64,000 nucleotides of DNA from Luteipulveratus flavus (GTDB taxonomy: Bacteria; Actinomycetota; Actinomycetes; Actinomycetales; Dermatophilaceae), in NCBI RefSeq assembly GCF_029439465.1, contig NZ_JAROAV010000008.1:62001-126000 (forward strand), given 5' to 3'. Under the pieces are notes generated by a model. The model made no database searches. It had not been told where the DNA came from and saw nothing but the letters and a program-made list of their open reading frames with translations. Both the position numbers and the translations under genes were made by a program. Below are positions 1-64,000 of the stretch, in pieces. Position 1 is the stretch's first letter; each line of letters starts with the position of its first letter.

Positions 1-815
1 ACCACGGCCCGCGGGTCGGCTCCGGCGGCACGCAGCTCGCCCGCGACGTCGGCGACGGAAGGAGCGCCGCTCTCGTCGAGCGAGGTGACCAGCACGACCG
101 CGTGCGCGAGCCCGACCGCCGGGTGGTCGACCTCGCCCGCGAGGTCCAGGACGGTGAACGCGTGCGCGCGGCTGAGGTTCTCGACCGCGCCGGCGCCTCG
201 GTCGGCCCCGTCGCCGCGTACGTGCACGCCGCGCAGGTTGGGTACCTGCGTGGGTCCGAGTCGGCCACCGAGCGCGCCGCCGTCGTTCAACAGCGCTGCC
301 ACCACGACCTGGTCGCTGCGCAGGGCGGCGAGCACCCGCGTGACGAGCACCGCCACCGTCGTCACCCCTGCGCCACCGTGAGCGCCGACCACCACCACTC
401 GCCGGCCGGTCGTCACGGGCTGCTGGACGGCTGTGGCCGCCGCGAGGAGATCGTGCGGCGTCTCGTCGGAGCCCACCAACGACCGCAGGTGCGTCAGTGA
501 GCGCCGCCACCCCGCCACCGCGGGTCGCCGGGACGCCCGGCGCTGCTCCGCGGACCGCGTCCGGGGCCGCGTCGCAGCGAGGTCCACCACCTCGGCCGAC
601 GCCGGTGCCCTGGTACGGGACAGACCCGGCCCGGCCACGTCCGACCAGACCGGCAGCCAGGGCCGCCGCGGGCCCACGGGCTCCGCGGCCGTGGCACGCT
701 GCGGCGGTGCCGGGGCACCGGGAGGGGCTTCGGTCGGTGCGTTCATCCGGCTCAGCGCGCCGACGTCCCAGGAGGGGCCGTCGGGCACGCGGGCAGGACC
801 CATGGGTGAGGACAT
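1..815 (-). CDS. ParA/MinD-like ATPase-fold protein of a type VII secretion cluster (partial, C-terminus off window)
   Basis: This open frame runs off the left edge, so only the first 271 codons are visible. A Pro/Ala-rich N-terminal region of about 150 residues precedes a strand-loop reading VVVVGAHGGAGVTT, the position of the MinD/ParA Walker A motif. Both signature lysines of KGGxGKTT are replaced (by His and Val), so ATP hydrolysis is doubtful. Later hydrophobic strands (VVVAALL, FTVLDLAGEV) fit the fold. ATG at 815 follows a GTGAGG ribosome site and lies 7 bases after the eccD stop; ATG 803 is an alternative. The position next to eccD suggests a role like EspI-type accessory ATPases, but that is inference. 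Confidence 0.75.
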   Translation of the reverse strand, partial: MSSPMGPARVPDGPSWDVGALSRMNAPTEAPPGAPAPPQRATAAEPVGPRRPWLPVWSDVAGPGLSRTRAPASAEVVDLAATRPRTRSAEQRRASRRPAVAGWRRSLTHLRSLVGSDETPHDLLAAATAVQQPVTTGRRVVVVGAHGGAGVTTVAVLVTRVLAALRSDQVVVAALLNDGGALGGRLGPTQVPNLRGVHVRGDGADRGAGAVENLSRAHAFTVLDLAGEVDHPAVGLAHAVVLVTSLDESGAPSVADVAGELRAAGADPRAV

Positions 816-822
816 CTCGACC

Positions 823-2148
823 TCACTCGAAGGAGGACAGCAGGTCGGCGTACACACCGAAGACGCCGACGAGGACCGGCACCGCCACGAGGACGGTCAC
901 GCTCTCGACGCGCGACGCGGTCCGGCGCAGCTGGGCACCGAGGTGGTCGGCCAGATGGACCACGGAGGCGGTGAGGACACCGATGCCGGCCAGCGCCAGC
1001 AGCGCGGCGAGCGCCCCAGCCCACGACGGGCGGTCGTCCACGGCCGCCACCATGAGCGCGACCGGCCCGACACCTGCGGCGACCCAGATGGCCGTGCGCT
1101 CGGCGGTGAGCGGGAAGTGCCGGCCACGCAGCGCGTACGCCAGCGAGACCAGCAGCGTCAGTGCGGTCGGCCAGGGCTGCAGGTCGCTGCTTCGGGCGCT
1201 CGTCCCCGTGCTGACCGCGAGGACCGCGCTGGTGAGCACGACCCCGCCCAGCAGCATCCAGTGCGCCTCGGCCACCCGCGCGTGCGCGGCCCGCTCGAGC
1301 ACGAGCTCGCCGCGGGTCACCTGGGTGTCGACGCCGAAGACGCCCGACTGCGCGAGCGCGAGCCGGGGCAGGAGGCCGAGCAGCAGCAGCGCGGCCACCG
1401 AGGTCACGGCCCCGGTCTCCACCGCGCTCCCGGTCAGCAACCACGTCACGGCGGCCATGGCCGACAGCAGGACCAGAGCACCGGCGCCCGTCAGGCCGAT
1501 CAGGATGCGCCGGGCACACGCGCCCACCGCGCACATGACGACCAGGGCGGCCCCGACGGCCGCGGCGTACCGCCAGACCGGCTCGGTGTCCAGGAGGGCC
1601 ACTGCGGCGGCCGCGCAGACCAGGCCGAGTCCGGTGAGGGTCCAGGCGACGGCCCGTACGCGGGTGGGTGCGACCACCGTGGCGCCCGCACACGCCAGCA
1701 GCGCCACGACGCCGAGCAGCATCGTGGCCGCGGTGCGCTCGACCGCGCTCGCTGCGAGGGCGGCGCCGGCTGCGAGCAACGCCGACCCGACGAGCGCGAG
1801 GGCCCCGGCCCGACCCTGCTCGGTCCAGGCGCCCCGAGGCGTCGCCGACTCGACGGCGTCGACCATGTCGTAGACCGCGGGCGCCGGAGGTACCTCGTGC
1901 GAGGCGACGACCCGCAGTCGTACGCCGTCGCGCAGGCCCGCGTCGCGCAACGGCTGCTCGGGATCCAGCGTCCGGCCCGTCTCGGTGACCAGCTCGACCC
2001 GGCCCACGGGCACGGACTCGCGCAGCACGTCGAGCAGCTGCGGGACCAGGTGGGCCACCGGCTGGTCGGCCGGCAGGACGAGATCGGCGTTGCGACCGGC
2101 TCCCAGCACGGTGGCCCGCAGGTACGGGGTCCGGGACGTCGTGGTCAC
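823..2148 (-). CDS. eccD: Type VII secretion integral membrane protein EccD
   Basis: This 441-residue protein would form the inner-membrane pore component of an ESX/type VII secretion machine. Residues about 1-95 look like the ubiquitin-like YukD domain of EccD, including strands such as RVELVTETGRTLDPEQPL. About eleven hydrophobic segments follow from residue 130 to the end (for example MLLGVVALLACAGATVV). The length is close to the usual 450-500 residues. Its ATG overlaps the stop of the small membrane gene 2145-2444 (ATGA), and an ATPase-fold gene follows, giving one operon on the minus strand. EccC, EccB, mycosin and WXG100 genes are not in the window and probably lie to the left. Confidence 0.85.
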   Translation of the reverse strand: MTTTSRTPYLRATVLGAGRNADLVLPADQPVAHLVPQLLDVLRESVPVGRVELVTETGRTLDPEQPLRDAGLRDGVRLRVVASHEVPPAPAVYDMVDAVESATPRGAWTEQGRAGALALVGSALLAAGAALAASAVERTAATMLLGVVALLACAGATVVAPTRVRAVAWTLTGLGLVCAAAAVALLDTEPVWRYAAAVGAALVVMCAVGACARRILIGLTGAGALVLLSAMAAVTWLLTGSAVETGAVTSVAALLLLGLLPRLALAQSGVFGVDTQVTRGELVLERAAHARVAEAHWMLLGGVVLTSAVLAVSTGTSARSSDLQPWPTALTLLVSLAYALRGRHFPLTAERTAIWVAAGVGPVALMVAAVDDRPSWAGALAALLALAGIGVLTASVVHLADHLGAQLRRTASRVESVTVLVAVPVLVGVFGVYADLLSSFE

Positions 2149-2444
2149 GGTGCTCGTCCCTCTGCGGAAGGCTGCTGGAGCCGGGTGATCTGCGCGGACG
2201 GCACCGCGGGGACGCCGCCGCCCTGGCGCAGCGTCGGGTCGCTCGAGAGCAGGTGCGTCACGAACGACACCGCCACGCAGCCGGTGGCGGCGAGCGCGGC
2301 GAGGAAGACGCCGGCCACGAAGGTCCGAAGCCGGTCCGACCAGTCCCGCCGCAGGCGCTCCTGCCCGAACATCAGCGCTCCACCGAGCCGTTGCCGCCGC
2401 GTGGCGACCGACTCGATGAGCAGGTCGTCGTAGCTGTATGACAC
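2145..2444 (-). CDS. Small single-pass membrane protein at the head of the type VII secretion operon
   Basis: This 99-residue protein has a basic amphipathic N-terminus (SVATRRQRLGGALMFGQERLRRDW), one transmembrane helix at about residues 36-58 (TFVAGVFLAALAATGCVAV), and a short Pro/Gln-rich outer tail. The layout recalls the N-terminal anchor of EccB without its large periplasmic domain, so it may be a minimal EccB-like subunit; this is inference. GTG at 2444 has a GGGAGG ribosome site 7 bases upstream. The stop overlaps the eccD start by 4 bases, which indicates translational coupling. Confidence 0.7.
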   Translation of the reverse strand: MSYSYDDLLIESVATRRQRLGGALMFGQERLRRDWSDRLRTFVAGVFLAALAATGCVAVSFVTHLLSSDPTLRQGGGVPAVPSAQITRLQQPSAEGRAP

Positions 2445-2630
2445 GTGTTCCCTCCCTGGCCGCGGCGGCAGCGAGCCTTCCCCTGGCTCGCCGAACGGCC
2501 CCGTCGCCCCGGGCACGCTACGTCACCCGAACCGCGGGGGTGGGCTTCCCGGGCCTGCCATTTCTCGGTCATCGGCAGATCGGACGGGCGGGCCCGACCG
2601 ACGTCCCGCGTCCGCGAGCGACGTCAGCCA

Positions 2631-2636
2631 TACTGT
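2631..2636 (+). promoter_or_regulatory. -10 box TACTGT, leaderless start at 2642
   Basis: TACTGT is followed by 5 bases and the GTG start. The spacing puts transcription start on or next to the initiation codon. Confidence 0.5.
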
Positions 2637-2641
2637 CGGCC

Positions 2642-3976
2642 GTGCGTGCCCGTGTTCTCGCTGTCCTGTCCGCCTGCCTGCTCGCGTGCGGCGTCCTCGG
2701 TGTGCAGCCGGCCTCGGCCGCCGACCAGCCGTCGTTCACCGTCAACGGCCAGGACCTGCGGCTGAGCACCGCGCTCGGCTCGGCCCAGCAGGTGCAGCCC
2801 GGTCTGTACAAGGCGACCCTCCCGCAGGGTGGCTCCACCCTCTACGCCGCGGTGACCCGCCGACCGGGCGAGACACTCATGGTCAGCGTCGCGGGTGCGG
2901 CGCGCGAGACCGGTCGGCCGTACTTCGCCAGTGGCGACCACAAGCTCGCGGTCAACCTGGTGATCCCGTCCAAGTACGGCGGCGACCCCACCACGTGCGG
3001 GGCGAACTCCTCCAGCGGCGCCACCCTGAGCGAGGGCGACCCGTTCGGCACGCTCACCGCCACCAACCTCATCGACGGCGCCAAGACCAAGCGCGCGCTG
3101 TTCCTCTCGGAGGACTGCGCGGCGGCGACCACCCTGTACGTCGAGGTGACGCGCGAGGCGCCGGCCGCTGCCGGGACGATGCCGGTGGAGCTGCTGGTGC
3201 AGCGGGAGCCGCGGCTGACCGGCACGCCCGACCAGCCGGCCGGAGGCGCCGAGCTGACCGACCTCACGACGCTGTCGAAGGACGACGCCGTCGTGGTGCG
3301 GCCCGGTCGCGGCTACAGCGACGCCGCGACGCTGCCCGCGACCGGGACGACCCAGCTGGACGCTCGCCTCGGTGAGACCTCCTGCTACAAGGTCCGGGTG
3401 GGCTGGGGGCAGCGCCTCGGGGCCGTCGTCCAGCTCCCGCGACCGGGCGCGCGGATCTCGCCGCAGGTGGACACCTCGATCGAGGTACAGATCCGCAACC
3501 CGCAGCGCGCGCTGGTGGACGACGACTCGGCGTCCCAGCAGGCCGAGGGCACGACCAGCCCTGCGGACGCGAGCGTGTCGACCACCGGCGTCCACTGGTC
3601 GAACCGCAACGCGGACTACACCGCCGGCGGCGACATCGGTGCGGACTCGGTCCAGGACACCTCGACCGCCGGGTGGTACTACGTGTGCGTCCGCGCCGAC
3701 CCGTACAGCAAGGACGAGACCAAGAAGGACGTCCAGCCCTACCCCGTCCAGCTGACGGTGCAGGTCACGGGGACGGCGACCGCCGGCCCCCGGTACGTCG
3801 ACGCCGCGAACCGCGCGATCACCTCGCCGCCGCCCGGGCAGCTGAGTGTGGGCAGCTCGCAGGGTTCCGACGGCTCGTCGGTGCCGTGGGCTCGCGTCGG
3901 GATCGGCGCCGTCACGGTCCTGCTCGCGGCCGGGGCGGTCGTCTGGGCGCTGCGGGCGCGCCGCCGCACCGCCTGA
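2642..3976 (+). CDS. Secreted, C-terminally membrane-anchored protein of unknown function
   Basis: This 444-residue protein has a signal peptide (RARVLAVLSACLLACGVLG, cleavage probably after ASAA), a large beta-rich extracytoplasmic region, a linker rich in Gly/Ser, and a final transmembrane helix (VGIGAVTVLLAAGAVVWAL) followed by RARRRTA. Three cysteines in the outer region (in TTCGAN, SEDCAA, TSCYKV) could form disulfides. The GTG start sits 5 bases after a TACTGT -10 box, consistent with a leaderless transcript; frame upstream of it is non-coding in character. It is divergent from the type VII secretion genes, whose clusters often hold such anchored proteins. No domain was recognised with certainty. 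Confidence 0.75.
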   Translation: MRARVLAVLSACLLACGVLGVQPASAADQPSFTVNGQDLRLSTALGSAQQVQPGLYKATLPQGGSTLYAAVTRRPGETLMVSVAGAARETGRPYFASGDHKLAVNLVIPSKYGGDPTTCGANSSSGATLSEGDPFGTLTATNLIDGAKTKRALFLSEDCAAATTLYVEVTREAPAAAGTMPVELLVQREPRLTGTPDQPAGGAELTDLTTLSKDDAVVVRPGRGYSDAATLPATGTTQLDARLGETSCYKVRVGWGQRLGAVVQLPRPGARISPQVDTSIEVQIRNPQRALVDDDSASQQAEGTTSPADASVSTTGVHWSNRNADYTAGGDIGADSVQDTSTAGWYYVCVRADPYSKDETKKDVQPYPVQLTVQVTGTATAGPRYVDAANRAITSPPPGQLSVGSSQGSDGSSVPWARVGIGAVTVLLAAGAVVWALRARRRTA

Positions 3977-3995
3977 CCTCGTACCCCCACCCCAC

Positions 3996-4051
3996 CGGCA
4001 AAACCTGGCCGGCAGCACAGCCATGCATGTGCGCGCCGCCAGCTTTCGCCG
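3996..4051 (+). repeat. 56-bp nested palindrome, locus 1 unit a
   Basis: Outer arms are CGGCAAAACCTGG and CCAGCTTTCGCCG; inner arms are GCACA and TGTGC around GCCATGCA. It lies between convergent genes and is followed 63 bp later by unit b. It belongs to the family also found at 31914, 33062 and 62104. Confidence 0.85.
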
Positions 4052-4058
4052 CACCACC

Positions 4059-4114
4059 CGGCAGAAGCTGGCCGGCAGCACAGCCATGCATGTGCGCACC
4101 GCCAGCTTTCGCCG
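4059..4114 (+). repeat. 56-bp nested palindrome, locus 1 unit b
   Basis: Outer arms are CGGCAGAAGCTGG and CCAGCTTTCGCCG; the inner core is identical to unit a. It ends 13 bases before the stop of the kinase gene on the other strand. Confidence 0.85.
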
Positions 4115-4126
4115 GCGTGGGAGAGG

Positions 4127-5515
4127 TCAGCCGGCGGGGGTCGCCCAGCGGTAGGCGCCGTCGCGGTACGCGCACTCCAGGCGGTTGCCGTCGCGGTCGC
4201 CCTCGAAGGTGCCGGCGTCGTGCCAGGCGCAGGTCGCGCCGCGCACCGCTCCCCCGGGTGACTCCTTCTGCTCACCACTGCTGGACCATGGCGCGAGGAC
4301 CAGCAGGGCCAGCACGAGCGCCGCGACGACCGGCGCTACGACGAGCACGGCCAGCGGCCCCCGCCGCTTGCGTGGTCCCGCCGCAGCGCGCGGGTGCGGA
4401 CCGGGGCCGGTCGGACTGCCGTACGGGCGCGACCCGACCGTGGGCGCGGACGAGGCGTAAGACGCGCCGTACGCCAGGCCCGGGCCGCCCGAGGGCGCCG
4501 AGCCGGCAGCCGGCGCCGGACGCGTGCCGCCGGCGGTCTGCTGACGGGTGTCGGTGTGCTGCTGGGGATGCGTCGTCCCGGTCGAGCCGTCCCGCAGCCC
4601 GAGCGGCCGCATCGTCGGCGCCGCGCCCACGCCCGTCCGGTCGGCGTCCTCGCCGGGCCGCAGGAACTCGCCCTCGCTCACGCCACGCAGCTCCGGCATC
4701 TGCCGGAAGACCTCGACCTCCTGCTGCTGCACCCAGGCCAGCTCGGGCACCTCCAGGGCACGCAGTGCCTCGTGCGCCGAGCTCGGGCGGCCGGCCCGGT
4801 CGGGGTCGGCGAGCCGGACGAGCAGGTCCCACAGCACCGCGGGCGTCGCGTCCGGCCGGGGCGGCAGGTCCAGCCGCTCCGAGCGCATCTGCGGGCGCGG
4901 CCGGTGACCGGTGAGCATCTGGAAACCGACCATGCCGGCGGCGTACAGGTCCGACCGCGGGTCGGGGTCGGCGCCGCGCAGCTGCTCGGGCGCGAGGTAG
5001 CCCGGCGTGCCCATCACGACCGACAGCGAGGTCAGCCGGGGCGCGTCGACGGCCACCGCGACACCGAAGTCGGTGAGCCACAGGTGCGGCCGGCCGGTGC
5101 CGGTGGCGTCGAGCAGGAGGTTCGCGGGCTTGATGTCCCGGTGCACGACACCCGCGTCGTGGACGCCCGCGAGCGCGCTCAGCATCTGGCGCAGCAGCTC
5201 CGCGGCGTACGGGGCCGGCAGCGGGCCGTAGTCACCCACCAGGGTCGACACCGAGCCGCCCTCGACGATGGGCATCGTGAACAGGACCTTGTCGTCCTCG
5301 CCGGCCCAGCCCAGCGGCGTGACGACGTGCGGGTGGTGGATGCGCATGCCCTGCTCGCGCATGAACCGCAGCAGCGATCCGGCGTCGGACTGCCGCAGCA
5401 CCTTCGCGGCGATGATCCGGTCCCGCTTGAGGTCGCGGACCCGCCAGACGGCGCCCATGCCGCCCTCACCGATCATGTCGATCAGCTCGTAGCGGCCGGC
5501 GAAGACCTCACCCAT
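4127..5515 (-). CDS. Transmembrane serine/threonine protein kinase (PknB/Hanks type)
   Basis: This 462-residue kinase has the glycine loop GEGGMG (16-21), catalytic Lys38 in AAKVL, HRDIKPAN at 125-132 and DFG at 149-151, followed by GTPGYLAPEQ in the activation segment. All key catalytic residues are present. A long Pro/Gly/Thr-rich linker leads to one transmembrane helix near residues 390-410 (LAVLVVAPVVAALVLALL). The short outer tail has two cysteines (TCAWHDAGTFEGDRDGNRLEC) and no PASTA repeats, so the ligand is unknown. The start overlaps the upstream XRE gene by 8 bases, so the two form one transcription unit. Confidence 0.9.
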   Translation of the reverse strand: MGEVFAGRYELIDMIGEGGMGAVWRVRDLKRDRIIAAKVLRQSDAGSLLRFMREQGMRIHHPHVVTPLGWAGEDDKVLFTMPIVEGGSVSTLVGDYGPLPAPYAAELLRQMLSALAGVHDAGVVHRDIKPANLLLDATGTGRPHLWLTDFGVAVAVDAPRLTSLSVVMGTPGYLAPEQLRGADPDPRSDLYAAGMVGFQMLTGHRPRPQMRSERLDLPPRPDATPAVLWDLLVRLADPDRAGRPSSAHEALRALEVPELAWVQQQEVEVFRQMPELRGVSEGEFLRPGEDADRTGVGAAPTMRPLGLRDGSTGTTHPQQHTDTRQQTAGGTRPAPAAGSAPSGGPGLAYGASYASSAPTVGSRPYGSPTGPGPHPRAAAGPRKRRGPLAVLVVAPVVAALVLALLVLAPWSSSGEQKESPGGAVRGATCAWHDAGTFEGDRDGNRLECAYRDGAYRWATPAG

Positions 5516-5978
5516 GTCGACTCCTTCCGGCAGCCTGAGCCAGGACGTGTGCCAGCTCGGCCGAGATCGGCTCGACGACCTGCGCTGCGGCCGCCAGCTG
5601 CTCGGGAGACGCCGTGGCGCGCAGCCCCCCGATCAGCGATGTCTCGTCGGTCAGGGTAGAGGCACCGGACAGCGGCGCCTGCGCGGCCTGCACCTGGCGA
5701 AGCCGTGCCTCCAGCAGGCCGCGGTCCGCCGGGACACCGCCGTCGACCAGGTCGATCAGACCGCGCAGCCGGACGACGACGGCCGGGTTCCCGATCTTGA
5801 CGCGCCGGGCGCTCGCGAGCTGGGACAGCATCGGGGCGGACAGCCCGAGCAGCTCGGCCAGCCTGGCCTGGGTGATGCCGAGGGACGCGGTGAGGCGGCG
5901 CAGCGACGGGCCGAGCGGCTCGCCGTACAGCCGGGCCTGCTGCGCCTGGTTGCGCGCGATCTCACCCTGCTCGTCCAC
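5508..5978 (-). CDS. XRE-family helix-turn-helix DNA-binding protein paired with the kinase
   Basis: This 156-residue protein has a helix-turn-helix near residues 30-60 (LGITQARLAELLGLSAPMLS) typical of the Cro/XRE fold. The rest is helical and may dimerise. GTG at 5978 is preceded by an AGGGAGGG ribosome site. The reading frame overlaps the start of the kinase gene, so the protein is a plausible regulator or substrate of the kinase. The target is unknown. Confidence 0.8.
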   Translation of the reverse strand: MDEQGEIARNQAQQARLYGEPLGPSLRRLTASLGITQARLAELLGLSAPMLSQLASARRVKIGNPAVVVRLRGLIDLVDGGVPADRGLLEARLRQVQAAQAPLSGASTLTDETSLIGGLRATASPEQLAAAAQVVEPISAELAHVLAQAAGRSRHG

Positions 5979-6023
5979 GACCCTCCCTCGGCCCTGCCGC
6001 CGCCGGATCGGGCGAGGCGCAGG

Positions 6024-6659
6024 TCAGCCTAGGCCAGCCGAGAGCGCGAGGAACCGCTCCACCGCCTGATCCGCCTGACGCCGTCGTTCGCGGGGGGACG
6101 GCGGCCGCTCGCCGAGCAGCACCCGGATCTGGGTGTCCTGGACCACGAGGCCGTACAGGAGGCGGAACCACTCGGCCGGATCGGGGACGTCGAGCTCACC
6201 GGCCGTGCTCGCGCGCGCGAGGTACGCCTCGACGAGTGGCCCGACGCGGTGCCTCCCGCCGGCGAGCAGGGTCGCCGCGAGCTCAGGCGAGGTCATGGCG
6301 GCGCGGTTCAGCGCGATCGAGGACTCACCGCACAGCAGCTCCAGCAACCCGCGGGCGTACGCCGTCAGCACCTCGTGGGGGTCACCCGCCGCCGCACCCT
6401 CCAGCAGGGCCGCGACCCGCTCGGCGGAGGCGTCGGCGTTGTCCTCGATCAGCGCGGCGACCAGCTGCTCGCGGCTGCCGAACCAGGCGTACAGGGTCTC
6501 TTTCGACGCGCCGGCGCGCCGCGCGACCGCCGCCATCGTGAGCCGGTCGAACCCCGACTCGACGAGCTCGGCGCGCGCGGCGTCGACGATCTCCTGCCGT
6601 CGCGCCTCACGCTCGGCGCGCGGCAGGCGCCCGCGTCGCGACGGCTGGGACCCGGTCAT
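6024..6659 (-). CDS. TetR-family repressor, probably of the divergent DUF1772 gene
   Basis: This 211-residue protein has an N-terminal TetR DNA-binding domain (residues about 20-65; AARAELVESGFDRLTMAAVARRAG in its helices, then SKETLYAWFGSREQLV) and a helical ligand-binding half. ATG at 6659 was chosen because the frame upstream is the promoter region with the operator at 6693-6716. It is divergent from the membrane gene at 6733 with only 73 bases between them, the usual arrangement for a repressor and its target. Confidence 0.88.
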   Translation of the reverse strand: MTGSQPSRRGRLPRAEREARRQEIVDAARAELVESGFDRLTMAAVARRAGASKETLYAWFGSREQLVAALIEDNADASAERVAALLEGAAAGDPHEVLTAYARGLLELLCGESSIALNRAAMTSPELAATLLAGGRHRVGPLVEAYLARASTAGELDVPDPAEWFRLLYGLVVQDTQIRVLLGERPPSPRERRRQADQAVERFLALSAGLG

Positions 6660-6661
6660 GG

Positions 6662-6691
6662 TTGACAACCGTAACGGACAGTACGCATATT
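6662..6691 (+). promoter_or_regulatory. Promoter of the DUF1772 gene
   Basis: A perfect -35 hexamer TTGACA (6662-6667) is separated by 18 bases from CATATT (6686-6691). This is one of few sigma-70-consensus -35 elements in the window. The operator lies immediately downstream, across the expected transcription start. Confidence 0.6.
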
Positions 6692-6692
6692 G

Positions 6693-6716
6693 GAAGCGAA
6701 CCCAAGAGTTCGCTTC
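6693..6716. promoter_or_regulatory. Inverted-repeat operator, probable TetR binding site
   Basis: Perfect 8-base arms GAAGCGAA (6693-6700) and TTCGCTTC (6709-6716) flank 8 bases. It overlaps the predicted start point of the 6733 transcript in the gap between a TetR gene and its divergent neighbour. Confidence 0.65.
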
Positions 6717-6732
6717 TATCGAGGTGACGACC

Positions 6733-7299
6733 ATGTCCCACAGAACCGCCATCGGCCTGACGCTCCTCGCGGTGACTCTCACCGCCGCGATCTTCGGCTT
6801 CTTCTACGCCTGGGTCTGCTCCACCATGTGGGGCCTGGACGACGCCGACCCCCGGGTCGCCGTCAGCGCGATGCGAGCGATGAACGACTCCGTGCGCAAC
6901 GGCGTCTTCGCCCCGGCCTTCTTCGGCACGCCCGTCGCCCTGGCGCTCGCCGCCATCGCCGCGCGCTCCGCAGGCAGCCGCCGGGCGGCCGCCCTGCTGG
7001 GAGTGGCTGCCGCCGTCTACCTGCTGGGCGGGCTCGTGCTCACGATGACCGTCAACGTGCCGATGAACGAGGACCTCGCGCGCGGTGAGCTCCCCGCCAC
7101 GTACGCGGCGGCCGACGCGCGCTGGGACGACTACTCACCGACCTGGCAGCGGTTCAACCAGCTGCGCACGGCGCTCAGCGGCGTCGCCCTCGTCCTCGCG
7201 CTGACCGGCCTGATCTCCCTCGCCCGAGACGACGGCGCCCGCCCGTCTCCCGGAGGAGTCGGACGGGCGCGGCGTGGGTTCGTCCGGATCAGCCGTTGA
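6733..7299 (+). CDS. DUF1772 (anthrone oxygenase-like) membrane protein
   Basis: This 188-residue protein has four hydrophobic segments and the DUF1772 signatures TVNVPMNEDL and a WxRFNQLRTALS segment before the last helix. Family members are small membrane proteins; a few act as anthrone oxygenases, but most are uncharacterised. It is probably controlled by the divergent TetR gene through the operator at 6693-6716. The last 11 bases overlap the convergent aldo/keto reductase gene, and its 3' end carries a hairpin (7241-7268). Confidence 0.8.
   Translation: MSHRTAIGLTLLAVTLTAAIFGFFYAWVCSTMWGLDDADPRVAVSAMRAMNDSVRNGVFAPAFFGTPVALALAAIAARSAGSRRAAALLGVAAAVYLLGGLVLTMTVNVPMNEDLARGELPATYAAADARWDDYSPTWQRFNQLRTALSGVALVLALTGLISLARDDGARPSPGGVGRARRGFVRISR
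7241..7268. terminator. Hairpin inside the convergent gene overlap
   Basis: GCCCGTC (7241-7247) pairs with GACGGGC (7262-7268) across a 14-base loop. It lies within the 3' end of the DUF1772 gene and just past the aldo/keto reductase stop, so it could terminate the minus-strand transcript. No U-tract is evident. Confidence 0.4.
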
Positions 7300-8143
7300 A
7301 CTCGTCGGGGTCGGGGCCGACGCGGGTGCCGCGGTCGAGCCCCGCGATGGCGGCGAGGTCCTCGTCGTCCAGCGAGAACGCGGTCACGTCGAAGTTCTGC
7401 GCGATCCGCTCCGGGGTCGCCGACTTGGGGATGACCACGTTGCCGAGCTGGAGGTGCCAGCGCAGCACGACCTGCGCCGGGGTGCGGCCGACCTTCTCGG
7501 CGATCTGCGCGATCACCGGGTCCTGCAGCACCTCGCCACCCTGGCCGCCGAGCGGGCTCCACGCCTCGGTGTGGATGTCGTGGGCGCGGTGGAACTCGCG
7601 CAGCTGAGCCTGCTGGAAGTACGGGTGCAGCTCCACCTGGTTGATGGCAGGGAACTCACCGAGCTCGTCGTTCACCCGCTGGAGGTGCTCGGGCGTGAAG
7701 TTGGAGACGCCGGGGACCCGCAGCCGACCGTCCTCGCGCAGCTTCAGCAGCGCGCGGAAGCTGTCGACGTAGCGGTCCTTGGCCGGCGTGGGCCAGTGGA
7801 TCAGGTAGAGGTCGACCTCGCGCCCGAGCTTGCGGACGCTGGTCTCGTACGCCTGGAGCGCCTCGTCGTACCCCTGGTCGGAGTTCCACAGCTTGGTGGT
7901 GAGGAACACCTCTTGCTGGGTCAGGCCGCTCGCGGCGAGCGCACGGCCGACACCCTCCTCGTTGCCGTACGCCGCGGCGGTGTCGATGCTGCGGTACCCG
8001 GCCTCGAGCGCCGCCCGGACGACGGCCTCGGTCTCGTCCTGCGGCACCTGGAAGACACCGAAGCCGAGCTGGGGCATGTCGACGGACGCGGCGCCGGCGC
8101 GCAGCGAGACCGTAGGGACAGGGCTGGTCGTCGTGTCGGTCAT
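7289..8143 (-). CDS. Aldo/keto reductase, 2,5-diketogluconate reductase type
   Basis: This 284-residue NADPH-dependent reductase has the family signature [18 protein letters not shown] with catalytic Asp and Tyr, Lys in TTKLWN, and His in LYLIHWP, completing the D-Y-K-H tetrad. The C-terminal [13 protein letters not shown] binds the cofactor phosphate. Natural substrates are unknown. ATG at 8143 is chosen; an in-frame TTG lies 4 codons upstream. A 6-codon upstream frame (8160-8142) ends with its TGA overlapping this ATG. Confidence 0.9.
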
Positions 8144-8160
8144 ACCAGTGGCCAACTCAT
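8142..8160 (-). other. Possible leader peptide frame ending on the reductase start codon
   Basis: ATG at 8160 opens a six-residue frame (MSWPLV) whose TGA overlaps the reductase ATG in a GTATGA junction. A TAACTT box at 8175-8170 lies 9 bases upstream of this ATG, so the peptide would start almost at the 5' end of the mRNA. Confidence 0.3.
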
Positions 8161-8249
8161 CGACCCGCGAAGTTATGCCGCCCGCATCGGCTCGGGGCTC
8201 CTCGGGTCGAGAGCGTGACTCCGGACACAGGGCCGCTCGGGCACGCCGC

Positions 8250-8255
8250 TAGAGT
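8250..8255 (+). promoter_or_regulatory. -10 box TAGAGT, leaderless start at 8263
   Basis: TAGAGT is followed by 7 bases and the ATG of the biotin carboxylase gene. Confidence 0.5.
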
Positions 8256-8262
8256 CGCGCCC

Positions 8263-10035
8263 ATGGAGCCTTTGCACAAAGTCCTCATCGCCAACCGTGG
8301 TGAGATCGCCGTCCGCATCGCTCGTGCCTGCAAGGACGCGGGCATCGCCTCGGTGGCGGTGTACGCCGAGCCGGACCGGGACGCGCTGCATGTGAAGGTC
8401 GCCGACGAGGCGTACGCCCTGGGTGGGCAGACCCCGGCCGACTCCTACCTGCTCCAGGACAAGCTCATCGAGGTCGCCGCGCAGTCCGGCGCGGACTCGG
8501 TGCACCCGGGGTACGGCTTCCTGGCCGAGAACGCCGACTTCGCCCAGAAGGTCATCGACGCCGGCCTCACCTGGATCGGCCCCGGCCCGGCCGCCATCGA
8601 CTCGCTCGGTGACAAGGTCAAGGCCCGCCACATCGCCACCAAGGCCGGCGCCCCGCTGGTGCCCGGCACCTCCGACCCGGTGTCCGGCGCCGAGGAGGTC
8701 GTCGCGTTCGCGCAGGAGTACGGCGTTCCGGTCGCGATCAAGGCGGCGTACGGCGGCGGCGGACGCGGCCTGAAGGTCGCCCGCACCATCGAGGAGATCC
8801 CCCACCTGTACGAGTCGGCGGTCCGCGAGGCCGTCACCGCGTTCGGGCGGGGCGAGTGCTTCGTCGAGCGGTTCCTGGACAAGCCCCGGCACGTCGAGAC
8901 GCAGTGCCTGGCCGACACGCACGGCAACGTCGTCGTCGTCTCCACCCGCGACTGCTCCCTGCAGCGCCGCAACCAGAAGCTCGTCGAGGAGGCCCCCGCG
9001 CCGTTCCTCACCGACGCCCAGCACGCCGAGCTCCTGCGCGCCTCCAAGGCGATCCTGACCGAGGCGGGGTACGTCGGCGCGGGCACGTGCGAGTTCCTCG
9101 TCGGCCAGGACGGCGGTATCTCCTTCCTGGAGGTCAACACCCGTCTGCAGGTCGAGCACCCGGTCTCCGAGGAGGTCACCGGCATCGACCTGGTCCGCGA
9201 GCAGCTGCGCATCGCGGCCGGCGAGGCGATCGGCTACGACGACCCGGAGCCGCACGCCCACTCCATCGAGTTCCGCATCAACGGCGAGGACGCCGGACGA
9301 AACTTCCTGCCGGCACCCGGCACCGTCAGCCGGCTGGAGGTCCCCTCGGGTCCTGGCGTGCGCTGGGACGCCGGCCTGGTCGAGGGCGACACCGTCGCGG
9401 GCGCGTTCGACTCGATGATCGCCAAGCTGATCGTCACCGGCGCCACCCGTCAGCAGGCGCTGGAGCGGTCCCGCCGCGCCCTCGCCGAGCTCGTCATCGA
9501 GGGCATGCCGACCGTGGTCCCCTTCCACCGCGCGGTCGTCTCCGACACGGCGTTCGCGCCCGAGGGCGACAAGCCGTTCACGGTGCACACCCGCTGGATC
9601 GAGACCGAGTTCGACAACACCATCGAGCCGTACGTCGGCGCGCACGCCGAGGAGGACGCAGCAGGCCCGCGGCAGAGCATCGTGGTCGAGGTCGGCGGCA
9701 AGCGGCTGGAGGTGTCGCTGCCCGGCGACCTGCAGCTCGGCGGCGGTGGCGGTGCCGCGGCGAAGAAGAAGGCCCCCAAGCGCAGCCGCGCCGGCGGCGG
9801 CGGTGCCGCGGCGTCGGGTGACTCCCTGACCGCGCCGATGCAGGGCACCATCGTCAAGCTCGTCGTCGAGGACGGCGCGACCGTCACCGCGGGTGAGACC
9901 GTCCTGGTCCTGGAGGCGATGAAGATGGAGCAGCCGATCACCGCCCACAAGGACGGCGTCGTCAGCGGCCTCACCGCCGAGGTGGGCCAGACCGTCACCG
10001 CCGGCAGCGTGCTGGCCGAGATCAAGGACGCCTGA
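8263..10035 (+). CDS. accA3: Acyl-CoA carboxylase alpha chain: biotin carboxylase fused to biotin carboxyl carrier protein
   Basis: This 590-residue protein carries out the ATP-dependent carboxylation of its own biotin for acetyl/propionyl-CoA carboxylases. The order is biotin carboxylase N-domain ([17 protein letters not shown], 6-22), ATP-grasp with glycine loop [11 protein letters not shown] near 161-171 and [15 protein letters not shown], a Gly/Lys-rich linker, and a C-terminal biotinyl domain with EAMKMEQP carrying the lysine. The length matches mycobacterial AccA3 (about 600). A TAGAGT -10 box 7 bases before the ATG implies a leaderless mRNA. No carboxyltransferase gene is adjacent. Confidence 0.92.
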
Positions 10036-10047
10036 GCCCGATCAGCG

Positions 10048-10084
10048 AGCAGGGGCGGGCCGGAAGCACCGGGCCGCCCCTGCT
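10048..10084 (+). terminator. Strong hairpin after the biotin carboxylase gene
   Basis: Arms AGCAGGGGCGG and CCGCCCCTGCT pair over 11 bases, with GCC/GGC extending the stem around a short loop. It lies 12 bases after the stop. Confidence 0.7.
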
Positions 10085-10098
10085 GGTCCGGTCACTGT

Positions 10099-10104
10099 TA
10101 GCGT
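10099..10104 (+). promoter_or_regulatory. -10 box TAGCGT, leaderless start at 10112
   Basis: TAGCGT is followed by 7 bases and the ATG of the GNAT gene. Confidence 0.5.
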
Positions 10105-10111
10105 GCCCGGC

Positions 10112-10651
10112 ATGTCAGATCTGGGACCCGTCGCCTGGCCGCCCGAGCCGATCGCGACCGAACGACTCGTCCTGCGTGAGCCCGCTGCCCGGGACCGTGC
10201 GACGTTCATCGACCTGCTGGCCTCCCCGGAGGTGCACACCTACCTCGGCGGCCCACGGGAGCGCGAGGAGCTGGAGCTGGAGATGCCGAGGGCGCCCGAG
10301 CGCTGGCCGGGCAGCTTCGTCGTCGAGCTGGACGGCGCGATGATCGGCCAGATCCTGCTCCGGCGTGCGACGGACGACCGGCGCCCGGCAGCAGCGGGCA
10401 AGGTCGACCTCGGCTTCCTGTTCCTCCCCGACGCGTGGGGGAACGGCTACGCCGCCGAGGCGTGCGCGGCGGCGCTGGACTGGTTCGACGGCGCACTCCC
10501 CGGTGAGCCCGTGGTGCTCACCACCCAGAGCGCCAACGTCGGTTCGATGCGCCTCGCCGAGAAGCTGGGGTTCACCGAGGTGGAGCGCTTCGAGGCCTGG
10601 GGCGCCGAGCAGTGGCTCGGGCAGCGACCCGCCGCCGCTCCGGCCGGCTGA
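10112..10651 (+). CDS. GNAT-family N-acetyltransferase (RimJ/RimL type)
   Basis: This 179-residue protein has the beginning ATERLVLREP typical of the Acetyltransf_3 group, an acetyl-CoA binding strand and loop around DLGFLFLPDAWGNGYAAEAC (residues about 102-121), and NVGSMRLAEKLGFTEVERF near the end. The substrate, whether a protein N-terminus or a small amine, cannot be told. It is transcribed alone after the terminator at 10048-10084, apparently without a leader. Confidence 0.88.
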   Translation: MSDLGPVAWPPEPIATERLVLREPAARDRATFIDLLASPEVHTYLGGPREREELELEMPRAPERWPGSFVVELDGAMIGQILLRRATDDRRPAAAGKVDLGFLFLPDAWGNGYAAEACAAALDWFDGALPGEPVVLTTQSANVGSMRLAEKLGFTEVERFEAWGAEQWLGQRPAAAPAG

Positions 10652-10678
10652 GACCTCCCGCCGGCGTCGTACGGACGT

Positions 10679-11308
10679 TCAGGACGGGTCGAGCTCGACC
10701 TCGGCCAGACCGCGCATGACCATCAGCACCGTCTCGCGCAGGTAGGCGTCCCGATCCTGTGGGGCGTACTCGATCGCACTGATCAGCACACCCTGGACGC
10801 TGGAGACGATCGCCTCGGCGCGCAGGCGGGGCTGGGTCTTCTCACCGCGCACGATGATCTGCTCGACGACGTCGATCATGTGGGCCCGCCAGGGCTGGTA
10901 CTCCTCGCGCAACGACGGGGTCCGGATCATCTCCAGGCCGAGCTCGGCCATGCAGATCAGCCCGGACGGGAAGCGCAGCCACCCGCTCAGCAGCTCGACC
11001 GCGGCGCCGATCGCGGGCTCGGCACCGGCCCGCTCGTCCGGCTCGGGCAGCGCGTCGCCCATGGCCCGGATCTGCTCGGTGAGGGTGTCGGCGACGTACT
11101 GGCTCAGCGCGGTCAGCAGCGCCAGCCGGGTGCGGAAGGACACCGAGCAGGTGCCCTCGGGCAGCCCGGCCTGCCGGTCGACCGCTCGATGGGTGAGTCC
11201 GCGCAGCCCGGACTCCCCGACCACCTCGACGGCGGCCGCCAGCAGCGTCTGCTGCCGTGCGGTGAACGGCACGGCCGGGGCCGTGCTCGCCGCGTTCTGT
11301 GCAGCCAT
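10679..11308 (-). CDS. TetR-family transcriptional regulator
   Basis: This 209-residue protein has a TetR helix-turn-helix (residues about 20-65: LAAAVEVVGESGLRGLTHRAVDR, then FRTRLALLTALS) and a helical C-terminal half. The motif EGTCSVSFRTR replaces the usual TLYYHF-type segment. A long inverted repeat 33 bases upstream (11341-11381) suggests autorepression. The neighbours give no clear target. Confidence 0.85.
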   Translation of the reverse strand: MAAQNAASTAPAVPFTARQQTLLAAAVEVVGESGLRGLTHRAVDRQAGLPEGTCSVSFRTRLALLTALSQYVADTLTEQIRAMGDALPEPDERAGAEPAIGAAVELLSGWLRFPSGLICMAELGLEMIRTPSLREEYQPWRAHMIDVVEQIIVRGEKTQPRLRAEAIVSSVQGVLISAIEYAPQDRDAYLRETVLMVMRGLAEVELDPS

Positions 11309-11340
11309 GCCACCGTCCCTGATCGTCGTCGACCGCTCGA

Positions 11341-11381
11341 CCGCTCGACCGCGCTCCGCGACGGAGCGGGCGGTCGAGCGG
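11341..11381. promoter_or_regulatory. Long inverted repeat upstream of the TetR gene, probable operator
   Basis: Arms CCGCTCGACCGC (11341-11352) and GCGGTCGAGCGG (11370-11381) are perfectly complementary over 12 bases. A second inner stem GCTCCG/CGGAGC (11353-11358, 11362-11367) lies between them. An extra direct copy of GACCGCTC precedes the left arm. Confidence 0.55.
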
Positions 11382-11404
11382 ACATCCTCCCAGACACGCG
11401 GGCC

Positions 11405-11438
11405 GACGGCGCGTGGTCCGGCCGGACCACGCGCCGTC
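11405..11438. terminator. 34-bp perfect palindrome, probable terminator of the Rv0909-like gene
   Basis: Each half is 17 bases, beginning GACGGCGCGTGGTCCGG, with no loop bases, so the cruciform or hairpin would be fully paired. It lies 12 bases past the stop at 11451 of the minus-strand gene. Confidence 0.6.
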
Positions 11439-11450
11439 AGCGCCGAGAGG

Positions 11451-11768
11451 TCAGCCGGCCGAAGGCGGCTGCTGACCCGTCTGGCCCGGCGAGGTCTGCC
11501 CGGGCTGGGTCTGGCCAGGCTGAGTCTGGCCGGGCTGCTGGGTCGGCGTCTGCCCCGGCTGCTGGGTCGGCGTCCCGCCGCCCTGCTGCTCCTTGGGGAT
11601 GCCGAGCTGTCCGCCGACGGCGTCGCCCGCCTGGTCGACCTTGTCGCGGTACTTACCGCCGGTCCGGCTGTCGACGGCGTCCTCGACCTTGTCGATCGCC
11701 TGCCGCGTCTTGTCCGGATTCTTGGACGCCCACTGCCTGGCCTTGTTGATCAGATCCGAGATCGCCAT
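11451..11768 (-). CDS. Rv0909/MT0933-like antitoxin-family protein with Gln/Pro-rich tail
   Basis: This 105-residue protein has an N-terminal half matching the MT0933-like pattern: an amphipathic start (SDLINKARQWASKNPDK), then KVEDAVDSRTGGKYRDKVDQAGD. The rest is low-complexity repeats of TPTQQPGQ and TQPGQ. Related mycobacterial genes are called antitoxins, but no toxin gene adjoins this copy, so that role is doubtful. ATG at 11768 follows a clear AAGGAGG ribosome site. Confidence 0.75.
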   Translation of the reverse strand: MAISDLINKARQWASKNPDKTRQAIDKVEDAVDSRTGGKYRDKVDQAGDAVGGQLGIPKEQQGGGTPTQQPGQTPTQQPGQTQPGQTQPGQTSPGQTGQQPPSAG

Positions 11769-11834
11769 GGTGCCTCCTTGGTCACGAGCCGATGTCCGTT
11801 CCCACGCTAGTCCAGCAGGACCGTCACAGCGCCG

Positions 11835-11840
11835 TACAGT
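11835..11840 (+). promoter_or_regulatory. -10 box TACAGT, leaderless start at 11847
   Basis: TACAGT is followed by 6 bases and the GTG at 11847. Confidence 0.5.
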
Positions 11841-11846
11841 GTGCCG

Positions 11847-12110
11847 GTGACACGATCTGTCCTTCTGCCCCATCTCGCGGCGGCCTCCACCGGGACCAGC
11901 GGTGGAAGCAAGCTCTTCGGCTTCGTCGTCTTCGTCGTGCTCGCCCTCGGGCTGTTCCTGCTCATCCGGTGGGTCCGTCCCAAGGTCCGCGAGCAGCGGC
12001 ACCGCGCGTGGGAGAGCGCCGGTCTGCTGCCGGAGCAGGTCGACCCCGACCGTCCGCGCACCGAGGAAGGCTCCGAGAGCCGCCCCGACGGCGAGTCCCA
12101 GCGGCGCTGA
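11847..12110 (+). CDS. Small membrane protein of unknown function
   Basis: This 87-residue protein has one transmembrane helix at about residues 23-42 (LFGFVVFVVLALGLFLLIRW) and a charged cytoplasmic tail (RPKVREQRHRAW) ending in acidic and Ser-rich residues. GTG at 11847 is preferred over GTG 11841 because TACAGT lies 6 bases before it. It faces lpdA convergently. The function is not recognised. Confidence 0.65.
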   Translation: MTRSVLLPHLAAASTGTSGGSKLFGFVVFVVLALGLFLLIRWVRPKVREQRHRAWESAGLLPEQVDPDRPRTEEGSESRPDGESQRR

Positions 12111-12131
12111 GTCCGACCGGGCGCCGGCGGC

Positions 12132-13535
12132 TCAGACCTCCAGCGAGTGCATCCGCCGGGCCGCCTCGGCGATCGAGCCGGTCATCGACGGGTAGACCGA
12201 GAACGTCCCCGAGAGCTGGTCGACGGTGAGGCGGTTCTGCACCGCGATGCCGATCGGGTAGATCAGCTCGGACGCCTGCGGCGCGACGACGACCCCGCCG
12301 ATGACGGTGCTGCTGCCCGGCCGGACGAAGAGCTTGACGAAACCGTCCCGGATGTTGCGCATCTTGGCGCGCGGGTTGGTCGACAGCGGCAGCGTGACGA
12401 CGCGGGCCTCGACGCGCCCCTCCTCGACATCGGTCTGGGAGTAGCCGACGGTGGCGATCTCGGGGTCGGTGAAGATGTTGGCGCACACGCCTCGCAGGTT
12501 CAGCGGGGCGACCGCGTCACCCAGCGCGTGCGCGACGGCGATCCGGCCCTGCATCGCCGCGACGGACGCCAGCGGCAGCACCCCGGTGCAGTCGCCCGCG
12601 GCGTAGATGCCCTGCGCGGACGTCCGGGACACCCGGTCCACGACGATGTGCCCGGACGGCGACAGCTCGACGCCCGCCTCCTCCAGACCGATGTCCTTGG
12701 TCCGCGGGATCGAGCCGACCGCGAACAGCGCGTGCGAGCCGCGTACCTCACGGCCGTCCTCCAGCGTCACGACGACGCCGTCGCCGTCGCGCCGGGCGGC
12801 CTTGGCCCGCGACCGGTTGAGGACGTTCATGCCGCGGCGGCGGAAGACGTTCTCGATGACGGTGGCGGCGTCGGCGTCCTCGCCGGGCAGCACCCGGTCC
12901 CGCGACGACACCAGCGTGACCTGGCAGCCCAGGCCGAGGTAGGCGTGGGCGAGCTCGGCGCCGGTGACACCCGACCCGACCACGATCAGGTGCTCGGGCA
13001 GCTCCTCGAGGTCGTAGATCTGCTGCCAGGTGAGGATGCGCTCGCCGTCCGGCTGCGCGGTGTCCAGGACGCGCGGGCTGGTGCCGGTGGCGACCAGGAT
13101 GGTGTCGGCGGAGAACGTACGGGTGCCGCCGTCCAGCAGCTCGGCGGTGACCTCGTTCGGCCCGCTGATGCGGCCGGTGCCGCGCACGACGCGGACGCCG
13201 ACGGTCTCCAGCTGCGCCTGGATGTCGCGGCTCTGGGCGGCCGCGAGCTCCATGATGCGGGAGTTGACCTGGGTGACGTTGGCCTCGGCGTGCTGGTCGT
13301 CCTCGGTGCCCTCGAAACCGACGCCGAGGCGTCCGGCCGACTCGAACCGGGACAGGAAGTCGGCGGTCGCGATCAGCGCCTTGCTGGGCACGCAGTCGGT
13401 GAGGACGGCGGCTCCCCCGACGCCGTCACGGTCGATGAGGGTGACGTCCGCACCCAGGTGTGCAGCGACCAGAGCGGACTCGTAACCACCGGGACCGCCA
13501 CCGATGAAAACCACGGACTTCTGGTGCGCACTCAC
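12132..13535 (-). CDS. lpdA: NAD(P)H-quinone dehydrogenase, LpdA type
   Basis: This 467-residue flavoprotein has the FAD motif FIGGGPGGYESALVAAHLG at the N-terminus, the NAD motif VVGSGVTGAELAHAYLGLG, the second FAD motif GIYAAGDCTG, and a pyridine-nucleotide-disulfide dimerisation domain. The redox motif reads VLTDCVPSK: only one cysteine of the usual CxxxxC pair remains, and no HxxxxE follows. This is the pattern of mycobacterial LpdA (Rv3303c), a quinone reductase and not a lipoamide dehydrogenase. The neighbours PNP and phosphomutase match the mycobacterial order. GTG 13535 is chosen; TTG 13547 is possible. Confidence 0.88.
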   Translation of the reverse strand: MSAHQKSVVFIGGGPGGYESALVAAHLGADVTLIDRDGVGGAAVLTDCVPSKALIATADFLSRFESAGRLGVGFEGTEDDQHAEANVTQVNSRIMELAAAQSRDIQAQLETVGVRVVRGTGRISGPNEVTAELLDGGTRTFSADTILVATGTSPRVLDTAQPDGERILTWQQIYDLEELPEHLIVVGSGVTGAELAHAYLGLGCQVTLVSSRDRVLPGEDADAATVIENVFRRRGMNVLNRSRAKAARRDGDGVVVTLEDGREVRGSHALFAVGSIPRTKDIGLEEAGVELSPSGHIVVDRVSRTSAQGIYAAGDCTGVLPLASVAAMQGRIAVAHALGDAVAPLNLRGVCANIFTDPEIATVGYSQTDVEEGRVEARVVTLPLSTNPRAKMRNIRDGFVKLFVRPGSSTVIGGVVVAPQASELIYPIGIAVQNRLTVDQLSGTFSVYPSMTGSIAEAARRMHSLEV

Positions 13536-13581
13536 CCCACAATCCAACCATTGCGCGTCAAATTGCCCGTCGCGGCCCGGC

Positions 13582-13587
13582 TAACCT
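13582..13587 (+). promoter_or_regulatory. -10 box TAACCT, leaderless start at 13594
   Basis: TAACCT is followed by 6 bases and the GTG of the purine nucleoside phosphorylase gene. Confidence 0.5.
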
Positions 13588-13593
13588 GTGCCG

Positions 13594-14427
13594 GTGATCA
13601 CCGACGCTGCGGACCTCAACGATCCCGCCACCGATCCCCAGGACGCGGCCGCCGCCGCCGCAGCCGTCATCGCGGACCGCAGCGGTGTCGACCGGCACGA
13701 CGTCGCGCTGGTGCTGGGTTCGGGCTGGGGTCAGACCGGCGACCTGATCGGCGAGACGCTGGCGACGATCGACAACGCGGACGTGCCCGGCTTCGCCAAG
13801 GCCGCCGTCGCGGGCCACTCCGGCACCATGCGCTCGGTCCGCATCGGCGAGACCGACCGACGAGCGCTGGTCTACGGCACCCGCACCCACTTCTACGAGG
13901 GGCGCGGCGTCCGCGCGGTCGTGCACGCGGTCCGTACGGCGGCGGCGGCCGGCTGCCGCACGATCGTGCTCACCAACGGCTGCGGCAGCATCAACCCGGC
14001 ATGGCCGCCCGGGACGCCCGTCCTGATCCGTGACCACATCAACCTGACGGCGACCTCCCCCATCGAGGGTGCGAACTTCGTCGACCTCACCGACCTGTAC
14101 TCCCGGCGGCTGCGCGACCTCGCCCGTACGGTCGACGCCGACCTGGACGAGGGCGTGTACGCGCAGTTCCGCGGGCCGCACTACGAGACGCCGGCCGAGG
14201 TGCAGATGGCGCGGATCATCGGCGCGGACCTGGTGGGCATGTCCACCACCCTGGAGGCGATCGCCGCCCGGCAGTCGGGGCTGGAGGTGCTCGGCATCTC
14301 GCTGGTCACCAACCCCGCGGCCGGCACGTCCGACCAGGCGCTCTCGCACGACGAGGTCCTCCTCGCCGGGAAGGCCGCCGCCGAGCGCTGCGGCCGCCTG
14401 CTCGCCGCCGTCGTGCAGAAGATCTGA
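13594..14427 (+). CDS. deoD: Purine nucleoside phosphorylase
   Basis: This 277-residue cytosolic enzyme cleaves purine (deoxy)nucleosides with phosphate to base and (deoxy)ribose 1-phosphate. It has the phosphate loop VLGSGWGQ, the segment THFYEGRGVRAVVHAVR, LTNGCGSIN, and FRGPHYETPAEVQMARIIGA followed by VGMSTTLEAIAA, all typical of the trimeric PNP family. The length fits (about 270-290). It is followed 7 bases later by a phosphosugar mutase that could convert the ribose 1-phosphate to ribose 5-phosphate. Mycobacteria have the same order (deoD-pmmB). Confidence 0.92.
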   Translation: MITDAADLNDPATDPQDAAAAAAAVIADRSGVDRHDVALVLGSGWGQTGDLIGETLATIDNADVPGFAKAAVAGHSGTMRSVRIGETDRRALVYGTRTHFYEGRGVRAVVHAVRTAAAAGCRTIVLTNGCGSINPAWPPGTPVLIRDHINLTATSPIEGANFVDLTDLYSRRLRDLARTVDADLDEGVYAQFRGPHYETPAEVQMARIIGADLVGMSTTLEAIAARQSGLEVLGISLVTNPAAGTSDQALSHDEVLLAGKAAAERCGRLLAAVVQKI

Positions 14428-14434
14428 GGCGGCG

Positions 14435-16114
14435 ATGACCGAGGCGAGCGATCTGTCGGTGCTGGACGAGGCGCGCGCCTGGGTGGCCGACGACCCCGAC
14501 CCCGCCACCCGCGCCGAGCTGGAGGCCCTGGTGGCGGCGGCCGAGGAGGGCGACGACACCGCTCGCGCCGACCTGCAGGACCGCTTCTCGGGTCTGCTGG
14601 AGTTCGGCACGGCCGGTCTGCGGGGCGCGCTCGGTGCCGGCCCGAACCGGATGAACCAGGTCGTGGTCCGCCGTGCGGCCGCCGGGCTCACCGCGTACCT
14701 GCAGGAGACGGCCGGACGGGCGGACGTCACCGTGGTGGTCGGGTTCGACGCGCGCCACCAGTCGGACGTCTTCGCCCGCGACACTGCCGGCGCTGTCGTC
14801 GCGGCGGGCGGCCGGGCGATGGTGCTGCCCCGGGCGCTGCCGACGCCGCTGCTGGCGTTCGCGATCCGCGAGCTCGGCTGCGACGCCGGCGTGATGGTGA
14901 CGGCGTCCCACAACCCGCCGCAGGACAACGGCTACAAGGTCTACCTCGGCGACGGGTCGCAGATCGTGCCGCCGGCCGACGCCGACATCAGCGCCGCGAT
15001 CGGCCGCTTCCCCACCGCCGCCTCCGTGGCCGTCGAGACCGACGGCTGGGAGACCCTCGACGACGAGATCCTCGACGCGTACGTCCGCGAGGCGGCTGCG
15101 GTGGTCGACGCGGGCACGTCGCGCGACATCGCGATCGTCCACACCTCACTGCACGGTGTCGGCGACGAGCTGCTCCAGAAGGCTTTCGTCGCAGCCGGAT
15201 TCACCGCTCCGCAGGCGGTCGCCGAGCAGCGGGACCCGGACCCGGACTTCCCCACGGTGTCGTTCCCGAACCCCGAGGAGCCGGGCGCCATCGACGCGGC
15301 GCTCGCGCTCGCCGCGCAGTCGCGGCCGGACATCGTCATCGCCAACGACCCGGACGCCGACCGGTGCGCGGTGGCCGTGCCCGATGCCGCGGCGGGGACG
15401 CCGACCGGTTGGCGGATGCTGCGCGGTGACGAGGTCGGCGCGCTGCTCGGTCACCACGCGCTGCGGCACGCCGCGTCCGACGGTGTCGTCGCCTGCTCGA
15501 TCGTGTCGTCGCAGCTGCTGCGCGCGATGGCGGTGAAGGCGGCCGTACGGCACGAGGAGACCCTGACCGGGTTCAAGTGGATCAGCCGGGTGCCGGGCCT
15601 GGTGTACGGCTACGAGGAGGCGCTCGGCTACTGCGTCGCCCCGGAGATGGTCCGCGACAAGGACGGCATCACCGCCGCGCTCGTGATCGCCGAGATGGCC
15701 GCCACGCTCAAGGCTGCCGGGCGCTCGCTGCTGGACGTCCTGGACGACCTCGCCCGTGAGCACGGCGTCCATCAGACCGACTCGTTCTCGGTGCGGGTGG
15801 ACGACCTGTCGCTGATCGGCACCATCATGCAGCGCCTACGGGCCGAGCCGCCGAGTGTCGTTGCCGGACAATCGGTGTCGCGGGTAGACGACCTGGCGGC
15901 CCCGGGCGGCGAGCTCCCCCCGACCGAGGGCTTGCGCTACTACCTGGCCGACGGGACCCGGGTCATCGTGCGCCCGAGCGGCACCGAGCCGAAGCTCAAG
16001 GTCTACCTGGAGGCGGTCGTCCCGGTGACGGACGACCTCGCGGCCTCTCGCGCCGAGGCGACCCGTCGGCTCGCCGCCGTCCGCGCCGAGATGGAGCGTC
16101 TGACCGCGGCATGA
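14435..16114 (+). CDS. pmmB: Phospho-sugar mutase (phosphomannomutase/phosphopentomutase type)
   Basis: This 559-residue member of the alpha-D-phosphohexomutase family has the catalytic phosphoserine loop VMVTASHNPPQDNGYK, the metal loop IANDPDADRCAV, the sugar loop GYEEALGYCVAP and the phosphate-binding loop VRPSGTEPKLKVY near the C-terminus, so all four active-site segments are intact. Annotated mycobacterial orthologues are PmmB; in this position a role as phosphopentomutase for nucleoside salvage is equally likely. The HAD gene overlaps its stop (ATGA). Confidence 0.9.
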   Translation: MTEASDLSVLDEARAWVADDPDPATRAELEALVAAAEEGDDTARADLQDRFSGLLEFGTAGLRGALGAGPNRMNQVVVRRAAAGLTAYLQETAGRADVTVVVGFDARHQSDVFARDTAGAVVAAGGRAMVLPRALPTPLLAFAIRELGCDAGVMVTASHNPPQDNGYKVYLGDGSQIVPPADADISAAIGRFPTAASVAVETDGWETLDDEILDAYVREAAAVVDAGTSRDIAIVHTSLHGVGDELLQKAFVAAGFTAPQAVAEQRDPDPDFPTVSFPNPEEPGAIDAALALAAQSRPDIVIANDPDADRCAVAVPDAAAGTPTGWRMLRGDEVGALLGHHALRHAASDGVVACSIVSSQLLRAMAVKAAVRHEETLTGFKWISRVPGLVYGYEEALGYCVAPEMVRDKDGITAALVIAEMAATLKAAGRSLLDVLDDLAREHGVHQTDSFSVRVDDLSLIGTIMQRLRAEPPSVVAGQSVSRVDDLAAPGGELPPTEGLRYYLADGTRVIVRPSGTEPKLKVYLEAVVPVTDDLAASRAEATRRLAAVRAEMERLTAA

Positions 16115-16791
16115 GCCCCGCTCCCGACACCTGGGTCTTCGACCTGGACGACACGCTCTACCCACCGGCCGTCGGTCTGACCGACCAGATGAACCACCGC
16201 ATCAGGGAGTACCTGTCCCGGGAGCTCGGGGTGGACGAGGCCGGCGCGCGCCGGGCGCAGGCGCAGCTGCGCGCGGAGCACGGGACGACGCTGCTCGGCC
16301 TGATGCGCACCCGCGGCGTGGAACCCGAGGACTTCTTCCGGTTCGAGGAATGCGTGGACTACTCCGCGCTGCAACCGGATCCCGGTCTGCGGGACGCGCT
16401 GCTCGCCCTGCCCGGCCGGCGCCTGGTCCTCACCAACGGCTCGACCACTCACGCCGCTCGCGTCCTGGCGGCGCTGGAGCTCGCCGACGAGTTCGACGGT
16501 GTCTTCGACCTGCAGGCCGCGGGCCTGGTCCCGAAGCCGCACCGGGCCACGTACGAGCTGTTCCTGCGGACGTACGACGCGGACCCGAGGCGCTGCCTCT
16601 TCTTCGACGACCTGCCGGTCAACCTCGAGGAGCCGCGCGCTCTCGGGATGGGTACGGCGCTGATGACCGGCGGTACGGGCGAGGCGTTCGAGGTCCTCGC
16701 CCGCGAGCCGCTGCAGCTGCGAGTGAGGGACCTGGTCGGCACGCTGACGGCGCTCTCGCAGCCATCGGCGGTGGAGCCGGAGAGGCTGTGA
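16111..16791 (+). CDS. HAD-superfamily pyrimidine 5'-nucleotidase-like hydrolase
   Basis: This 226-residue protein has HAD motif I DLDDTLYP (10-17), motif II LTNGSTTH, and motif IV FFDDLPVNLE, with the helical cap of the SDT1/phm8-like pyrimidine nucleotidase group. It probably dephosphorylates nucleoside or sugar monophosphates in the cytosol. The ATG overlaps the stop of the mutase gene, so they are co-translated in the PNP-mutase-HAD operon. Confidence 0.87.
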   Translation: MSPAPDTWVFDLDDTLYPPAVGLTDQMNHRIREYLSRELGVDEAGARRAQAQLRAEHGTTLLGLMRTRGVEPEDFFRFEECVDYSALQPDPGLRDALLALPGRRLVLTNGSTTHAARVLAALELADEFDGVFDLQAAGLVPKPHRATYELFLRTYDADPRRCLFFDDLPVNLEEPRALGMGTALMTGGTGEAFEVLAREPLQLRVRDLVGTLTALSQPSAVEPERL

Positions 16792-16825
16792 CCTGCCGGT
16801 GCACGCGAAGGCCTGTCCAGGCTGT

Positions 16826-16841
16826 TCGAACATGTGTACGA
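16826..16841 (+). promoter_or_regulatory. LexA-type SOS box
   Basis: TCGAACATGTGTACGA matches the actinobacterial LexA consensus TCGAAC-N4-GTTCGA at 11 of 12 defined bases. It overlaps the -10 element (16837-16842) of the HNH gene, where LexA would block transcription. Confidence 0.7.
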
Positions 16842-16842
16842 T
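16837..16842 (+). promoter_or_regulatory. -10 box TACGAT, leaderless start at 16849
   Basis: TACGAT is followed by 6 bases and the ATG of the DUF222/HNH gene. Confidence 0.5.
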
Positions 16843-16848
16843 GATCTC

Positions 16849-18726
16849 ATGTCCACGCAACCGGGCCCCGTGTCGGGCGCACCGTATGCCGGCGCCGCTC
16901 ACACCGAGCGTCGTGATGGTGAGCTGTGCTCGGTCGATGGCGCCGCCGCGGGTGGTGCGGCCGAGGCGCTGGACCGCTGCCGGGCGGCGGTCCAGGCTCT
17001 CTACGCTGCAGCGTTGACCGATCGCGCGGGCCTGCGCGCCGCGGATCTGCAGGCGGACGTCGAGGCAGCGCAGTCGCTCGTCAATGCTGCGACCGCCCTC
17101 CAGCTCGTCCGGATCGCGCAGTACGCCGCCACCACCCGCCACCTCGACCCGCTCACCGATGAGGTTCGCGAGGTGGCGCACCCGCTCGGCCACGCCGCCG
17201 AGTTCGCCGATGTCGACCTGGCGCCCGGGCTGGCGTGGAGCCCACGTCAGGCGACGGCGAGGGTCGAGGAAGCGATCGACGCGGTGACCAAGACACCGCG
17301 CCTCCTGGACGAGATGGCGGCGGGCGCGATCGACGCAGGCAGGGTCCGGCGCGTGACCGACGCGCTGCTCGAGGCGCCCGACTCCGTGTGCGTCAGGGTG
17401 GAGGACGCCCTGCTCGACCGTGACGTGCAGAGCTGGTCGAGTGCCCAGATCACGGCGCGCACGCGACGGCTCGTCCAGCAGATCGACCCGGCTGCCGCGC
17501 GCTCGAGCCGTGCGCGCCGTGCCGTCGAGCGGATCGGTGTCTTCACCGCACCCGGTCCCGAGCTCGGGCTGACGGAGTGGACCGCGGTCATGCCGACCGA
17601 TCAGGCGGCCAGGGCGTACGCCGCCGTCGACGGCCTCGCGCGCGAGCTGCATCGCGACACCACGACGGCCAAGACTCTCGGCCAGTGTCGGGTGGACGCC
17701 ATGACCGACCTCGTCCTGCAGCGCGCCGACATCACGACCGAGGTCACCGTGACGGTCCCGGTCCTCGTCCCGCCCACCGGATCGCCGCCGGGTCATGCTC
17801 TCCCGGCGGCAGCGACATCGACCTCGACGGCGACACCCGGGACACCTTCGACCTCGGCGGCGTCGCCGGTGCCGCTCGGTCAGGGTCCAGCCCAGGTCGA
17901 CGACCGCTGGGTGATCGATCCCCCGGAGGCGGAGGAGTCGATGACACCGGCGGTCGCCGCCGCGCTGGACGCCGACTGGGACCGTGCGTTGGCCGAGCTG
18001 ATCGCGGCGGATCCGGGTCCACCGCCACTCCCACCGGACGGCGACCCGTGGTGGGACGTCGTCGAGGCGGACGCGGCCGAGCAGCGCGAGCGGCAGCACG
18101 CGACTGCACCCGACGACTGCCGCGATGCCGTGGCTTCGTGCTCCCAACCCATCGCTCCGACGTGCGTCGGTGACGCGTGGGTGGCCGGCGTCGGGGTGGT
18201 CCCGGCGGCCGTCGTGACGGCACTGCTGCGAGAGGTCGGCCCCCGGATCACTCGGGCGCTGGTCAACGCCGAGACCGGCGCACTTCTCGAGACGTACTCC
18301 TCCTCGTACCGTCCGACCGCCGCCATCCGCAGGCTCGTCCGCGGGCGGGACGAGCACTGCCGCTTTCCTGGCTGCTCGCATCCGGCCCGCTTCTGCGAGA
18401 CCGACCACGTCGTCCCGTGGCCGCACGGCGCGACGACGGCCACCAACCTCCAGCTGCTGTGCAAGCACCACCACCGGGCCAAGCACGAAGCCGGCTGGTC
18501 GGTCGCGATGAGCACCGACGGCACCTGCACCTGGACGAGCCCGCACGGCCGTACGCACGTGACTCGCCCGAGCGCCTCGGCGTCCGCGGCGCTGTGGTCC
18601 GCACCAATCGCCGTCACTGCCGACCGAGCCGCACCCGCCGCCGTCACCGCAGACCGAGTCACGACGGATCCCGCCACCGCCGCCACCGCCGACCGAGTCA
18701 CGACTGATCCCATCGACGCCCACTGA
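16849..18726 (+). CDS. DUF222 and HNH endonuclease domain protein (13E12 repeat family)
   Basis: This 625-residue protein has the helical DUF222 domain over most of the first 330 residues, an acidic and Ser/Thr-rich linker, and an HNH nuclease domain near residues 500-550: CRFPGCSHPARFCETDHVVPW, then NLQLLCKHHHRAKH, with the Cys pairs and the His-Asn-His residues present. The end is made of degenerate copies of a VTADRVTTDP-like unit. ATG 16849 is chosen because TACGAT and an SOS box lie just upstream. Members are multicopy in actinobacteria; the DNA substrate is unknown. It stands alone as a DNA-damage-inducible gene. Confidence 0.88.
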   Translation: MSTQPGPVSGAPYAGAAHTERRDGELCSVDGAAAGGAAEALDRCRAAVQALYAAALTDRAGLRAADLQADVEAAQSLVNAATALQLVRIAQYAATTRHLDPLTDEVREVAHPLGHAAEFADVDLAPGLAWSPRQATARVEEAIDAVTKTPRLLDEMAAGAIDAGRVRRVTDALLEAPDSVCVRVEDALLDRDVQSWSSAQITARTRRLVQQIDPAAARSSRARRAVERIGVFTAPGPELGLTEWTAVMPTDQAARAYAAVDGLARELHRDTTTAKTLGQCRVDAMTDLVLQRADITTEVTVTVPVLVPPTGSPPGHALPAAATSTSTATPGTPSTSAASPVPLGQGPAQVDDRWVIDPPEAEESMTPAVAAALDADWDRALAELIAADPGPPPLPPDGDPWWDVVEADAAEQRERQHATAPDDCRDAVASCSQPIAPTCVGDAWVAGVGVVPAAVVTALLREVGPRITRALVNAETGALLETYSSSYRPTAAIRRLVRGRDEHCRFPGCSHPARFCETDHVVPWPHGATTATNLQLLCKHHHRAKHEAGWSVAMSTDGTCTWTSPHGRTHVTRPSASASAALWSAPIAVTADRAAPAAVTADRVTTDPATAATADRVTTDPIDAH

Positions 18727-18786
18727 GCGGACCTCGTCCGTCCGGCCCTGCATGGATGGCCGAGCAGACGGGACTCGCGGGACGGG

Positions 18787-19377
18787 TCAGAGGCCGCGGG
18801 CGGCCATCGCGTCGCCGATCTCGTCGGCCTCGCGGACCATCGTGACGAGCGCCGCCGGGACCACGGTCACCAGGCGTGGGCGGACGCCGCGGGCGACGGC
18901 GGCCTCACGCGCTCCGCTCATGGCGGCCGCGACCCGGGGGATGCAGCCGATCGTCAGCGCCAGCAGCAGCTCGGCGCGCTCGCGGCGGACACCGAAGCGG
19001 CGCAGCGGGACCGCGACGGCCGAGATCGTGCGCACCATCGCCGTGACGCGGTTGGTCATCATCACCAGGTTCGCGACCAGGACCGCGACGACGAGCTGAC
19101 CGGCGATCTCGAACGCCCGCAGCGGGCCCTGCAACCACACCTGGAACGCGACCAGTACGGCCGCCAGCAGCAGGATCGTGCGCAGGCCTCGCCACAGGTG
19201 CCGCAGCCACAAGCCGGCGGACCGGTAGAGCGGCACCAGCGCCACCGCGACAGGGGCCACGAGCCACCAGCGCGGCACGACGCCGAGCACGGTGATGACG
19301 GCGAGCGCGGAGAGGAGCGCGGTCGACGTCCGCAGCCGGTGCAGCCAGGAGTCGCCCTCGACGTAGTAGCCGGTCAT
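18787..19377 (-). CDS. bioN: Energy-coupling factor transporter transmembrane protein (BioN/EcfT)
   Basis: This 196-residue membrane protein is the T component that joins the biotin-binding S component to its ATPase. It has about five hydrophobic helices and two Ala-Arg-Gly type coupling motifs: AAVARGVRP in the cytoplasmic region and AMAARGL at the very end. The ATG overlaps the stop of the ATPase gene (19374-19377). It ends the bioY-bioM-bioN operon. Confidence 0.88.
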   Translation of the reverse strand: MTGYYVEGDSWLHRLRTSTALLSALAVITVLGVVPRWWLVAPVAVALVPLYRSAGLWLRHLWRGLRTILLLAAVLVAFQVWLQGPLRAFEIAGQLVVAVLVANLVMMTNRVTAMVRTISAVAVPLRRFGVRRERAELLLALTIGCIPRVAAAMSGAREAAVARGVRPRLVTVVPAALVTMVREADEIGDAMAARGL

Positions 19378-20060
19378 CGCACCCGCTCCCCCATCAGCGC
19401 ACGGTAGAACGCGACCGCCTCGGGCGGCGGCCCGTCGTGGACCACGCGACCCGCGTCCATGACGACCACCCGGTCGAAGTCGTCCAGCAGCTCGAGGTGG
19501 TGGGTGAGCAGGACCACCTGCTGCGCCAGCCCGGCGATCGTCCGTCGCAGCAACAGCTGGTTGTGCAGGTCGAGCAGCGTCGACGGCTCGTCGCACACCA
19601 GGACCTGTGGCTCCCGCACCAGCACTGCCGCGAACGCCAGCAGCTGCTTCTGGCCGCCGGAGAGCAGCTGCGCCGGATGGTCGGCGTACTCCTCCAGGCC
19701 GTACGTCGCCAGGGTGGCTGCGAGGCGCGCGTCCCGTTCCGTCGCGTCCAGGCGCAGGTCGCGCAGCGAGAGTGCGATGTCCTCGGCGACCGTCGGCATG
19801 AGGATCTGGGCCGAGGCGTCGGAGAACATGAACCCGACCCGCCTGCGCACCTGCTGGGTCTGCCGGGCGGCGTCCAGGCCGTCGACGAGGACCGTGCCGC
19901 GGTCAGGGCGGATCAGGCCGTTGAGCGTGCGCGCGAGGGTCGACTTGCCCGAGCCGTTCGCGCCGATGACGCCGATCCGACTCTCACCGAGCGTCAGGTC
20001 GATCTCGGACAGCACCTGCCGCTGCCCGAGCCGGTGGCTGACGCCCCGCAGCTCGATCAA
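19374..20060 (-). CDS. bioM: Energy-coupling factor ATP-binding protein (BioM/EcfA)
   Basis: This 228-residue ABC ATPase powers biotin uptake. It has Walker A GANGSGKST (residues about 34-42), the signature LLSGGQKQ, Walker B VLVCDEPST and the switch His in LLTHHLEL. The start appears to be TTG at 20060, forming a TTGA overlap with the bioY stop; no ATG or GTG fits before the conserved strand IELRGVSHRL. The upstream and downstream partners are the S and T components, so the module is complete. Confidence 0.88.
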   Translation of the reverse strand: MIELRGVSHRLGQRQVLSEIDLTLGESRIGVIGANGSGKSTLARTLNGLIRPDRGTVLVDGLDAARQTQQVRRRVGFMFSDASAQILMPTVAEDIALSLRDLRLDATERDARLAATLATYGLEEYADHPAQLLSGGQKQLLAFAAVLVREPQVLVCDEPSTLLDLHNQLLLRRTIAGLAQQVVLLTHHLELLDDFDRVVVMDAGRVVHDGPPPEAVAFYRALMGERVR

Positions 20061-20659
20061 GCCGCGTCGACCCTCTCGTGCTCGCGGTCGGCGGTCGCGT
20101 CGCGGTCGGTGCCGATCGTCTCGATCGGCGGGTACGCGCGGACGACGGTCGTCGTGACGAGCGCGGCGATGACGCACTTGGCGAGGTCGCCGGGCAGGAA
20201 CTGGACCGCGCTCTGGGCGACGCCGAGCAGGCCGGAGTCCAGCCGCCAGGCCGACCACGGGATGCCGACGAGGTAGACCACGCCCATGCAGCCGACGACG
20301 CAGGCGAGCGCGACGGCGACGGCGTTGCGCCGGCCGAACCGCTGCACCAGCAGGCCGGTGAGGAAGACGCCGGGGATCGCGCCGATGAGGTAGCCACCGG
20401 TGGGTCCGGTCAGGACGGCGAGACCACCGTGGCCGCCCGCTCCGATCGGCAGACCCGCGGCGAGCAGCAGGTCGAACACGATCACGCTGAGCGCGCCGAG
20501 CCGGGCACCGAGGATCGCGCCCGCGAGCATGAAGCCGAGGGTCTGGGCGGTGATGGGCACCGAGCCGAAGAACGAGATGCCGCCCGGCATGCCGAGTACG
20601 GCGACGAGCGCGGCGAACATCGCGACGAGCGCGAGATCACGCGGGGTGGTCCTGGACAT
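20057..20659 (-). CDS. bioY: Biotin transporter substrate-binding (S) component BioY
   Basis: This 200-residue membrane protein binds biotin. It has six hydrophobic segments and the BioY features FFGSVPITAQTLGFMLAG near the N-terminus and GPTGGYLIGAIPGVFLTG in the middle. The length matches the family (about 190-200). ATG at 20659 follows an AGGAG ribosome site. It heads the bioYMN operon and is divergent from a TetR gene across 54 bases. Confidence 0.92.
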   Translation of the reverse strand: MSRTTPRDLALVAMFAALVAVLGMPGGISFFGSVPITAQTLGFMLAGAILGARLGALSVIVFDLLLAAGLPIGAGGHGGLAVLTGPTGGYLIGAIPGVFLTGLLVQRFGRRNAVAVALACVVGCMGVVYLVGIPWSAWRLDSGLLGVAQSAVQFLPGDLAKCVIAALVTTTVVRAYPPIETIGTDRDATADREHERVDAA

Positions 20660-20700
20660 GCCTTCTCCTGCGCCGTTCAGGATAGGTCGTGGCTCGCGCG

Positions 20701-20706
20701 TAAGGT
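20701..20706 (+). promoter_or_regulatory. -10 box TAAGGT, leaderless start at 20714
   Basis: TAAGGT is followed by 7 bases and the ATG of the TetR gene. Confidence 0.5.
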
Positions 20707-20713
20707 GACGGCC

Positions 20714-21295
20714 ATGGCGATCCGGCGGCAGGACATCCTCGCGGCGGCGCAGCGCATCCTGAGCGAGTACGGCCTGGCCGACCTCACCATGCGCCGGCTC
20801 GCCGCCGAGCTCGACGTCCAGCCCGGCGCCCTCTACTGGCACGTCCCCAACAAGCAGGCGCTGCTCGCCGAGCTGGCCGACGACCTGCTGGCCCGGGTGC
20901 CGGAGCCGTCGTCGCGGCGGCGGTGGGACCGGCAGCTGACCCAGCTCGCCACCGACCTGCGCACGACGCTGCTCGGCCAGCGCGACGGTGCCGAAGTCGT
21001 CTCCGCCAGCCGCGCCTCCTCCCTGGACACCAGCCACCTCGGCAAGCGCATCGTGGAGATCGTGCAGGCCGGCGGTCACACGCACGCCCACGCGTCTGCC
21101 TCCCGAGATGCGTTGCTGCACTTCGTGATCGGCTACACCTTCGATGAGCAGTCGCACGCGTTGATGGCCGAGCACGGCGCCGCGCCCGCCCGGTTCGGCG
21201 ACAGTGACGCCGCGTACGCCGCCGCCCTGTCCGTCGTCATCGCCGGCGTCCGCGCCCCCACCGCCGGTCGAGCCGCCCCGCGCCCCGCTGGTTGA
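20714..21295 (+). CDS. TetR-family regulator divergent from bioYMN
   Basis: This 193-residue protein has a TetR DNA-binding domain (AAAQRILSEYGLADLTMRRL, then VQPGALYWHVPNKQALLAELAD) and a C-terminal region like the tetracycline-repressor dimerisation domain. Its position opposite bioYMN suggests control of biotin uptake, as BioQ does in other actinobacteria, but no BioQ-type palindrome is visible in the 54-base gap. The last residues and the TGA stop (21293-21295) are supplied by the intergenic repeat at 21285-21300, which probably replaced the original 3' end. Confidence 0.83.
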   Translation: MAIRRQDILAAAQRILSEYGLADLTMRRLAAELDVQPGALYWHVPNKQALLAELADDLLARVPEPSSRRRWDRQLTQLATDLRTTLLGQRDGAEVVSASRASSLDTSHLGKRIVEIVQAGGHTHAHASASRDALLHFVIGYTFDEQSHALMAEHGAAPARFGDSDAAYAAALSVVIAGVRAPTAGRAAPRPAG

Positions 21296-21300
21296 GCCGG
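21285..21300 (+). repeat. Short copy of the CCGCTGGTTGAGCCGG repeat, holding the TetR stop codon
   Basis: This 16-base copy is identical to the outer end of the larger repeat arms at 21313 and (inverted) 21433-21448. The TGA of TTGAGCC ends the TetR gene. Confidence 0.75.
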
Positions 21301-21312
21301 CCCGAGCCACCC

Positions 21313-21448
21313 CCGCTGGTTGAGCCGGACCGAGGCGCCAGCCGAGGGTCGTGTCGAAACCAGGTGACACGTTCGCTCAAGTCTCCCGGGACGGCACCGG
21401 GTTTCGACACGGCCTCGCCCTAGCGGGCTCGCCCGGCTCAACCAGCGG
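21313..21448. repeat. Inverted pair of an actinobacterial intergenic repeat
   Basis: The left arm (21313-21361) runs from CCGCTGGTTGAGCCGG to GTGTCGAAACC. The right arm (21400-21448) is its inverse, from GGTTTCGACAC to CCGGCTCAACCAGCGG. The middle of each arm diverges. No transposase or target duplication is seen. Repeats ending in GGTTGAGC and CGAAACC are common between genes in Micrococcales and Propionibacteriales. The pair fills the gap between the convergent TetR and ABC genes. Confidence 0.75.
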
Positions 21449-21472
21449 GTGGTGCTGGCGGAACCGGCGGGG

Positions 21473-22306
21473 TCAGCGGTCGGCCGCTGCATCCATCTGG
21501 CGGATCTCGTGGCTCAGCTCGGCGAGCTCGTCGCCGCCGGCCATCTCGGCCGTCAGCTGGTCGAGCGTCAGGTCCTCGCGCTCCTCGTCCAGAGCAATCC
21601 GGCCGAGCTTCAGCACGACGAAGTGGTTGCCGACCAGGTACGCGTGGTGCGGGTTGTGCGTGATGAACACGACGCCGAGGCCCGCGTCCCGCGCCCGGAC
21701 GATGTACTTCAGCACCACCCCGGACTGCTTCACCCCGAGCGCCGCGGTCGGCTCGTCGAGGATGATCACCTTCGCGCCGAAGTGGATCGCCCGCGCGATG
21801 GCGATGCACTGCCGCTGACCGCCCGACAGCGAGGCGACCGGGCGGTCCAGGTCCGGGATGCTGATCCCCATCCGGGTCAGCTCCTCGCCGGTGACCTGCT
21901 CCATCCGCTTGTTGTCCAGCAGCCGCAGCGGCCCGCGCCGGATCTCGTTGCCGAGGAAGAAGTTGCGCCACACCGACATCAGCGGCGCGAGCGCGAGGTC
22001 CTGGTAGACCGTGGCGATCCCCGCACCGAGCGCCTCCCGCGGCGAGGAGAAGTGGCTCAGCTCGCCATTGACGTACATCTGCCCGGCGTCGTAGTCGTGC
22101 AGCCCGGACATGATCTTGATGAGCGTCGACTTGCCGGCGCCGTTGTCGCCGAGCACGCACGTCACCTCGCCCTGCCGTACGGAGAGGTTCACCTCCCGCA
22201 GCGCCGTCACGTTGCCGTACGCCTTGCCGACGTCGACCAGCCGGACGATCTCCGTTGTCGGACCGCTCTCGTGGGTGGGCATGGTGTCCTCGGTCGCAGT
22301 GCTCAT
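21473..22306 (-). CDS. Sugar ABC transporter ATP-binding protein (probable inositol uptake)
   Basis: This 277-residue single-domain ABC ATPase has Walker A GDNGAGKST (residues about 55-63), the signature SLSGGQRQ, Walker B VIILDEPTAAL and the switch His in FITHNPHH. It belongs to the carbohydrate-uptake group that works with BPD_transp_2 permeases but has one ATPase domain where RbsA-like proteins have two. The start overlaps the permease stop (ATGA). It is the last gene of the iol operon. Confidence 0.88.
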   Translation of the reverse strand: MSTATEDTMPTHESGPTTEIVRLVDVGKAYGNVTALREVNLSVRQGEVTCVLGDNGAGKSTLIKIMSGLHDYDAGQMYVNGELSHFSSPREALGAGIATVYQDLALAPLMSVWRNFFLGNEIRRGPLRLLDNKRMEQVTGEELTRMGISIPDLDRPVASLSGGQRQCIAIARAIHFGAKVIILDEPTAALGVKQSGVVLKYIVRARDAGLGVVFITHNPHHAYLVGNHFVVLKLGRIALDEEREDLTLDQLTAEMAGGDELAELSHEIRQMDAAADR

Positions 22307-23367
22307 CGGGCGTCCGCCTTCTTCTTGACCCACACGTTGACCAGCGTCGCGAGGACGAGCATCACGCCGAGGAACGTCTTGAACCAGTCGGGGTTCCAGC
22401 CGGCGTAGTTGATGCCGAGCTGGGTCATCGCGAAGATCAGCGCCCCGAGGGAGGCGCCGATCGCCGAGCCGTACCCGCCGGTCAGCAGGCAGCCGCCGAC
22501 CACCGCGGCGATGATGAAGATGAACTCGTTGCCGACGCCGTCCCCGGACTGCACGGTGTTGAACTCGAACAGCAGGTGCATCCCGGCGAGCCAGGCGCAG
22601 AACCCGACGAACAGGTAGAGCACGACGCGGACGCCGCGCACCGGTACGCCGACCGCCCGGGCCGCGTCGGAGTCGCCGCCGACGGCGTAGATCCAGTTGC
22701 CGAACCGGCTCTTGCGCAGCACCACGGCCGCGATCACCGTGATCACGAGCCAGTAGACGATCGGCGCCTTGATCGCGACCGACCCGATGGACGTCTCCCA
22801 CGCGAACACGTTCTTGGCGGAGTCGAACCCCTGCATGTCGCTGATGTTGTTGGAGGCGACGTTGCCGGTGACGACCTTGGTCATGCCGAGGTTGACGCCC
22901 TGCAGGATGAAGAACGTCCCGAGGGTGACCAGGAACGACGGCAGGCCGGTGCGGTTGAGCATCACCCCGTTGAACAGCCCGATCAGCAGGGAGACCACCA
23001 GCGCCAGCAGCACCGCGAACCACACGTGGAAGTTGAAGTACCAGGCCAGCAGCGATGCGGCCAGGCCCGAGCTGGTCACGGCCACGCCGGCGGACAGGTC
23101 GAACTCGCCGCCGACCATCAGCAGCGCGACCGGGACCGCCATGATCCCGATCGTCGCGGCGCCGTAGAGGATCGTGCCCACGTTGTCGACGTTGCGGAAC
23201 GCCGAGGCGACGATCAGGAAGAAGACGCAGACGGCGACGGCGCCCAGCAGCGCACCGATCTCCGGGAGGCGCAGCAGCTTGACCGCCCCCGTACGGGGTG
23301 CCACGCGGTCCTCGACGGCGGCCGAGGACGCCGCGGGCGGGGTCGAGGAGGTGCTCACGGTGCTCAT
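22303..23367 (-). CDS. Sugar ABC transporter permease (probable inositol uptake)
   Basis: This 354-residue membrane protein of the BPD_transp_2 family has about ten hydrophobic segments, the segment GGEFDLSAGVAV and a conserved TLGTFFILQGVNLG. The cytoplasmic EAA-like region is GGDSDAARAVGVPVRGVR. It lies 4 bases after the binding-protein gene and overlaps the ATPase gene, completing an importer placed behind the inositol enzymes. The substrate is inferred from that position. Confidence 0.88.
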   Translation of the reverse strand: MSTVSTSSTPPAASSAAVEDRVAPRTGAVKLLRLPEIGALLGAVAVCVFFLIVASAFRNVDNVGTILYGAATIGIMAVPVALLMVGGEFDLSAGVAVTSSGLAASLLAWYFNFHVWFAVLLALVVSLLIGLFNGVMLNRTGLPSFLVTLGTFFILQGVNLGMTKVVTGNVASNNISDMQGFDSAKNVFAWETSIGSVAIKAPIVYWLVITVIAAVVLRKSRFGNWIYAVGGDSDAARAVGVPVRGVRVVLYLFVGFCAWLAGMHLLFEFNTVQSGDGVGNEFIFIIAAVVGGCLLTGGYGSAIGASLGALIFAMTQLGINYAGWNPDWFKTFLGVMLVLATLVNVWVKKKADAR

Positions 23368-23371
23368 CGCG

Positions 23372-24370
23372 TCACCGACGCCCGCTGGCCGCGAACTTCT
23401 CGACCGCGGCGACGTTGCCCTTGTCGATGAAGGCCGGTCCGGTCAGCACGGCCTGCCCGCCGCCGACGGTGTTGCCGTTGGTCTTGAGCAGCCAGAGCTG
23501 GTCGATCGCGAGGTACCCCTGCAGGTACGGCTGCTGGTCGACGGCCCACTCGACGGTCCCGCCCTTGATGGCGTTGATCAGGTCCTGGCTGGTGTCGAAG
23601 GTGACGACCTTGGCCTTGCTGGCCGCGCTGGACTTGGACTGCACCGCGACGAGCGCGATCGGACCGCCGAGGGTCAGCACGTAGTCGATCGCCTTGTCCT
23701 GCTGCAGCTTGGAGGTGATCGCGGTCTGCATGCTGGCGGGTGACTTGCCGTCCACGTACAGCAGCTGGGTGGCCGGGACCTTCTGCTTCACGCCGGCGCA
23801 CCGGTCGTTCAGCCCGACGTTGCCCTGCTCGTGGATGACGCAGACCGGGTGCTTGGCGCCCTCCTTCAGCATCCGGTCGCCCGCCTGCTGACCGGCGATC
23901 TTCTCGTCCTGCCCGAAGTAGGAGGTGACGCCCATCGCCTTCCACCGGTCCAGGCCGCCGTTGAGCGCGACGACGGGGATCTTGGCGGCGATGGACTTCT
24001 TGACGACACCCTGCATCGCGTCCGGCTTGGCCAGCGTGAGCGCGATGCCGTCGACCTTCTTGTCGATGGCCTGCTGGACGAGGTTCGCCTGCTTGGCGCC
24101 GTCGGGATCGGCGGTGTACTGCAGCCGGACGTTGTCCTTGGCCGCGGCGTCCTGGGCGCCCTTGCGCACGATGTCCCAGAACGTGTCGCCCGGGCCGGAG
24201 TGGGTCACCAGCGCGATCGTCATCGTGGGGGTGCTCGCCTTGCCGGCGCTGCGGGCGCGCTCGGCGTCCTCGACGGCCTTGCGTCCTCCGGTGGAGCTGC
24301 ATGCGGCGACGGACGCCACCAGCAACGTCGTCACGACCGCTGCGGTGGCTCTTCGGGTACGCCTGCTCAT
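23372..24370 (-). CDS. Sugar-binding lipoprotein of an ABC transporter (probable inositol)
   Basis: This 332-residue protein has a signal peptide with lipobox VAAC (cysteine at residue 23) and a periplasmic-binding-protein type 1 fold of the RbsB/XylF group: TIALVTHSGPGDTFWDIVRKGAQD at the N-terminal lobe and IDGIALTLAKPDA-like strands (KKVDGIALTLAKPDAMQG). It would tether to the outer face of the membrane. The gene follows iolD by 40 bases and precedes permease and ATPase genes. Myo-inositol is the likely ligand by context; direct evidence is absent. Confidence 0.87.
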   Translation of the reverse strand: MSRRTRRATAAVVTTLLVASVAACSSTGGRKAVEDAERARSAGKASTPTMTIALVTHSGPGDTFWDIVRKGAQDAAAKDNVRLQYTADPDGAKQANLVQQAIDKKVDGIALTLAKPDAMQGVVKKSIAAKIPVVALNGGLDRWKAMGVTSYFGQDEKIAGQQAGDRMLKEGAKHPVCVIHEQGNVGLNDRCAGVKQKVPATQLLYVDGKSPASMQTAITSKLQQDKAIDYVLTLGGPIALVAVQSKSSAASKAKVVTFDTSQDLINAIKGGTVEWAVDQQPYLQGYLAIDQLWLLKTNGNTVGGGQAVLTGPAFIDKGNVAAVEKFAASGRR

Positions 24371-24410
24371 GGTTGTCGTCCTTTCGGCCCCACCGCGGTG
24401 TCGGGGCGAG

Positions 24411-26372
24411 TCAGCTGTCCCGTTCAGTCTGGCCCGTCCGGCCTCGCTGCGCTGGATCCACGCCGGGACGGGTCGGCGCGAGCAGTGGCCGCTGCTGCTT
24501 CCGCTGCTCGACGTACTCCGCGTACGCCGTCTGCGTGCTCTCCAGGTCGCTGACCTCGCTGACGGGTACGTCCCACCAGGCGCCGTTGTCGGGCCCGGGC
24601 ACGAGCGGGTCGGTGACGACGTGGATCACGAACGGACCGCCGTTCGCCGGAGCGGCCTTCGCGTCGCGGACGGCGACGTGCAGCTCCTCGACCGAGGCCA
24701 CCTCCACGACGTGGGCGCCGAGGCTGCGGGCGTTCGCGGCCAGGTCGACCGGTACGTGGTCGCCGTCCAGCCGCCCCCTGCCGCTGCGGTAGCGGTACTG
24801 CGTGCCGAACCGCTGCGAGCCCAGCGACTCCGACAGCGCGCCGATCGAGGCGAACCCGTGGTTCTGCACGATGACGACGATGATCTTCACCCGCTCCTGA
24901 ACGGCGGTGACCAGCTCGCTCGGCATCATCAGGTACGAGCCGTCGCCGACCAGGACGAACACGTCACGGCTGCGGCAGGCGAGCCTGACGCCGAGACCGC
25001 CGGGGATCTCGTAGCCCATGCAGGAGTAGCCGTACTCGACGTGGTAGCCGCCACGGTCACGGACCCGCCAGAGCTGGTGCAGCTCGCCGGGCATCGATCC
25101 GGCCGCGCACACGACCACGTCCCGAGGGTCGCTCAGCTCGTTGACGGCGCCGATCACCTGGCCCTGAGTGAGGACGCCGTCGTCGAGCCGGTCGGTCACC
25201 TCGGCCGGCGGGTGGTACGTCGCCTCCACCTGCTCGTCCCACGCCGCCCACTCGCGCGCGACCTGCTCGCCGTAGGCGGTCTCGGTGCGGTAGCCGTCCA
25301 GCGCCCGGGTGAGCGCCGTGAGGGTCTCCCGGGCGTCGCCGACCAGCGGCAGGCCGCTGTGCTGGTCGGCGTCGAACCGTGCGACGTTGATGTTGATGAA
25401 GCGAACTCGCTTGTGCTGGAACGCCGTCCGCGATGCGGTGGTGAAGTCGGTCCAGCGCGTCCCTACACCGATCACGACGTCGGCGTCGCGCGCGACCGCG
25501 TTGGCGGCACTCGTCCCGGTGGAGCCGATCGCGCCCAGCAGCAATGGATGGCCGTGCGTCAGCGAGCCCTTCCCGGCCTGCGTCTCGGCGACCGCGATGC
25601 CGGTGGCGCGGCTCAGCGCGTCGAGGGCGTCCTCGGCCTCGCTGTAGTGCACTCCCCCGCCGGCGACGATCAGGGGACGCTCGGCACGTCGGATCAGGTC
25701 GGCCGCGAGCTGCACCTGGGACGGCTCGGGCGGCGGGCGGCCGATGTTCCAGACCCGTTCGGAGAACAGGTCGTCCGGCCAGTCGTACGCCTCGGCCTGC
25801 ACGTCCTGCGGGAGCGCGATGGTGACCGCGCCGGTCTGCACCGGGTCGGTGAGGACGCGCATCGCCTCCAGCAGCACGCTCGGCAGCTGCTCGGGGCGGC
25901 TCACCCGGTCGAACCGGCGAGACACCGGCCGCAGCGCGTCGTTGACGGTGACATCGCCGGCGACGGGTGACTCCAGCTGCTGCAGGACGCTGCCGGTGGC
26001 GCGCGTCGCGAAGGTGCCGCTCGGCAGCAGCAGGACGGGCAGCCGGTTGATCGTCGCCAGCGCGGCACCGGTGACCATGTTGGTCGAGCCGGGGCCGACC
26101 GAGGCGGTGCACGCCCACATCTGCATCCGGGTCCTGGCGCGGGCGTACGCGACGGCGGTGTGGACCATCGCCTGCTCGTTGCGGGCCAGCACGTACGGCA
26201 GCGCGGGGATGCCGCTGCGCTCGTCCTGCAGCAGGGCCTGGCCGAGGCCGGCGACGTTCCCGTGGCCGAAGATGCCGAGGCACCCGGCGAACGCGCGGTG
26301 CGTCTCGCCGTCCCGCTCGGTCACCTGTTGGCCCAGGAAGCGGACGACCGCCTGCCCGACCGTGAGTCTCAT
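24411..26372 (-). CDS. iolD: 3D-(3,5/4)-trihydroxycyclohexane-1,2-dione hydrolase IolD
   Basis: This 653-residue thiamine-diphosphate enzyme opens the ring of the inositol intermediate to 5-deoxy-glucuronate. It shows the N-terminal TPP domain (RNEQAMVHTAVAYARA with catalytic Glu), a central domain, and the C-terminal domain with metal/TPP motif LVGDGSYLMMPSELVTAVQERVKI. The length suits IolD (about 640). A charged Gln/Arg-rich tail follows. The ATG overlaps the iolB stop (26369-26372). Confidence 0.92.
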   Translation of the reverse strand: MRLTVGQAVVRFLGQQVTERDGETHRAFAGCLGIFGHGNVAGLGQALLQDERSGIPALPYVLARNEQAMVHTAVAYARARTRMQMWACTASVGPGSTNMVTGAALATINRLPVLLLPSGTFATRATGSVLQQLESPVAGDVTVNDALRPVSRRFDRVSRPEQLPSVLLEAMRVLTDPVQTGAVTIALPQDVQAEAYDWPDDLFSERVWNIGRPPPEPSQVQLAADLIRRAERPLIVAGGGVHYSEAEDALDALSRATGIAVAETQAGKGSLTHGHPLLLGAIGSTGTSAANAVARDADVVIGVGTRWTDFTTASRTAFQHKRVRFININVARFDADQHSGLPLVGDARETLTALTRALDGYRTETAYGEQVAREWAAWDEQVEATYHPPAEVTDRLDDGVLTQGQVIGAVNELSDPRDVVVCAAGSMPGELHQLWRVRDRGGYHVEYGYSCMGYEIPGGLGVRLACRSRDVFVLVGDGSYLMMPSELVTAVQERVKIIVVIVQNHGFASIGALSESLGSQRFGTQYRYRSGRGRLDGDHVPVDLAANARSLGAHVVEVASVEELHVAVRDAKAAPANGGPFVIHVVTDPLVPGPDNGAWWDVPVSEVSDLESTQTAYAEYVEQRKQQRPLLAPTRPGVDPAQRGRTGQTERDS

Positions 26373-27289
26373 CGCGTGCCTCCTCCGAACGGCAGCCTGG
26401 GGTCCATCGTCCCGGCTTCCCAGCTCTCGCGTACCCAGGCGTGGCTCGGGTCGTCGCAGATCAGCCACGCCCGCTCGGCGCCGGGCCCGGCCATCACGTT
26501 GAGGTAGTACAGGTCGTAGCCGGGTGGCGCGGTCGCCGGCCCGTGCCAGCCGTGCGGCACCAGCACCACGTCGCCGGTCCGCACCTCGGCCAGGACGTCG
26601 ATCGGGCGTTCCTCCGTGCCGTAGACGCGCTGGTAGCCGACGGGGTCCGCCCGCTCGCGCGCGCCGTCCGTCGCGAGCTCGAAGTAGTAGATCTCCTCCA
26701 GCTCGGTCTCGACGCCCGTCCGCTCCTCGTCGTGCTTGTGGGGCGGGTAGGAGCTCCAGTTCCCGGCCGGCGTCAGTACCTCGCAGGCGATGAGGCGGTC
26801 GGCGTCCAGCACGTCCGGCGTGCCGAAGTTGCGCACCTCCCGGCTCGCCTGCCCGGCGCCGCGCAGCTCGACAGGGACGTCGGAGGCGGGCAGGTGATGT
26901 GGTTTCCGGTCGCCCGACTCGCCCACCTCGGCTCCGCACAGCGCGACCCTGGCGTCGCCGGCCGCGGTCAGCGTGAGCCGGCCCCCGGCGGGGACGTACG
27001 CGACATCGGTCGGAGCGGCGAACACCGACTCGCGTCCTGCGAGCTCGATCGTCTCGCTGCTGGCGCCGATCTCGCTGACCACTGTGACGCTGCCGCGGAG
27101 GGGCACGACCACGACCTCGGTCGTCGGCAGGTCGATGCTCACCGACCGACCGGGCTGCAGGTCGGCCACCCGGAGACTGGTGTGCGTCCAGTCATCTCGG
27201 TCGTCCGTCACCGAGACCGAGAAGTCCTGTGCAGCAGCGGAACCCAGCGGCAGCACCCACCGCTCGTTGTCCCGGCCGGTGCCGGTCAC
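26369..27289 (-). CDS. iolB: 5-deoxy-glucuronate isomerase IolB
   Basis: This 306-residue cupin isomerises 5-deoxy-D-glucuronate to 2-deoxy-5-keto-gluconate. The metal-binding cupin motif is PPHKHDEERTG, followed by Glu in ELEEIYYFEL and by His in LVPHGWHGPATAPPGYDLYYLNVMAG, the family signature. The GTG start overlaps the stop of the aldolase gene (27286-27289) and the stop overlaps iolD, so it is translationally coupled on both sides. Confidence 0.93.
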   Translation of the reverse strand: MTGTGRDNERWVLPLGSAAAQDFSVSVTDDRDDWTHTSLRVADLQPGRSVSIDLPTTEVVVVPLRGSVTVVSEIGASSETIELAGRESVFAAPTDVAYVPAGGRLTLTAAGDARVALCGAEVGESGDRKPHHLPASDVPVELRGAGQASREVRNFGTPDVLDADRLIACEVLTPAGNWSSYPPHKHDEERTGVETELEEIYYFELATDGARERADPVGYQRVYGTEERPIDVLAEVRTGDVVLVPHGWHGPATAPPGYDLYYLNVMAGPGAERAWLICDDPSHAWVRESWEAGTMDPRLPFGGGTR

Positions 27290-28170
27290 GACACATCACC
27301 TCGGACCAGGCCGACGGCCGTCCGTACCGCCGCCTCGACGTCGTCGTCCGGCGGGTAGAGCAGCGCTCGCCCCACCACCAGGCCGCGCACGGACGGCAGC
27401 CGCAGCGCCTTCGCCCAGGAGGCGTACGTGTCGTCCGGCGCACCGTGCGGGTCACCGCCGAGCAGCAGGGTCGGCAGCGTCGTCGCGTCCATCACCCGCT
27501 CCATCTCCGCCACCACTGGGAGCTTCAGCCAGGTGTACGCACTCGGCGCACCGAGCCCGGACGCGACACCGATCGAGCGGACCACCGAGTCGGGGTCCAG
27601 CTGGTTCTCCAGGCGTCCGTCCTCGACCCGTGCCAGGAAGGGCTCGATCATCATCGGGCGCCGGATACCCGCCAGCCGGCTCACCGCCCGACCCGTCGCC
27701 TCGAGGGTCGCCGCCGTGCCGGGATGGTCCAGCGAGACCCGCAGGAGCGCCTTTCCGCCGTCGAGGCCGAGCCGCTCGATCGTCTCGACGTCGTACGCCG
27801 TGAACCGGTCGTCGGGCTCGAACACCGCGCCCTGGAGCCCACCGCGGTTCATCGAGCCGATGGCGACCTTGTCCTCCAGCGCGCCGAGCATCAGGAGGTC
27901 GTCCAGGACGTCCGGGCTGCCCAGCACGCCGTCCACGCCGGGGACCGCGAGGGCCGCGAGCAGCCGGTCCAGCAGCTCTGACCTACTACTCATCGCTATC
28001 GGGCGGTCGCGGACCCCGAGCGCGTTGCGCGCCGGGTGGTCGGCGGCGACCAGCAGCAGCCGACCGTCCTCGCCCAGCAGCGGTCGCCGACGCCGAGTCA
28101 ACCAGCGTTCCTCGATGCGCTCGGGGTGCCGTGCGCGAATCTCGTTGACCGCCAGCACATCCGGGCTCAT
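27286..28170 (-). CDS. (Beta/alpha)8 aldolase-like protein of the inositol operon (Cgl0159 family)
   Basis: This 294-residue protein resembles the Cgl0159-type barrel family found in actinobacterial iol clusters. It has LLLVAADHPARNALGVRD near the N-terminus and LRVSLDHPGTAATLEATGRAV and LLLGGDPHG further on, fitting a lysine- or metal-dependent aldolase. In the pathway it takes the place of IolJ, which splits 2-deoxy-5-keto-gluconate 6-phosphate into dihydroxyacetone phosphate and malonic semialdehyde. That role is inference from the operon, since the iolC kinase and iolB flank it and no other aldolase is present. Confidence 0.8.
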   Translation of the reverse strand: MSPDVLAVNEIRARHPERIEERWLTRRRRPLLGEDGRLLLVAADHPARNALGVRDRPIAMSSRSELLDRLLAALAVPGVDGVLGSPDVLDDLLMLGALEDKVAIGSMNRGGLQGAVFEPDDRFTAYDVETIERLGLDGGKALLRVSLDHPGTAATLEATGRAVSRLAGIRRPMMIEPFLARVEDGRLENQLDPDSVVRSIGVASGLGAPSAYTWLKLPVVAEMERVMDATTLPTLLLGGDPHGAPDDTYASWAKALRLPSVRGLVVGRALLYPPDDDVEAAVRTAVGLVRGDVS

Positions 28171-29120
28171 GCGACTCGACCCCGCTCCAGCGCGTCGTCG
28201 ATCTCGGCCGTCGTCGGCATGGCCGTGGAGCACTCCAGCCGGGACGCGACGATGGCGCCGGCGACGTTCGCGAGCCGGATCGTGCGCTCCAGCGGCCAAC
28301 CGGCGAGCAGTCCGTGGCACAAGGCCCCGCCGAACGCGTCGCCCGCGCCGAGCCCGTTCAGCACGTCGACCGGGAACGGCGGCAGGCTGACCCGCTCCTC
28401 CTGCGTCGCGGCGAGCACCCCGTCCGGTCCTTGCTTGACCACCGCGAGGTCGAGGCCGCGGGCGAGCAGGGCGTCCGCGGCCCGGTCGGCGTCGGTCTCG
28501 CCCGTGGCGACCTCGCACTCCTCGCGGTTGCCGACCGCGACCGTGACCTGGGCAAGTGCACGGTCGATCTCGGCACGCGCTGCCTCCGGGTCCGGCCAGA
28601 ACATCGGCCGGAAGTCCAGGTCGAGAACCGTGTGCGTACGACGTCCGCGCGCCTCCCACGCGGCGTGCTGGGCACTGCGGGACGGCTCCTGGCTCAGGCC
28701 GGTGACGGTGCACCAGAAGACGCCCGCATCGCGAATCTCGTTCAGCGGCAGGGTGTTCGGCTCGATCATGAGGTCCGGCGCCGTCGGGTACCGGTAGAAG
28801 TACAGCGGGAAGTCGTCGGGCGGGAACACCTCGCAGAACGTCACCGGCGTCGGAGGTCCGGCCACCGCGCTCACGAACGCGTCGTCGACGCCGAGCCGGC
28901 GCAGCTCGGCGTGGACGTACCGCCCGAAGGCGTCGTCGCCCGTGCGGGTGATGACCGCCGTACGCCGGCCGTGACGTGCAGCCGCCACGGCGACGTTGGT
29001 CGCGCTGCCGCCGAGGAACTTCTCGAACGTGCGCACCTCCTCCAGCGGCACCCGGTGCTGGAGCGGGTAGATGTCCACACCGACACGGCCCATCGCGATG
29101 ACGTCGTACGGCGCGCTCAC
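28167..29120 (-). CDS. iolC: 5-dehydro-2-deoxygluconokinase IolC (PfkB family)
   Basis: This 317-residue sugar kinase phosphorylates 2-deoxy-5-keto-gluconate. It has the PfkB N-terminal signature FLGGSATNVAVAAARHG and the ATP/catalytic motif VDVLNGLGAGDAFGGALCHG with catalytic Asp. The GTG start (29120) makes a GTGA overlap with the iolE stop; the stop overlaps the aldolase ATG. Confidence 0.9.
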   Translation of the reverse strand: MSAPYDVIAMGRVGVDIYPLQHRVPLEEVRTFEKFLGGSATNVAVAAARHGRRTAVITRTGDDAFGRYVHAELRRLGVDDAFVSAVAGPPTPVTFCEVFPPDDFPLYFYRYPTAPDLMIEPNTLPLNEIRDAGVFWCTVTGLSQEPSRSAQHAAWEARGRRTHTVLDLDFRPMFWPDPEAARAEIDRALAQVTVAVGNREECEVATGETDADRAADALLARGLDLAVVKQGPDGVLAATQEERVSLPPFPVDVLNGLGAGDAFGGALCHGLLAGWPLERTIRLANVAGAIVASRLECSTAMPTTAEIDDALERGRVA

Positions 29121-29992
29121 GGTCGCACCACCTGGTCGAGGCGTTCCATGGCGAGCAGGCTCGTGCGGACGTCCGAGGTCGCGACCCCCGGGTCCGTGGA
29201 CGTCATCACCCGGTCCTGCTCCAGGACGTACCACCCTGAATAGCCCTGCTGCTCAAGGGTTTCCACGATCGCATCGACGTCCAGGTCCCCCTCGCCCAGC
29301 GGCACGTACAGGCCGCGCTCCACCGCGGTGCTGTACGCCAGGCCGCCGGAATGCACCTGCTGCAGGAGGTCGTGGCGCACGTCCTTGAGGTGGACGTGCG
29401 CGATGCGGTCGCCGTGCTCGCGGGCCAGGGCGAGCGGATCCGTACCGCCGATGAGCAGGTGCCCGGTGTCCAGGCAGAGCGGCACCCGCGAGCCGGCCAG
29501 CACCCGGTCGACCTCCGGGCCGGACTCGATCATCGTCCCGACGTGCGGGTGGATCGCGACCTCCACCCCACGGTCCGCGCCGCGTGCGGTGAGCTCGTCG
29601 AGCAGGCCGAGCGCTCGCGTCCAGGACGCCTCCGACCACGCCGGCCGGTCGTCGTACCCCTCGGCTCTGGTCACCGCGGCCAGCACGAGGGTGGATCCAC
29701 CGACAGTCGCCAAGGTCGTTGCCGCTCGGTCGAACTCAGGCATCGGGTCGATCGTCTCGTCGTGCAGCACCACCGGCACGAACTGCGCCACCGCCGTCAG
29801 CGAGTGCGCCCTCAGGGTCCTGGCCGGGTCGTCGCCCAGGAAGCCGTCCGGACCGAGCTCGGTGGCCCGCAGCCCGACGTCGCGGACGGCCGCGAGCACC
29901 TGCTCCGGCGTGAGCTGGACCCCCCAGCCCTTCACCTCCGACACACCCCACGAGATGGGTGCGGCGGCCACGCGGTCGCCCAGGGCGCTCAC
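29117..29992 (-). CDS. iolE: Myo-inosose-2 dehydratase-like TIM-barrel protein IolE
   Basis: This 291-residue protein of the AP-endonuclease-2/xylose-isomerase-like barrel fold would dehydrate scyllo-inosose. Metal-ligand candidates are Glu in LRATELGPDGF, Asp/His in PLCLDTGHLLIGG, His in HVHLKDVRHD and Glu in YVLEQDRVM. It opens APISWGVSEVKGWG, as IolE proteins do. GTG 29992 overlaps the iolG stop. Confidence 0.88.
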   Translation of the reverse strand: MSALGDRVAAAPISWGVSEVKGWGVQLTPEQVLAAVRDVGLRATELGPDGFLGDDPARTLRAHSLTAVAQFVPVVLHDETIDPMPEFDRAATTLATVGGSTLVLAAVTRAEGYDDRPAWSEASWTRALGLLDELTARGADRGVEVAIHPHVGTMIESGPEVDRVLAGSRVPLCLDTGHLLIGGTDPLALAREHGDRIAHVHLKDVRHDLLQQVHSGGLAYSTAVERGLYVPLGEGDLDVDAIVETLEQQGYSGWYVLEQDRVMTSTDPGVATSDVRTSLLAMERLDQVVRP

Positions 29993-31002
29993 CGGTCCGG
30001 CACCTCGCTCATCGGAACCACCCGCCCCTCCCGCCCCTCCCGCCACGAGCGGTCACACGCCTCCGCGACCCGGAAGGCCTGCAGGGCGTCCGCGACCGTG
30101 CACGGCGACGGCCGCTCGCCACGTACGACGTCGGCGAACGCCGTCAGCTCGGCGACGTACGCGGGGAGGAAGCGGTCCATGAAGGTGCGGTGCACCGGCC
30201 CGGGCGGGAACGTCACGCCGTCCTGCGCCGAACGCATCGCGAGCGAGTCGTCCAGCCCCGCGGTCAGCGTCGCGCGGCTGCCCATCGCCTCCAGCCGGAC
30301 GTCGTGGCCGGCGCCGTTGTAACGGGTGGACGACACCAGGCAGGTCGTGCCGTCGACGAGCCGCAGCAGCGCCGCACCGGAGTCGACGTCGCCGGCGTCC
30401 ACGAAGAAGCGCTCGCCCTTGTTGCCGCCGGTCGCGTACGCCGACTCGACCTCCTGACCGGTCACGAACCGGATCGCGTCGAAGTCGTGCACGTTGCAGT
30501 CGCGGAAGATGCCACCGCTGGTCGGGATGTACGACGCGTGCGGCGGCATCTCGTCGTGGGTGTTGGCGCGGATCGTGTGGACGAAGCCGAGCTCGCCCGC
30601 GCCGATCGCCCGCCGGACCTCCCGGTAGCCGGCATCGAAGCGCCGCTGGAAGCCGATGTGGACCGGCACTGCGGACGCCGCCTCCAGCCGGGCGAGCTCG
30701 AGTGTCTCGTCCAGGGTCCGGGCCACCGGCTTCTCGCAGAACGTCGGTACCTGCGCCGCCAGCGCCTGGCGCAGCAGCGGCGCGTGTGCGGGGGTCGCCG
30801 CGGCGATGACCAGCCCGTCGACCCCGGAGGCGAGCATCGTGTCGACGTCGGCCACCTGCTCGGCGCCCAGCTCGGCCGCCACTCTCTTCGCCGCGACCTG
30901 GTCGGCGTCGCTGATCACCAGCGTGTCCACCGCATCGAGCGAGAGGAGCGTCGAGGCGTGGAACGCGCCGATCCGCCCGACACCGACAAGACCGATCCGC
31001 AT
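29989..31002 (-). CDS. iolG: Myo-inositol 2-dehydrogenase IolG
   Basis: This 337-residue NAD-dependent enzyme oxidises myo-inositol to scyllo-inosose and heads the operon. It has the Rossmann start RIGLVGVGRIGAFHASTL, the family motif CEKPVARTLDE with catalytic Lys, and the catalytic Asp/His segment FRDCNVHDFDAIRFVTG. ATG 31002 faces the GntR gene across 161 bases that hold the probable operator. Confidence 0.93.
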   Translation of the reverse strand: MRIGLVGVGRIGAFHASTLLSLDAVDTLVISDADQVAAKRVAAELGAEQVADVDTMLASGVDGLVIAAATPAHAPLLRQALAAQVPTFCEKPVARTLDETLELARLEAASAVPVHIGFQRRFDAGYREVRRAIGAGELGFVHTIRANTHDEMPPHASYIPTSGGIFRDCNVHDFDAIRFVTGQEVESAYATGGNKGERFFVDAGDVDSGAALLRLVDGTTCLVSSTRYNGAGHDVRLEAMGSRATLTAGLDDSLAMRSAQDGVTFPPGPVHRTFMDRFLPAYVAELTAFADVVRGERPSPCTVADALQAFRVAEACDRSWREGREGRVVPMSEVPDR

Positions 31003-31099
31003 CGAGGAGTTCCGTTCTGTCACAGGATGGCTCAGGAGTACGGCGCGCCGCGGGCTCGCCGTACCGACGTCCAGGCTCACGCGGGCCCGACGGGCGTGT

Positions 31100-31125
31100 C
31101 AAGCAAATGTCCTGACAATTGCTTG
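31100..31125. promoter_or_regulatory. 26-bp operator between iolG and the GntR gene
   Basis: Arms CAAGCAAATGTC (31100-31111) and GACAATTGCTTG (31114-31125) are complementary at 11 of 12 positions around CT. A TTGACA -35-like hexamer for the iol operon (minus strand, 31102-31097) overlaps the left arm. Confidence 0.65.
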
Positions 31126-31151
31126 TCCGCCCTTGGGCGCCGGGGCGGCGC

Positions 31152-31157
31152 TACCCT
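31152..31157 (+). promoter_or_regulatory. -10 box TACCCT, leaderless start at 31164
   Basis: TACCCT is followed by 6 bases and a GTGGTG pair at the start of the GntR gene. Confidence 0.5.
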
Positions 31158-31163
31158 GCCCAG

Positions 31164-31901
31164 GTGGTGGATCGCGTGCCGGTGACGCTGGACCGGCGAT
31201 CGCCTGTGCCGCTCTACCACCAGCTCGCCGAGCAGCTGCGCGAGGCCGTGACCTCCGGCCGGCTGCAGCCCGGCGACCCGTTCGAGAACGAGCTGGCGCT
31301 CGCCGAGCGGCTGGGCCTCTCCCGGCCCACCGTGCGTCGCGCGATCCAGGACCTCGTCGCCCAGGGCCTGCTGCTGCGGCGGCGCGGCCTCGGCACGACC
31401 GTGGCGAACCGGCAGATCCATCGCCGCGCCGAGCTGACCAGCCTGTACGACGACCTGCAGCGGCACGGCGAGACGCCCTCCACGACGGTGCTCGACCTGC
31501 GTACGGCCACTGACGAGACGGCGGCGCGTGCCCTCGGCGTACCGGCCGACACCCCGCTGCACGCGCTGATCCGGCTGCGGAGCGCGGGCGACCGGCCGTT
31601 CGCGATCCTGCGCAACTGGCTGCCGCCGGCCGTCGGCGACGTCACGCGCACCCAGCTGGAGCGCGACGGCCTGTACGCGGTGCTGCGCGAGCGCGGCGTC
31701 CGCCCGGTGGTCGCCCACCAGACCATCGGCGCCCGGCGCCCGACCGCCCCCGAGCGGCGCCGGCTGGCCCTCCGGGCGACCGACCCGGTGCTGACGATGA
31801 CACGCGCCGCGTTCGACGCGACCGGCAACCCCGTGGAGTACGGCGACCACATCTACCGCGCCGACGCGTACACGATCGACGTCACCATCGACGAGCGCTG
31901 A
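31164..31901 (+). CDS. GntR/UTRA-family regulator of the inositol operon
   Basis: This 245-residue protein has a GntR winged helix (PVPLYHQLAEQLREAVTSG, then LGLSRPTVRRAIQDLVAQGLLLRRRG) and a C-terminal UTRA effector domain (LRSAGDRPFAILRNWLP to the end YTIDVTIDER). It is divergent from iolG with an inverted repeat between, so it is the likely inducer-sensing repressor; the effector may be inositol or a pathway intermediate. GTG 31164 fits a leaderless start. Repeat locus 2 begins 13 bases after the stop. Confidence 0.88.
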   Translation: MVDRVPVTLDRRSPVPLYHQLAEQLREAVTSGRLQPGDPFENELALAERLGLSRPTVRRAIQDLVAQGLLLRRRGLGTTVANRQIHRRAELTSLYDDLQRHGETPSTTVLDLRTATDETAARALGVPADTPLHALIRLRSAGDRPFAILRNWLPPAVGDVTRTQLERDGLYAVLRERGVRPVVAHQTIGARRPTAPERRRLALRATDPVLTMTRAAFDATGNPVEYGDHIYRADAYTIDVTIDER

Positions 31902-31913
31902 CCCCTCCTCCCC

Positions 31914-31969
31914 CGGCAAAAGGTGGCCCCCGGCACACCCATACCTGTGCCCACCACCACGATCTGCCG
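31914..31969 (+). repeat. 56-bp nested palindrome, locus 2 unit a
   Basis: Outer arms are CGGCAAAAGGTGG and CCACGATCTGCCG; the inner core is GCACA-CCCATACC-TGTGC. The outer arms differ from the other loci, with a swapped base pair at arm position 10. Confidence 0.85.
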
Positions 31970-31976
31970 CGCCCTC

Positions 31977-32032
31977 CGGCAAAACGTGGCCGCCCGCACA
32001 GCCATACCTGTGCCCACCACCACGATCTGCCG
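31977..32032 (+). repeat. 56-bp nested palindrome, locus 2 unit b
   Basis: Outer arms are CGGCAAAACGTGG and CCACGATCTGCCG; the inner core is GCACA-GCCATACC-TGTGC. Arm positions 9-10 read CG where other loci read GC, with matching changes on the other arm. It ends 6 bases before the stop of the nuclease gene. Confidence 0.85.
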
Positions 32033-32038
32033 CGTGGG

Positions 32039-33007
32039 TCACGCGGAGACGTTCACACCTTCCACCCAGATGCGCCGGGGCGACTGGCGCACTCCCTGAG
32101 CGTGAAGAGCCCTGGCCATACCGACTCCGACGAAGGCGTCGTCCCACAGCCATCGCGCGACCCTCGTGCCGGTCGCGCGCAGCCGATCCTCCCGGACCTT
32201 CTCGCGCACCAGGGTCTCCTGCATCTCCTCCGGAGTCTGCGCGAAATCCGTCCCGTACTTGGAGGCGCCGTCGAATTCGCCGACGACCCCTTCCCACTGG
32301 AAGTCGACGTACCCGATGAGCCCCTGACCGTCATGGTGAGGAACTTGCAGCCGTGGCCGCGGGAAGCGCAGCAGGAACATCTGCCCCCGGCTCAGGCTCT
32401 CGCCGGGCGAGGCCGAGACCGGGTCTACGAGCTCGACCAGGTGCCCACAGTCGCTGCGCCCCGGGGTGCCTGGCGCGACCCGTTCGACCTCGGCGACCAG
32501 CTCGCGGCGAGTGCAGAGTCCGTGCCGCACGGCGTGATCCGCAGCCACGAGGCCGTTGAGCAGTCCGGTGTCGCGGGTCAGGTCCAGGACCGTACGCGCG
32601 GGCGGCGTGACACGCAGGCCGTCGCGCTCGACGTACGCGCACTCCTCGTCCTCGCGCCGGATCACCAAGCCGGACCGGCTTGCTCGGGTGCTGTCCCGGA
32701 CGAGGACGTGGACCTTGCGCGGCCACGGGTCCGCCACGGGGATGCCCCAGACAGCAGCGGCCGAGTAATGGGAGAACACGGGCAGCCCGGAGCGGGCCAT
32801 CAGCGCGCAGGCGTGGACGAACGCCCGATGCCGGTCGTCCGTTCCGAGGCTCGTCCAGTCCGACGAGCGGATGCACACCCCGTGGCGGACCATCGTCCAG
32901 GTCCTGTCACCCTGCTCGTCGCGCAGGACTCGTGGTTCCTGGGAGACGTCCCGCAGGGATCGGCTCGTGACCAGCATGTGGGGCTCGAACTGGCGCGATC
33001 GGCTCAT
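32039..33007 (-). CDS. PD-(D/E)XK-like nuclease with N-terminal AbiEi-type winged helix, between two repeat loci
   Basis: This 322-residue protein starts with a segment resembling AbiEi antitoxin/winged-helix regions (PVFSHYSAAAVWGIP near 76-90; TPPARTVLDLTRDTGLLNGL). Its C-terminal part has DUF559/Vsr-like nuclease residues: SPGESLSR (200-207), VDFQWEGVVGEFDGASKY (234-251; Asp235, Glu244, Asp246, Lys250) and EKVREDRLRATGTRVARWLW. ATG 33007 is chosen, as further upstream the frame enters repeat locus 3. Paired 56-bp repeats flank it on both sides in one orientation. Function unknown; a link between nuclease and repeats is a hypothesis. Confidence 0.75.
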   Translation of the reverse strand: MSRSRQFEPHMLVTSRSLRDVSQEPRVLRDEQGDRTWTMVRHGVCIRSSDWTSLGTDDRHRAFVHACALMARSGLPVFSHYSAAAVWGIPVADPWPRKVHVLVRDSTRASRSGLVIRREDEECAYVERDGLRVTPPARTVLDLTRDTGLLNGLVAADHAVRHGLCTRRELVAEVERVAPGTPGRSDCGHLVELVDPVSASPGESLSRGQMFLLRFPRPRLQVPHHDGQGLIGYVDFQWEGVVGEFDGASKYGTDFAQTPEEMQETLVREKVREDRLRATGTRVARWLWDDAFVGVGMARALHAQGVRQSPRRIWVEGVNVSA

Positions 33008-33061
33008 GGCTGCTGACGGTGGCAGACCGTCGGTCCTCGCGACGCTCGCCATCCACAGGCC

Positions 33062-33117
33062 CGGCAATAGCTGGCGACCAGCACACGCATACCTGTGCCC
33101 GCCACCAACTTTTGCCG
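33062..33117 (+). repeat. 56-bp nested palindrome, locus 3 unit a
   Basis: Outer arms are CGGCAATAGCTGG and CCAACTTTTGCCG; the inner core is GCACA-CGCATACC-TGTGC. It lies 54 bases upstream of the nuclease start. Confidence 0.85.
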
Positions 33118-33123
33118 CCCCAC

Positions 33124-33180
33124 CGGCAAAAGCTGGCGGACAGCACACGCATACCTGTGCCCGGCGCCAACTTTTGCCCG
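33124..33180 (+). repeat. 56-bp nested palindrome, locus 3 unit b
   Basis: Outer arms are CGGCAAAAGCTGG and CCAACTTTTGCC, with one extra C before the final G. The inner core equals unit a. The period to unit a is 62 bp. About 55 bases without other signals separate it from the next gene's stop at 33236. Confidence 0.85.
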
Positions 33181-33235
33181 GGAGGATTGCCGCTGGCGGA
33201 AGGCTCTGGGAGACGGTCGGCTGAACGAGACGGGG

Positions 33236-33895
33236 TCAGGTGAGGAGGGCGGACAGGGCGAGGGCGATGGCAAGGGCGAGGGCGAGGATGGGGACCAGGG
33301 CGGGTCGCACCACCACGGGGCCGCTCTGCTTCTCGACGGCGCCCGCGCCGACCGCGCGGTCGTAGTCCTCGCGGGCCAGCTGGACCTGGACCGCGACTGC
33401 ACCCGCCGAGCCCGCCCGCTCGCTCGGGCCGATGGGCGCCTCGGTGGCGACCCGTCCGGTCGAGCCCCGCAGCTGGCCCAGTGCGCCGAGCCCGCCGAGC
33501 ATGCCGCCGCTGCCTCCGACGTTGGGCTTCGGGCGCTGGGAGGAGATCGCCCAGGCTGAGTAGCCCTGGTCCTGCGGGGTGAAGATCTTCAGGTTCCAGC
33601 GGCTCTCCACGATGTCCACCTGGGGCCACGGCATCCGGACGTCACGGACCAGGTTGTGCAGGACCAGGCCGCCCTGGGTCAGCTGCACCGACGGCCGCAG
33701 CAGGACCACCCACACCACGAGAGCGATCGCGGTGCACCACAGGATCACGTCGACCGAACCACGGGACAGGTCGAAGAGGGAGGTGACGACGACGACCACC
33801 ATGACGAGCAGCAGGAAGCCGCCCGCCCCGAGGGCCGCTCGTTGCCTGAAGACGTGACGCTGCGGCCGCTGGGCCGGATCTGAGCTGCTCGACAT
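33236..33895 (-). CDS. PH-domain-like membrane protein of unknown function
   Basis: This 219-residue protein has two N-terminal helices (ALGAGGFLLLVMVVVVVTSLF and VDVILWCTAIALVVWVVLL), a beta-rich segment like bacterial PH domains of the PF10756 type (VQLTQGGLVLHNLVRDVRMPW, then VDIVESRWNLKIFTPQ), and a C-terminal hydrophobic helix. ATG 33895 sits 17 bases from the divergent deoC start, so the two genes share a very short promoter region. Confidence 0.72.
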   Translation of the reverse strand: MSSSSDPAQRPQRHVFRQRAALGAGGFLLLVMVVVVVTSLFDLSRGSVDVILWCTAIALVVWVVLLRPSVQLTQGGLVLHNLVRDVRMPWPQVDIVESRWNLKIFTPQDQGYSAWAISSQRPKPNVGGSGGMLGGLGALGQLRGSTGRVATEAPIGPSERAGSAGAVAVQVQLAREDYDRAVGAGAVEKQSGPVVVRPALVPILALALAIALALSALLT

Positions 33896-33900
33896 GCGGA

Positions 33901-33906
33901 TAGGCT
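33901..33906 (+). promoter_or_regulatory. -10 box TAGGCT, leaderless start at 33913
   Basis: TAGGCT is followed by 6 bases and the GTG of deoC. Confidence 0.5.
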
Positions 33907-33912
33907 GCACCG

Positions 33913-34878
33913 GTGAGCACAACCACTGCAACGTCGCGGGCGCGGGACCTGCTCGGGGTGTCGTCCCTGAGCAACGCGTCCCTCACCACCTGGCTGCACG
34001 GTCTGCCCGGGGTCGACCAGGTGGGCTGTGAGGCACGAGCCGCCGCTCTCGGCACCCGGTCCATCAAGACCACCAGCAAGGCGTGGGCGATCGACACCGC
34101 CATCGGCATGATCGACCTGACGACCCTCGAGGGCGCCGACACCGAGGGCAAGGTCCGCTCGCTGTGCGCCAAGGCCGTCACGCCCGACCCGCTGGACCCG
34201 ACCACCCCGCACGTCGCCGCGGTCTGCGTCTACAACGACATGGTCGGCATCGCCAAGGACGCCCTGAAGGGCACCGGCATCCACGTCGCCGCGGTGGCCA
34301 CGGCCTTCCCGTCCGGCCGCGCGAGCATGCCCGTCAAGCTGGCCGACACCAAGGACGCGGTCGAGGCCGGCGCCGACGAGATCGACATGGTCATCGACCG
34401 GGGGGCGTTCCTGTCGGGCCGCTACCGGCAGGTGTTCGACGAGATCGTCGCCACCAAGGAGGCCTGCGGCCAGGCCCACCTCAAGGTCATCCTCGAGACC
34501 GGCGAGCTGGTGACGTACGACAACGTCCGGCGCGCGTCCTGGCTGGCGATGCTCGCGGGTGCGGACTTCATCAAGACCTCGACGGGCAAGATCTCGCCCG
34601 CCGCGACACTGCCGGTCACGCTGATCATGCTCGAGGCCGTCCGCGACTGGCGCGAGCTCACCGGCGAGATGGTCGGGGTGAAGCCGGCGGGCGGTATCCG
34701 GACCACCAAGGACGCGGTCAAGTACCTCGTGATGGTCAACGAGATCGCCGGCGAGGACTGGCTCACGCCGGAGTGGTTCCGCTTCGGCGCCTCCAGCCTC
34801 CTGACCGACCTGCAACTGCAGCGCCAGAAGCTCGCGACCGGTGCCTACTCCGGCGCCGACTACGTGACGATCGACTGA
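33913..34878 (+). CDS. deoC: Deoxyribose-phosphate aldolase
   Basis: This 321-residue cytosolic aldolase cleaves 2-deoxyribose 5-phosphate to glyceraldehyde 3-phosphate and acetaldehyde. It has the Schiff-base segment KVILETGEL, the region DFIKTSTGKISPAAT with the active-site lysine motif, and the phosphate-binding VGVKPAGGIRTTKDA. It is longer than E. coli DeoC and belongs to the longer form. It starts an operon with two aldehyde dehydrogenase genes and a uridine kinase-like gene, which suits removal of acetaldehyde. Confidence 0.92.
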   Translation: MSTTTATSRARDLLGVSSLSNASLTTWLHGLPGVDQVGCEARAAALGTRSIKTTSKAWAIDTAIGMIDLTTLEGADTEGKVRSLCAKAVTPDPLDPTTPHVAAVCVYNDMVGIAKDALKGTGIHVAAVATAFPSGRASMPVKLADTKDAVEAGADEIDMVIDRGAFLSGRYRQVFDEIVATKEACGQAHLKVILETGELVTYDNVRRASWLAMLAGADFIKTSTGKISPAATLPVTLIMLEAVRDWRELTGEMVGVKPAGGIRTTKDAVKYLVMVNEIAGEDWLTPEWFRFGASSLLTDLQLQRQKLATGAYSGADYVTID

Positions 34879-34889
34879 AGAAGACAACG

Positions 34890-36335
34890 ATGCCGAAGTT
34901 CGAGTACGCCCCCGCGCCCGAGTCGCGGGCCATCGTCGACCTGGCCTCCTCGTACGGCCTGTTCATCAACGGTGAGCTCGTCGACGGGACGGGCTCGTCG
35001 TTCAAGACGATCAACCCTGCGACCGAGGAGCACCTGGCCGACATCGCGGAGGCGAGCGCGGCGGACGTCGACGCCGCCGTGCGGGCCGCCCGCGCCGCCC
35101 AGACGCGGGTGTGGGGCCGGATGTCCGGGGCCGAGCGCGGGAAGTACCTCTTCCGCATCGCGCGGATCATGCAGGAGCGGTCCCGCGAGCTCGCGGTCCT
35201 GGAGACGCTCGACAACGGCAAGCCGATCAAGGAGTCGCGCGACGTCGACGTGCCGACGGCGGCGGCGCACTTCTTCTACCACGCGGGCTGGGCGGACAAG
35301 CTCGAGTACGCCGGGCTCGGTACGTCGCCGCGCCCCCTCGGCGTCGTCGGTCAGGTCATCCCCTGGAACTTCCCGCTGCTGATGCTCGCGTGGAAGATCG
35401 CGCCGGCCCTGGCCACCGGCAACACCGTCGTGCTCAAGCCCGCGGAGACCACGCCGCTCACCGCGCTGCTGTTCGCCGAGATCTGCCAGCAGGCCGACCT
35501 GCCCCCGGGCGTGGTCAACATCGTGACCGGCGCGGGCGAGACCGGCCGGGCGCTGGTCGAGCACCCCGACGTCGACAAGATCGCGTTCACCGGTTCGACC
35601 GAGGTCGGCAAGGCCATCGCCCGCTCGATCGCCGGCACCCGCAAGCGGGCGACGCTCGAGCTCGGTGGCAAGGCGGCGAACATCGTCTTCGAGGATGCCG
35701 CTGTCGACCAGGCCGTCGAGGGCATCGTCAACGGCATCTTCTTCAACCAGGGCCACGTGTGCTGCGCCGGCTCGCGGCTGCTGGTGCAGGAGTCGGTCGC
35801 GGACGAGGTCGTCCGTCGCCTCGAGCGCCGGATGAAGACGCTGCGCGTGGGCGACCCGATGGACAAGAACACCGACGTCGGAGCGATTAACTCCAAGGCG
35901 CAGCTGCAGCGCATCACCGAGCTGGTGGACGCGGGCGAGGCCGAGGGCGCGACCCGCTGGACCGCTCCGTGCGAGCTGCCGACCCGCGGGTTCTGGTTCG
36001 CACCAACCGTTTTCACCGACGTGTCGCAGGCCCACCGTGTCGCGACGGAGGAGATCTTCGGCCCGGTGCTGTCGGTCCTGACCTTCCGTACGCCGCAGGA
36101 GGCCGTCGCGAAGGCGAACAACACGCCGTACGGCCTGTCCGCCGGCATCTGGACCGAGAAGGGGTCGCGCATCCTCTGGATGGCCGACCAGCTCAAGGCC
36201 GGCGTGGTCTGGGCGAACACCTTCAACCGCTTCGACCCGACGTCGCCGTTCGGTGGCTACAAGGAGAGCGGCTACGGCCGCGAGGGCGGCCGCCACGGCC
36301 TCGAGGCCTACCTGCAGACGGGAGAGGGCGCGTGA
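34890..36335 (+). CDS. Aldehyde dehydrogenase
   Basis: This 481-residue NAD(P)-dependent enzyme has PWNFPLLMLAWKIAPALATGN, IAFTGSTEVGKAI, catalytic Glu in LELGGKAANIVFEDA and catalytic Cys in FFNQGHVCCAGSR, so the active site is complete. It ends with SPFGGYKESGYGREGG. Behind deoC its natural substrate may be acetaldehyde from deoxyribose breakdown, converted to acetate. The stop overlaps the GTG of the next homologue (36332-36335). Confidence 0.9.
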   Translation: MPKFEYAPAPESRAIVDLASSYGLFINGELVDGTGSSFKTINPATEEHLADIAEASAADVDAAVRAARAAQTRVWGRMSGAERGKYLFRIARIMQERSRELAVLETLDNGKPIKESRDVDVPTAAAHFFYHAGWADKLEYAGLGTSPRPLGVVGQVIPWNFPLLMLAWKIAPALATGNTVVLKPAETTPLTALLFAEICQQADLPPGVVNIVTGAGETGRALVEHPDVDKIAFTGSTEVGKAIARSIAGTRKRATLELGGKAANIVFEDAAVDQAVEGIVNGIFFNQGHVCCAGSRLLVQESVADEVVRRLERRMKTLRVGDPMDKNTDVGAINSKAQLQRITELVDAGEAEGATRWTAPCELPTRGFWFAPTVFTDVSQAHRVATEEIFGPVLSVLTFRTPQEAVAKANNTPYGLSAGIWTEKGSRILWMADQLKAGVVWANTFNRFDPTSPFGGYKESGYGREGGRHGLEAYLQTGEGA

Positions 36336-37270
36336 GCCCCGCCAAGACGAAGAAGGCCGCCAAGGCGACGACGCCGTCCGCGCCGAAGCGGATCGACGTC
36401 CGCAAGACCTACAAGCTGTACGTCGGCGGCGCCTTCCCGCGCAGCGAGTCGGGCCGCTCGTACGAGGTCCGCGACGCCAAGGGCGCGTTCCTGGCGAACG
36501 CCGCGATGGGCTCGCGCAAGGACGTGCGGGACGCCGTCGTGAAGGCCCGCGGCGCGCAGGCCGGCTGGGCGGGCGCGACCGCGTACAACCGTGGCCAGGT
36601 GCTGTACCGCGTGGGCGAGGTGCTGGAGGGACGGCGCGAGCAGTTCGTCGCCGAGGTCGCCGCGAGCGAGGGTGTCACCCGCACGCGCGCGAACGCTCTG
36701 GTGGACCAGGCGATCGACCGGTGGATCTGGTACGCCGGGTGGTCGGACAAGGTCGCCCAGGTGCTGGGCAACCTCAACCCGGTCGCCGGCCCGTACTTCG
36801 ACATCTCCGCCCCGGAGCCGACCGGTGTCGTCGGCGTCCTGGCGCCGCAGGGCAGCTCGCTGCTCGGGCTGGTCTCGGTGATCGCGCCGGCGATCGTCAC
36901 CGGCAACACCGTCGTCGTCCTCACCAGCGAGGAGCGGCCGCTGCCGGCGATCTCGCTGGGCGAGGTGCTCGCGACGTCGGACGTCCCCGGTGGCGTCGTG
37001 AACCTCATCTCGGGACGGACCGCGGAGATGGCGCCGTGGCTGGCCTCCCACCGGGACGTCAACGCCGTCGACCTCACCGGAGCGGCCGACGCGACGGACG
37101 TCGACTGGGCCGACCTGGAGGTCAAGGCCGCCGACAACCTCAAGCGCGTCCTGCGTCCGGCCGGCAGCGGCTCCGACGCCGTCGAGCCCGACTGGGCCGA
37201 GCAGCCGGACCTCTCGCGCGTGCGCGCCTACCTCGAGACCAAGACGGTCTGGCACCCCAAGGGTCAGTGA
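36332..37270 (+). CDS. Truncated, cysteine-free aldehyde dehydrogenase homologue
   Basis: This 312-residue protein has a basic Lys/Ala-rich start, then an aldehyde dehydrogenase NAD-binding fold (KLYVGGAFPRSESGRSYEVRD; VVGVLAPQGSSLLGLVSVIA; ATSDVPGGVVNLISGR). It stops after VDLTGAADATD and an acidic helix and lacks the catalytic domain; it has no cysteine at all and so cannot be a normal dehydrogenase. It is co-translated with the intact enzyme (GTGA overlap). The reading frame is undamaged, so a non-catalytic partner is more likely than a decaying gene. Confidence 0.8.
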   Translation: MSPAKTKKAAKATTPSAPKRIDVRKTYKLYVGGAFPRSESGRSYEVRDAKGAFLANAAMGSRKDVRDAVVKARGAQAGWAGATAYNRGQVLYRVGEVLEGRREQFVAEVAASEGVTRTRANALVDQAIDRWIWYAGWSDKVAQVLGNLNPVAGPYFDISAPEPTGVVGVLAPQGSSLLGLVSVIAPAIVTGNTVVVLTSEERPLPAISLGEVLATSDVPGGVVNLISGRTAEMAPWLASHRDVNAVDLTGAADATDVDWADLEVKAADNLKRVLRPAGSGSDAVEPDWAEQPDLSRVRAYLETKTVWHPKGQ

Positions 37271-37887
37271 GCAGGTCAGGTCCGGCCCGGCGGGTGATCC
37301 TGCTGTCGGGTCCGAGCGGCGCGGGCAAGACCCGCCTCGCCGGCCGGTTGTCCCAGCAGCACGGCTGGCCGGTCGTGCGGCTCGACGACTTCTACAAGGA
37401 GGGCGACGACCCGTCGCTGCCGATGCTCGAGATGGGCATCGCCGACTGGGACCACCTGGACTCCTTCGACCTCGACCGAGCGGTCCGGGCGCTGGAGGAG
37501 CTGTGCCGGACCGGCCGGGTCGAGGTGCCGGAGTACGACATCTCCACCTCTCACGTCGTCGGCCGGAGCGTGGTGGAGGCGGGCTCGGCGCCGGTCGTCC
37601 TCGCCGAGGGCATCTTCGCCGCGCACGCCGTCCGGCCCGTCGCGGGGCACGGCCTGCTCGCCGCGGCGTACTGCGTCCGGCAGAACCGCTGGGTCACCTT
37701 CGCGCGGCGGCTGCTGCGTGACCTCGCCGAGCGCCGGAAGCCGCCCCTGGTGCTGGTACGCCGTGGGCTGCGCCTGTGCCGCCTCGAACCCGCGATCGTG
37801 GCCGAGCAGGCCGCGCTCGGCGCGACGCCGATGACCCCGCACCAGGCTGAGGCGGACGCCCGGCGGTGCGTGGGTGCCGACAGCTAG
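37267..37887 (+). CDS. Uridine kinase-like P-loop kinase
   Basis: This 206-residue protein has Walker A LSGPSGAGKTRLAGRLS (residues about 13-29), the acidic RLDDFYKEGDDPSLP typical of uridine kinases, ADWDHLDSFDLDRAVRAL, and VVLAEGIFAAHAV. It probably phosphorylates a nucleoside. GTG 37267 overlaps the stop before it. Its TAG stop (37885-37887) is part of a TAGGGT -10-like box for the next gene. Confidence 0.82.
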   Translation: MSRSGPARRVILLSGPSGAGKTRLAGRLSQQHGWPVVRLDDFYKEGDDPSLPMLEMGIADWDHLDSFDLDRAVRALEELCRTGRVEVPEYDISTSHVVGRSVVEAGSAPVVLAEGIFAAHAVRPVAGHGLLAAAYCVRQNRWVTFARRLLRDLAERRKPPLVLVRRGLRLCRLEPAIVAEQAALGATPMTPHQAEADARRCVGADS

Positions 37888-37890
37888 GGT
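37885..37890 (+). promoter_or_regulatory. -10 box TAGGGT overlapping the kinase stop codon
   Basis: TAGGGT precedes the GTG at 37922 by 31 bases; a GGGGG ribosome site lies in the leader. This is a candidate promoter for the 37922-43853 cluster. Confidence 0.4.
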
Positions 37891-37921
37891 GGCGCCAGCA
37901 CCGACCGACGCTGGGGGCCTT

Positions 37922-39070
37922 GTGAGCAGCAACTGGACCAGTCCGTCCGGCGACCCCGCCGACGGGTCCCCCGAGCGCGTCCCGCAGGACGGCCCGGCCT
38001 CCTACGGTCAGCCGCAGTACGGCCAGCCGGCGCCCGGGCCCTACCCGCCGCCCGGTTCGTACCCGCCGCCAGGCCCCTCCGGCCAGGCTCCCCAGGACTC
38101 GCGGCCGCAGTACGGCGCGGCTCCCCCGTACGGGTCGCCGACGCCGTACGGGCCGGGCGGCTGGCCGGGGATGGCGGCCAAGCCGGGCGTGATCCCGCTG
38201 CGTGCGCTGTCCCTCGGCGACATCTTCGAGGGCTCGATCGGGACGATCCGGGGCAACCCCGGCGCGACCCTCGGACTCTCCTTCGTCGTCTCGCTCATCT
38301 TCACGCTGCCCGCGATCGCGCTGATCCTCGGCCTGGACCAGCTGGACCCGGGCGACAGCGAGGCGCTGCGCGAAGCCGTGTCGCTCGGCAGCCAGCAGGG
38401 CGGCGCGATCCTGCAGGCGGTCGGCGGCATCGCCCTCACCGGCATGCTCACCGTCGTGCTGGCCGACGCGGTGCTCGGCCGCCGGCTCTCCATCGGCGGT
38501 GCGTGGTCGAAGGTCAAGGGCCGGCTGCTGGCCCTCATCGGCCTGAACCTGCTCATCCTGCTCGCGGTGGTGGTCCTCGTCGCGGCGGTGGTGCTGCTGG
38601 CCGTGCTGGGCTACCTGGTGGTCGAGTGGCTCGGCGTCCTGATCGGCGTCGTGGGCGGCATCCTCGCGTTCCTGGCCCTCGTGTTCGGCTGGGTCAAGGT
38701 GTCGTTCGCCAGCGCCTGCGTCGTCCTGGAGCGGCAGTCCCCCGTCGCGGCGCTGAAGCGGTCGTGGGCGCTCACCCGGGGCCAGTGGTGGCGGGTGTTC
38801 GGCATCACGCTGCTGGCCCACGTGCTGGCCTCGGTGATCAGCTCGGTCGTCTTCATCCCGTTCGCGATCGCCCTGTCGGTGTCCACGTTCGAGGACCCGG
38901 AGGCGCTGCCATCGGTGGGCTTCCTCGTCGGCACCCAGCTGGTGCAGCTGGTGATCAACACCGTCGTCTCCCCGTTCATCGCCGGTGTCGTCGGTCTGCT
39001 GTACCTCGACCAGCGCATCCGCAAGGAAGCCCTCGACGTGACGTTGATGGCCGCCTCGCAGTCCGGCTGA
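37922..39070 (+). CDS. Multi-pass membrane protein with Pro/Tyr-rich N-terminus (GPDPase membrane-domain-like)
   Basis: This 382-residue protein has an N-terminal cytoplasmic region of about 85 residues rich in YGQP/PPPG repeats, then PLRALSLGDIFEGSIGTIRGNPGATL and about six hydrophobic segments. The layout resembles membrane domains of the glycerophosphodiesterase-associated family (DUF7544-like). It heads the DUF4129-DUF4350-moxR-DUF58 cluster and is 6 bases from the next gene. The role is unknown. Confidence 0.75.
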   Translation: MSSNWTSPSGDPADGSPERVPQDGPASYGQPQYGQPAPGPYPPPGSYPPPGPSGQAPQDSRPQYGAAPPYGSPTPYGPGGWPGMAAKPGVIPLRALSLGDIFEGSIGTIRGNPGATLGLSFVVSLIFTLPAIALILGLDQLDPGDSEALREAVSLGSQQGGAILQAVGGIALTGMLTVVLADAVLGRRLSIGGAWSKVKGRLLALIGLNLLILLAVVVLVAAVVLLAVLGYLVVEWLGVLIGVVGGILAFLALVFGWVKVSFASACVVLERQSPVAALKRSWALTRGQWWRVFGITLLAHVLASVISSVVFIPFAIALSVSTFEDPEALPSVGFLVGTQLVQLVINTVVSPFIAGVVGLLYLDQRIRKEALDVTLMAASQSG

Positions 39071-39076
39071 GCCCGC

Positions 39077-39760
39077 ATGACCCTCCCTCGGCTGCTGCCC
39101 GCCGACCCTCCCCTCGACCCCTCCGGTGCGCAGGGTCGTGAGCTGCTGCGCACCGAGCTGCGCAAGCTGCCGTACGGCGAGCACCGGACCCTGCTGGAGC
39201 GGCTGCAGGACTGGATCGGTGAGCGGGTCGACCGGGCGGCCGCCTCCGGGGCCTCGCTGTTCGGGCAGATCCTCATCCTGGTCGCCGCAGCCGCGATCGT
39301 GGCGGTGGTCGCGTACGCCGCGACGCGCGCCCGCCGGGGACGGCTGGCCCGGGAGTCGGCCGAGCCCGAGGCCGTCCTCACCGAGACCGGTCTGTCGGCC
39401 GCCGACTACCGCAGGCGGGCAGCTCAGGCCGAGGCCGCCGGCGACCACGCCGCCGCGACGCTCGACTGGTTCCGCGCGCTCGTACGGACCGGCGAGGAGC
39501 GGGCCCTGCTCGACGAGCGCCCGGGCGGTACGGCCCACGAGCTCGCCGGTGCGCTGGGCCGGTTCTTCCCCGGCGACGCCCCGGCCCTGCGGGTGGCCGG
39601 TGACGTGTTCGACGGGGTCCGTTACGGCGAGCAGCGGGTCGATGCGACCGGGTCCGCCAGGATGCGGGCGCTCGAGGAGCGGCTGCGGCACCGTCGTCCC
39701 ACGCACACCGACAGCCCGTCCGACGACGGGCTGGTCGCGCCGGGCCGGTGGGCGCCATGA
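39077..39760 (+). CDS. DUF4129 domain membrane protein
   Basis: This 227-residue protein has one transmembrane helix near residues 62-82 (GQILILVAAAAIVAVVAYAA) and a cytoplasmic helical DUF4129 domain (AEAAGDHAAATLDWFRALVRTGEERALLDERPGGTAHELA). Such proteins accompany MoxR-DUF58 systems. The stop overlaps the next ATG (39757-39760). Confidence 0.8.
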   Translation: MTLPRLLPADPPLDPSGAQGRELLRTELRKLPYGEHRTLLERLQDWIGERVDRAAASGASLFGQILILVAAAAIVAVVAYAATRARRGRLARESAEPEAVLTETGLSAADYRRRAAQAEAAGDHAAATLDWFRALVRTGEERALLDERPGGTAHELAGALGRFFPGDAPALRVAGDVFDGVRYGEQRVDATGSARMRALEERLRHRRPTHTDSPSDDGLVAPGRWAP

Positions 39761-40961
39761 CCGCGACGCTGGCGCCCGCGAGCGGCACGGCCGGATCCGA
39801 GCCGCGGCCCCGACCTCGCCTCCCCCGTAAGCGGGCGCTGCTGGGCGTGCTCGCGGCCCTAGTCGTCGCCGGGCTCGCCACGCTCCTGCTGCTCGGGACC
39901 CGCACGACCGGCATCCCGCTCGATCCCGACAACCCAGCGCCCGCCGGCGGACAGGCCATGGCCCGGGTCCTCGACCAGCAAGGCGTCGACGTCACTCCCG
40001 TCCGCACTCGCGACGCGCTGCAGGGGGCGCGGATCGACGCGTCCACGACCGTCGTCGTCACCCGCGGGTCGCTGATGACGACCGCGATGTGGCGCGAGCT
40101 CCTGCGGACGGCCGGGAGCGCCGACCGGCTGGTGCTCGTCGCCCCGGGGAGCCGGGCCCTCACGGCGCTCGACGCACCGCTCTCCCGGCGCAGCGGCACG
40201 GGCTTCGGCGGCTCCACGCCGGCGGCCTGCGATGCGCCGGTGGCCCGTGGCCTGTCGGTCGGTGGCGGCGACGAGCGGTACGACCCGACGTCCGGCGCCG
40301 ACGTCGCCGTGTGCTTCCGGCCGGGTGGCGGCTTCGGGGCAGGCGGCGATAACGGCGGCTACCTCGCCGTCCTCCCCCGGACCGCCGATCGCCCCGAGGT
40401 GGTGCTGCTCGGGAGCACCGAGACGATCCGCAACGCCGATGTGCGGGACGCCGACAACGCGGCCGTCGGGCTGCGGACCCTCGGGCACTCGCCCCGGCTG
40501 GTCTGGTGGTCGGTGAGCCCCTCGGACGTCGACCTCGCCGATGCCGAGGAGCCGGTGTTCCCGGCCTGGCTCGCCCCGGTCACGGTCGTGCTCGCGCTGG
40601 CGGTCCTGGTGCTGATGCTCGTGCGCGGCCGTCGGCTGGGCCGGCTGGTCAACGAGCCCCTGCCCGTCGTCGTCCGGGCCAACGAGACCACCCGCAGCAG
40701 GGGACGGCTCTACCGCAGGGCCGGCGACCGCGACCGCGCCTCCGCGGTCCTGCGCGCCGGTACCCGCCGGCGGTTGACGCGCTACCTAGGCGTGCCACGC
40801 GGCGCCGGACCGGCGGCCCTCGTCGAGAACGCCGCCGCCACGACCGGACGCGACCCGCGCGCGCTGCACGACCTGCTGTACGGCGCCGGACCGGCCACCG
40901 AGGACGCGTTCGTCCAGCTCGCGAACCAGCTCAGCCAGCTCGAGAAAGAGGTCCGACACCG

Positions 40962-40965
<4 letters not shown>
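39757..40965 (+). CDS. DUF4350 domain membrane protein
   Basis: This 402-residue protein has a first membrane helix (RALLGVLAALVVAGLATLLLLG), an outer domain of about 230 residues, a second membrane helix (LAPVTVVLALAVLVLMLVRGRR), and a cytoplasmic Arg-rich tail. The GxxAMARVLDQQGVDVTPVRT start of the outer domain is typical of DUF4350. ATG 39757 overlaps the previous stop; its TGA overlaps the moxR ATG. Confidence 0.8.
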
Positions 40966-42001
<1,036 letters not shown>

Positions 42002-42002
<1 letters not shown>

Positions 42003-43297
42003 TGGCGCTGACGGGTCGGGCGGTCCTGCTGACCGCGTTCGGTGTGGTGCCGGTGGCGCTGTGGCCCAGCGGCCGGACGGTCCTGCTGTGGGTGCTGCTC
42101 GTCCTCGTCGCGATCGGGTTCGACCTGCTCACCGCCGTCAGCCCCCGCCGGCTCGTCATCACCCGTTCGCCCGACCCGCAGGTGCGCCTCGGCGAGTCCG
42201 TGACCACCGACCTCACCGTCCGCAACACCGCTGGCCGGCGGCTGCGCGGCCGGCTGCGCGACGCCTGGCAGCCCTCGGCCGGCGCGACCGGGGACCGGCA
42301 CCGGCTCGACCTGCCCGGCGGTGAGCAGCGCCGGTTCGTCACGACGCTGCGTCCGACCCGCCGCGGGGACCGGCGCTCCGACCTGGTCACCGTTCGCAGC
42401 CTGGGCGTGCTCGGGGTCGCCGCGCGGCAGCGGTCGCGCCCGGTGCCCGGGTACGTCCGGTCCCTCCCGCCGTTCCACTCACGCCGTCATCTGCCGAGCC
42501 GGCTGGCGATGCTGCGCCAGATCGACGGCCGCTCGGCCGTGCGCACCCGCGGCCAGGGCACCGAGTTCGACTCGCTACGCGACTACGTCGACGGCGACGA
42601 CGTCCGCAGCATCGACTGGCGGGCGACGGCCCGGCGCCGCACCCTGGTGGTCCGGACCTGGCAGCCGGAGCGCGACCGCCGCATCGTCCTGGTCCTGGAC
42701 ACCTCCCGCACCAGCGCGGGCCGGGTCGGCGACGTGCCCCGGCTGGACGCGGCGATGGACGCGGCCCTGCTGCTGACCGCGCTCGCGTCCCGCGCCGGCG
42801 ACCGGGTCCAGCTGCTCGCCGGCGACCGCCGGATCCACACCCGGATCACCGGTGTCAGCGACCGCAACCAGCTGCTGCACGAGCTGGTCACCGCGATGGC
42901 TCCCCTGGAGCCGGCCCTGGTCGAGGCCGGCTGGTCCCGGCTGGCCGGCGCGGTGAACGCCCTGTCCCGGCGCCGGGCGCTCGTCGTCCTGCTCACCCCG
43001 CTGGAGCCCGCCGCGATCGAGGAAGGCCTCCTCCCGGTCCTGCCGAGCCTGGTCCAGCACCACCGGGTGGTGGTCGCCTCGGTCGCCGACTCCTCGGTCT
43101 CGGCGATGGCGCAACGGCGGGAGGACGCCCCGCAGGCGTACGACGCAGCCGCCGCCGAGCGCTCGATCGCGCTGAAGGAGCGCACCGGCGAGGCGCTCTC
43201 CCGGCTGGGCGTCACCGTGATCGACGCCGACCCCGAGTCGCTCCCGGTCCGACTGGCCGATCACTACCTGCTGCTGAAGTCCCAGGGTCTGCTCTGA
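42002..43297 (+). CDS. DUF58 (VWA-like) domain protein
   Basis: This 431-residue protein has two N-terminal membrane helices, an immunoglobulin-like outer segment (VRLGESVTTDLTVRNTAGRRL), and the DUF58 core RGQGTEFDSLRDYVDGDDVRSIDWRATAR, followed by VLVLDTSRTS, a VWA-type metal site. It is the usual partner of MoxR. Start and moxR stop overlap by one base. Mycobacteria have the same order (moxR2 region). Confidence 0.88.
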
Positions 43298-43298
43298 C

Positions 43299-43853
43299 AT
43301 GGACAACCTCACCGACCGGCTCCGGGAGCGCTTCGTCTGGCTGAGCGACCCGGCGCCCTGGCCCGAGCCGGAGGTGGCGTACGCGGACCCGACCGGCTGG
43401 TGGCGCGACCCGCACGTCCTCGGCGCGCTGGGCCCGGCCCTGGCCGGCCTGTTCGACGACGAGGCTCCGACGGCGGTGCTCGGACCCACGTCGCGTGGAG
43501 CGATGGTGGGCGCCCTGGTCGCCGCGCACCTCGGCGTCGGCCTGATCGAGGCGCGCAAGGACCCCGGCCGCGGCTCCGACGACGACCCCTGGTGGATCCG
43601 TACGACCGGTCCGGACTACCGCGACCGCAACCTCCGCATCGGCGTACGCCGCAAGACCCTGCGCGCGGGCGATCGCGTCCTCTTCGTCGACGACTGGGTC
43701 GCGACCGGCGGACAGGCGCTCGCCTGTCAGCAGATCGTGGCCGACAGCGGCGCCCACTGGGTCGGGGCAGCGGTCATCGTCGACGCCCTGGAGCGGTCCG
43801 CCGACCGACGCCGGCTCGGTCTGCGCGGGTTGGTGTACCTGCGCGACCTGTGA
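43299..43853 (+). CDS. Phosphoribosyltransferase-family protein
   Basis: This 184-residue protein has the PRPP-binding loop VLFVDDWVATGGQALAC (residues about 126-142) with two acidic residues and TGG, and an upstream flexible loop region. The N-terminal hood (DPAPWPEPEVAYADPTGWWRDP) is unlike classic adenine enzymes, so the base is unknown. It follows the DUF58 gene by one base and ends 2 bases from the convergent SpoIIM-like gene. Confidence 0.8.
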   Translation: MDNLTDRLRERFVWLSDPAPWPEPEVAYADPTGWWRDPHVLGALGPALAGLFDDEAPTAVLGPTSRGAMVGALVAAHLGVGLIEARKDPGRGSDDDPWWIRTTGPDYRDRNLRIGVRRKTLRAGDRVLFVDDWVATGGQALACQQIVADSGAHWVGAAVIVDALERSADRRRLGLRGLVYLRDL

Positions 43854-43855
43854 TG

Positions 43856-44851
43856 TCAGGCGGCTGACGGCAGGACGTCGCCGCGGTCGAGCTCCCCGAT
43901 GTCGCCGGTCTCACCCCGCTGCGCCGCCCAGCGGCCCAGAGTGAAGACGTACGTCAGGAAGGCCACCTCGACCAGCACGCCGATGCCGACCCGCGCCCAG
44001 GTCGGCAGCCCGGACGGCGTCACGAACGCCTCGATCACGCCGGTGCCGAACAGCACGACCACCAGACCGAGGGCGATGCCGACGCCGGCTCGGGCCTCGG
44101 CGGCCAGGGACTGCATCCGCGTCCGCGGGCCCGGCTCGACCCAGGACCAGAAGATTTTCAGCCCGACACCACCTGCGACGAACACCGCCGTCAGCTCCAG
44201 CAGCCCGTGCGGGAGGATCAGCCCGAAGAAGTGGCCGGCGCGGTCGTGGCCGGCCATGATGCCGCCCATCACCCCGAGGTTGACCACGTTGCTCCAGAGG
44301 ACGTAGACGACGGGTACCCCGAGAACGCCGAGGACGATGCACTGGGCGGTCACCCAGGCGTTGTTGGTCCACACCCGAGCCGCGAAGTCCTGGGCGGCGA
44401 ACTCGGAGTAGTAGTCCTCGAAGTCGTGGTTCACCAGGTCGTTGAGCCGGTCGGCCGGGATGAACCCGGTCTGCACCGACGGGTTCCGCGCGACCCAGAT
44501 GCCGATCACCAGCGCCACCGCCACGTTGAGCAGGGCCACGGTGATCCACCAGCGCCGGGCCCGGTAGAGCGCGGCAGGGAAGGAGTCGGTGAAGAACCGG
44601 GCGAGGTCGGCCCACCCGGTCGTCCGTACGCCCGAGGTGCGCTGGCGGGTCCGCGCTAGCAGCGTCGAGAGGTACTGCACCACCGACACGTCCGGCGCGC
44701 TGGAGCGGATCATCGACAGGTGCGTCGCCGTCCGCTGGTACAGGTCGAGCAGCTCATCGGACTCCGCACCACTGAGCCGCCGCCGGCCCGACAGCTCCTG
44801 GAGCCGGCTCCACTCGTGCTGGTGCGCCATGACGAAGGCATCCAGGTCCAC
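43856..44851 (-). CDS. SpoIIM-family (DUF95) membrane protein
   Basis: This 331-residue protein has a cytoplasmic helical N-terminus (DLDAFVMAHQHEWSRLQELS) and about five membrane segments, with the family feature HGLLELTAVFVAGGVGL. In sporulating Firmicutes SpoIIM takes part in engulfment; in actinobacteria the homologue stands beside moxR and RDD genes and its role is not known. GTG 44851 lies 7 bases after a TAGGGT -10 box, opposite a similar box for the RDD gene. Confidence 0.83.
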   Translation of the reverse strand: MDLDAFVMAHQHEWSRLQELSGRRRLSGAESDELLDLYQRTATHLSMIRSSAPDVSVVQYLSTLLARTRQRTSGVRTTGWADLARFFTDSFPAALYRARRWWITVALLNVAVALVIGIWVARNPSVQTGFIPADRLNDLVNHDFEDYYSEFAAQDFAARVWTNNAWVTAQCIVLGVLGVPVVYVLWSNVVNLGVMGGIMAGHDRAGHFFGLILPHGLLELTAVFVAGGVGLKIFWSWVEPGPRTRMQSLAAEARAGVGIALGLVVVLFGTGVIEAFVTPSGLPTWARVGIGVLVEVAFLTYVFTLGRWAAQRGETGDIGELDRGDVLPSAA

Positions 44852-44858
44852 GTCGCAC

Positions 44859-44864
44859 ACCCTA
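44859..44864 (-). promoter_or_regulatory. -10 box TAGGGT, leaderless start at 44851
   Basis: TAGGGT (read on the minus strand) is followed by 7 bases and the GTG of the SpoIIM-like gene. Confidence 0.5.
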
Positions 44865-44901
44865 GATCGGCCGCCCGCCGGTACGCCCGCCGACGCCGAC
44901 A

Positions 44902-44907
44902 TAGGCT
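44902..44907 (+). promoter_or_regulatory. -10 box TAGGCT, leaderless start at 44914
   Basis: TAGGCT is followed by 6 bases and the GTG of the RDD gene. Confidence 0.5.
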
Positions 44908-44913
44908 GCACCC

Positions 44914-45747
44914 GTGACCGAGCAGATCGCCCCCGAGCACCGCGCGCTGCGCGGACGCGAGCGCGAGGAGCTCGTCACGGGCGAGGCCGTCCTGCTCGAG
45001 GTGCCGCCCGCCAGCCTGCCGAGCCGCCTCGGGTCGGGCCTGCTCGACGTGGTCATCAACGTGCTCGGGTTCGTGGTGACGTTCTGGGTGATCGCGACGC
45101 TCGCCCTGAGCACCAGCAGCGCGAACATGACGACGCTCGCCCTGCTCGACCTCGTCGCCTGGACGGTGGCGCTGCCCGTGGCCCTGGAGACGCTCACCCG
45201 GGGCCGGACGATCGGCAAGCTGGTGTTCAAGCTGCGCACCGTCCGCGACGACGGCGGCCCCATCGTGTTCCGGCACGCGCTCACCCGCGGCCTGGTCGGT
45301 TTCGTCGAGGTCTACCTGTTCTCCGGCGTCCCGGCCGTGCTGGCCTCCATGGCCACCAGCCGGGCCCGGCGGCTCGGCGACCTCGCCGCGGGGACGTACG
45401 TCGTGCGCGAGGCGACGCACATCCGCCTGGGGGCCGCGCCCACGATGCCCCCGGCCCTGGACGGCTGGGCCCGGCGCGCGGACATCGCGGCGCTGCCGGA
45501 CGGGCTCGCGCTGGGCATCCGGCAGTTCCTCCAGCGGGCCGGCACTCTCAGCCCGGCCGCCCGGCAGAGCGTCTGCCAGGACCTGCTGGACCGGACGCTG
45601 CCGCTGGTGTCGCCGCCGCCGCCCGCGGGCGCACCCGCGGAGGCGGTCCTGGCCGCGGTACTCGCGGACCGACGCCGCCGCGACACCGAGCGGCTGGTGC
45701 GGGAGGACGACGTACGCCGCCGCCTGCTCCCGCCCGACACGATCTGA
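44914..45747 (+). CDS. RDD-family membrane protein
   Basis: This 277-residue protein has the RDD layout: Arg in LPSRLGSGLLDVVINVLGFV, two membrane helices, and the paired Asp segments LALLDLVAWTVALPVALE and KLRTVRDDGGPIVFRHALTRGLVGF. A cytoplasmic tail of about 110 residues follows, ending in Arg/Asp-rich sequence. It is divergent from the SpoIIM-like gene, an arrangement shared with mycobacteria. The transported solute, if any, is unknown. Confidence 0.85.
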   Translation: MTEQIAPEHRALRGREREELVTGEAVLLEVPPASLPSRLGSGLLDVVINVLGFVVTFWVIATLALSTSSANMTTLALLDLVAWTVALPVALETLTRGRTIGKLVFKLRTVRDDGGPIVFRHALTRGLVGFVEVYLFSGVPAVLASMATSRARRLGDLAAGTYVVREATHIRLGAAPTMPPALDGWARRADIAALPDGLALGIRQFLQRAGTLSPAARQSVCQDLLDRTLPLVSPPPPAGAPAEAVLAAVLADRRRRDTERLVREDDVRRRLLPPDTI

Positions 45748-45768
45748 GCGTCGCCCGGCGGCGAGCAC

Positions 45769-46878
45769 CTACCCGACGGGGTCGTACCCCGGCTTGATGA
45801 CGTCGTCGATCAGCGCGAGCCGCTGCTCGAACGGGATGAACGCCGACTTCATCGCGTTGATCGTCACCCAGCGCAGGTCCTCGACCGTCCAGCCCGCGTC
45901 GTCCAGCAGCAGCTGCATCTCCCGGGACATGGAGGTGCCGCTCATCAGCCGGTTGTCGGTGTTGACCGTGACCCGGAAGCGCAGTTGCTTGAGCAGCGTG
46001 ATCGGGTGTGCCGCAACGGATCTCGCGGCTCCGGTCTGGATGTTGGAGGACGGGCACATCTCCAGCGGGATCCGCCGGTCGCGGACGTACGAGGCGAGCC
46101 GGCCGAGGCGGACGAGGTCGGCGTCGACCGTGCCCGTGTCGGTGACGTCGGCCAGGGACTGCTCGTCGGCGAAGATGTCGTCGACGATCCGGACGCCGTG
46201 GCCGAGCCGCTCGGCGCCGCACCACTGGATCGCCTCCCAGATGCTCGGCAGCCCGAACGCCTCGCCGGCGTGGATCGTGAAGTGGGCGTTCTCCCGGCGC
46301 AGGTACTCGAACGCGTCGAGGTGCCGGGTGGGCGGGAAGCCGGCCTCGGCACCGGCGATGTCGAACCCGCTGACACCGTCGTCGCGGTAGCGCACGACCA
46401 GCTCGGCGATCTCGGTGCTCTTGGCGGCGTGCCGCATGGCGGTCAGCAGCGCGGTCACCCGGATCGGGTGACCGGCCGCGGCCGCGATCCGCTCGCCGTC
46501 CCGGAACCCGGCGTTGACCGCCTCGACGACCTCCTCGAGGGTGAGCCCCTCCTCCAGATGCTGCTCCGGCGCGTACCGGACCTCGGCGTACACCACTCCG
46601 TCGGCCGCGAGGTCCTGGGCGCACTCGGAGGCGACGCGATGCAGCGCCTCGGCGGTCTGCATGACCGCGACGGTCTGGCCGAACGTCTCCAGGTAGCGCA
46701 CCAGCGAGCCGGAGTCGGCGCTCTCGCGGAACCAGCGGCCCAACGCCTCGGCGTCGGTCTCGGGCAGCCCGTCGTACCCGCTCTGCGCCGCCAGGTCGAT
46801 GACGGTCTGCGGCCGCAGGCCACCGTCGAGGTGGTCGTGCAGCAGCACCTTCGGCAGGGCGACGACGTCGAGCGCCAT
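45769..46878 (-). CDS. add: Adenosine deaminase
   Basis: This 369-residue zinc enzyme converts (deoxy)adenosine to (deoxy)inosine. It has the metal motif [12 protein letters not shown] near residues 12-23, TIHAGEAFG with metal His and catalytic Glu, [12 protein letters not shown] with catalytic His, and [12 protein letters not shown] with metal Asp. The ATG shares one base with the stop of the cupin gene (TGATG); GTG 46881 is an alternative. It belongs to the nucleoside salvage set with deoA and cdd nearby. Confidence 0.92.
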
Positions 46879-47234
46879 CACTCACCCTCGCGGTTGACGG
46901 TCTCCGGGCTGAACGCCGGGAGGCAGACCGCGACGTACTCGGCGCCGTCCGGACCGCAGGAGTAGCGGATGCGCTCACCGGAGCCGGTCACGACCGACTG
47001 GCCCGCGTGCACCTCGAGCCGGCCGCCGTCGTGGTCGACGAGGACGGTCCCCTTCAGCACGAGGGTCACCTCGTCGAAGTCCGGCGTCTGGTACGGCTCG
47101 TCCCACCCGGCCGGAGCGACCATGTGCGCCACCGACACCGAGCGCTCACCGGTGCTGGCGAGCCCCACGTGCTCGTCGATCACCTTGCCTCCGGGGACGG
47201 GGATGCGGACGGGTTGGGTGAGCAGCTTCGGCAT
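46878..47234 (-). CDS. Small cupin-domain protein
   Basis: This 118-residue single-domain cupin has the core [27 protein letters not shown] and the second motif [23 protein letters not shown]. The first motif lacks the usual His pair (reads [11 protein letters not shown]), so metal binding may be reduced. It is co-transcribed with add. The substrate is unknown. Confidence 0.75.
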
Positions 47235-47261
47235 CCGGTCAGCGTAGACCGGTCCCCGCAG

Positions 47262-47267
47262 TAGCGT
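47262..47267 (+). promoter_or_regulatory. -10 box TAGCGT, leaderless start at 47276
   Basis: TAGCGT is followed by 8 bases and the ATG of the reductase-like gene. Confidence 0.45.
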
Positions 47268-47275
47268 GCTGAGCC

Positions 47276-47818
47276 ATGACCCGCATCGTCTACCCCGCCG
47301 CGATGTCGCTGGACGGCTTTATCGCCGGACCCGGCGGTGACATGTCCTGGCTCGCCGCCTACTTCGGGCCCAACCCGGACGGTGACGAGCTGATGCAGCG
47401 CGCCGGAGCGCTGCTGGTCGGCCGGCGCACGTACGACGGCGATGATCCGAACAAGGGCACCGACAAGGAAGGCGCGTACGGCGGACGGTGGGAGGGCACC
47501 CAGGTCGTGCTCACCCATCGGCCGCCGGCGGAGCCGGTAGCGGGCTGCGTCTTCGCGACCGACCTCGACGAGGCGGTCCGGGTCGCGCGGGAGGCGGCCG
47601 GCGAGCGGGACGTGCAGGTCCTCGGGGCCGACGTCGCCCGCCAGTGCTTGCGCCGCGGGCTGGTCGACGAGGTCGTCATGGCCGTCGTGCCGGTGTTGCT
47701 GGGCTCGGGTGTGCGGATGTTCGAGGACGCGGACGACGACACTCCGGTCGCGCTGCGGCCCACCCGGGTCAGTCGCGCCGACACCGCGACGAACCTGTGG
47801 TTCGACGTGGTGCGCTGA
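47276..47818 (+). CDS. Dihydrofolate reductase-like (RibD C-terminal) protein
   Basis: This 180-residue protein has the start AAMSLDGFIAGPGGDMSWL typical of the RibD-C/YwjB group, ALLVGRRTYDG, and the NADPH-binding DVQVLGADVARQCLRRGLVDE. These enzymes are probable NADPH reductases of unknown substrate and are not true folate reductases. It stands alone, divergent from the cupin gene. Confidence 0.85.
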   Translation: MTRIVYPAAMSLDGFIAGPGGDMSWLAAYFGPNPDGDELMQRAGALLVGRRTYDGDDPNKGTDKEGAYGGRWEGTQVVLTHRPPAEPVAGCVFATDLDEAVRVAREAAGERDVQVLGADVARQCLRRGLVDEVVMAVVPVLLGSGVRMFEDADDDTPVALRPTRVSRADTATNLWFDVVR

Positions 47819-47855
47819 CGAGCGCGCCGCGCCTCTGGGCGGGCATCCTGTGCCC

Positions 47856-48167
47856 ATGACACAGCGACGGTCCCCCTGGGCACGGGTCGAGTCCCACCTC
47901 GCCGGGCTGGACGGCGTACGGGGCGGCTCCGACGGCCGCCCGTGGACGGTCGGCGGACGACTCGTCGCCCGTCGGGTGGACGGCTCGACCCTGCTGATCC
48001 GCACCGGGTTCGACGAGCGCGAGATCCTGCTCGCCGACCACCCGGACACCTTCTCCGTACGCCCGGAGCTGGAGGCGCACATGAAGGTGCTGGCCGACCT
48101 CGACGCGGGCGACCTGGATGCTGTGTGCGCGGCGCTCACCGCCGCCTGGGAGCTCCAGCGCCGCTGA
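47856..48167 (+). CDS. MmcQ/YjbR-like small protein
   Basis: This 103-residue protein resembles the YjbR fold: VESHLAGLDGVRGGSDGRPWTVGGRLVARR, then LLIRTGFDEREILLADHPDTFS and a C-terminal helix pair. Members are sometimes called DNA-binding on structural grounds only. ATG 47856 follows CATCCTGTGCCC, a weak leaderless-type signal. It faces deoA convergently. Confidence 0.7.
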   Translation: MTQRRSPWARVESHLAGLDGVRGGSDGRPWTVGGRLVARRVDGSTLLIRTGFDEREILLADHPDTFSVRPELEAHMKVLADLDAGDLDAVCAALTAAWELQRR

Positions 48168-48215
48168 CCGGGCCTGAAGCGGCCGGTCGGCGGGGCCGCG
48201 GCTCGGCGGCGAGGC

Positions 48216-49496
48216 TCAGCCGATCCGGTCGATCACCAGTGGCGTCGGCGTTGCGGCGGCACCGATGGTCCACGCGCCGGCCAGCGACTCCTGCGCGCGC
48301 GCGAACCGATCGGGCGTGTCGGTGTGCAGCGTCATCAGCGGCTGCCCGGCTCGTACGGTGTCGCCCGGCTTGGCGTGCAGCTGGACGCCGGCGCCGGCCT
48401 GGACCGGGTCCTCCTTGCGGGCCCGCCCGGCACCGAGCCGCCAGGCGGCGACGCCGACCTGCAGGGCGTCCAGCCGGGTGAGTGTCCCGTCCGTGTCGGC
48501 GGTGACGACCTGCGACTCCGCGGCGGTCGGCAGCGCGGCCTCGGGGTCGCCGCCCTGGGCGGAGATCATCCGGCGCCACACGTCCATGGCCCGTCCGTCC
48601 TTCAGCGCGTCCGCCGGGTCGACGTCGTCCTTGCCCGCGGCGGCGAGCATCTCGCGCGCCAGGGTGACGGTCAGCTCGACCACGTCGGCGGGGCCGCCCC
48701 CGGAGAGCACCTCGACCGACTCCTGGACCTCCAGGGCGTTGCCGGCGGTCAGGCCGAGCGGCGTCGCCATGTCGGTCAGCAGCGCGACCGTGCGCACCCC
48801 GGCGTCGGTGCCGAGCGCCACCATCGTGCTGGCGAGCTCGCGCGCCTGGTCGGCGTCCTTCATGAACGCGCCGGTGCCGACCTTCACGTCCAGCACGAGC
48901 GCACCAGTGCCCTCGGCGATCTTCTTGCTCATGATCGAGCTGGCGATCAGCGGGATCGCCTCGACGGTGCCGGTCACGTCGCGCAGCGCGTAGAGCTTCT
49001 TGTCCGCCGGCGCCAGCCCGTCACCCGCCGCGCAGATGACCGCGCCGACGTCCTCCAGCTGCGCGAGCATCTGCTCGTTGCTCAGCGTGGCCGCCCAGCC
49101 GGGGATCGACTCCAGCTTGTCGAGCGTGCCGCCGGTGTGGCCGAGTCCACGGCCGGACAGCTGCGGCACCGCCACGCCGCACGCCGCGACCAACGGCGCG
49201 AGCGGGAGCGTGATCTTGTCGCCCACGCCGCCGGTGGAGTGCTTGTCCGCGGTCGGCCGGCTCAGCGAGGAGAAGTCCATCCGCTCCCCGGAGGCGATCA
49301 TCGCGTCGGTCCAGCGCGCGATCTCGCGTCGCTCCATGCCGTTCAGCAGCACGGCCATGGCGAGCGCCGACATCTGCTCGTCCGCGACCGCGCCGCGGGT
49401 GTAGGCGTCGATCACCCAGTCGATCTGCTCGTCCGACAGCGGCTGGCGGTCCCGCTTGGCCCGGATGACATCGACGGCGTCGAACGCTTCACTCAT
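48216..49496 (-). CDS. deoA: Thymidine phosphorylase
   Basis: This 426-residue enzyme cleaves thymidine or deoxyuridine to base and deoxyribose 1-phosphate. It has the family signature SGRGLGHTGGTLDKLESIPG, the phosphate loop ADKHSTGGVGDK, and KKLYALRDVTGTVEAIPLIASSIMSKK. The C-terminal domain is intact (ADTDGTLTRLDALQVGVAAWRLG). ATG 49496 follows a GAGAGGATC ribosome site. It is separated from cdd by two lipoprotein genes on the other strand. Confidence 0.93.
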   Translation of the reverse strand: MSEAFDAVDVIRAKRDRQPLSDEQIDWVIDAYTRGAVADEQMSALAMAVLLNGMERREIARWTDAMIASGERMDFSSLSRPTADKHSTGGVGDKITLPLAPLVAACGVAVPQLSGRGLGHTGGTLDKLESIPGWAATLSNEQMLAQLEDVGAVICAAGDGLAPADKKLYALRDVTGTVEAIPLIASSIMSKKIAEGTGALVLDVKVGTGAFMKDADQARELASTMVALGTDAGVRTVALLTDMATPLGLTAGNALEVQESVEVLSGGGPADVVELTVTLAREMLAAAGKDDVDPADALKDGRAMDVWRRMISAQGGDPEAALPTAAESQVVTADTDGTLTRLDALQVGVAAWRLGAGRARKEDPVQAGAGVQLHAKPGDTVRAGQPLMTLHTDTPDRFARAQESLAGAWTIGAAATPTPLVIDRIG

Positions 49497-49598
49497 GCCG
49501 CCGATCCTCTCAGAGCACCACGGAACCGAGCGCCGCTCCCCACCGTCGGACGCGCACGAGGGCATCACCCTGCCCTCGACCCGCCGAGAGGACGCCCC

Positions 49599-50120
49599 AT
49601 GCTCCGTACGACGATCGCGCGCACCGCCGCAGCCGGACTCCTGCTCGCGGCCCCACTCGCCCTCACCGGATGCGGGCGGTTCGGCGGCGACAACCCCCAG
49701 CCCGTGCCGCCCGGGTCGGCGGCGCCCACCGGCGGCTCCACCGCTCCCTCGTCCGGCAGCACTCCTCCTCCGAGCTCCTCCTCCCCCGGCGCGACCGACG
49801 ACGCCGCAGGCAAACCCTCACGGGAGGCCGTGACCAACGGCGTCCGGACGGCGTACGGGAGCAGCCCCGCCGCCGCCGTGCTGGACGTGGACAAGCTCGC
49901 CTCCTGCGTCACGAACGACATCTACGACACCGTCTCGGCCCCCACCCTGCAGGCCCTCGCCGACGGCAGACCGAGCAACATCCGCAACCCCCAGGACGTC
50001 CGGACGGTCGCGCAGGCGGTGGGCGACTGCACCCCGAAGGCCAAGCGGAACGTTCCGTCCCTCCCGACCGACATTCCGACCACGCTGCCGTCCCTGCCCA
50101 CCCAGATCCCGGGGATGTAG
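49599..50120 (+). CDS. Lipoprotein of unknown function, paralogue 1
   Basis: This 173-residue protein has a signal peptide with lipobox LTGC (Cys25), a Pro/Ser/Thr-rich spacer, and a small domain with two cysteines (DKLASCVTNDIYDTVS and VGDCTPK). The domain is recognisably related to the next gene (KPSREAVTNGVRTAY against KPSKSEVSAGLKDAY), so the pair arose by tandem duplication. A GAGAGGAC ribosome site precedes the ATG. The function is not known. Confidence 0.75.
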   Translation: MLRTTIARTAAAGLLLAAPLALTGCGRFGGDNPQPVPPGSAAPTGGSTAPSSGSTPPPSSSSPGATDDAAGKPSREAVTNGVRTAYGSSPAAAVLDVDKLASCVTNDIYDTVSAPTLQALADGRPSNIRNPQDVRTVAQAVGDCTPKAKRNVPSLPTDIPTTLPSLPTQIPGM

Positions 50121-50171
50121 GTCCCCGAGTACGCACATCGCCTGGTTCCGACCAGGAACGCGTACCGACAC

Positions 50172-50189
50172 CGGCTCGCCGGCGAGCCG
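50172..50189. terminator. 18-bp palindrome between the two lipoprotein genes
   Basis: CGGCTCGCC and GGCGAGCCG are perfect inverse halves. A second stem CCTGGT/ACCAGG lies just upstream. A TAGGTT -10-like box (50195-50200) follows, so the second gene may have its own promoter. Confidence 0.45.
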
Positions 50190-50254
50190 ACCGCTAGGTT
50201 CTGCACCGACCATCAGAGCGACCGCCCGGAACGTGGCGGCACCGAAGGGATCTC

Positions 50255-50710
50255 ATGACTCACACCACCCGCCTGCGCCTGGCCGCGTGCAGCCTGCTGC
50301 TCGCCGCGCCCCTCGCCCTCACCGCGTGCGGCGGCGACTCCTCCGACCAGCCGTCGTCCCAGCCGGCGACCGCGGCCCCGACGTCCTCCGCACCCGAGGG
50401 CATCGCCTCCGGTGAGCCGAACCCGGGCGCCACGAGCGGCACCGAGGACAGCAAGACCAAGCCCTCCAAGTCGGAGGTGTCCGCCGGCCTGAAGGACGCC
50501 TACGACAAGCGCGGCGGCAAGGACACCTCGGTCCTGAACACCACGAAGCTGTCGGACTGCATCGCCGACAAGGCGTACGACACCACGTCCAACAAGACGC
50601 TCAACGCGCTGAAGGACGGTCGTCTCGACGACGTCGACGCGGCCGACACGGACAAGCTCGCCGGCTACACCAAGACCTGCGCGAAGTCTGCCGCGAAGAT
50701 CCCGGGCTGA
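50255..50710 (+). CDS. Lipoprotein of unknown function, paralogue 2
   Basis: This 151-residue protein has a signal peptide with lipobox LTAC (Cys24), a Ser/Ala/Thr-rich spacer, and a small domain with two cysteines (TTKLSDCIADKAYDTTS and YTKTCAK) at the same positions as in the gene before it. It lies 134 bases downstream of its paralogue. An AAGGGAT ribosome site precedes the ATG. Both genes sit on the strand opposite to the salvage genes. Confidence 0.75.
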   Translation: MTHTTRLRLAACSLLLAAPLALTACGGDSSDQPSSQPATAAPTSSAPEGIASGEPNPGATSGTEDSKTKPSKSEVSAGLKDAYDKRGGKDTSVLNTTKLSDCIADKAYDTTSNKTLNALKDGRLDDVDAADTDKLAGYTKTCAKSAAKIPG

Positions 50711-50726
50711 CCGCGACCCGGCCTAC

Positions 50727-50768
50727 GCAGCGGGCCCCGTCCACCGGCTGGTGTACGGGGCCCGCTGC
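50727..50768. terminator. Strong bidirectional hairpin between lipoprotein 2 and cdd
   Basis: Arms GCAGCGGGCCCCGT (50727-50740) and ACGGGGCCCGCTGC (50755-50768) are perfectly complementary over 14 bases. The loop can form a further CACC/GGTG stem. It separates convergent genes and can serve both. Confidence 0.75.
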
Positions 50769-50782
50769 CGTGGCCGGGAAGC

Positions 50783-51205
50783 TCAGTGCGTCGCCGACTC
50801 GCCGGTGACGTGCTCGATGTCCTCGGGACCGAACGCCTGCGGCAGCACCTCGCTCATGGGCAGGACGCCCGTCGGCGTCCGCAGCAGGCAGCCCGGGCCG
50901 CCGTGCTCGACGATCAGCTGACGGCAGCGGCCGCACGGCATCAGCGGCTCGCCCTCGGCGTTCACGCACGCGACGGCGACCAGCCGGCCACCGCCGGTGC
51001 GCGCCAGCTCGGAGACCATGCCGCACTCGGCACACAGCCCGACGCCGTACGAGACGTTCTCGACGTTGCAGCCGCTGACGACCCGGCCGTCGTCGACGAG
51101 GCCCGCGACACCGACCGGGAACCCGCTGTACGGCGCGTACGCGGTCCGCATCGCCGCCACCGCCTCCGCGGTCAGCGCCTCCCAGTCGATCGCGCTTTCG
51201 GTCAC
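50783..51205 (-). CDS. cdd: Cytidine deaminase
   Basis: This 140-residue zinc enzyme converts (deoxy)cytidine to (deoxy)uridine. The zinc site is CAECGMVSELA (Cys, catalytic Glu) and PCGRCRQLI; SGCNVENVSYGVG binds the nucleoside. GTG 51205 overlaps the stop of the nucleoside permease gene (51202-51205), so uptake and deamination are coupled. The length matches the tetrameric type. Confidence 0.93.
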   Translation of the reverse strand: MTESAIDWEALTAEAVAAMRTAYAPYSGFPVGVAGLVDDGRVVSGCNVENVSYGVGLCAECGMVSELARTGGGRLVAVACVNAEGEPLMPCGRCRQLIVEHGGPGCLLRTPTGVLPMSEVLPQAFGPEDIEHVTGESATH

Positions 51206-52467
51206 TGGCCCTCGCCGCGGCGGTAGATCTTGCCGTCCGCCGCCGGCATTCGTAGCCGTTGCGACGCGAGGGCCATCACCAGGAGAGTGACGACGTACGG
51301 CGTCGTGGCGGCGAGCTCGCTGCTGACCTGGTCGGTGAGCAGATACATCAGCAGGGCTCCGACGCCCACGACCAGCGCGATGACGCCCTGTACGACGCGG
51401 CGCCGGCGCAGCAGCTGCCACAGCCCGATCACGACGAGCAGCACGGCCGCCAGCAGGATCAGCGCGTGGATGTTGCTGCCCGCGTTGCGCAGCCGGGCGG
51501 CGTCGGTGTAGCCGAACAGCAGCGAGCCGCCGGCGAGGCCGCCCGGACGCCAGTTGCCGAAGATCATGGCGGCCAGACCGATGTAACCGCGACCGCCGGT
51601 CTGACCCTCGCGGTAGGCGTTGGCCGCGACCTGGGCGAGGAACGCCCCGGCGAGGCCGGCGAGCGCACCCGAGGCGAGCACGCCGTACACCTTGTAGAGG
51701 TAGACGTTCACGCCGAGCGTCTCGGCGGCCACCGGTGACTCACCGCAGGAGCGCAGGCGCAGGCCGAACGGCGTACGCCACAGGATCCACCAGGTGGCGA
51801 CGACGAGCAGGATCGCGATGATCGTGACGACCGAGAGGTTGGTCAGCAGACCGCGCAGGATCCCGGCGACGTCGGAGAGGAGGAACCACTGCTTGCGCTC
51901 CAGGTCGGTCAGCGGGTCCTCGATGCCGGGCACCGAGAACCGCGGCAGCTGCTTCAGCGGCGGCGACTGCGTCGGCCCGCCGCCCTGTAGGCCGGTGAAC
52001 GTGCGCGAGGCCAGGTAGCTCGTCGCGCCTGGGGCGATGACGTTGAGCGCCACACCGGAGACGATGTGGTCGACGCCGAAGCCGATGGTCGCGAGCGCAT
52101 GGATGGCCGCACCGACCAGACCGGCGACGATGCCGCCGACCAGACCCATCCACGGGCCCCACTTGATGCCGGCCCAGGCGGCACCCCAGGTGCCGAGGAT
52201 CATCATGCCCTCGAGGCCGATGTTGACGACGCCCGCGCGCTCCGACCACAGGCCGCCCAGGCCGGCGAGACCGATCGGCACGGCTCCGATGAGGGCGGCG
52301 CTGATGATGCCGCCGGAGTCGATGTCGTTCGCGCCGGTGACGATCCGCAGCAGGGACAGCAGCACGAGACCGGCCACACCGGAGGCGAGCAGGTACTTCG
52401 TCGGGATCCTGCGGCTGCGCGGGGCGTCCTGGACGACCCGGGTCCCGATCTCCAGTCCGGCGGTCAT
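51202..52467 (-). CDS. Nucleoside ABC transporter permease (NupQ type)
   Basis: This 421-residue BPD_transp_2 membrane protein has about ten hydrophobic segments, LGGLWSERAGVVNIGLEGMM as in NupQ/YufQ, a cytoplasmic coupling segment RLRSCGESPVAAETLGVNVYLYK, and GQTGGRGYIGLAAMIFGNW. The C-terminal 100 residues add further hydrophobic segments beyond the usual length. The ATG overlaps the stop of the other permease (52464-52467). Confidence 0.9.
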   Translation of the reverse strand: MTAGLEIGTRVVQDAPRSRRIPTKYLLASGVAGLVLLSLLRIVTGANDIDSGGIISAALIGAVPIGLAGLGGLWSERAGVVNIGLEGMMILGTWGAAWAGIKWGPWMGLVGGIVAGLVGAAIHALATIGFGVDHIVSGVALNVIAPGATSYLASRTFTGLQGGGPTQSPPLKQLPRFSVPGIEDPLTDLERKQWFLLSDVAGILRGLLTNLSVVTIIAILLVVATWWILWRTPFGLRLRSCGESPVAAETLGVNVYLYKVYGVLASGALAGLAGAFLAQVAANAYREGQTGGRGYIGLAAMIFGNWRPGGLAGGSLLFGYTDAARLRNAGSNIHALILLAAVLLVVIGLWQLLRRRRVVQGVIALVVGVGALLMYLLTDQVSSELAATTPYVVTLLVMALASQRLRMPAADGKIYRRGEGQ

Positions 52468-53578
52468 GCCGACGCTCCTTCCGCGACCGGCTGACGATCC
52501 TGCGCGGCCAGCTCCCGGGTCACCTGCTGCTGCTCGATGCGCTTGCCGAGGCGGCGCACGACCTCGTACGCGATGACGACGGCCAGCACCATGACACCCT
52601 GGATGATCTTGACGATCGAGTCGTCGACGTCCGTCGCGATGGGCAGGGTCACGGCCTGCTTGTCCAGGTAGGACCACAGCAGGGCGCCCAGGGCGATGCC
52701 GATGGCGTTGTTCCGGCCGATCAGGGCGATCGCGATACCGGAGAAGCCCAGGCCTGCCTGGAAGTCGGTGCCGTAGTTGTAGTTCTCACCGAGCAGCAGC
52801 GGCAGACCGACCATGCCCGCCACCGCGCCGGACAGCAGCATGGACGAGAGCACCATCCGCTTGACGTTGACGCCGCTCGCGACCGCCGCCGACTCCGACC
52901 GACCGGTCGCGCGCAGGTCGTACCCGAACCGGGTGCGGTTGATGACGAACCAGTAGAGGAAGCCGACGACGACGGCCAGCACGATCAGGCCGTACACCTT
53001 CTTCTGCGTTCCCGCGAGCAGAACGAACCCGTCCAGGTGGGAGGAGTCGGGCAGCCGCTTGGTACCGATGTCGTTGCTGCCCGCGCTCTGCTCGGCGGCG
53101 ACCTTGGCCAGCAGCCAGGCGACCACGCCGGTGGCGATGGAGTTCAGCATGATGGTCGAGATGACCTCGCTGACGCCGCGGGTCACCTTCAGCCAGGCGG
53201 CGATACCGGCCCACAGCGCACCGGTCGCCATCGCGACCAGCAGGATCAGCACGATGTTGAGCGGACCGGGGAGCAGCGCCTGGCCACCCACGGCCGCGGC
53301 GGCGAACGCCGCCACGCGGTACTGGCCGTCGACGCCGATGTTGAACAGGTTCATCCGGAAGCCGATGGCCACCGCGATGGCCGAGAAGTACAGGACGACC
53401 GCGTTGTTGATCATGTCGGTCGCCTGGCCCGGCTTGGGGGCCTTGAGCATCTGGGACCAAACGTCGGCGACCGGGTCCCCGGTGATCACCAGGATCAGCG
53501 AGGTCACGAGGACGGCGACCAGCAGGGCCAGGACCGGTGCGGCCAGGCCCAGCAGGAACCGTCGGGGTTCGAAGCGGC

Positions 53579-53582
<4 letters not shown>
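52464..53582 (-). CDS. Nucleoside ABC transporter permease (NupP type)
   Basis: This 372-residue BPD_transp_2 membrane protein has features of NupP/YufP: GFRMNLFNIGVDGQYRVAAF, KVTRGVSEVISTIMLNSIAT and the coupling segment DLRATGRSESAAVASGVNVKRM. It pairs with the permease downstream. GTG 53582 overlaps the stop of the ATPase gene. Confidence 0.9.
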
Positions 53583-55120
<1,538 letters not shown>

Positions 55121-55225
55121 CTGGTCGACGGCGCTGGCAGTGGTGGCGATGGCTACACGCTCCTGGTCCGGGGCCGCGCGCTCACGCGGACGTCGTACGA
55201 GGGAAGGAGGGGTGGACGACGTGGT

Positions 55226-55263
55226 GATGACCCGGGTGCACGCTACCGCGCACCCGGGTCATC
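55226..55263 (-). terminator. Hairpin between the BMP lipoprotein and the transporter ATPase genes
   Basis: Arms GATGACCCGGGTGC (55226-55239) and GCACCCGGGTCATC (55250-55263) pair over 14 bases around a 10-base loop. It lies 21 bases past the lipoprotein stop and would reduce read-through into the transporter genes. Confidence 0.7.
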
Positions 55264-55283
55264 GACCCGAGTCGTCAACGGAC

Positions 55284-56345
55284 TCAGGGAGTCGTCGGCA
55301 CCTTGATGGAGCCGGAGATGATCTGCTCGCGCAGCGGGTCGAGCTTGGTCTTGATGTCGTCGATGTGACCGCCCGTGGTCGCGACGCCGACGCCGCCGTC
55401 CTTGAGGGCGAACTCACGCTTGCCCGCCTTGAACGAACCGTCCTTGACCGACTTGATGAAGTCGTACACGCCGACGTTGACGTTCTTGACCATCGAGGTC
55501 AGGATCAGCGACCGCACGCTCGGGTCGGCCGTGAGGGCCTGGTCGGAGTCGACACCGATCGCCCAGTGGTTGGCGCCGGCAGCCTTCGCGGCGTTGAAGA
55601 CGCCCGCGCCGGAGCCACCCGCGGCGTGGTAGACGATGTCCGCACCGGCCTGGAACTGGCCGTCCGCCGCGGTCTTGCCCTTCGCCGGGTCGGCGAAGCC
55701 GCTGACGTCCGGAAGCTGGGTGAGATAGGTCGAGTCGATCTTGATGCTCGGCTTGACCTTCTTCGCGCCCGCCAGGTAACCGGCCTCGAACTTCTTGATC
55801 AGCGGAGTCTGAACGCCACCGACGAAGCCGATGTGGTTGGTCTTGGTCTTCAGTGCGGCGGCTGCGCCGACCAGGTAGGAACCCTCCTGCTCGGCGAAGG
55901 TGATCTGCTCGACGTTGTCGCCCTTGGAATCGTCGGAGGCGTCGTCGATGATCGCGAACTTCACGTCCGGGTTGGCCTTGGCGACCTTGCCGACCGACTT
56001 CGCGTACGCGAAGCCGATGGCGACGATCGTGGTGTAACCGCTGTCGACGAGGCTCTGCAGACGCTGCTCGCGGGCCGACTCGGCCTCACCGGTGTTGGCC
56101 TCGGACTCCTTCGCCGACACCCCCAGCTCGCTCTTGGCCTTGTCCAGGCCCTTGGCGGCCGAGTCGTTGAACGACTGGTCGCCGCGGCCACCCACGTCGT
56201 ACGCCATGCCGACCTTGAGGGCGCCGCCGCCCTTCCCGGTGCCGGTGCCGGAGCCGCCGCTGCCGGTGTCGGAGTCGGAGCCGCAGGCGGCGAGGCCGAG
56301 GGTCAGGGTCGTGGCGACGACCGTCATGGTGAGAGCGCGACGCAA
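55284..56345 (-). CDS. BMP-family nucleoside-binding lipoprotein
   Basis: This 353-residue protein has a signal peptide with lipobox LAAC (cysteine near residue 21), a Gly/Ser/Thr-rich spacer and the BMP/PnrA fold: LKVGMAYDVGGRGDQSFNDSA at the start, TTIVAIGFAYAKSVGKVA, and HIGFVGGVQTPLIKKFEAGYLAGA. It binds nucleosides outside the cell for the Nup-type transporter. The start appears to be TTG at 56345, with AGGAGA 5-7 bases upstream; no ATG or GTG suits the signal peptide. Confidence 0.9.
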   Translation of the reverse strand: MRRALTMTVVATTLTLGLAACGSDSDTGSGGSGTGTGKGGGALKVGMAYDVGGRGDQSFNDSAAKGLDKAKSELGVSAKESEANTGEAESAREQRLQSLVDSGYTTIVAIGFAYAKSVGKVAKANPDVKFAIIDDASDDSKGDNVEQITFAEQEGSYLVGAAAALKTKTNHIGFVGGVQTPLIKKFEAGYLAGAKKVKPSIKIDSTYLTQLPDVSGFADPAKGKTAADGQFQAGADIVYHAAGGSGAGVFNAAKAAGANHWAIGVDSDQALTADPSVRSLILTSMVKNVNVGVYDFIKSVKDGSFKAGKREFALKDGGVGVATTGGHIDDIKTKLDPLREQIISGSIKVPTTP

Positions 56346-56443
56346 GGGGATCTCCTCGTTCAGATGCTGTGGTCCGGCCACCTCACAGATGGGAGGTCCT
56401 TCTCTCCGGACGTCCGAGCCTGTGCGCCGACCCGAACGCAGGG

Positions 56444-56449
56444 ACTCTA
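56444..56449 (-). promoter_or_regulatory. -10 box TAGAGT of the nucleoside uptake operon
   Basis: TAGAGT read on the minus strand lies about 100 bases before the TTG start, leaving a leader of about 90 bases. The leader holds no clear structure beyond the ribosome site. Confidence 0.4.
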
Positions 56450-56500
56450 CCCGCGAGTCAACCGGCACGACGACTCACGACGGGGCTAGTGACATAACCG

Positions 56501-57745
56501 TTACCGGAGGGGTGAGTCGTCCTCCACCGTGGCGTGATAGAGCGCCGCAGAGGCCAGCAGCTTGGCTCCCGCGGTGATCGCCCGCTCGTCGACGACGAGG
56601 TCGCCCTGGTGCAGCTCGTACGTCCGACCGCCCGGCGTCCGGGTCCCGAGGCGCGCCATGGCACCCGGCACCCTCCCGAGGTACCAGGAGAAGTCCTCGC
56701 CACCCAGCGACTGACGGGTCGGCACGACCGCGTCGGCGCCGAACGCCGCGCTCGCGGCCCGGCGCAGCGTGAGGACGGCGGCCGCGGAGTTGACGACCGG
56801 CGGCACGCCGCGGACGTGCTCGGTGCGCGCGGTCACGCCGTACGGCGCGACGACGTCGGTGACGAGCCGCTCGATCAGGTCGCCCATCCGCTCCCACACC
56901 TCGACGTCCAGGATGCGCAGCGTGCCGGAGGCCTCGCCCGTCGCCGGGACGACGTTGGCGGCGTGACCCGCCTGCACGTGGCCCCACACCAGGGCGGCGC
57001 CGGACCGCGGGTCCAGCCGTCGGGACAGGGCCGCCGGCACCTCCGTGACGACCTTCGCGAGCGCGTACGTGAGGTCCTGGGTGAGGTGCGGACGGGAGGT
57101 GTGGCCGCCCTTGCCGGTCAGCGTCACGTGCACCCGGTCGCAGGCGGAGGTGATGGCCCCGGTGACCAGGCCGACCTGGCCCACGTCGACGCTGGGGTCG
57201 CAGTGCACCGCCAGCACCTGGTCGACCCCGTCGAGGCCGCCGTGGTCGATGACGTGGTGCGCCCCGCCGGGCACCATCTCCTCGGCCGGCTGGAACAGCA
57301 CCCGGACGGCGCGTCCACGGGCGACGAGCTCGCTCTCCTGCTGCTTGAGGGCGAGCGCTGCGCCCAGCACGGCCGTGGTGTGCACGTCGTGGCCGCAGGC
57401 GTGCGCGACGCCCTCGGTCGCGGAGGCGAAGGACAGGCCCGAGGACTCGGGGACGGGCAGGGCGTCGATGTCCGCGCGCAACGCCACGCGCTGCTGCGGC
57501 TCGGGAGCGCCCACGTCGGCGATCAGACCGCTGCCGGGCAGTAGCCGCGGCTCGATCCCCGCCGACCGCAGCCGGTCGGCGATCACGGCGGTCGTCCGGG
57601 TCTCCTGCCACGAGAGCTCGGGGTGGGCGTGCAGATCGCGGCGGGCCTGCACCAGCAGGGTCTCCAGCCGGTCGACCTCCGATCGCACCGCCGACACGAG
57701 GTCGGCGCCGATGTGCTGGGTAGGAAGTCGGGCATTCACAGTCAC
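56501..57745 (-). CDS. M20-family metal-dependent amidohydrolase
   Basis: This 414-residue hydrolase has the M20D features: RRDLHAHPELSWQETRT, ALRADIDALPVPE with metal Asp, HACGHDVHTTAVLGAALAL, FQPAEEMVPGGAHHVI and GGEDFSWYL near the end. It probably removes acyl groups from amino acids or similar amides. GTG 57745 is listed; GTG 57739 suits a TAACAT box (57754-57749) better. It lies 6 bases after the barstar gene in the same direction. Confidence 0.88.
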   Translation of the reverse strand: MTVNARLPTQHIGADLVSAVRSEVDRLETLLVQARRDLHAHPELSWQETRTTAVIADRLRSAGIEPRLLPGSGLIADVGAPEPQQRVALRADIDALPVPESSGLSFASATEGVAHACGHDVHTTAVLGAALALKQQESELVARGRAVRVLFQPAEEMVPGGAHHVIDHGGLDGVDQVLAVHCDPSVDVGQVGLVTGAITSACDRVHVTLTGKGGHTSRPHLTQDLTYALAKVVTEVPAALSRRLDPRSGAALVWGHVQAGHAANVVPATGEASGTLRILDVEVWERMGDLIERLVTDVVAPYGVTARTEHVRGVPPVVNSAAAVLTLRRAASAAFGADAVVPTRQSLGGEDFSWYLGRVPGAMARLGTRTPGGRTYELHQGDLVVDERAITAGAKLLASAALYHATVEDDSPLR

Positions 57746-57751
57746 GCGATG

Positions 57752-58147
57752 TTAGTCGCTGGCCAGGACAGCCACGAAGGCGCCCCGGGCCTCACCCGCT
57801 CGTTCGGCGAGGATCTCGCGGGTCGTCCGGCGGGTGTCGGGGTCCAGCTCGGCGTCGCCGCTCCACACCAGGAGCACGCCGCGGTCGTCCACCAGGTCGC
57901 TGAGGCTGTCGGCCAGGGCGTCCCAGTTGTGGCCGAACCAGTCGGGCAGCTCCAGGTCGCGCTCGGCTGCCGCCAGGAGGCCGGCCTTGTCCGTGACGCC
58001 CGTGGTGTCCAGGTGCAGGACGCGCCAGCCGCGGTCCAGTCCGAGGCGCAGCAACCGGCGGACGGGCGGGCGGCTGCGGAACAGGCCGGACTCCCCGGCG
58101 TCGAGCGCTCGGGCGAGTCCCTGGGGGCCGACCTCGGCCACGCTCAC
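57752..58147 (-). CDS. Barstar-family ribonuclease inhibitor
   Basis: This 131-residue protein has the barstar core: VLHLDTTGVTDKAGLLAAAE, then LELPDWFGHNWDALADSLSD (residues 66-85) whose Asp76 corresponds to the Asp that blocks the RNase active site, and VLLVWSGDAEL. It would bind and neutralise the RNase encoded immediately upstream. Its ATG overlaps the RNase stop (58144-58147), so inhibitor synthesis is coupled to that of the enzyme. An N-terminal extension of about 35 residues is unusual for barstar. Confidence 0.88.
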   Translation of the reverse strand: MSVAEVGPQGLARALDAGESGLFRSRPPVRRLLRLGLDRGWRVLHLDTTGVTDKAGLLAAAERDLELPDWFGHNWDALADSLSDLVDDRGVLLVWSGDAELDPDTRRTTREILAERAGEARGAFVAVLASD

Positions 58148-58602
58148 TGCTGGATCCTCCGGAACGTCTTGTAGTGGTCGCCGGTGTAGTAGAGCGTCCC
58201 GCCGCGCTCCTTGATGACGCGCCGGGCTCCCCGGTCGTCCTCGCCCGGGGTGACGACCGTGAACTCCTGGTAGCGACCCGGCGGCAGCAGCCGCTCCCGG
58301 TTCTGGAAGGTCTTGCCGTCCTGGCGGTACGGGTACGGGCCGCCCTTGGCGATCAGCGCCAGCGTCGCCTTCGCCTCACGGGGCAGGTCGTCGTAGGCGA
58401 TCGTTGGGAGGTCGTCGGGTGCCTGCGTGGTGGCGCCGGCGGTCGAGCCGGACGCTCCCGCCGTCGAGGACGCAGCCGGCCGGGCGCTCGGCGCCGGATC
58501 GGGTGAACCGCTGCGGGCACCCCAGACGATCACGAGGATGAGCAGCAGCAGGCTCAGGACCACGGCGACCCAGTTCTTCCACACCCACTTCACGACGTCC
58601 AT
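58144..58602 (-). CDS. Membrane-anchored guanyl-specific ribonuclease (RNase Sa/barnase family)
   Basis: This 152-residue protein has an N-terminal membrane helix (residues 11-28, WVAVVLSLLLLILVIVWG), a Ser/Ala/Thr-rich linker (29-66) and an RNase Sa-like domain. The domain keeps FQNRERLLP (99-107), Glu113 in YQEFTVVTPG, Arg124 and Arg128 in RGARRV, and His143 in YYTGDHYKTF, so the catalytic set is complete. The disulfide cysteines of Streptomyces RNase Sa are absent. It starts 10 bases after pyrD and is coupled to barstar. The uncleaved anchor would hold the RNase on the outer face of the membrane. Confidence 0.87.
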   Translation of the reverse strand: MDVVKWVWKNWVAVVLSLLLLILVIVWGARSGSPDPAPSARPAASSTAGASGSTAGATTQAPDDLPTIAYDDLPREAKATLALIAKGGPYPYRQDGKTFQNRERLLPPGRYQEFTVVTPGEDDRGARRVIKERGGTLYYTGDHYKTFRRIQQ

Positions 58603-58612
58603 GCCGCCAGCC

Positions 58613-59683
58613 CTACCCCAGCTCGCGGTTGAGCTCGGCGACCAGCGCCGGGCCACGGAAGATGAAGCCGGTGTACACCTGCACGAGATCGGCGCCGGCC
58701 TCGACGAGGGCGCGACCGTCCGCGGCGCTCATCACTCCCCCGACACCGATGACCGGGAGGTCGGTGGCGGCGGCGATCCGGCCCACGACGTACCGGGCCC
58801 GGCGGGTGAGCGGTGCCCCGGACAGCCCGCCGGCCTCCCGTGCGAGCGGCAGGTCCGGGCGCAGGACGCCGTCGCGGGACAGCGTGGTGTTGGTCGCGAT
58901 GATGCCGCTGACGTCGGTCTCGTGCGCGACCTCGAGCACCTCCTCCAGCGCGGCGTCGGACAGGTCCGGTGCGACCTTGACGAAGACCGGGGTCGGACGG
59001 GAGAGCCGTCGCCTGCCCAGGCGCGACGCCTCGGCGGTGATCGCGGCGAGCAGCTCGCGCAGCGGCTCGCGGTCCTGCAGCGACCGCAGACCCGGGGTGT
59101 TCGGGCTGGAGACGTTGACCGCGACGTAGTCGGCGAGACCGTCGAGCGCCTTCAGGCTGCTCAGGTAGTCGTCCACCGCCTCGTCCACCGGCGTCGTCTT
59201 GGTCTTGCCGATGCTGACCCCGACCGGGATGCCCGGGTCGCCGCTCATCCGCAGGCGTTCGGCGAGCGCCTCGGCGCCGGCGTTGTTGAAGCCCATCCGG
59301 TTGATGACGCCGCGGCTGTCGATCAGCCTGAACAGCCGGGGCCGCTCGTTGCCCGGCTGGGCCCGGGCGGTCACCGTGCCGAGCTCGACGTGCCCGAACC
59401 CCAGCGCGCCCCACGCCTTGACGCCGACGCCGTCCTTGTCGACGCCCGCAGCCAGACCCACACGCCCGGGGAACCGGATGCCCGCGAGGGTCACGGGCTC
59501 GGTCGGGACGTGCAGCACGCGACTCACCTGGGCGAGGACCCGTGGACGCTCACCGAGCGCCGCCAGCCGGTCGAGCGTCAGGTGGTGCGCCTTCTCGGCG
59601 TCGCCGTGACCGATGCGGAAGAGGGCGGGGCGAACGACGGACCGGTATCCCAGGTCGAGCGCGCGAGGTGTCACTGTCGGCAC
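58613..59683 (-). CDS. pyrD: Quinone-dependent dihydroorotate dehydrogenase
   Basis: This 356-residue class 2 enzyme oxidises dihydroorotate in pyrimidine synthesis at the membrane. It has the N-terminal membrane-associating helices ([19 protein letters not shown]), [38 protein letters not shown] with catalytic Ser, TNTTLSR, and [27 protein letters not shown] binding FMN. GTG 59683 lies 6 bases after TAGGGT. The RNase and barstar genes follow directly. Confidence 0.92.
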
Positions 59684-59689
59684 CCCCTG

Positions 59690-59695
59690 ACCCTA
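59690..59695 (-). promoter_or_regulatory. -10 box TAGGGT, leaderless start at 59683
   Basis: TAGGGT read on the minus strand is followed by 6 bases and the GTG of pyrD. Confidence 0.5.
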
Positions 59696-59756
59696 GTGAC
59701 CCCGAGGATCATTCCGACATCTCGTGCAGAGATCGTCGAGGTGATGTCGTTGATCG

Positions 59757-60860
59757 TCAGGTGAGGTACTCGCGGCCGGAGAGCTTGAGGCGCTCGACGA
59801 TCTTCTTGACGTCCTGCGCGTGGATGCTCGTGGTGACCAGCACCGCGTCCTCGGTGTCGACCACGACCAGGTCGTCCAGCCCCAGCGCCACCACGGTCCG
59901 GCCCGACTGCGGCGCCACGAAACCCGTCGCGTCCTGCATGACGACCAGCCGGGACTCCCCGAGCACCTTCACGCCGGGCGCGTCCTGGGACTCCAGCACC
60001 AGGGAGGCCAGCGAGGCGTAGTCGCCCACGTCGTCCCAGTCGAACGAGCCGGGTACGACGGCGACCCGCCCGTCGACCGCGGCGGGCTCGGCGATGGCCG
60101 GGTCGATCGCGATCTTGGTCAGTCGCGGCCACAGCTCGTTGAGCCGCAACGGGTTCGCGGCGATCGAGCGCAGGTAGTTCGCCATGACCGGCTGATAGCG
60201 CGCGAGCATGTCGAGCAGGTCGGCGGCACCGACCACGAACATGCCGGCGTTCCAGCGGTACTCGCCGCTGTCGAGGTACCGCTGAGCGGTGACGCCGTCC
60301 GGCTTCTCGACGAACGCCCGTACGCCGTGGGCGTCCGGGGCTCCGGCGATGTCGAGCTCCTGCCCGATCTGGATGTACCCGAATCCGGTCGAGGCGTGGG
60401 TGGGCTTGATGCCGAGCGTGACGAGCTTGCCGGTCCGGGCGACGGCCACCGCCTGGCGGACGCAGTCGCGGAAGCCCTCGTCGTCGCGGATGACGTGGTC
60501 CGCCGCGAACGAGCCGAGAACGGCCTGCGGGTCGCGCCGCTCGAGGATGGCGGCGGCGAGCCCGATCGCCGGCATCGAGTCGCGCGGCGAGGGCTCGACG
60601 ATGAGGTCGTCCTGACCCAGCTGCGGCAGCTGCTCGCGGGCGGCCTCGGCGTGCATCCCGCCAGTGACGACCATCAGCCGGTCGCCCGCCAGCGGAGCCA
60701 GCCGGTCGACCGTGCCCTGCAGCAACGACCGCCCGGTGCCCGTGAGGTCGTACAGGAACTTCGGTGACCCGGCGCGCGACAGCGGCCACAGCCGCGTCCC
60801 CGACCCGCCTGCGGGTACGACCGCCCAGAAGCCCTCGATCTCCTCGCCCGCCTCAGACAT
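59757..60860 (-). CDS. manC: Mannose-1-phosphate guanylyltransferase
   Basis: This 367-residue nucleotidyltransferase makes GDP-mannose. It has the signature VPAGGSGTRLWPLSRAGSPKF (residues about 15-35), EPSPRDSMPAIGLAAAIL, FAADHVI, the sugar-binding FVEKPDGVTAQRYLDSG, YRWNAGMFV and GSFDWDDVGDYASL. Only the pyrophosphorylase domain is present. It is divergent from a GT4 gene that may use the product. Confidence 0.92.
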   Translation of the reverse strand: MSEAGEEIEGFWAVVPAGGSGTRLWPLSRAGSPKFLYDLTGTGRSLLQGTVDRLAPLAGDRLMVVTGGMHAEAAREQLPQLGQDDLIVEPSPRDSMPAIGLAAAILERRDPQAVLGSFAADHVIRDDEGFRDCVRQAVAVARTGKLVTLGIKPTHASTGFGYIQIGQELDIAGAPDAHGVRAFVEKPDGVTAQRYLDSGEYRWNAGMFVVGAADLLDMLARYQPVMANYLRSIAANPLRLNELWPRLTKIAIDPAIAEPAAVDGRVAVVPGSFDWDDVGDYASLASLVLESQDAPGVKVLGESRLVVMQDATGFVAPQSGRTVVALGLDDLVVVDTEDAVLVTTSIHAQDVKKIVERLKLSGREYLT

Positions 60861-60867
60861 GGCGCAG

Positions 60868-60873
60868 ACGGTA
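60868..60873 (-). promoter_or_regulatory. -10 box TACCGT, leaderless start at 60860
   Basis: TACCGT read on the minus strand is followed by 7 bases and the ATG of the guanylyltransferase gene. Confidence 0.5.
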
Positions 60874-60954
60874 ACCCACGCCGTTCACCCGACGCTCACC
60901 GGACACTCAGGTCGAGGTCGACCGGGTGCCACCCCTCGCCGGGACCCTTGTCGC

Positions 60955-62091
60955 GTGCGAGTGGCCATCGTGACCGAGTCGTTCCTGCCGACGCTGAACG
61001 GCGTAACCACCAGCGTCTGCCGGATCCTGGACTGCCTGCGGGCGGCGGGGCACCAAGCCCTCGTCGTCTGCCCCGGACCCGCCCCGGCGTCGTACGCCGG
61101 GTTCGAGGTCCACACCGTCATGGGCGTCACCGTCCGCCAGTTCCGGGTCGGGCTCCCCTCGTACGACCTGGAGCGGGTGCTGCGCGACTTCCGCCCGGAC
61201 GTGGTGCACGCGGCGTCACCGTTCGGCCTCGGCGCCCGCGGACTGGCCGCCGCCCGGAACCTGCGCATCCCCGCCGTCGCGATCTACCAGACGGACATGC
61301 CGAGCTACCTGCGCCAGCACGGCGGCCCCGCTGCCGGCTTCGTGGAGCGCGCCGCGTGGCGCTGGATCCGGCACATGCACACGCTGGCCGACCTGACCCT
61401 GGTGCCGAGCTCACAGACGCTGCAGGAGCTGTCGGCGCACGGGGTCCCGCGCACCGCCCTCTGGCGGCGCGGCGTGGACACCGTCCTGTTCGACCCGGCC
61501 CGCCGGTACGACCCCGCCGTCCAGGACCTGCGCGAGCTGCTCGCCCCGCACGACGAGACGATCGTCGGGTACGTCGGTCGGCTGGCCCCGGAGAAGGAGG
61601 TCCACCGGCTCGCGGAGGTGGCCGACCTGCCCGGCGTCAGCCTCTGCGTCGTGGGCGACGGACCGTCCCGGGCAGCGCTGGAACGGCAGCTGCCGCGGGC
61701 GAGCTTCCTCGGCTACCGCTCGGGACTGCCGCTCGCGCAGGCGTACGCGGCGCTGGACGTCTTCGCGCACACCGGCACCAAGGAGACGTTCGGCCAGACC
61801 CTGCAGGAGGCGATGGCCGCGGGCCTCCCGGTCGTCGCGCCGGCGGCCGGCGGGCCGCTCGACATCGTGCGCCCGGGCGTGACGGGGCTGCTGTTCGACC
61901 CCGACCATCCCGGCACGCTGCGGCAGGCGGTCGGCGGTCTGGTGGCCGACCCGGCGATGCGCACCCGGATGGGTGAGGCCGCCCGCAGCCGGGTCGCGGA
62001 CCGGTCGTGGTCGTCCCTGGTGGACGAGCTCGTCGCGTACTACGCCTCCGTCATCGCCCCGAGCTGGGCCACCCCCGCCCCCGCCGCCTGA
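60955..62091 (+). CDS. GT4-family glycosyltransferase, probable GDP-mannose-dependent mannosyltransferase
   Basis: This 378-residue protein has the GT4 layout: N-terminal acceptor domain (VAIVTESFLPTLNGVTTSVCRIL), DVVHAASPFGLGARGLAAAR, and the donor domain with VGYVGRLAPEKEVHRLAEVA, HTGTKETFGQTLQEAMAAGLPVVAP. The EX7E-like motif is ETFGQTLQE. It resembles mannosyltransferases of the MgtA/PimB group, and the divergent GDP-mannose gene supports this. GTG 60955 is listed; GTG 60961 is possible. Repeat locus 4 begins 12 bases after the stop. Confidence 0.87.
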   Translation: MRVAIVTESFLPTLNGVTTSVCRILDCLRAAGHQALVVCPGPAPASYAGFEVHTVMGVTVRQFRVGLPSYDLERVLRDFRPDVVHAASPFGLGARGLAAARNLRIPAVAIYQTDMPSYLRQHGGPAAGFVERAAWRWIRHMHTLADLTLVPSSQTLQELSAHGVPRTALWRRGVDTVLFDPARRYDPAVQDLRELLAPHDETIVGYVGRLAPEKEVHRLAEVADLPGVSLCVVGDGPSRAALERQLPRASFLGYRSGLPLAQAYAALDVFAHTGTKETFGQTLQEAMAAGLPVVAPAAGGPLDIVRPGVTGLLFDPDHPGTLRQAVGGLVADPAMRTRMGEAARSRVADRSWSSLVDELVAYYASVIAPSWATPAPAA

Positions 62092-62103
62092 CCTCACCCC
62101 CTC

Positions 62104-62159
62104 CGGCAAAAGCTGGCGCCCAGCACACGCATACCTGTGCCGACGACCAACCTTTGCCG
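62104..62159 (+). repeat. 56-bp nested palindrome, locus 4 unit a
   Basis: Outer arms are CGGCAAAAGCTGG and CCAACCTTTGCCG; the inner core is GCACA-CGCATACC-TGTGC. It lies between the convergent GT4 and sdhB genes. Confidence 0.85.
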
Positions 62160-62165
62160 CCCTCC

Positions 62166-62221
62166 CGGCAAAAGCTGGCGCCCTGCACACGCATACCTGT
62201 GCCGACGGCCAGCTTTTGCCG
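62166..62221 (+). repeat. 56-bp nested palindrome, locus 4 unit b
   Basis: Outer arms CGGCAAAAGCTGG and CCAGCTTTTGCCG are perfectly complementary over 13 bases, the best copy in the window. The inner core is GCACA-CGCATACC-TGTGC. The period to unit a is 62 bp. Confidence 0.88.
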
Positions 62222-62239
62222 GGAGGGGTGCGGACACAG

Positions 62240-62273
62240 AGGTGCCCGGCTGCCGTGTGGCAGCCGGGCACCT
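62240..62273 (-). terminator. Strong terminator hairpin of the sdh operon
   Basis: Arms AGGTGCCCGGCTGCC (62240-62254) and GGCAGCCGGGCACCT (62259-62273) pair over 15 bases around GTGT. It lies 20 bases past the sdhB stop. Confidence 0.8.
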
Positions 62274-62292
62274 TTGAGAGGTCCGTCAGCGA

Positions 62293-63032
62293 CTAGGCGC
62301 CGCGCTTGGCCTTCCGGAAGTCGGCGTTGAGCGTCGAGATGACGTCCAGCGGGATCTCCTTCGGGCAGGCGGCCGAGCACTCACCGATGTTGGTGCAGCC
62401 GCCGAAGCCCTCGTGGTCGTGCTGGTTCACCATCGACACCACGCGCGCGTCGCGCTCCGCCTGGCCCTGCGGCAGCTCGGACAGGTGGGTGACCTTCGCG
62501 CCCATGAACAGCATGCCGGAGGCGTTCGGGCAGGCCGCCACGCACGCGCCGCAGCCGATGCAGGTCGCGGTGTCGAACGCGCGGTCCGCCTTGACCTTCG
62601 GCACCGGGGTGTTGTTGGCCTCCGGGGCCGCACCGGTGTTGACCGAGATGAACCCGCCGGCCTGGATGATCCGGTCGAACGCCGATCGGTCGACGACCAG
62701 GTCGCGCACGACCGGGAACGCCTCGGCCCGCCACGGCTCCACCGTGATGGTGTCGCCGTCCTTGAACGAGCGCATGTGCAGCTGGCAGGTCGTGGTGACC
62801 TCCGGGCCGTGCGCCTGCCCGCTGATCATCAGACCGCACATGCCGCAGATGCCCTCGCGGCAGTCGCTGTCGAAGGCGACCGGCTCCTCGCCGGAGGCGA
62901 TCAGCTGCTCGTTGAGGGTGTCCAGCATCTCCAGGAAGGACATGTCCTCGGAGATCTCGCTGACCTGGTAGGTCACCAGCCGGCCGGCGACGTCCGCGCC
63001 GTCCTGACGCCAGATCTTCAGGGTGAGGTTCA

Positions 63033-63033
<1 letters not shown>
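62293..63033 (-). CDS. sdhB: Succinate dehydrogenase iron-sulfur subunit
   Basis: This 246-residue subunit carries electrons from the flavoprotein to quinone. The plant-type 2Fe-2S site is [17 protein letters not shown] with a further Cys in TTTCQLHM. The cluster sites in the C-terminal half are [12 protein letters not shown] and [15 protein letters not shown]. The sequence belongs to the group with a short N-terminus found in corynebacteria and mycobacterial Sdh1. The ATG shares one base with the sdhA stop (TAATG). Confidence 0.93.

Positions 63034-64000
<967 letters not shown>

Follow-up and report, generated by a model that had tools for sequence, protein, structure and literature searches.

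The window, a stretch of 64,000 nt from the 4.15-Mb genome of Luteipulveratus flavus (G000), contains a gene for a predicted nuclease with a tandem pair of palindromic repeats on each side, and two further pairs lie far from it. The neighbors of the gene encode GntR/UTRA, bPH_6, and DeoC proteins. The features are as follows.

32039-33007, minus strand: nuclease gene, 322 aa, with an AbiEi-like N-terminal part and a Vsr-like PD-(D/E)XK C-terminal domain (open reading frame, coding score, PADLOC, structure model, and fold matches)
32423-32986, minus strand: AbiEi-like part (residues 8-195), presumed to bind DNA (fold match and PADLOC)
32084-32410, minus strand: Vsr-like predicted nuclease domain (residues about 199-308) with E203, D235, E244, D246, and K250 (fold matches and conservation)
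31913-31969, plus strand: palindromic repeat copy 1, 3' of the nuclease gene stop (repeat match and folding)
31976-32032, plus strand: repeat copy 2, in tandem at 63-nt spacing, ending 6 nt past the nuclease gene stop
33061-33117, plus strand: repeat copy 3, 54 nt upstream of the nuclease gene ATG
33123-33179, plus strand: repeat copy 4, in tandem at 62-nt spacing
3995-4051, plus strand: dispersed copy of the repeat between convergent genes
4058-4114, plus strand: dispersed copy, tandem partner of 3995-4051
62103-62159, plus strand: dispersed copy between convergent genes
62165-62221, plus strand: dispersed copy with the strongest hairpin among the six copies folded (DNA z-score -5.7)

Thus, the first-pass annotation was right that repeat pairs stand on both sides of the gene, 6 nt past its stop and 54 nt before its ATG, with all four copies in the same orientation, and that half of the pairs in the window are at this gene, the other two of the four being at 3995-4114 and 62103-62221.

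The codon usage of the gene is coding-like, and the AlphaFold2 model of its product has a pLDDT of 92 and a pTM of 0.89. On comparison of the model with known structures, the AbiEi antitoxin 6y8q matched residues 8-195 with a Z score of 10.4 but an rmsd of 6.3 over 168 aligned residues, and the PADLOC AbiEi models match residues 12-177 (E 2.8e-15). Residues from about 199 to 308 resemble the catalytic domain of the homing endonuclease I-Bth0305I (3r3p, Z 9.6), NGO0050 (3hrl, Z 8.7), and Vsr (1cw0, Z 8.0), with a weaker resemblance to TnsA of Tn7 (Z 5.1). This domain has the alpha-beta-beta-beta-alpha-beta core and the conserved acidic residues of a Vsr-like PD-(D/E)XK fold, from which nuclease activity is predicted. 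Of 74 family members, 73-74 share E203, R207, and D235; the residues from E244 to Y251 are equally conserved in these 74, but the search pattern [VLI][GI]EFDGxxKY favored them. Neither Pfam nor NCBIfam gave a match to the window protein at E < 1. PF01797, the Y1 HUH transposase, is absent from the protein and was not found in trans in G000 or in two other genomes of the same genus (G001 and G002), in searches that detected the positive controls.

The repeat is an imperfect palindrome of ~57 nt, arranged in tandem pairs 62-63 nt apart, with the consensus CCGGCAAAAGNTGGnnnnnnGCACAnnCATRCnTGTGCnnnnnnCCAnCTTTTGCCGG. Its center is asymmetric and the repeat therefore has a direction; the conserved inner mismatches that give the palindrome this polarity may be likened to the bulge of enterobacterial REPs. 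The inner position pairs 15-42 and 25-32 pair less often than in shuffled sequences. The repeat can fold into a hairpin (DNA z-scores of -2.0 to -5.7 in the six copies tested), and a conserved bipartite dyad is kept. Compensatory base changes, which we had suspected by eye, were rejected since arm covariation in the family was not above that of shuffles, and given this result we make no claim of selection for hairpin pairing itself. The repeat had no match in Rfam.

Searches of G000 for the repeat core yielded 79 forward-strand matches at up to one mismatch, and in the stretches examined 50 sites carry 78 copies between them, which stand alone, in pairs, or in triples. All but one of the 50 sites examined lie outside called genes, though ~93% of the window is coding, and 19 of 46 sites fall into gaps between convergent genes, compared with 11 of 64 adjacent gene pairs in the window. 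Chance alone would place ~0.7 neighboring pairs among 50 sites less than 1.15 kb apart in 4.15 Mb, and the bracketing in the window alone is therefore not significant. Because ~50 sites make two close ones unsurprising, evidence from outside was needed, and it is the replication in relatives that is significant.

The order of GntR regulator, nuclease, PH-domain protein, and DeoC is kept in both G001 and G002. In G002, the nuclease at this locus is 71% identical to that of the window and has pairs of the window repeat on both sides. In G001, it is 55% identical and is bracketed by tandem pairs of another palindrome, CGTACGAAACCCGTCTG...CAGACNGNNTTCG, and diverged copies of the window-type repeat persist elsewhere in that genome. 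The G001 gene (G001:C2:2541782-2542705) is moreover inverted relative to its conserved neighbors, as if it had been flipped between its bracketing repeats. Across the two siblings the GntR regulator is 82% and 84% identical and DeoC 92% and 93%, against 71% and 55% for the nuclease, which therefore evolves faster than its neighbors.

A profile search of the three genus genomes revealed 20 family members, and flank matches between the genomes placed members in five syntenic ortholog groups. The repeats to the left and right of the gene match each other in 18 of the 20, compared with 2 of 392 sliding windows. The check put forward in the first-pass annotation was whether other nuclease genes adjoin these same repeats. 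For the window repeat this did not hold, as it was found beside no other family member in G000; it does hold for the palindrome belonging to each gene, since the other G000 members each have their own palindrome on both sides. Therefore, a test for enrichment of the window repeat near other nuclease genes would give a false negative. Orthologs beside clpB have palindromes with a common theme (CGAGAGGCCCACC, CGAGAGGACCACT, and CGAGAGGCACACC).

The same arrangement was found well beyond the genus. In named actinobacteria, the flanks match at a score of at least 40 in 51 of 80 homologous loci, while flanks paired from different loci did so in 0.6% and shifted windows in 0.4% of cases, and none of 344 real neighboring genes had matching flanks. 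In an evenly drawn sample of the phylum, 46 of 198 actinomycetotal genomes contained a family member, and 18 of 29 newly fetched loci were bracketed, compared with 0 of 812 mismatched flank pairs. The bracketing repeats are about 57-85 nt long and mostly palindromic (median self-score 61 versus 18.6 when shuffled), and their orientation is direct in 13 cases, inverted in 15, and indistinguishable in 20. Recognizable bracketing repeats are missing in about 10-38% of members; at some loci they may have been overlooked or lost, as at G001:3514788, which is without them while its orthologs have them. One of these orthologs, G002:C1:810716-811593, is broken into two frames with its flanking palindromes and their dispersed copies kept, and is a natural knock-out, whereas the frame at G001:3514788 is open.

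Nearly every family gene has a different palindrome; similarity between palindromes sets in once the proteins exceed about 65-75% identity. For protein pairs of more than 55% identity, the mean palindrome similarity was 32.6, versus a maximum of 22.4 in 2000 permutations. When 14 palindromes were searched in the three genus genomes, most of them were also present at other places in the genome of their gene. Counted as distinct places, because palindromes match on both strands, the other sites among the matches listed numbered at least 13 for G002:5155620, at least 9 for G000:C31, at least 8 for G001:2541782, and at least 7 for G001:3030435. Likewise, 11 of 15 named genomes had 1-14 dispersed copies of the local palindrome among the matches listed, for example Naasia (at least 14) and Glaciibacter superstes (at least 13); in the other four there were none among the matches listed. 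One genome (G009) contains many copies of the Glaciibacter-type palindrome besides its own and probably has a second family member.

Palindromes are also present in one genome and missing from the orthologous intergenic site of a sibling. The sites of the palindromes at G002:1410796 and G002:3917380 are empty in both G000 and G001, and the G002 site orthologous to the palindrome at G000:C27:201180 is empty as well. At the site of G000:C4:29103, the palindrome present in G001 is instead that of the orthologous gene family. No target-site duplications were found in these comparisons, although the genus genomes have diverged too far for junctions to be read exactly.

Taking these results together, we interpret the gene, together with the repeat pair on each side of it, as a REPtron-like unit with a non-homologous enzyme, with a probability of roughly 0.7. 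The family genes are chromosomal, vertically inherited at fixed loci, and evolve faster than the genes next to them, and each would encode an enzyme that recognizes its own family-specific palindrome. The AbiEi-like part would bind the cognate palindrome, probably in a folded or cruciform state, and the Vsr-like site would cut at or beside it, after which repair or replication could place a copy elsewhere. In this manner the palindrome would multiply, or have once multiplied, within its genome, entering intergenic sites as a non-autonomous element. Enzyme and palindrome change together in each lineage, and lineage-specific recognition would keep the pair matched. The first-pass annotation had proposed that a nuclease other than an HUH enzyme might be the partner of these repeats, as RAYTs are for REPs; with 18/20, 51/80, and 18/29 loci bracketed, this is strongly supported as an association. 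We also lean, by a smaller margin over even odds, toward the broader proposal that Vsr-fold PD-(D/E)XK enzymes guided by an AbiEi-like part form a phylum-wide class that acts on palindromic elements in the manner of a transposase, in an independent invention of the REPtron.

Nunvar and colleagues (PMC2817692) defined RAYTs as fast-evolving genes at fixed loci that are flanked by repeats, with which they coevolve and which occur throughout the genome; features of REPtrons and RAYTs for this comparison were also taken from PMC8266576. The present family resembles them in that the gene is flanked by cognate palindromic repeats, that these are dispersed genome-wide, that enzyme and repeat coevolve (permutation test and ortholog groups), and that the gene keeps its locus while evolving more quickly than the genes around it. 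It differs in the enzyme, which is Y1/HUH (PF01797) in RAYTs and AbiEi-like plus Vsr-like PD-(D/E)XK here, in the longer palindromes, and in the orientation of the flanking repeats, which are always inverted in RAYTs and are direct, inverted, or indistinguishable here. Lacking the Y1/HUH domain and the constant inverted orientation, the family falls outside the RAYTs, although it works like a REPtron.

The strongest competing explanation is that the protein is a domesticated DNA-binding regulator, or one that organizes the chromosome, and that the palindromes are functional binding sites spread by other machinery or by recombination. AbiEi antitoxins bind inverted repeats, and both the AbiEi-like part found by fold and by PADLOC and the conserved dyad of a window repeat that shows no pairing covariation would suit such a protein. 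However, a mere binder would not account for the conservation of E203, R207, and D235 in nearly all 74 members, even when the residues partly forced by the search pattern are set aside. In addition, the sites between convergent genes are poorly positioned for promoter control, and palindrome copies have been gained and lost at orthologous sites. We consider this rival unlikely, though it deserves more weight than any of the following.

Improbable, in our view, is an IS-like or homing element in which the gene and its palindromic ends move as a unit and lone palindromes are deletion derivatives. The homing endonuclease I-Bth0305I shares the catalytic fold, the G001 gene is inverted relative to its neighbors, and, as with IS elements and MITEs, short dispersed elements are related to the termini of a unit that carries a gene. 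The family nevertheless differs from IS elements and MITEs in its fixed syntenic loci, the same in all three genus genomes, and in having no multicopy gene; no target-site duplications were found among the sites compared, in genomes too diverged to give exact junctions. Near-identical gene copies within one genome, the mark of insertion sequences, were not found, and the G000 members compared are 33-41% identical in pairs, so that there are no recent gene copies among them. Spread by phages or plasmids was rejected, as the family had 0 matches in 50,697 phage records and 3 in 72,556 plasmid records. In NZ_LR134451.1, labeled Tsukamurella 'plasmid 9', a family member annotated as an AbiEi antitoxin has tatB and mrp next to it, and this record may be a chromosomal piece.

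Membership in a type IV toxin-antitoxin (AbiE) or other defense system appears more improbable still. The N-terminal half is like AbiEi antitoxins in fold and sequence models, including the PADLOC match, and one relative is named 'type IV toxin-antitoxin system AbiEi family antitoxin' at NCBI. However, no AbiEii-like nucleotidyltransferase toxin adjoins the window gene, and at five other loci the neighbors, judged from their sequence, are ordinary genes (those for 6-phosphogluconate dehydrogenase, IMP dehydrogenase, and ribosomal protein S10 among them). The family also differs from AbiEi antitoxins in its extra nuclease domain and its dispersed cognate palindromes, and gene-specific dispersed palindromes are not a feature of AbiE. 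The catalytic fold is common to Vsr, the EDxHD homing endonuclease I-Bth0305I, and the MTES_1575 and DUF559 nucleases, from which the family differs in the AbiEi-like fusion and in the dispersed palindromes, a link that is not known for those nucleases in the open-access literature that was searched. The first-pass annotation had offered as an alternative that the gene was captured between two repeats. Capture between unrelated insertions, or hairpins serving only as terminators, would fit intergenic repeats near gene ends and the close site pairs expected by chance. As a general explanation, however, this is refuted: 18/20, 51/80, and 18/29 family genes, but 0/344 other genes, have the same family-specific sequence to their left and right, and this sequence differs from gene to gene. 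We consider it negligible.

The partner enzyme of REP-type repeats has so far been described as an HUH transposase, and a non-homologous family with the same genomic signature in 46 of 198 sampled actinomycetotal genomes now assigns a partner gene to palindromic repeats in Actinomycetota and suggests a new route of repeat multiplication. If the proposal is true, short interspersed repeats are spread here by Vsr-fold PD-(D/E)XK chemistry, for which such a role had not been known. Lone AbiEi-like genes that are counted as toxin-antitoxin or defense genes in Actinomycetota may be something else, and many natural enzyme-palindrome pairs are available for testing. The open-access literature on DUF559, AbiEi, REP, RAYT, and actinobacterial palindromes, preprints excluded, contained no description of a link between such an enzyme and palindromes.

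Two further observations concern the repeats of G000. Several contig ends of this draft genome (C12, C13, C24, C46, and C53) lie at or near repeat copies, suggesting that the assembly breaks there. At about 1780-3150 of G000:C21:333500-338500, direct copies of ~260 bp, identical at 259 of 260 positions and each with a repeat pair, enclose ~0.85 kb with a lipoprotein-like reading frame in it. A 1.1-kb gene duplication at 335-336 kb of this contig was rejected, the duplicated part being only ~260 bp, and the arrangement appears to have arisen recently, by duplication or by integration at the repeats.
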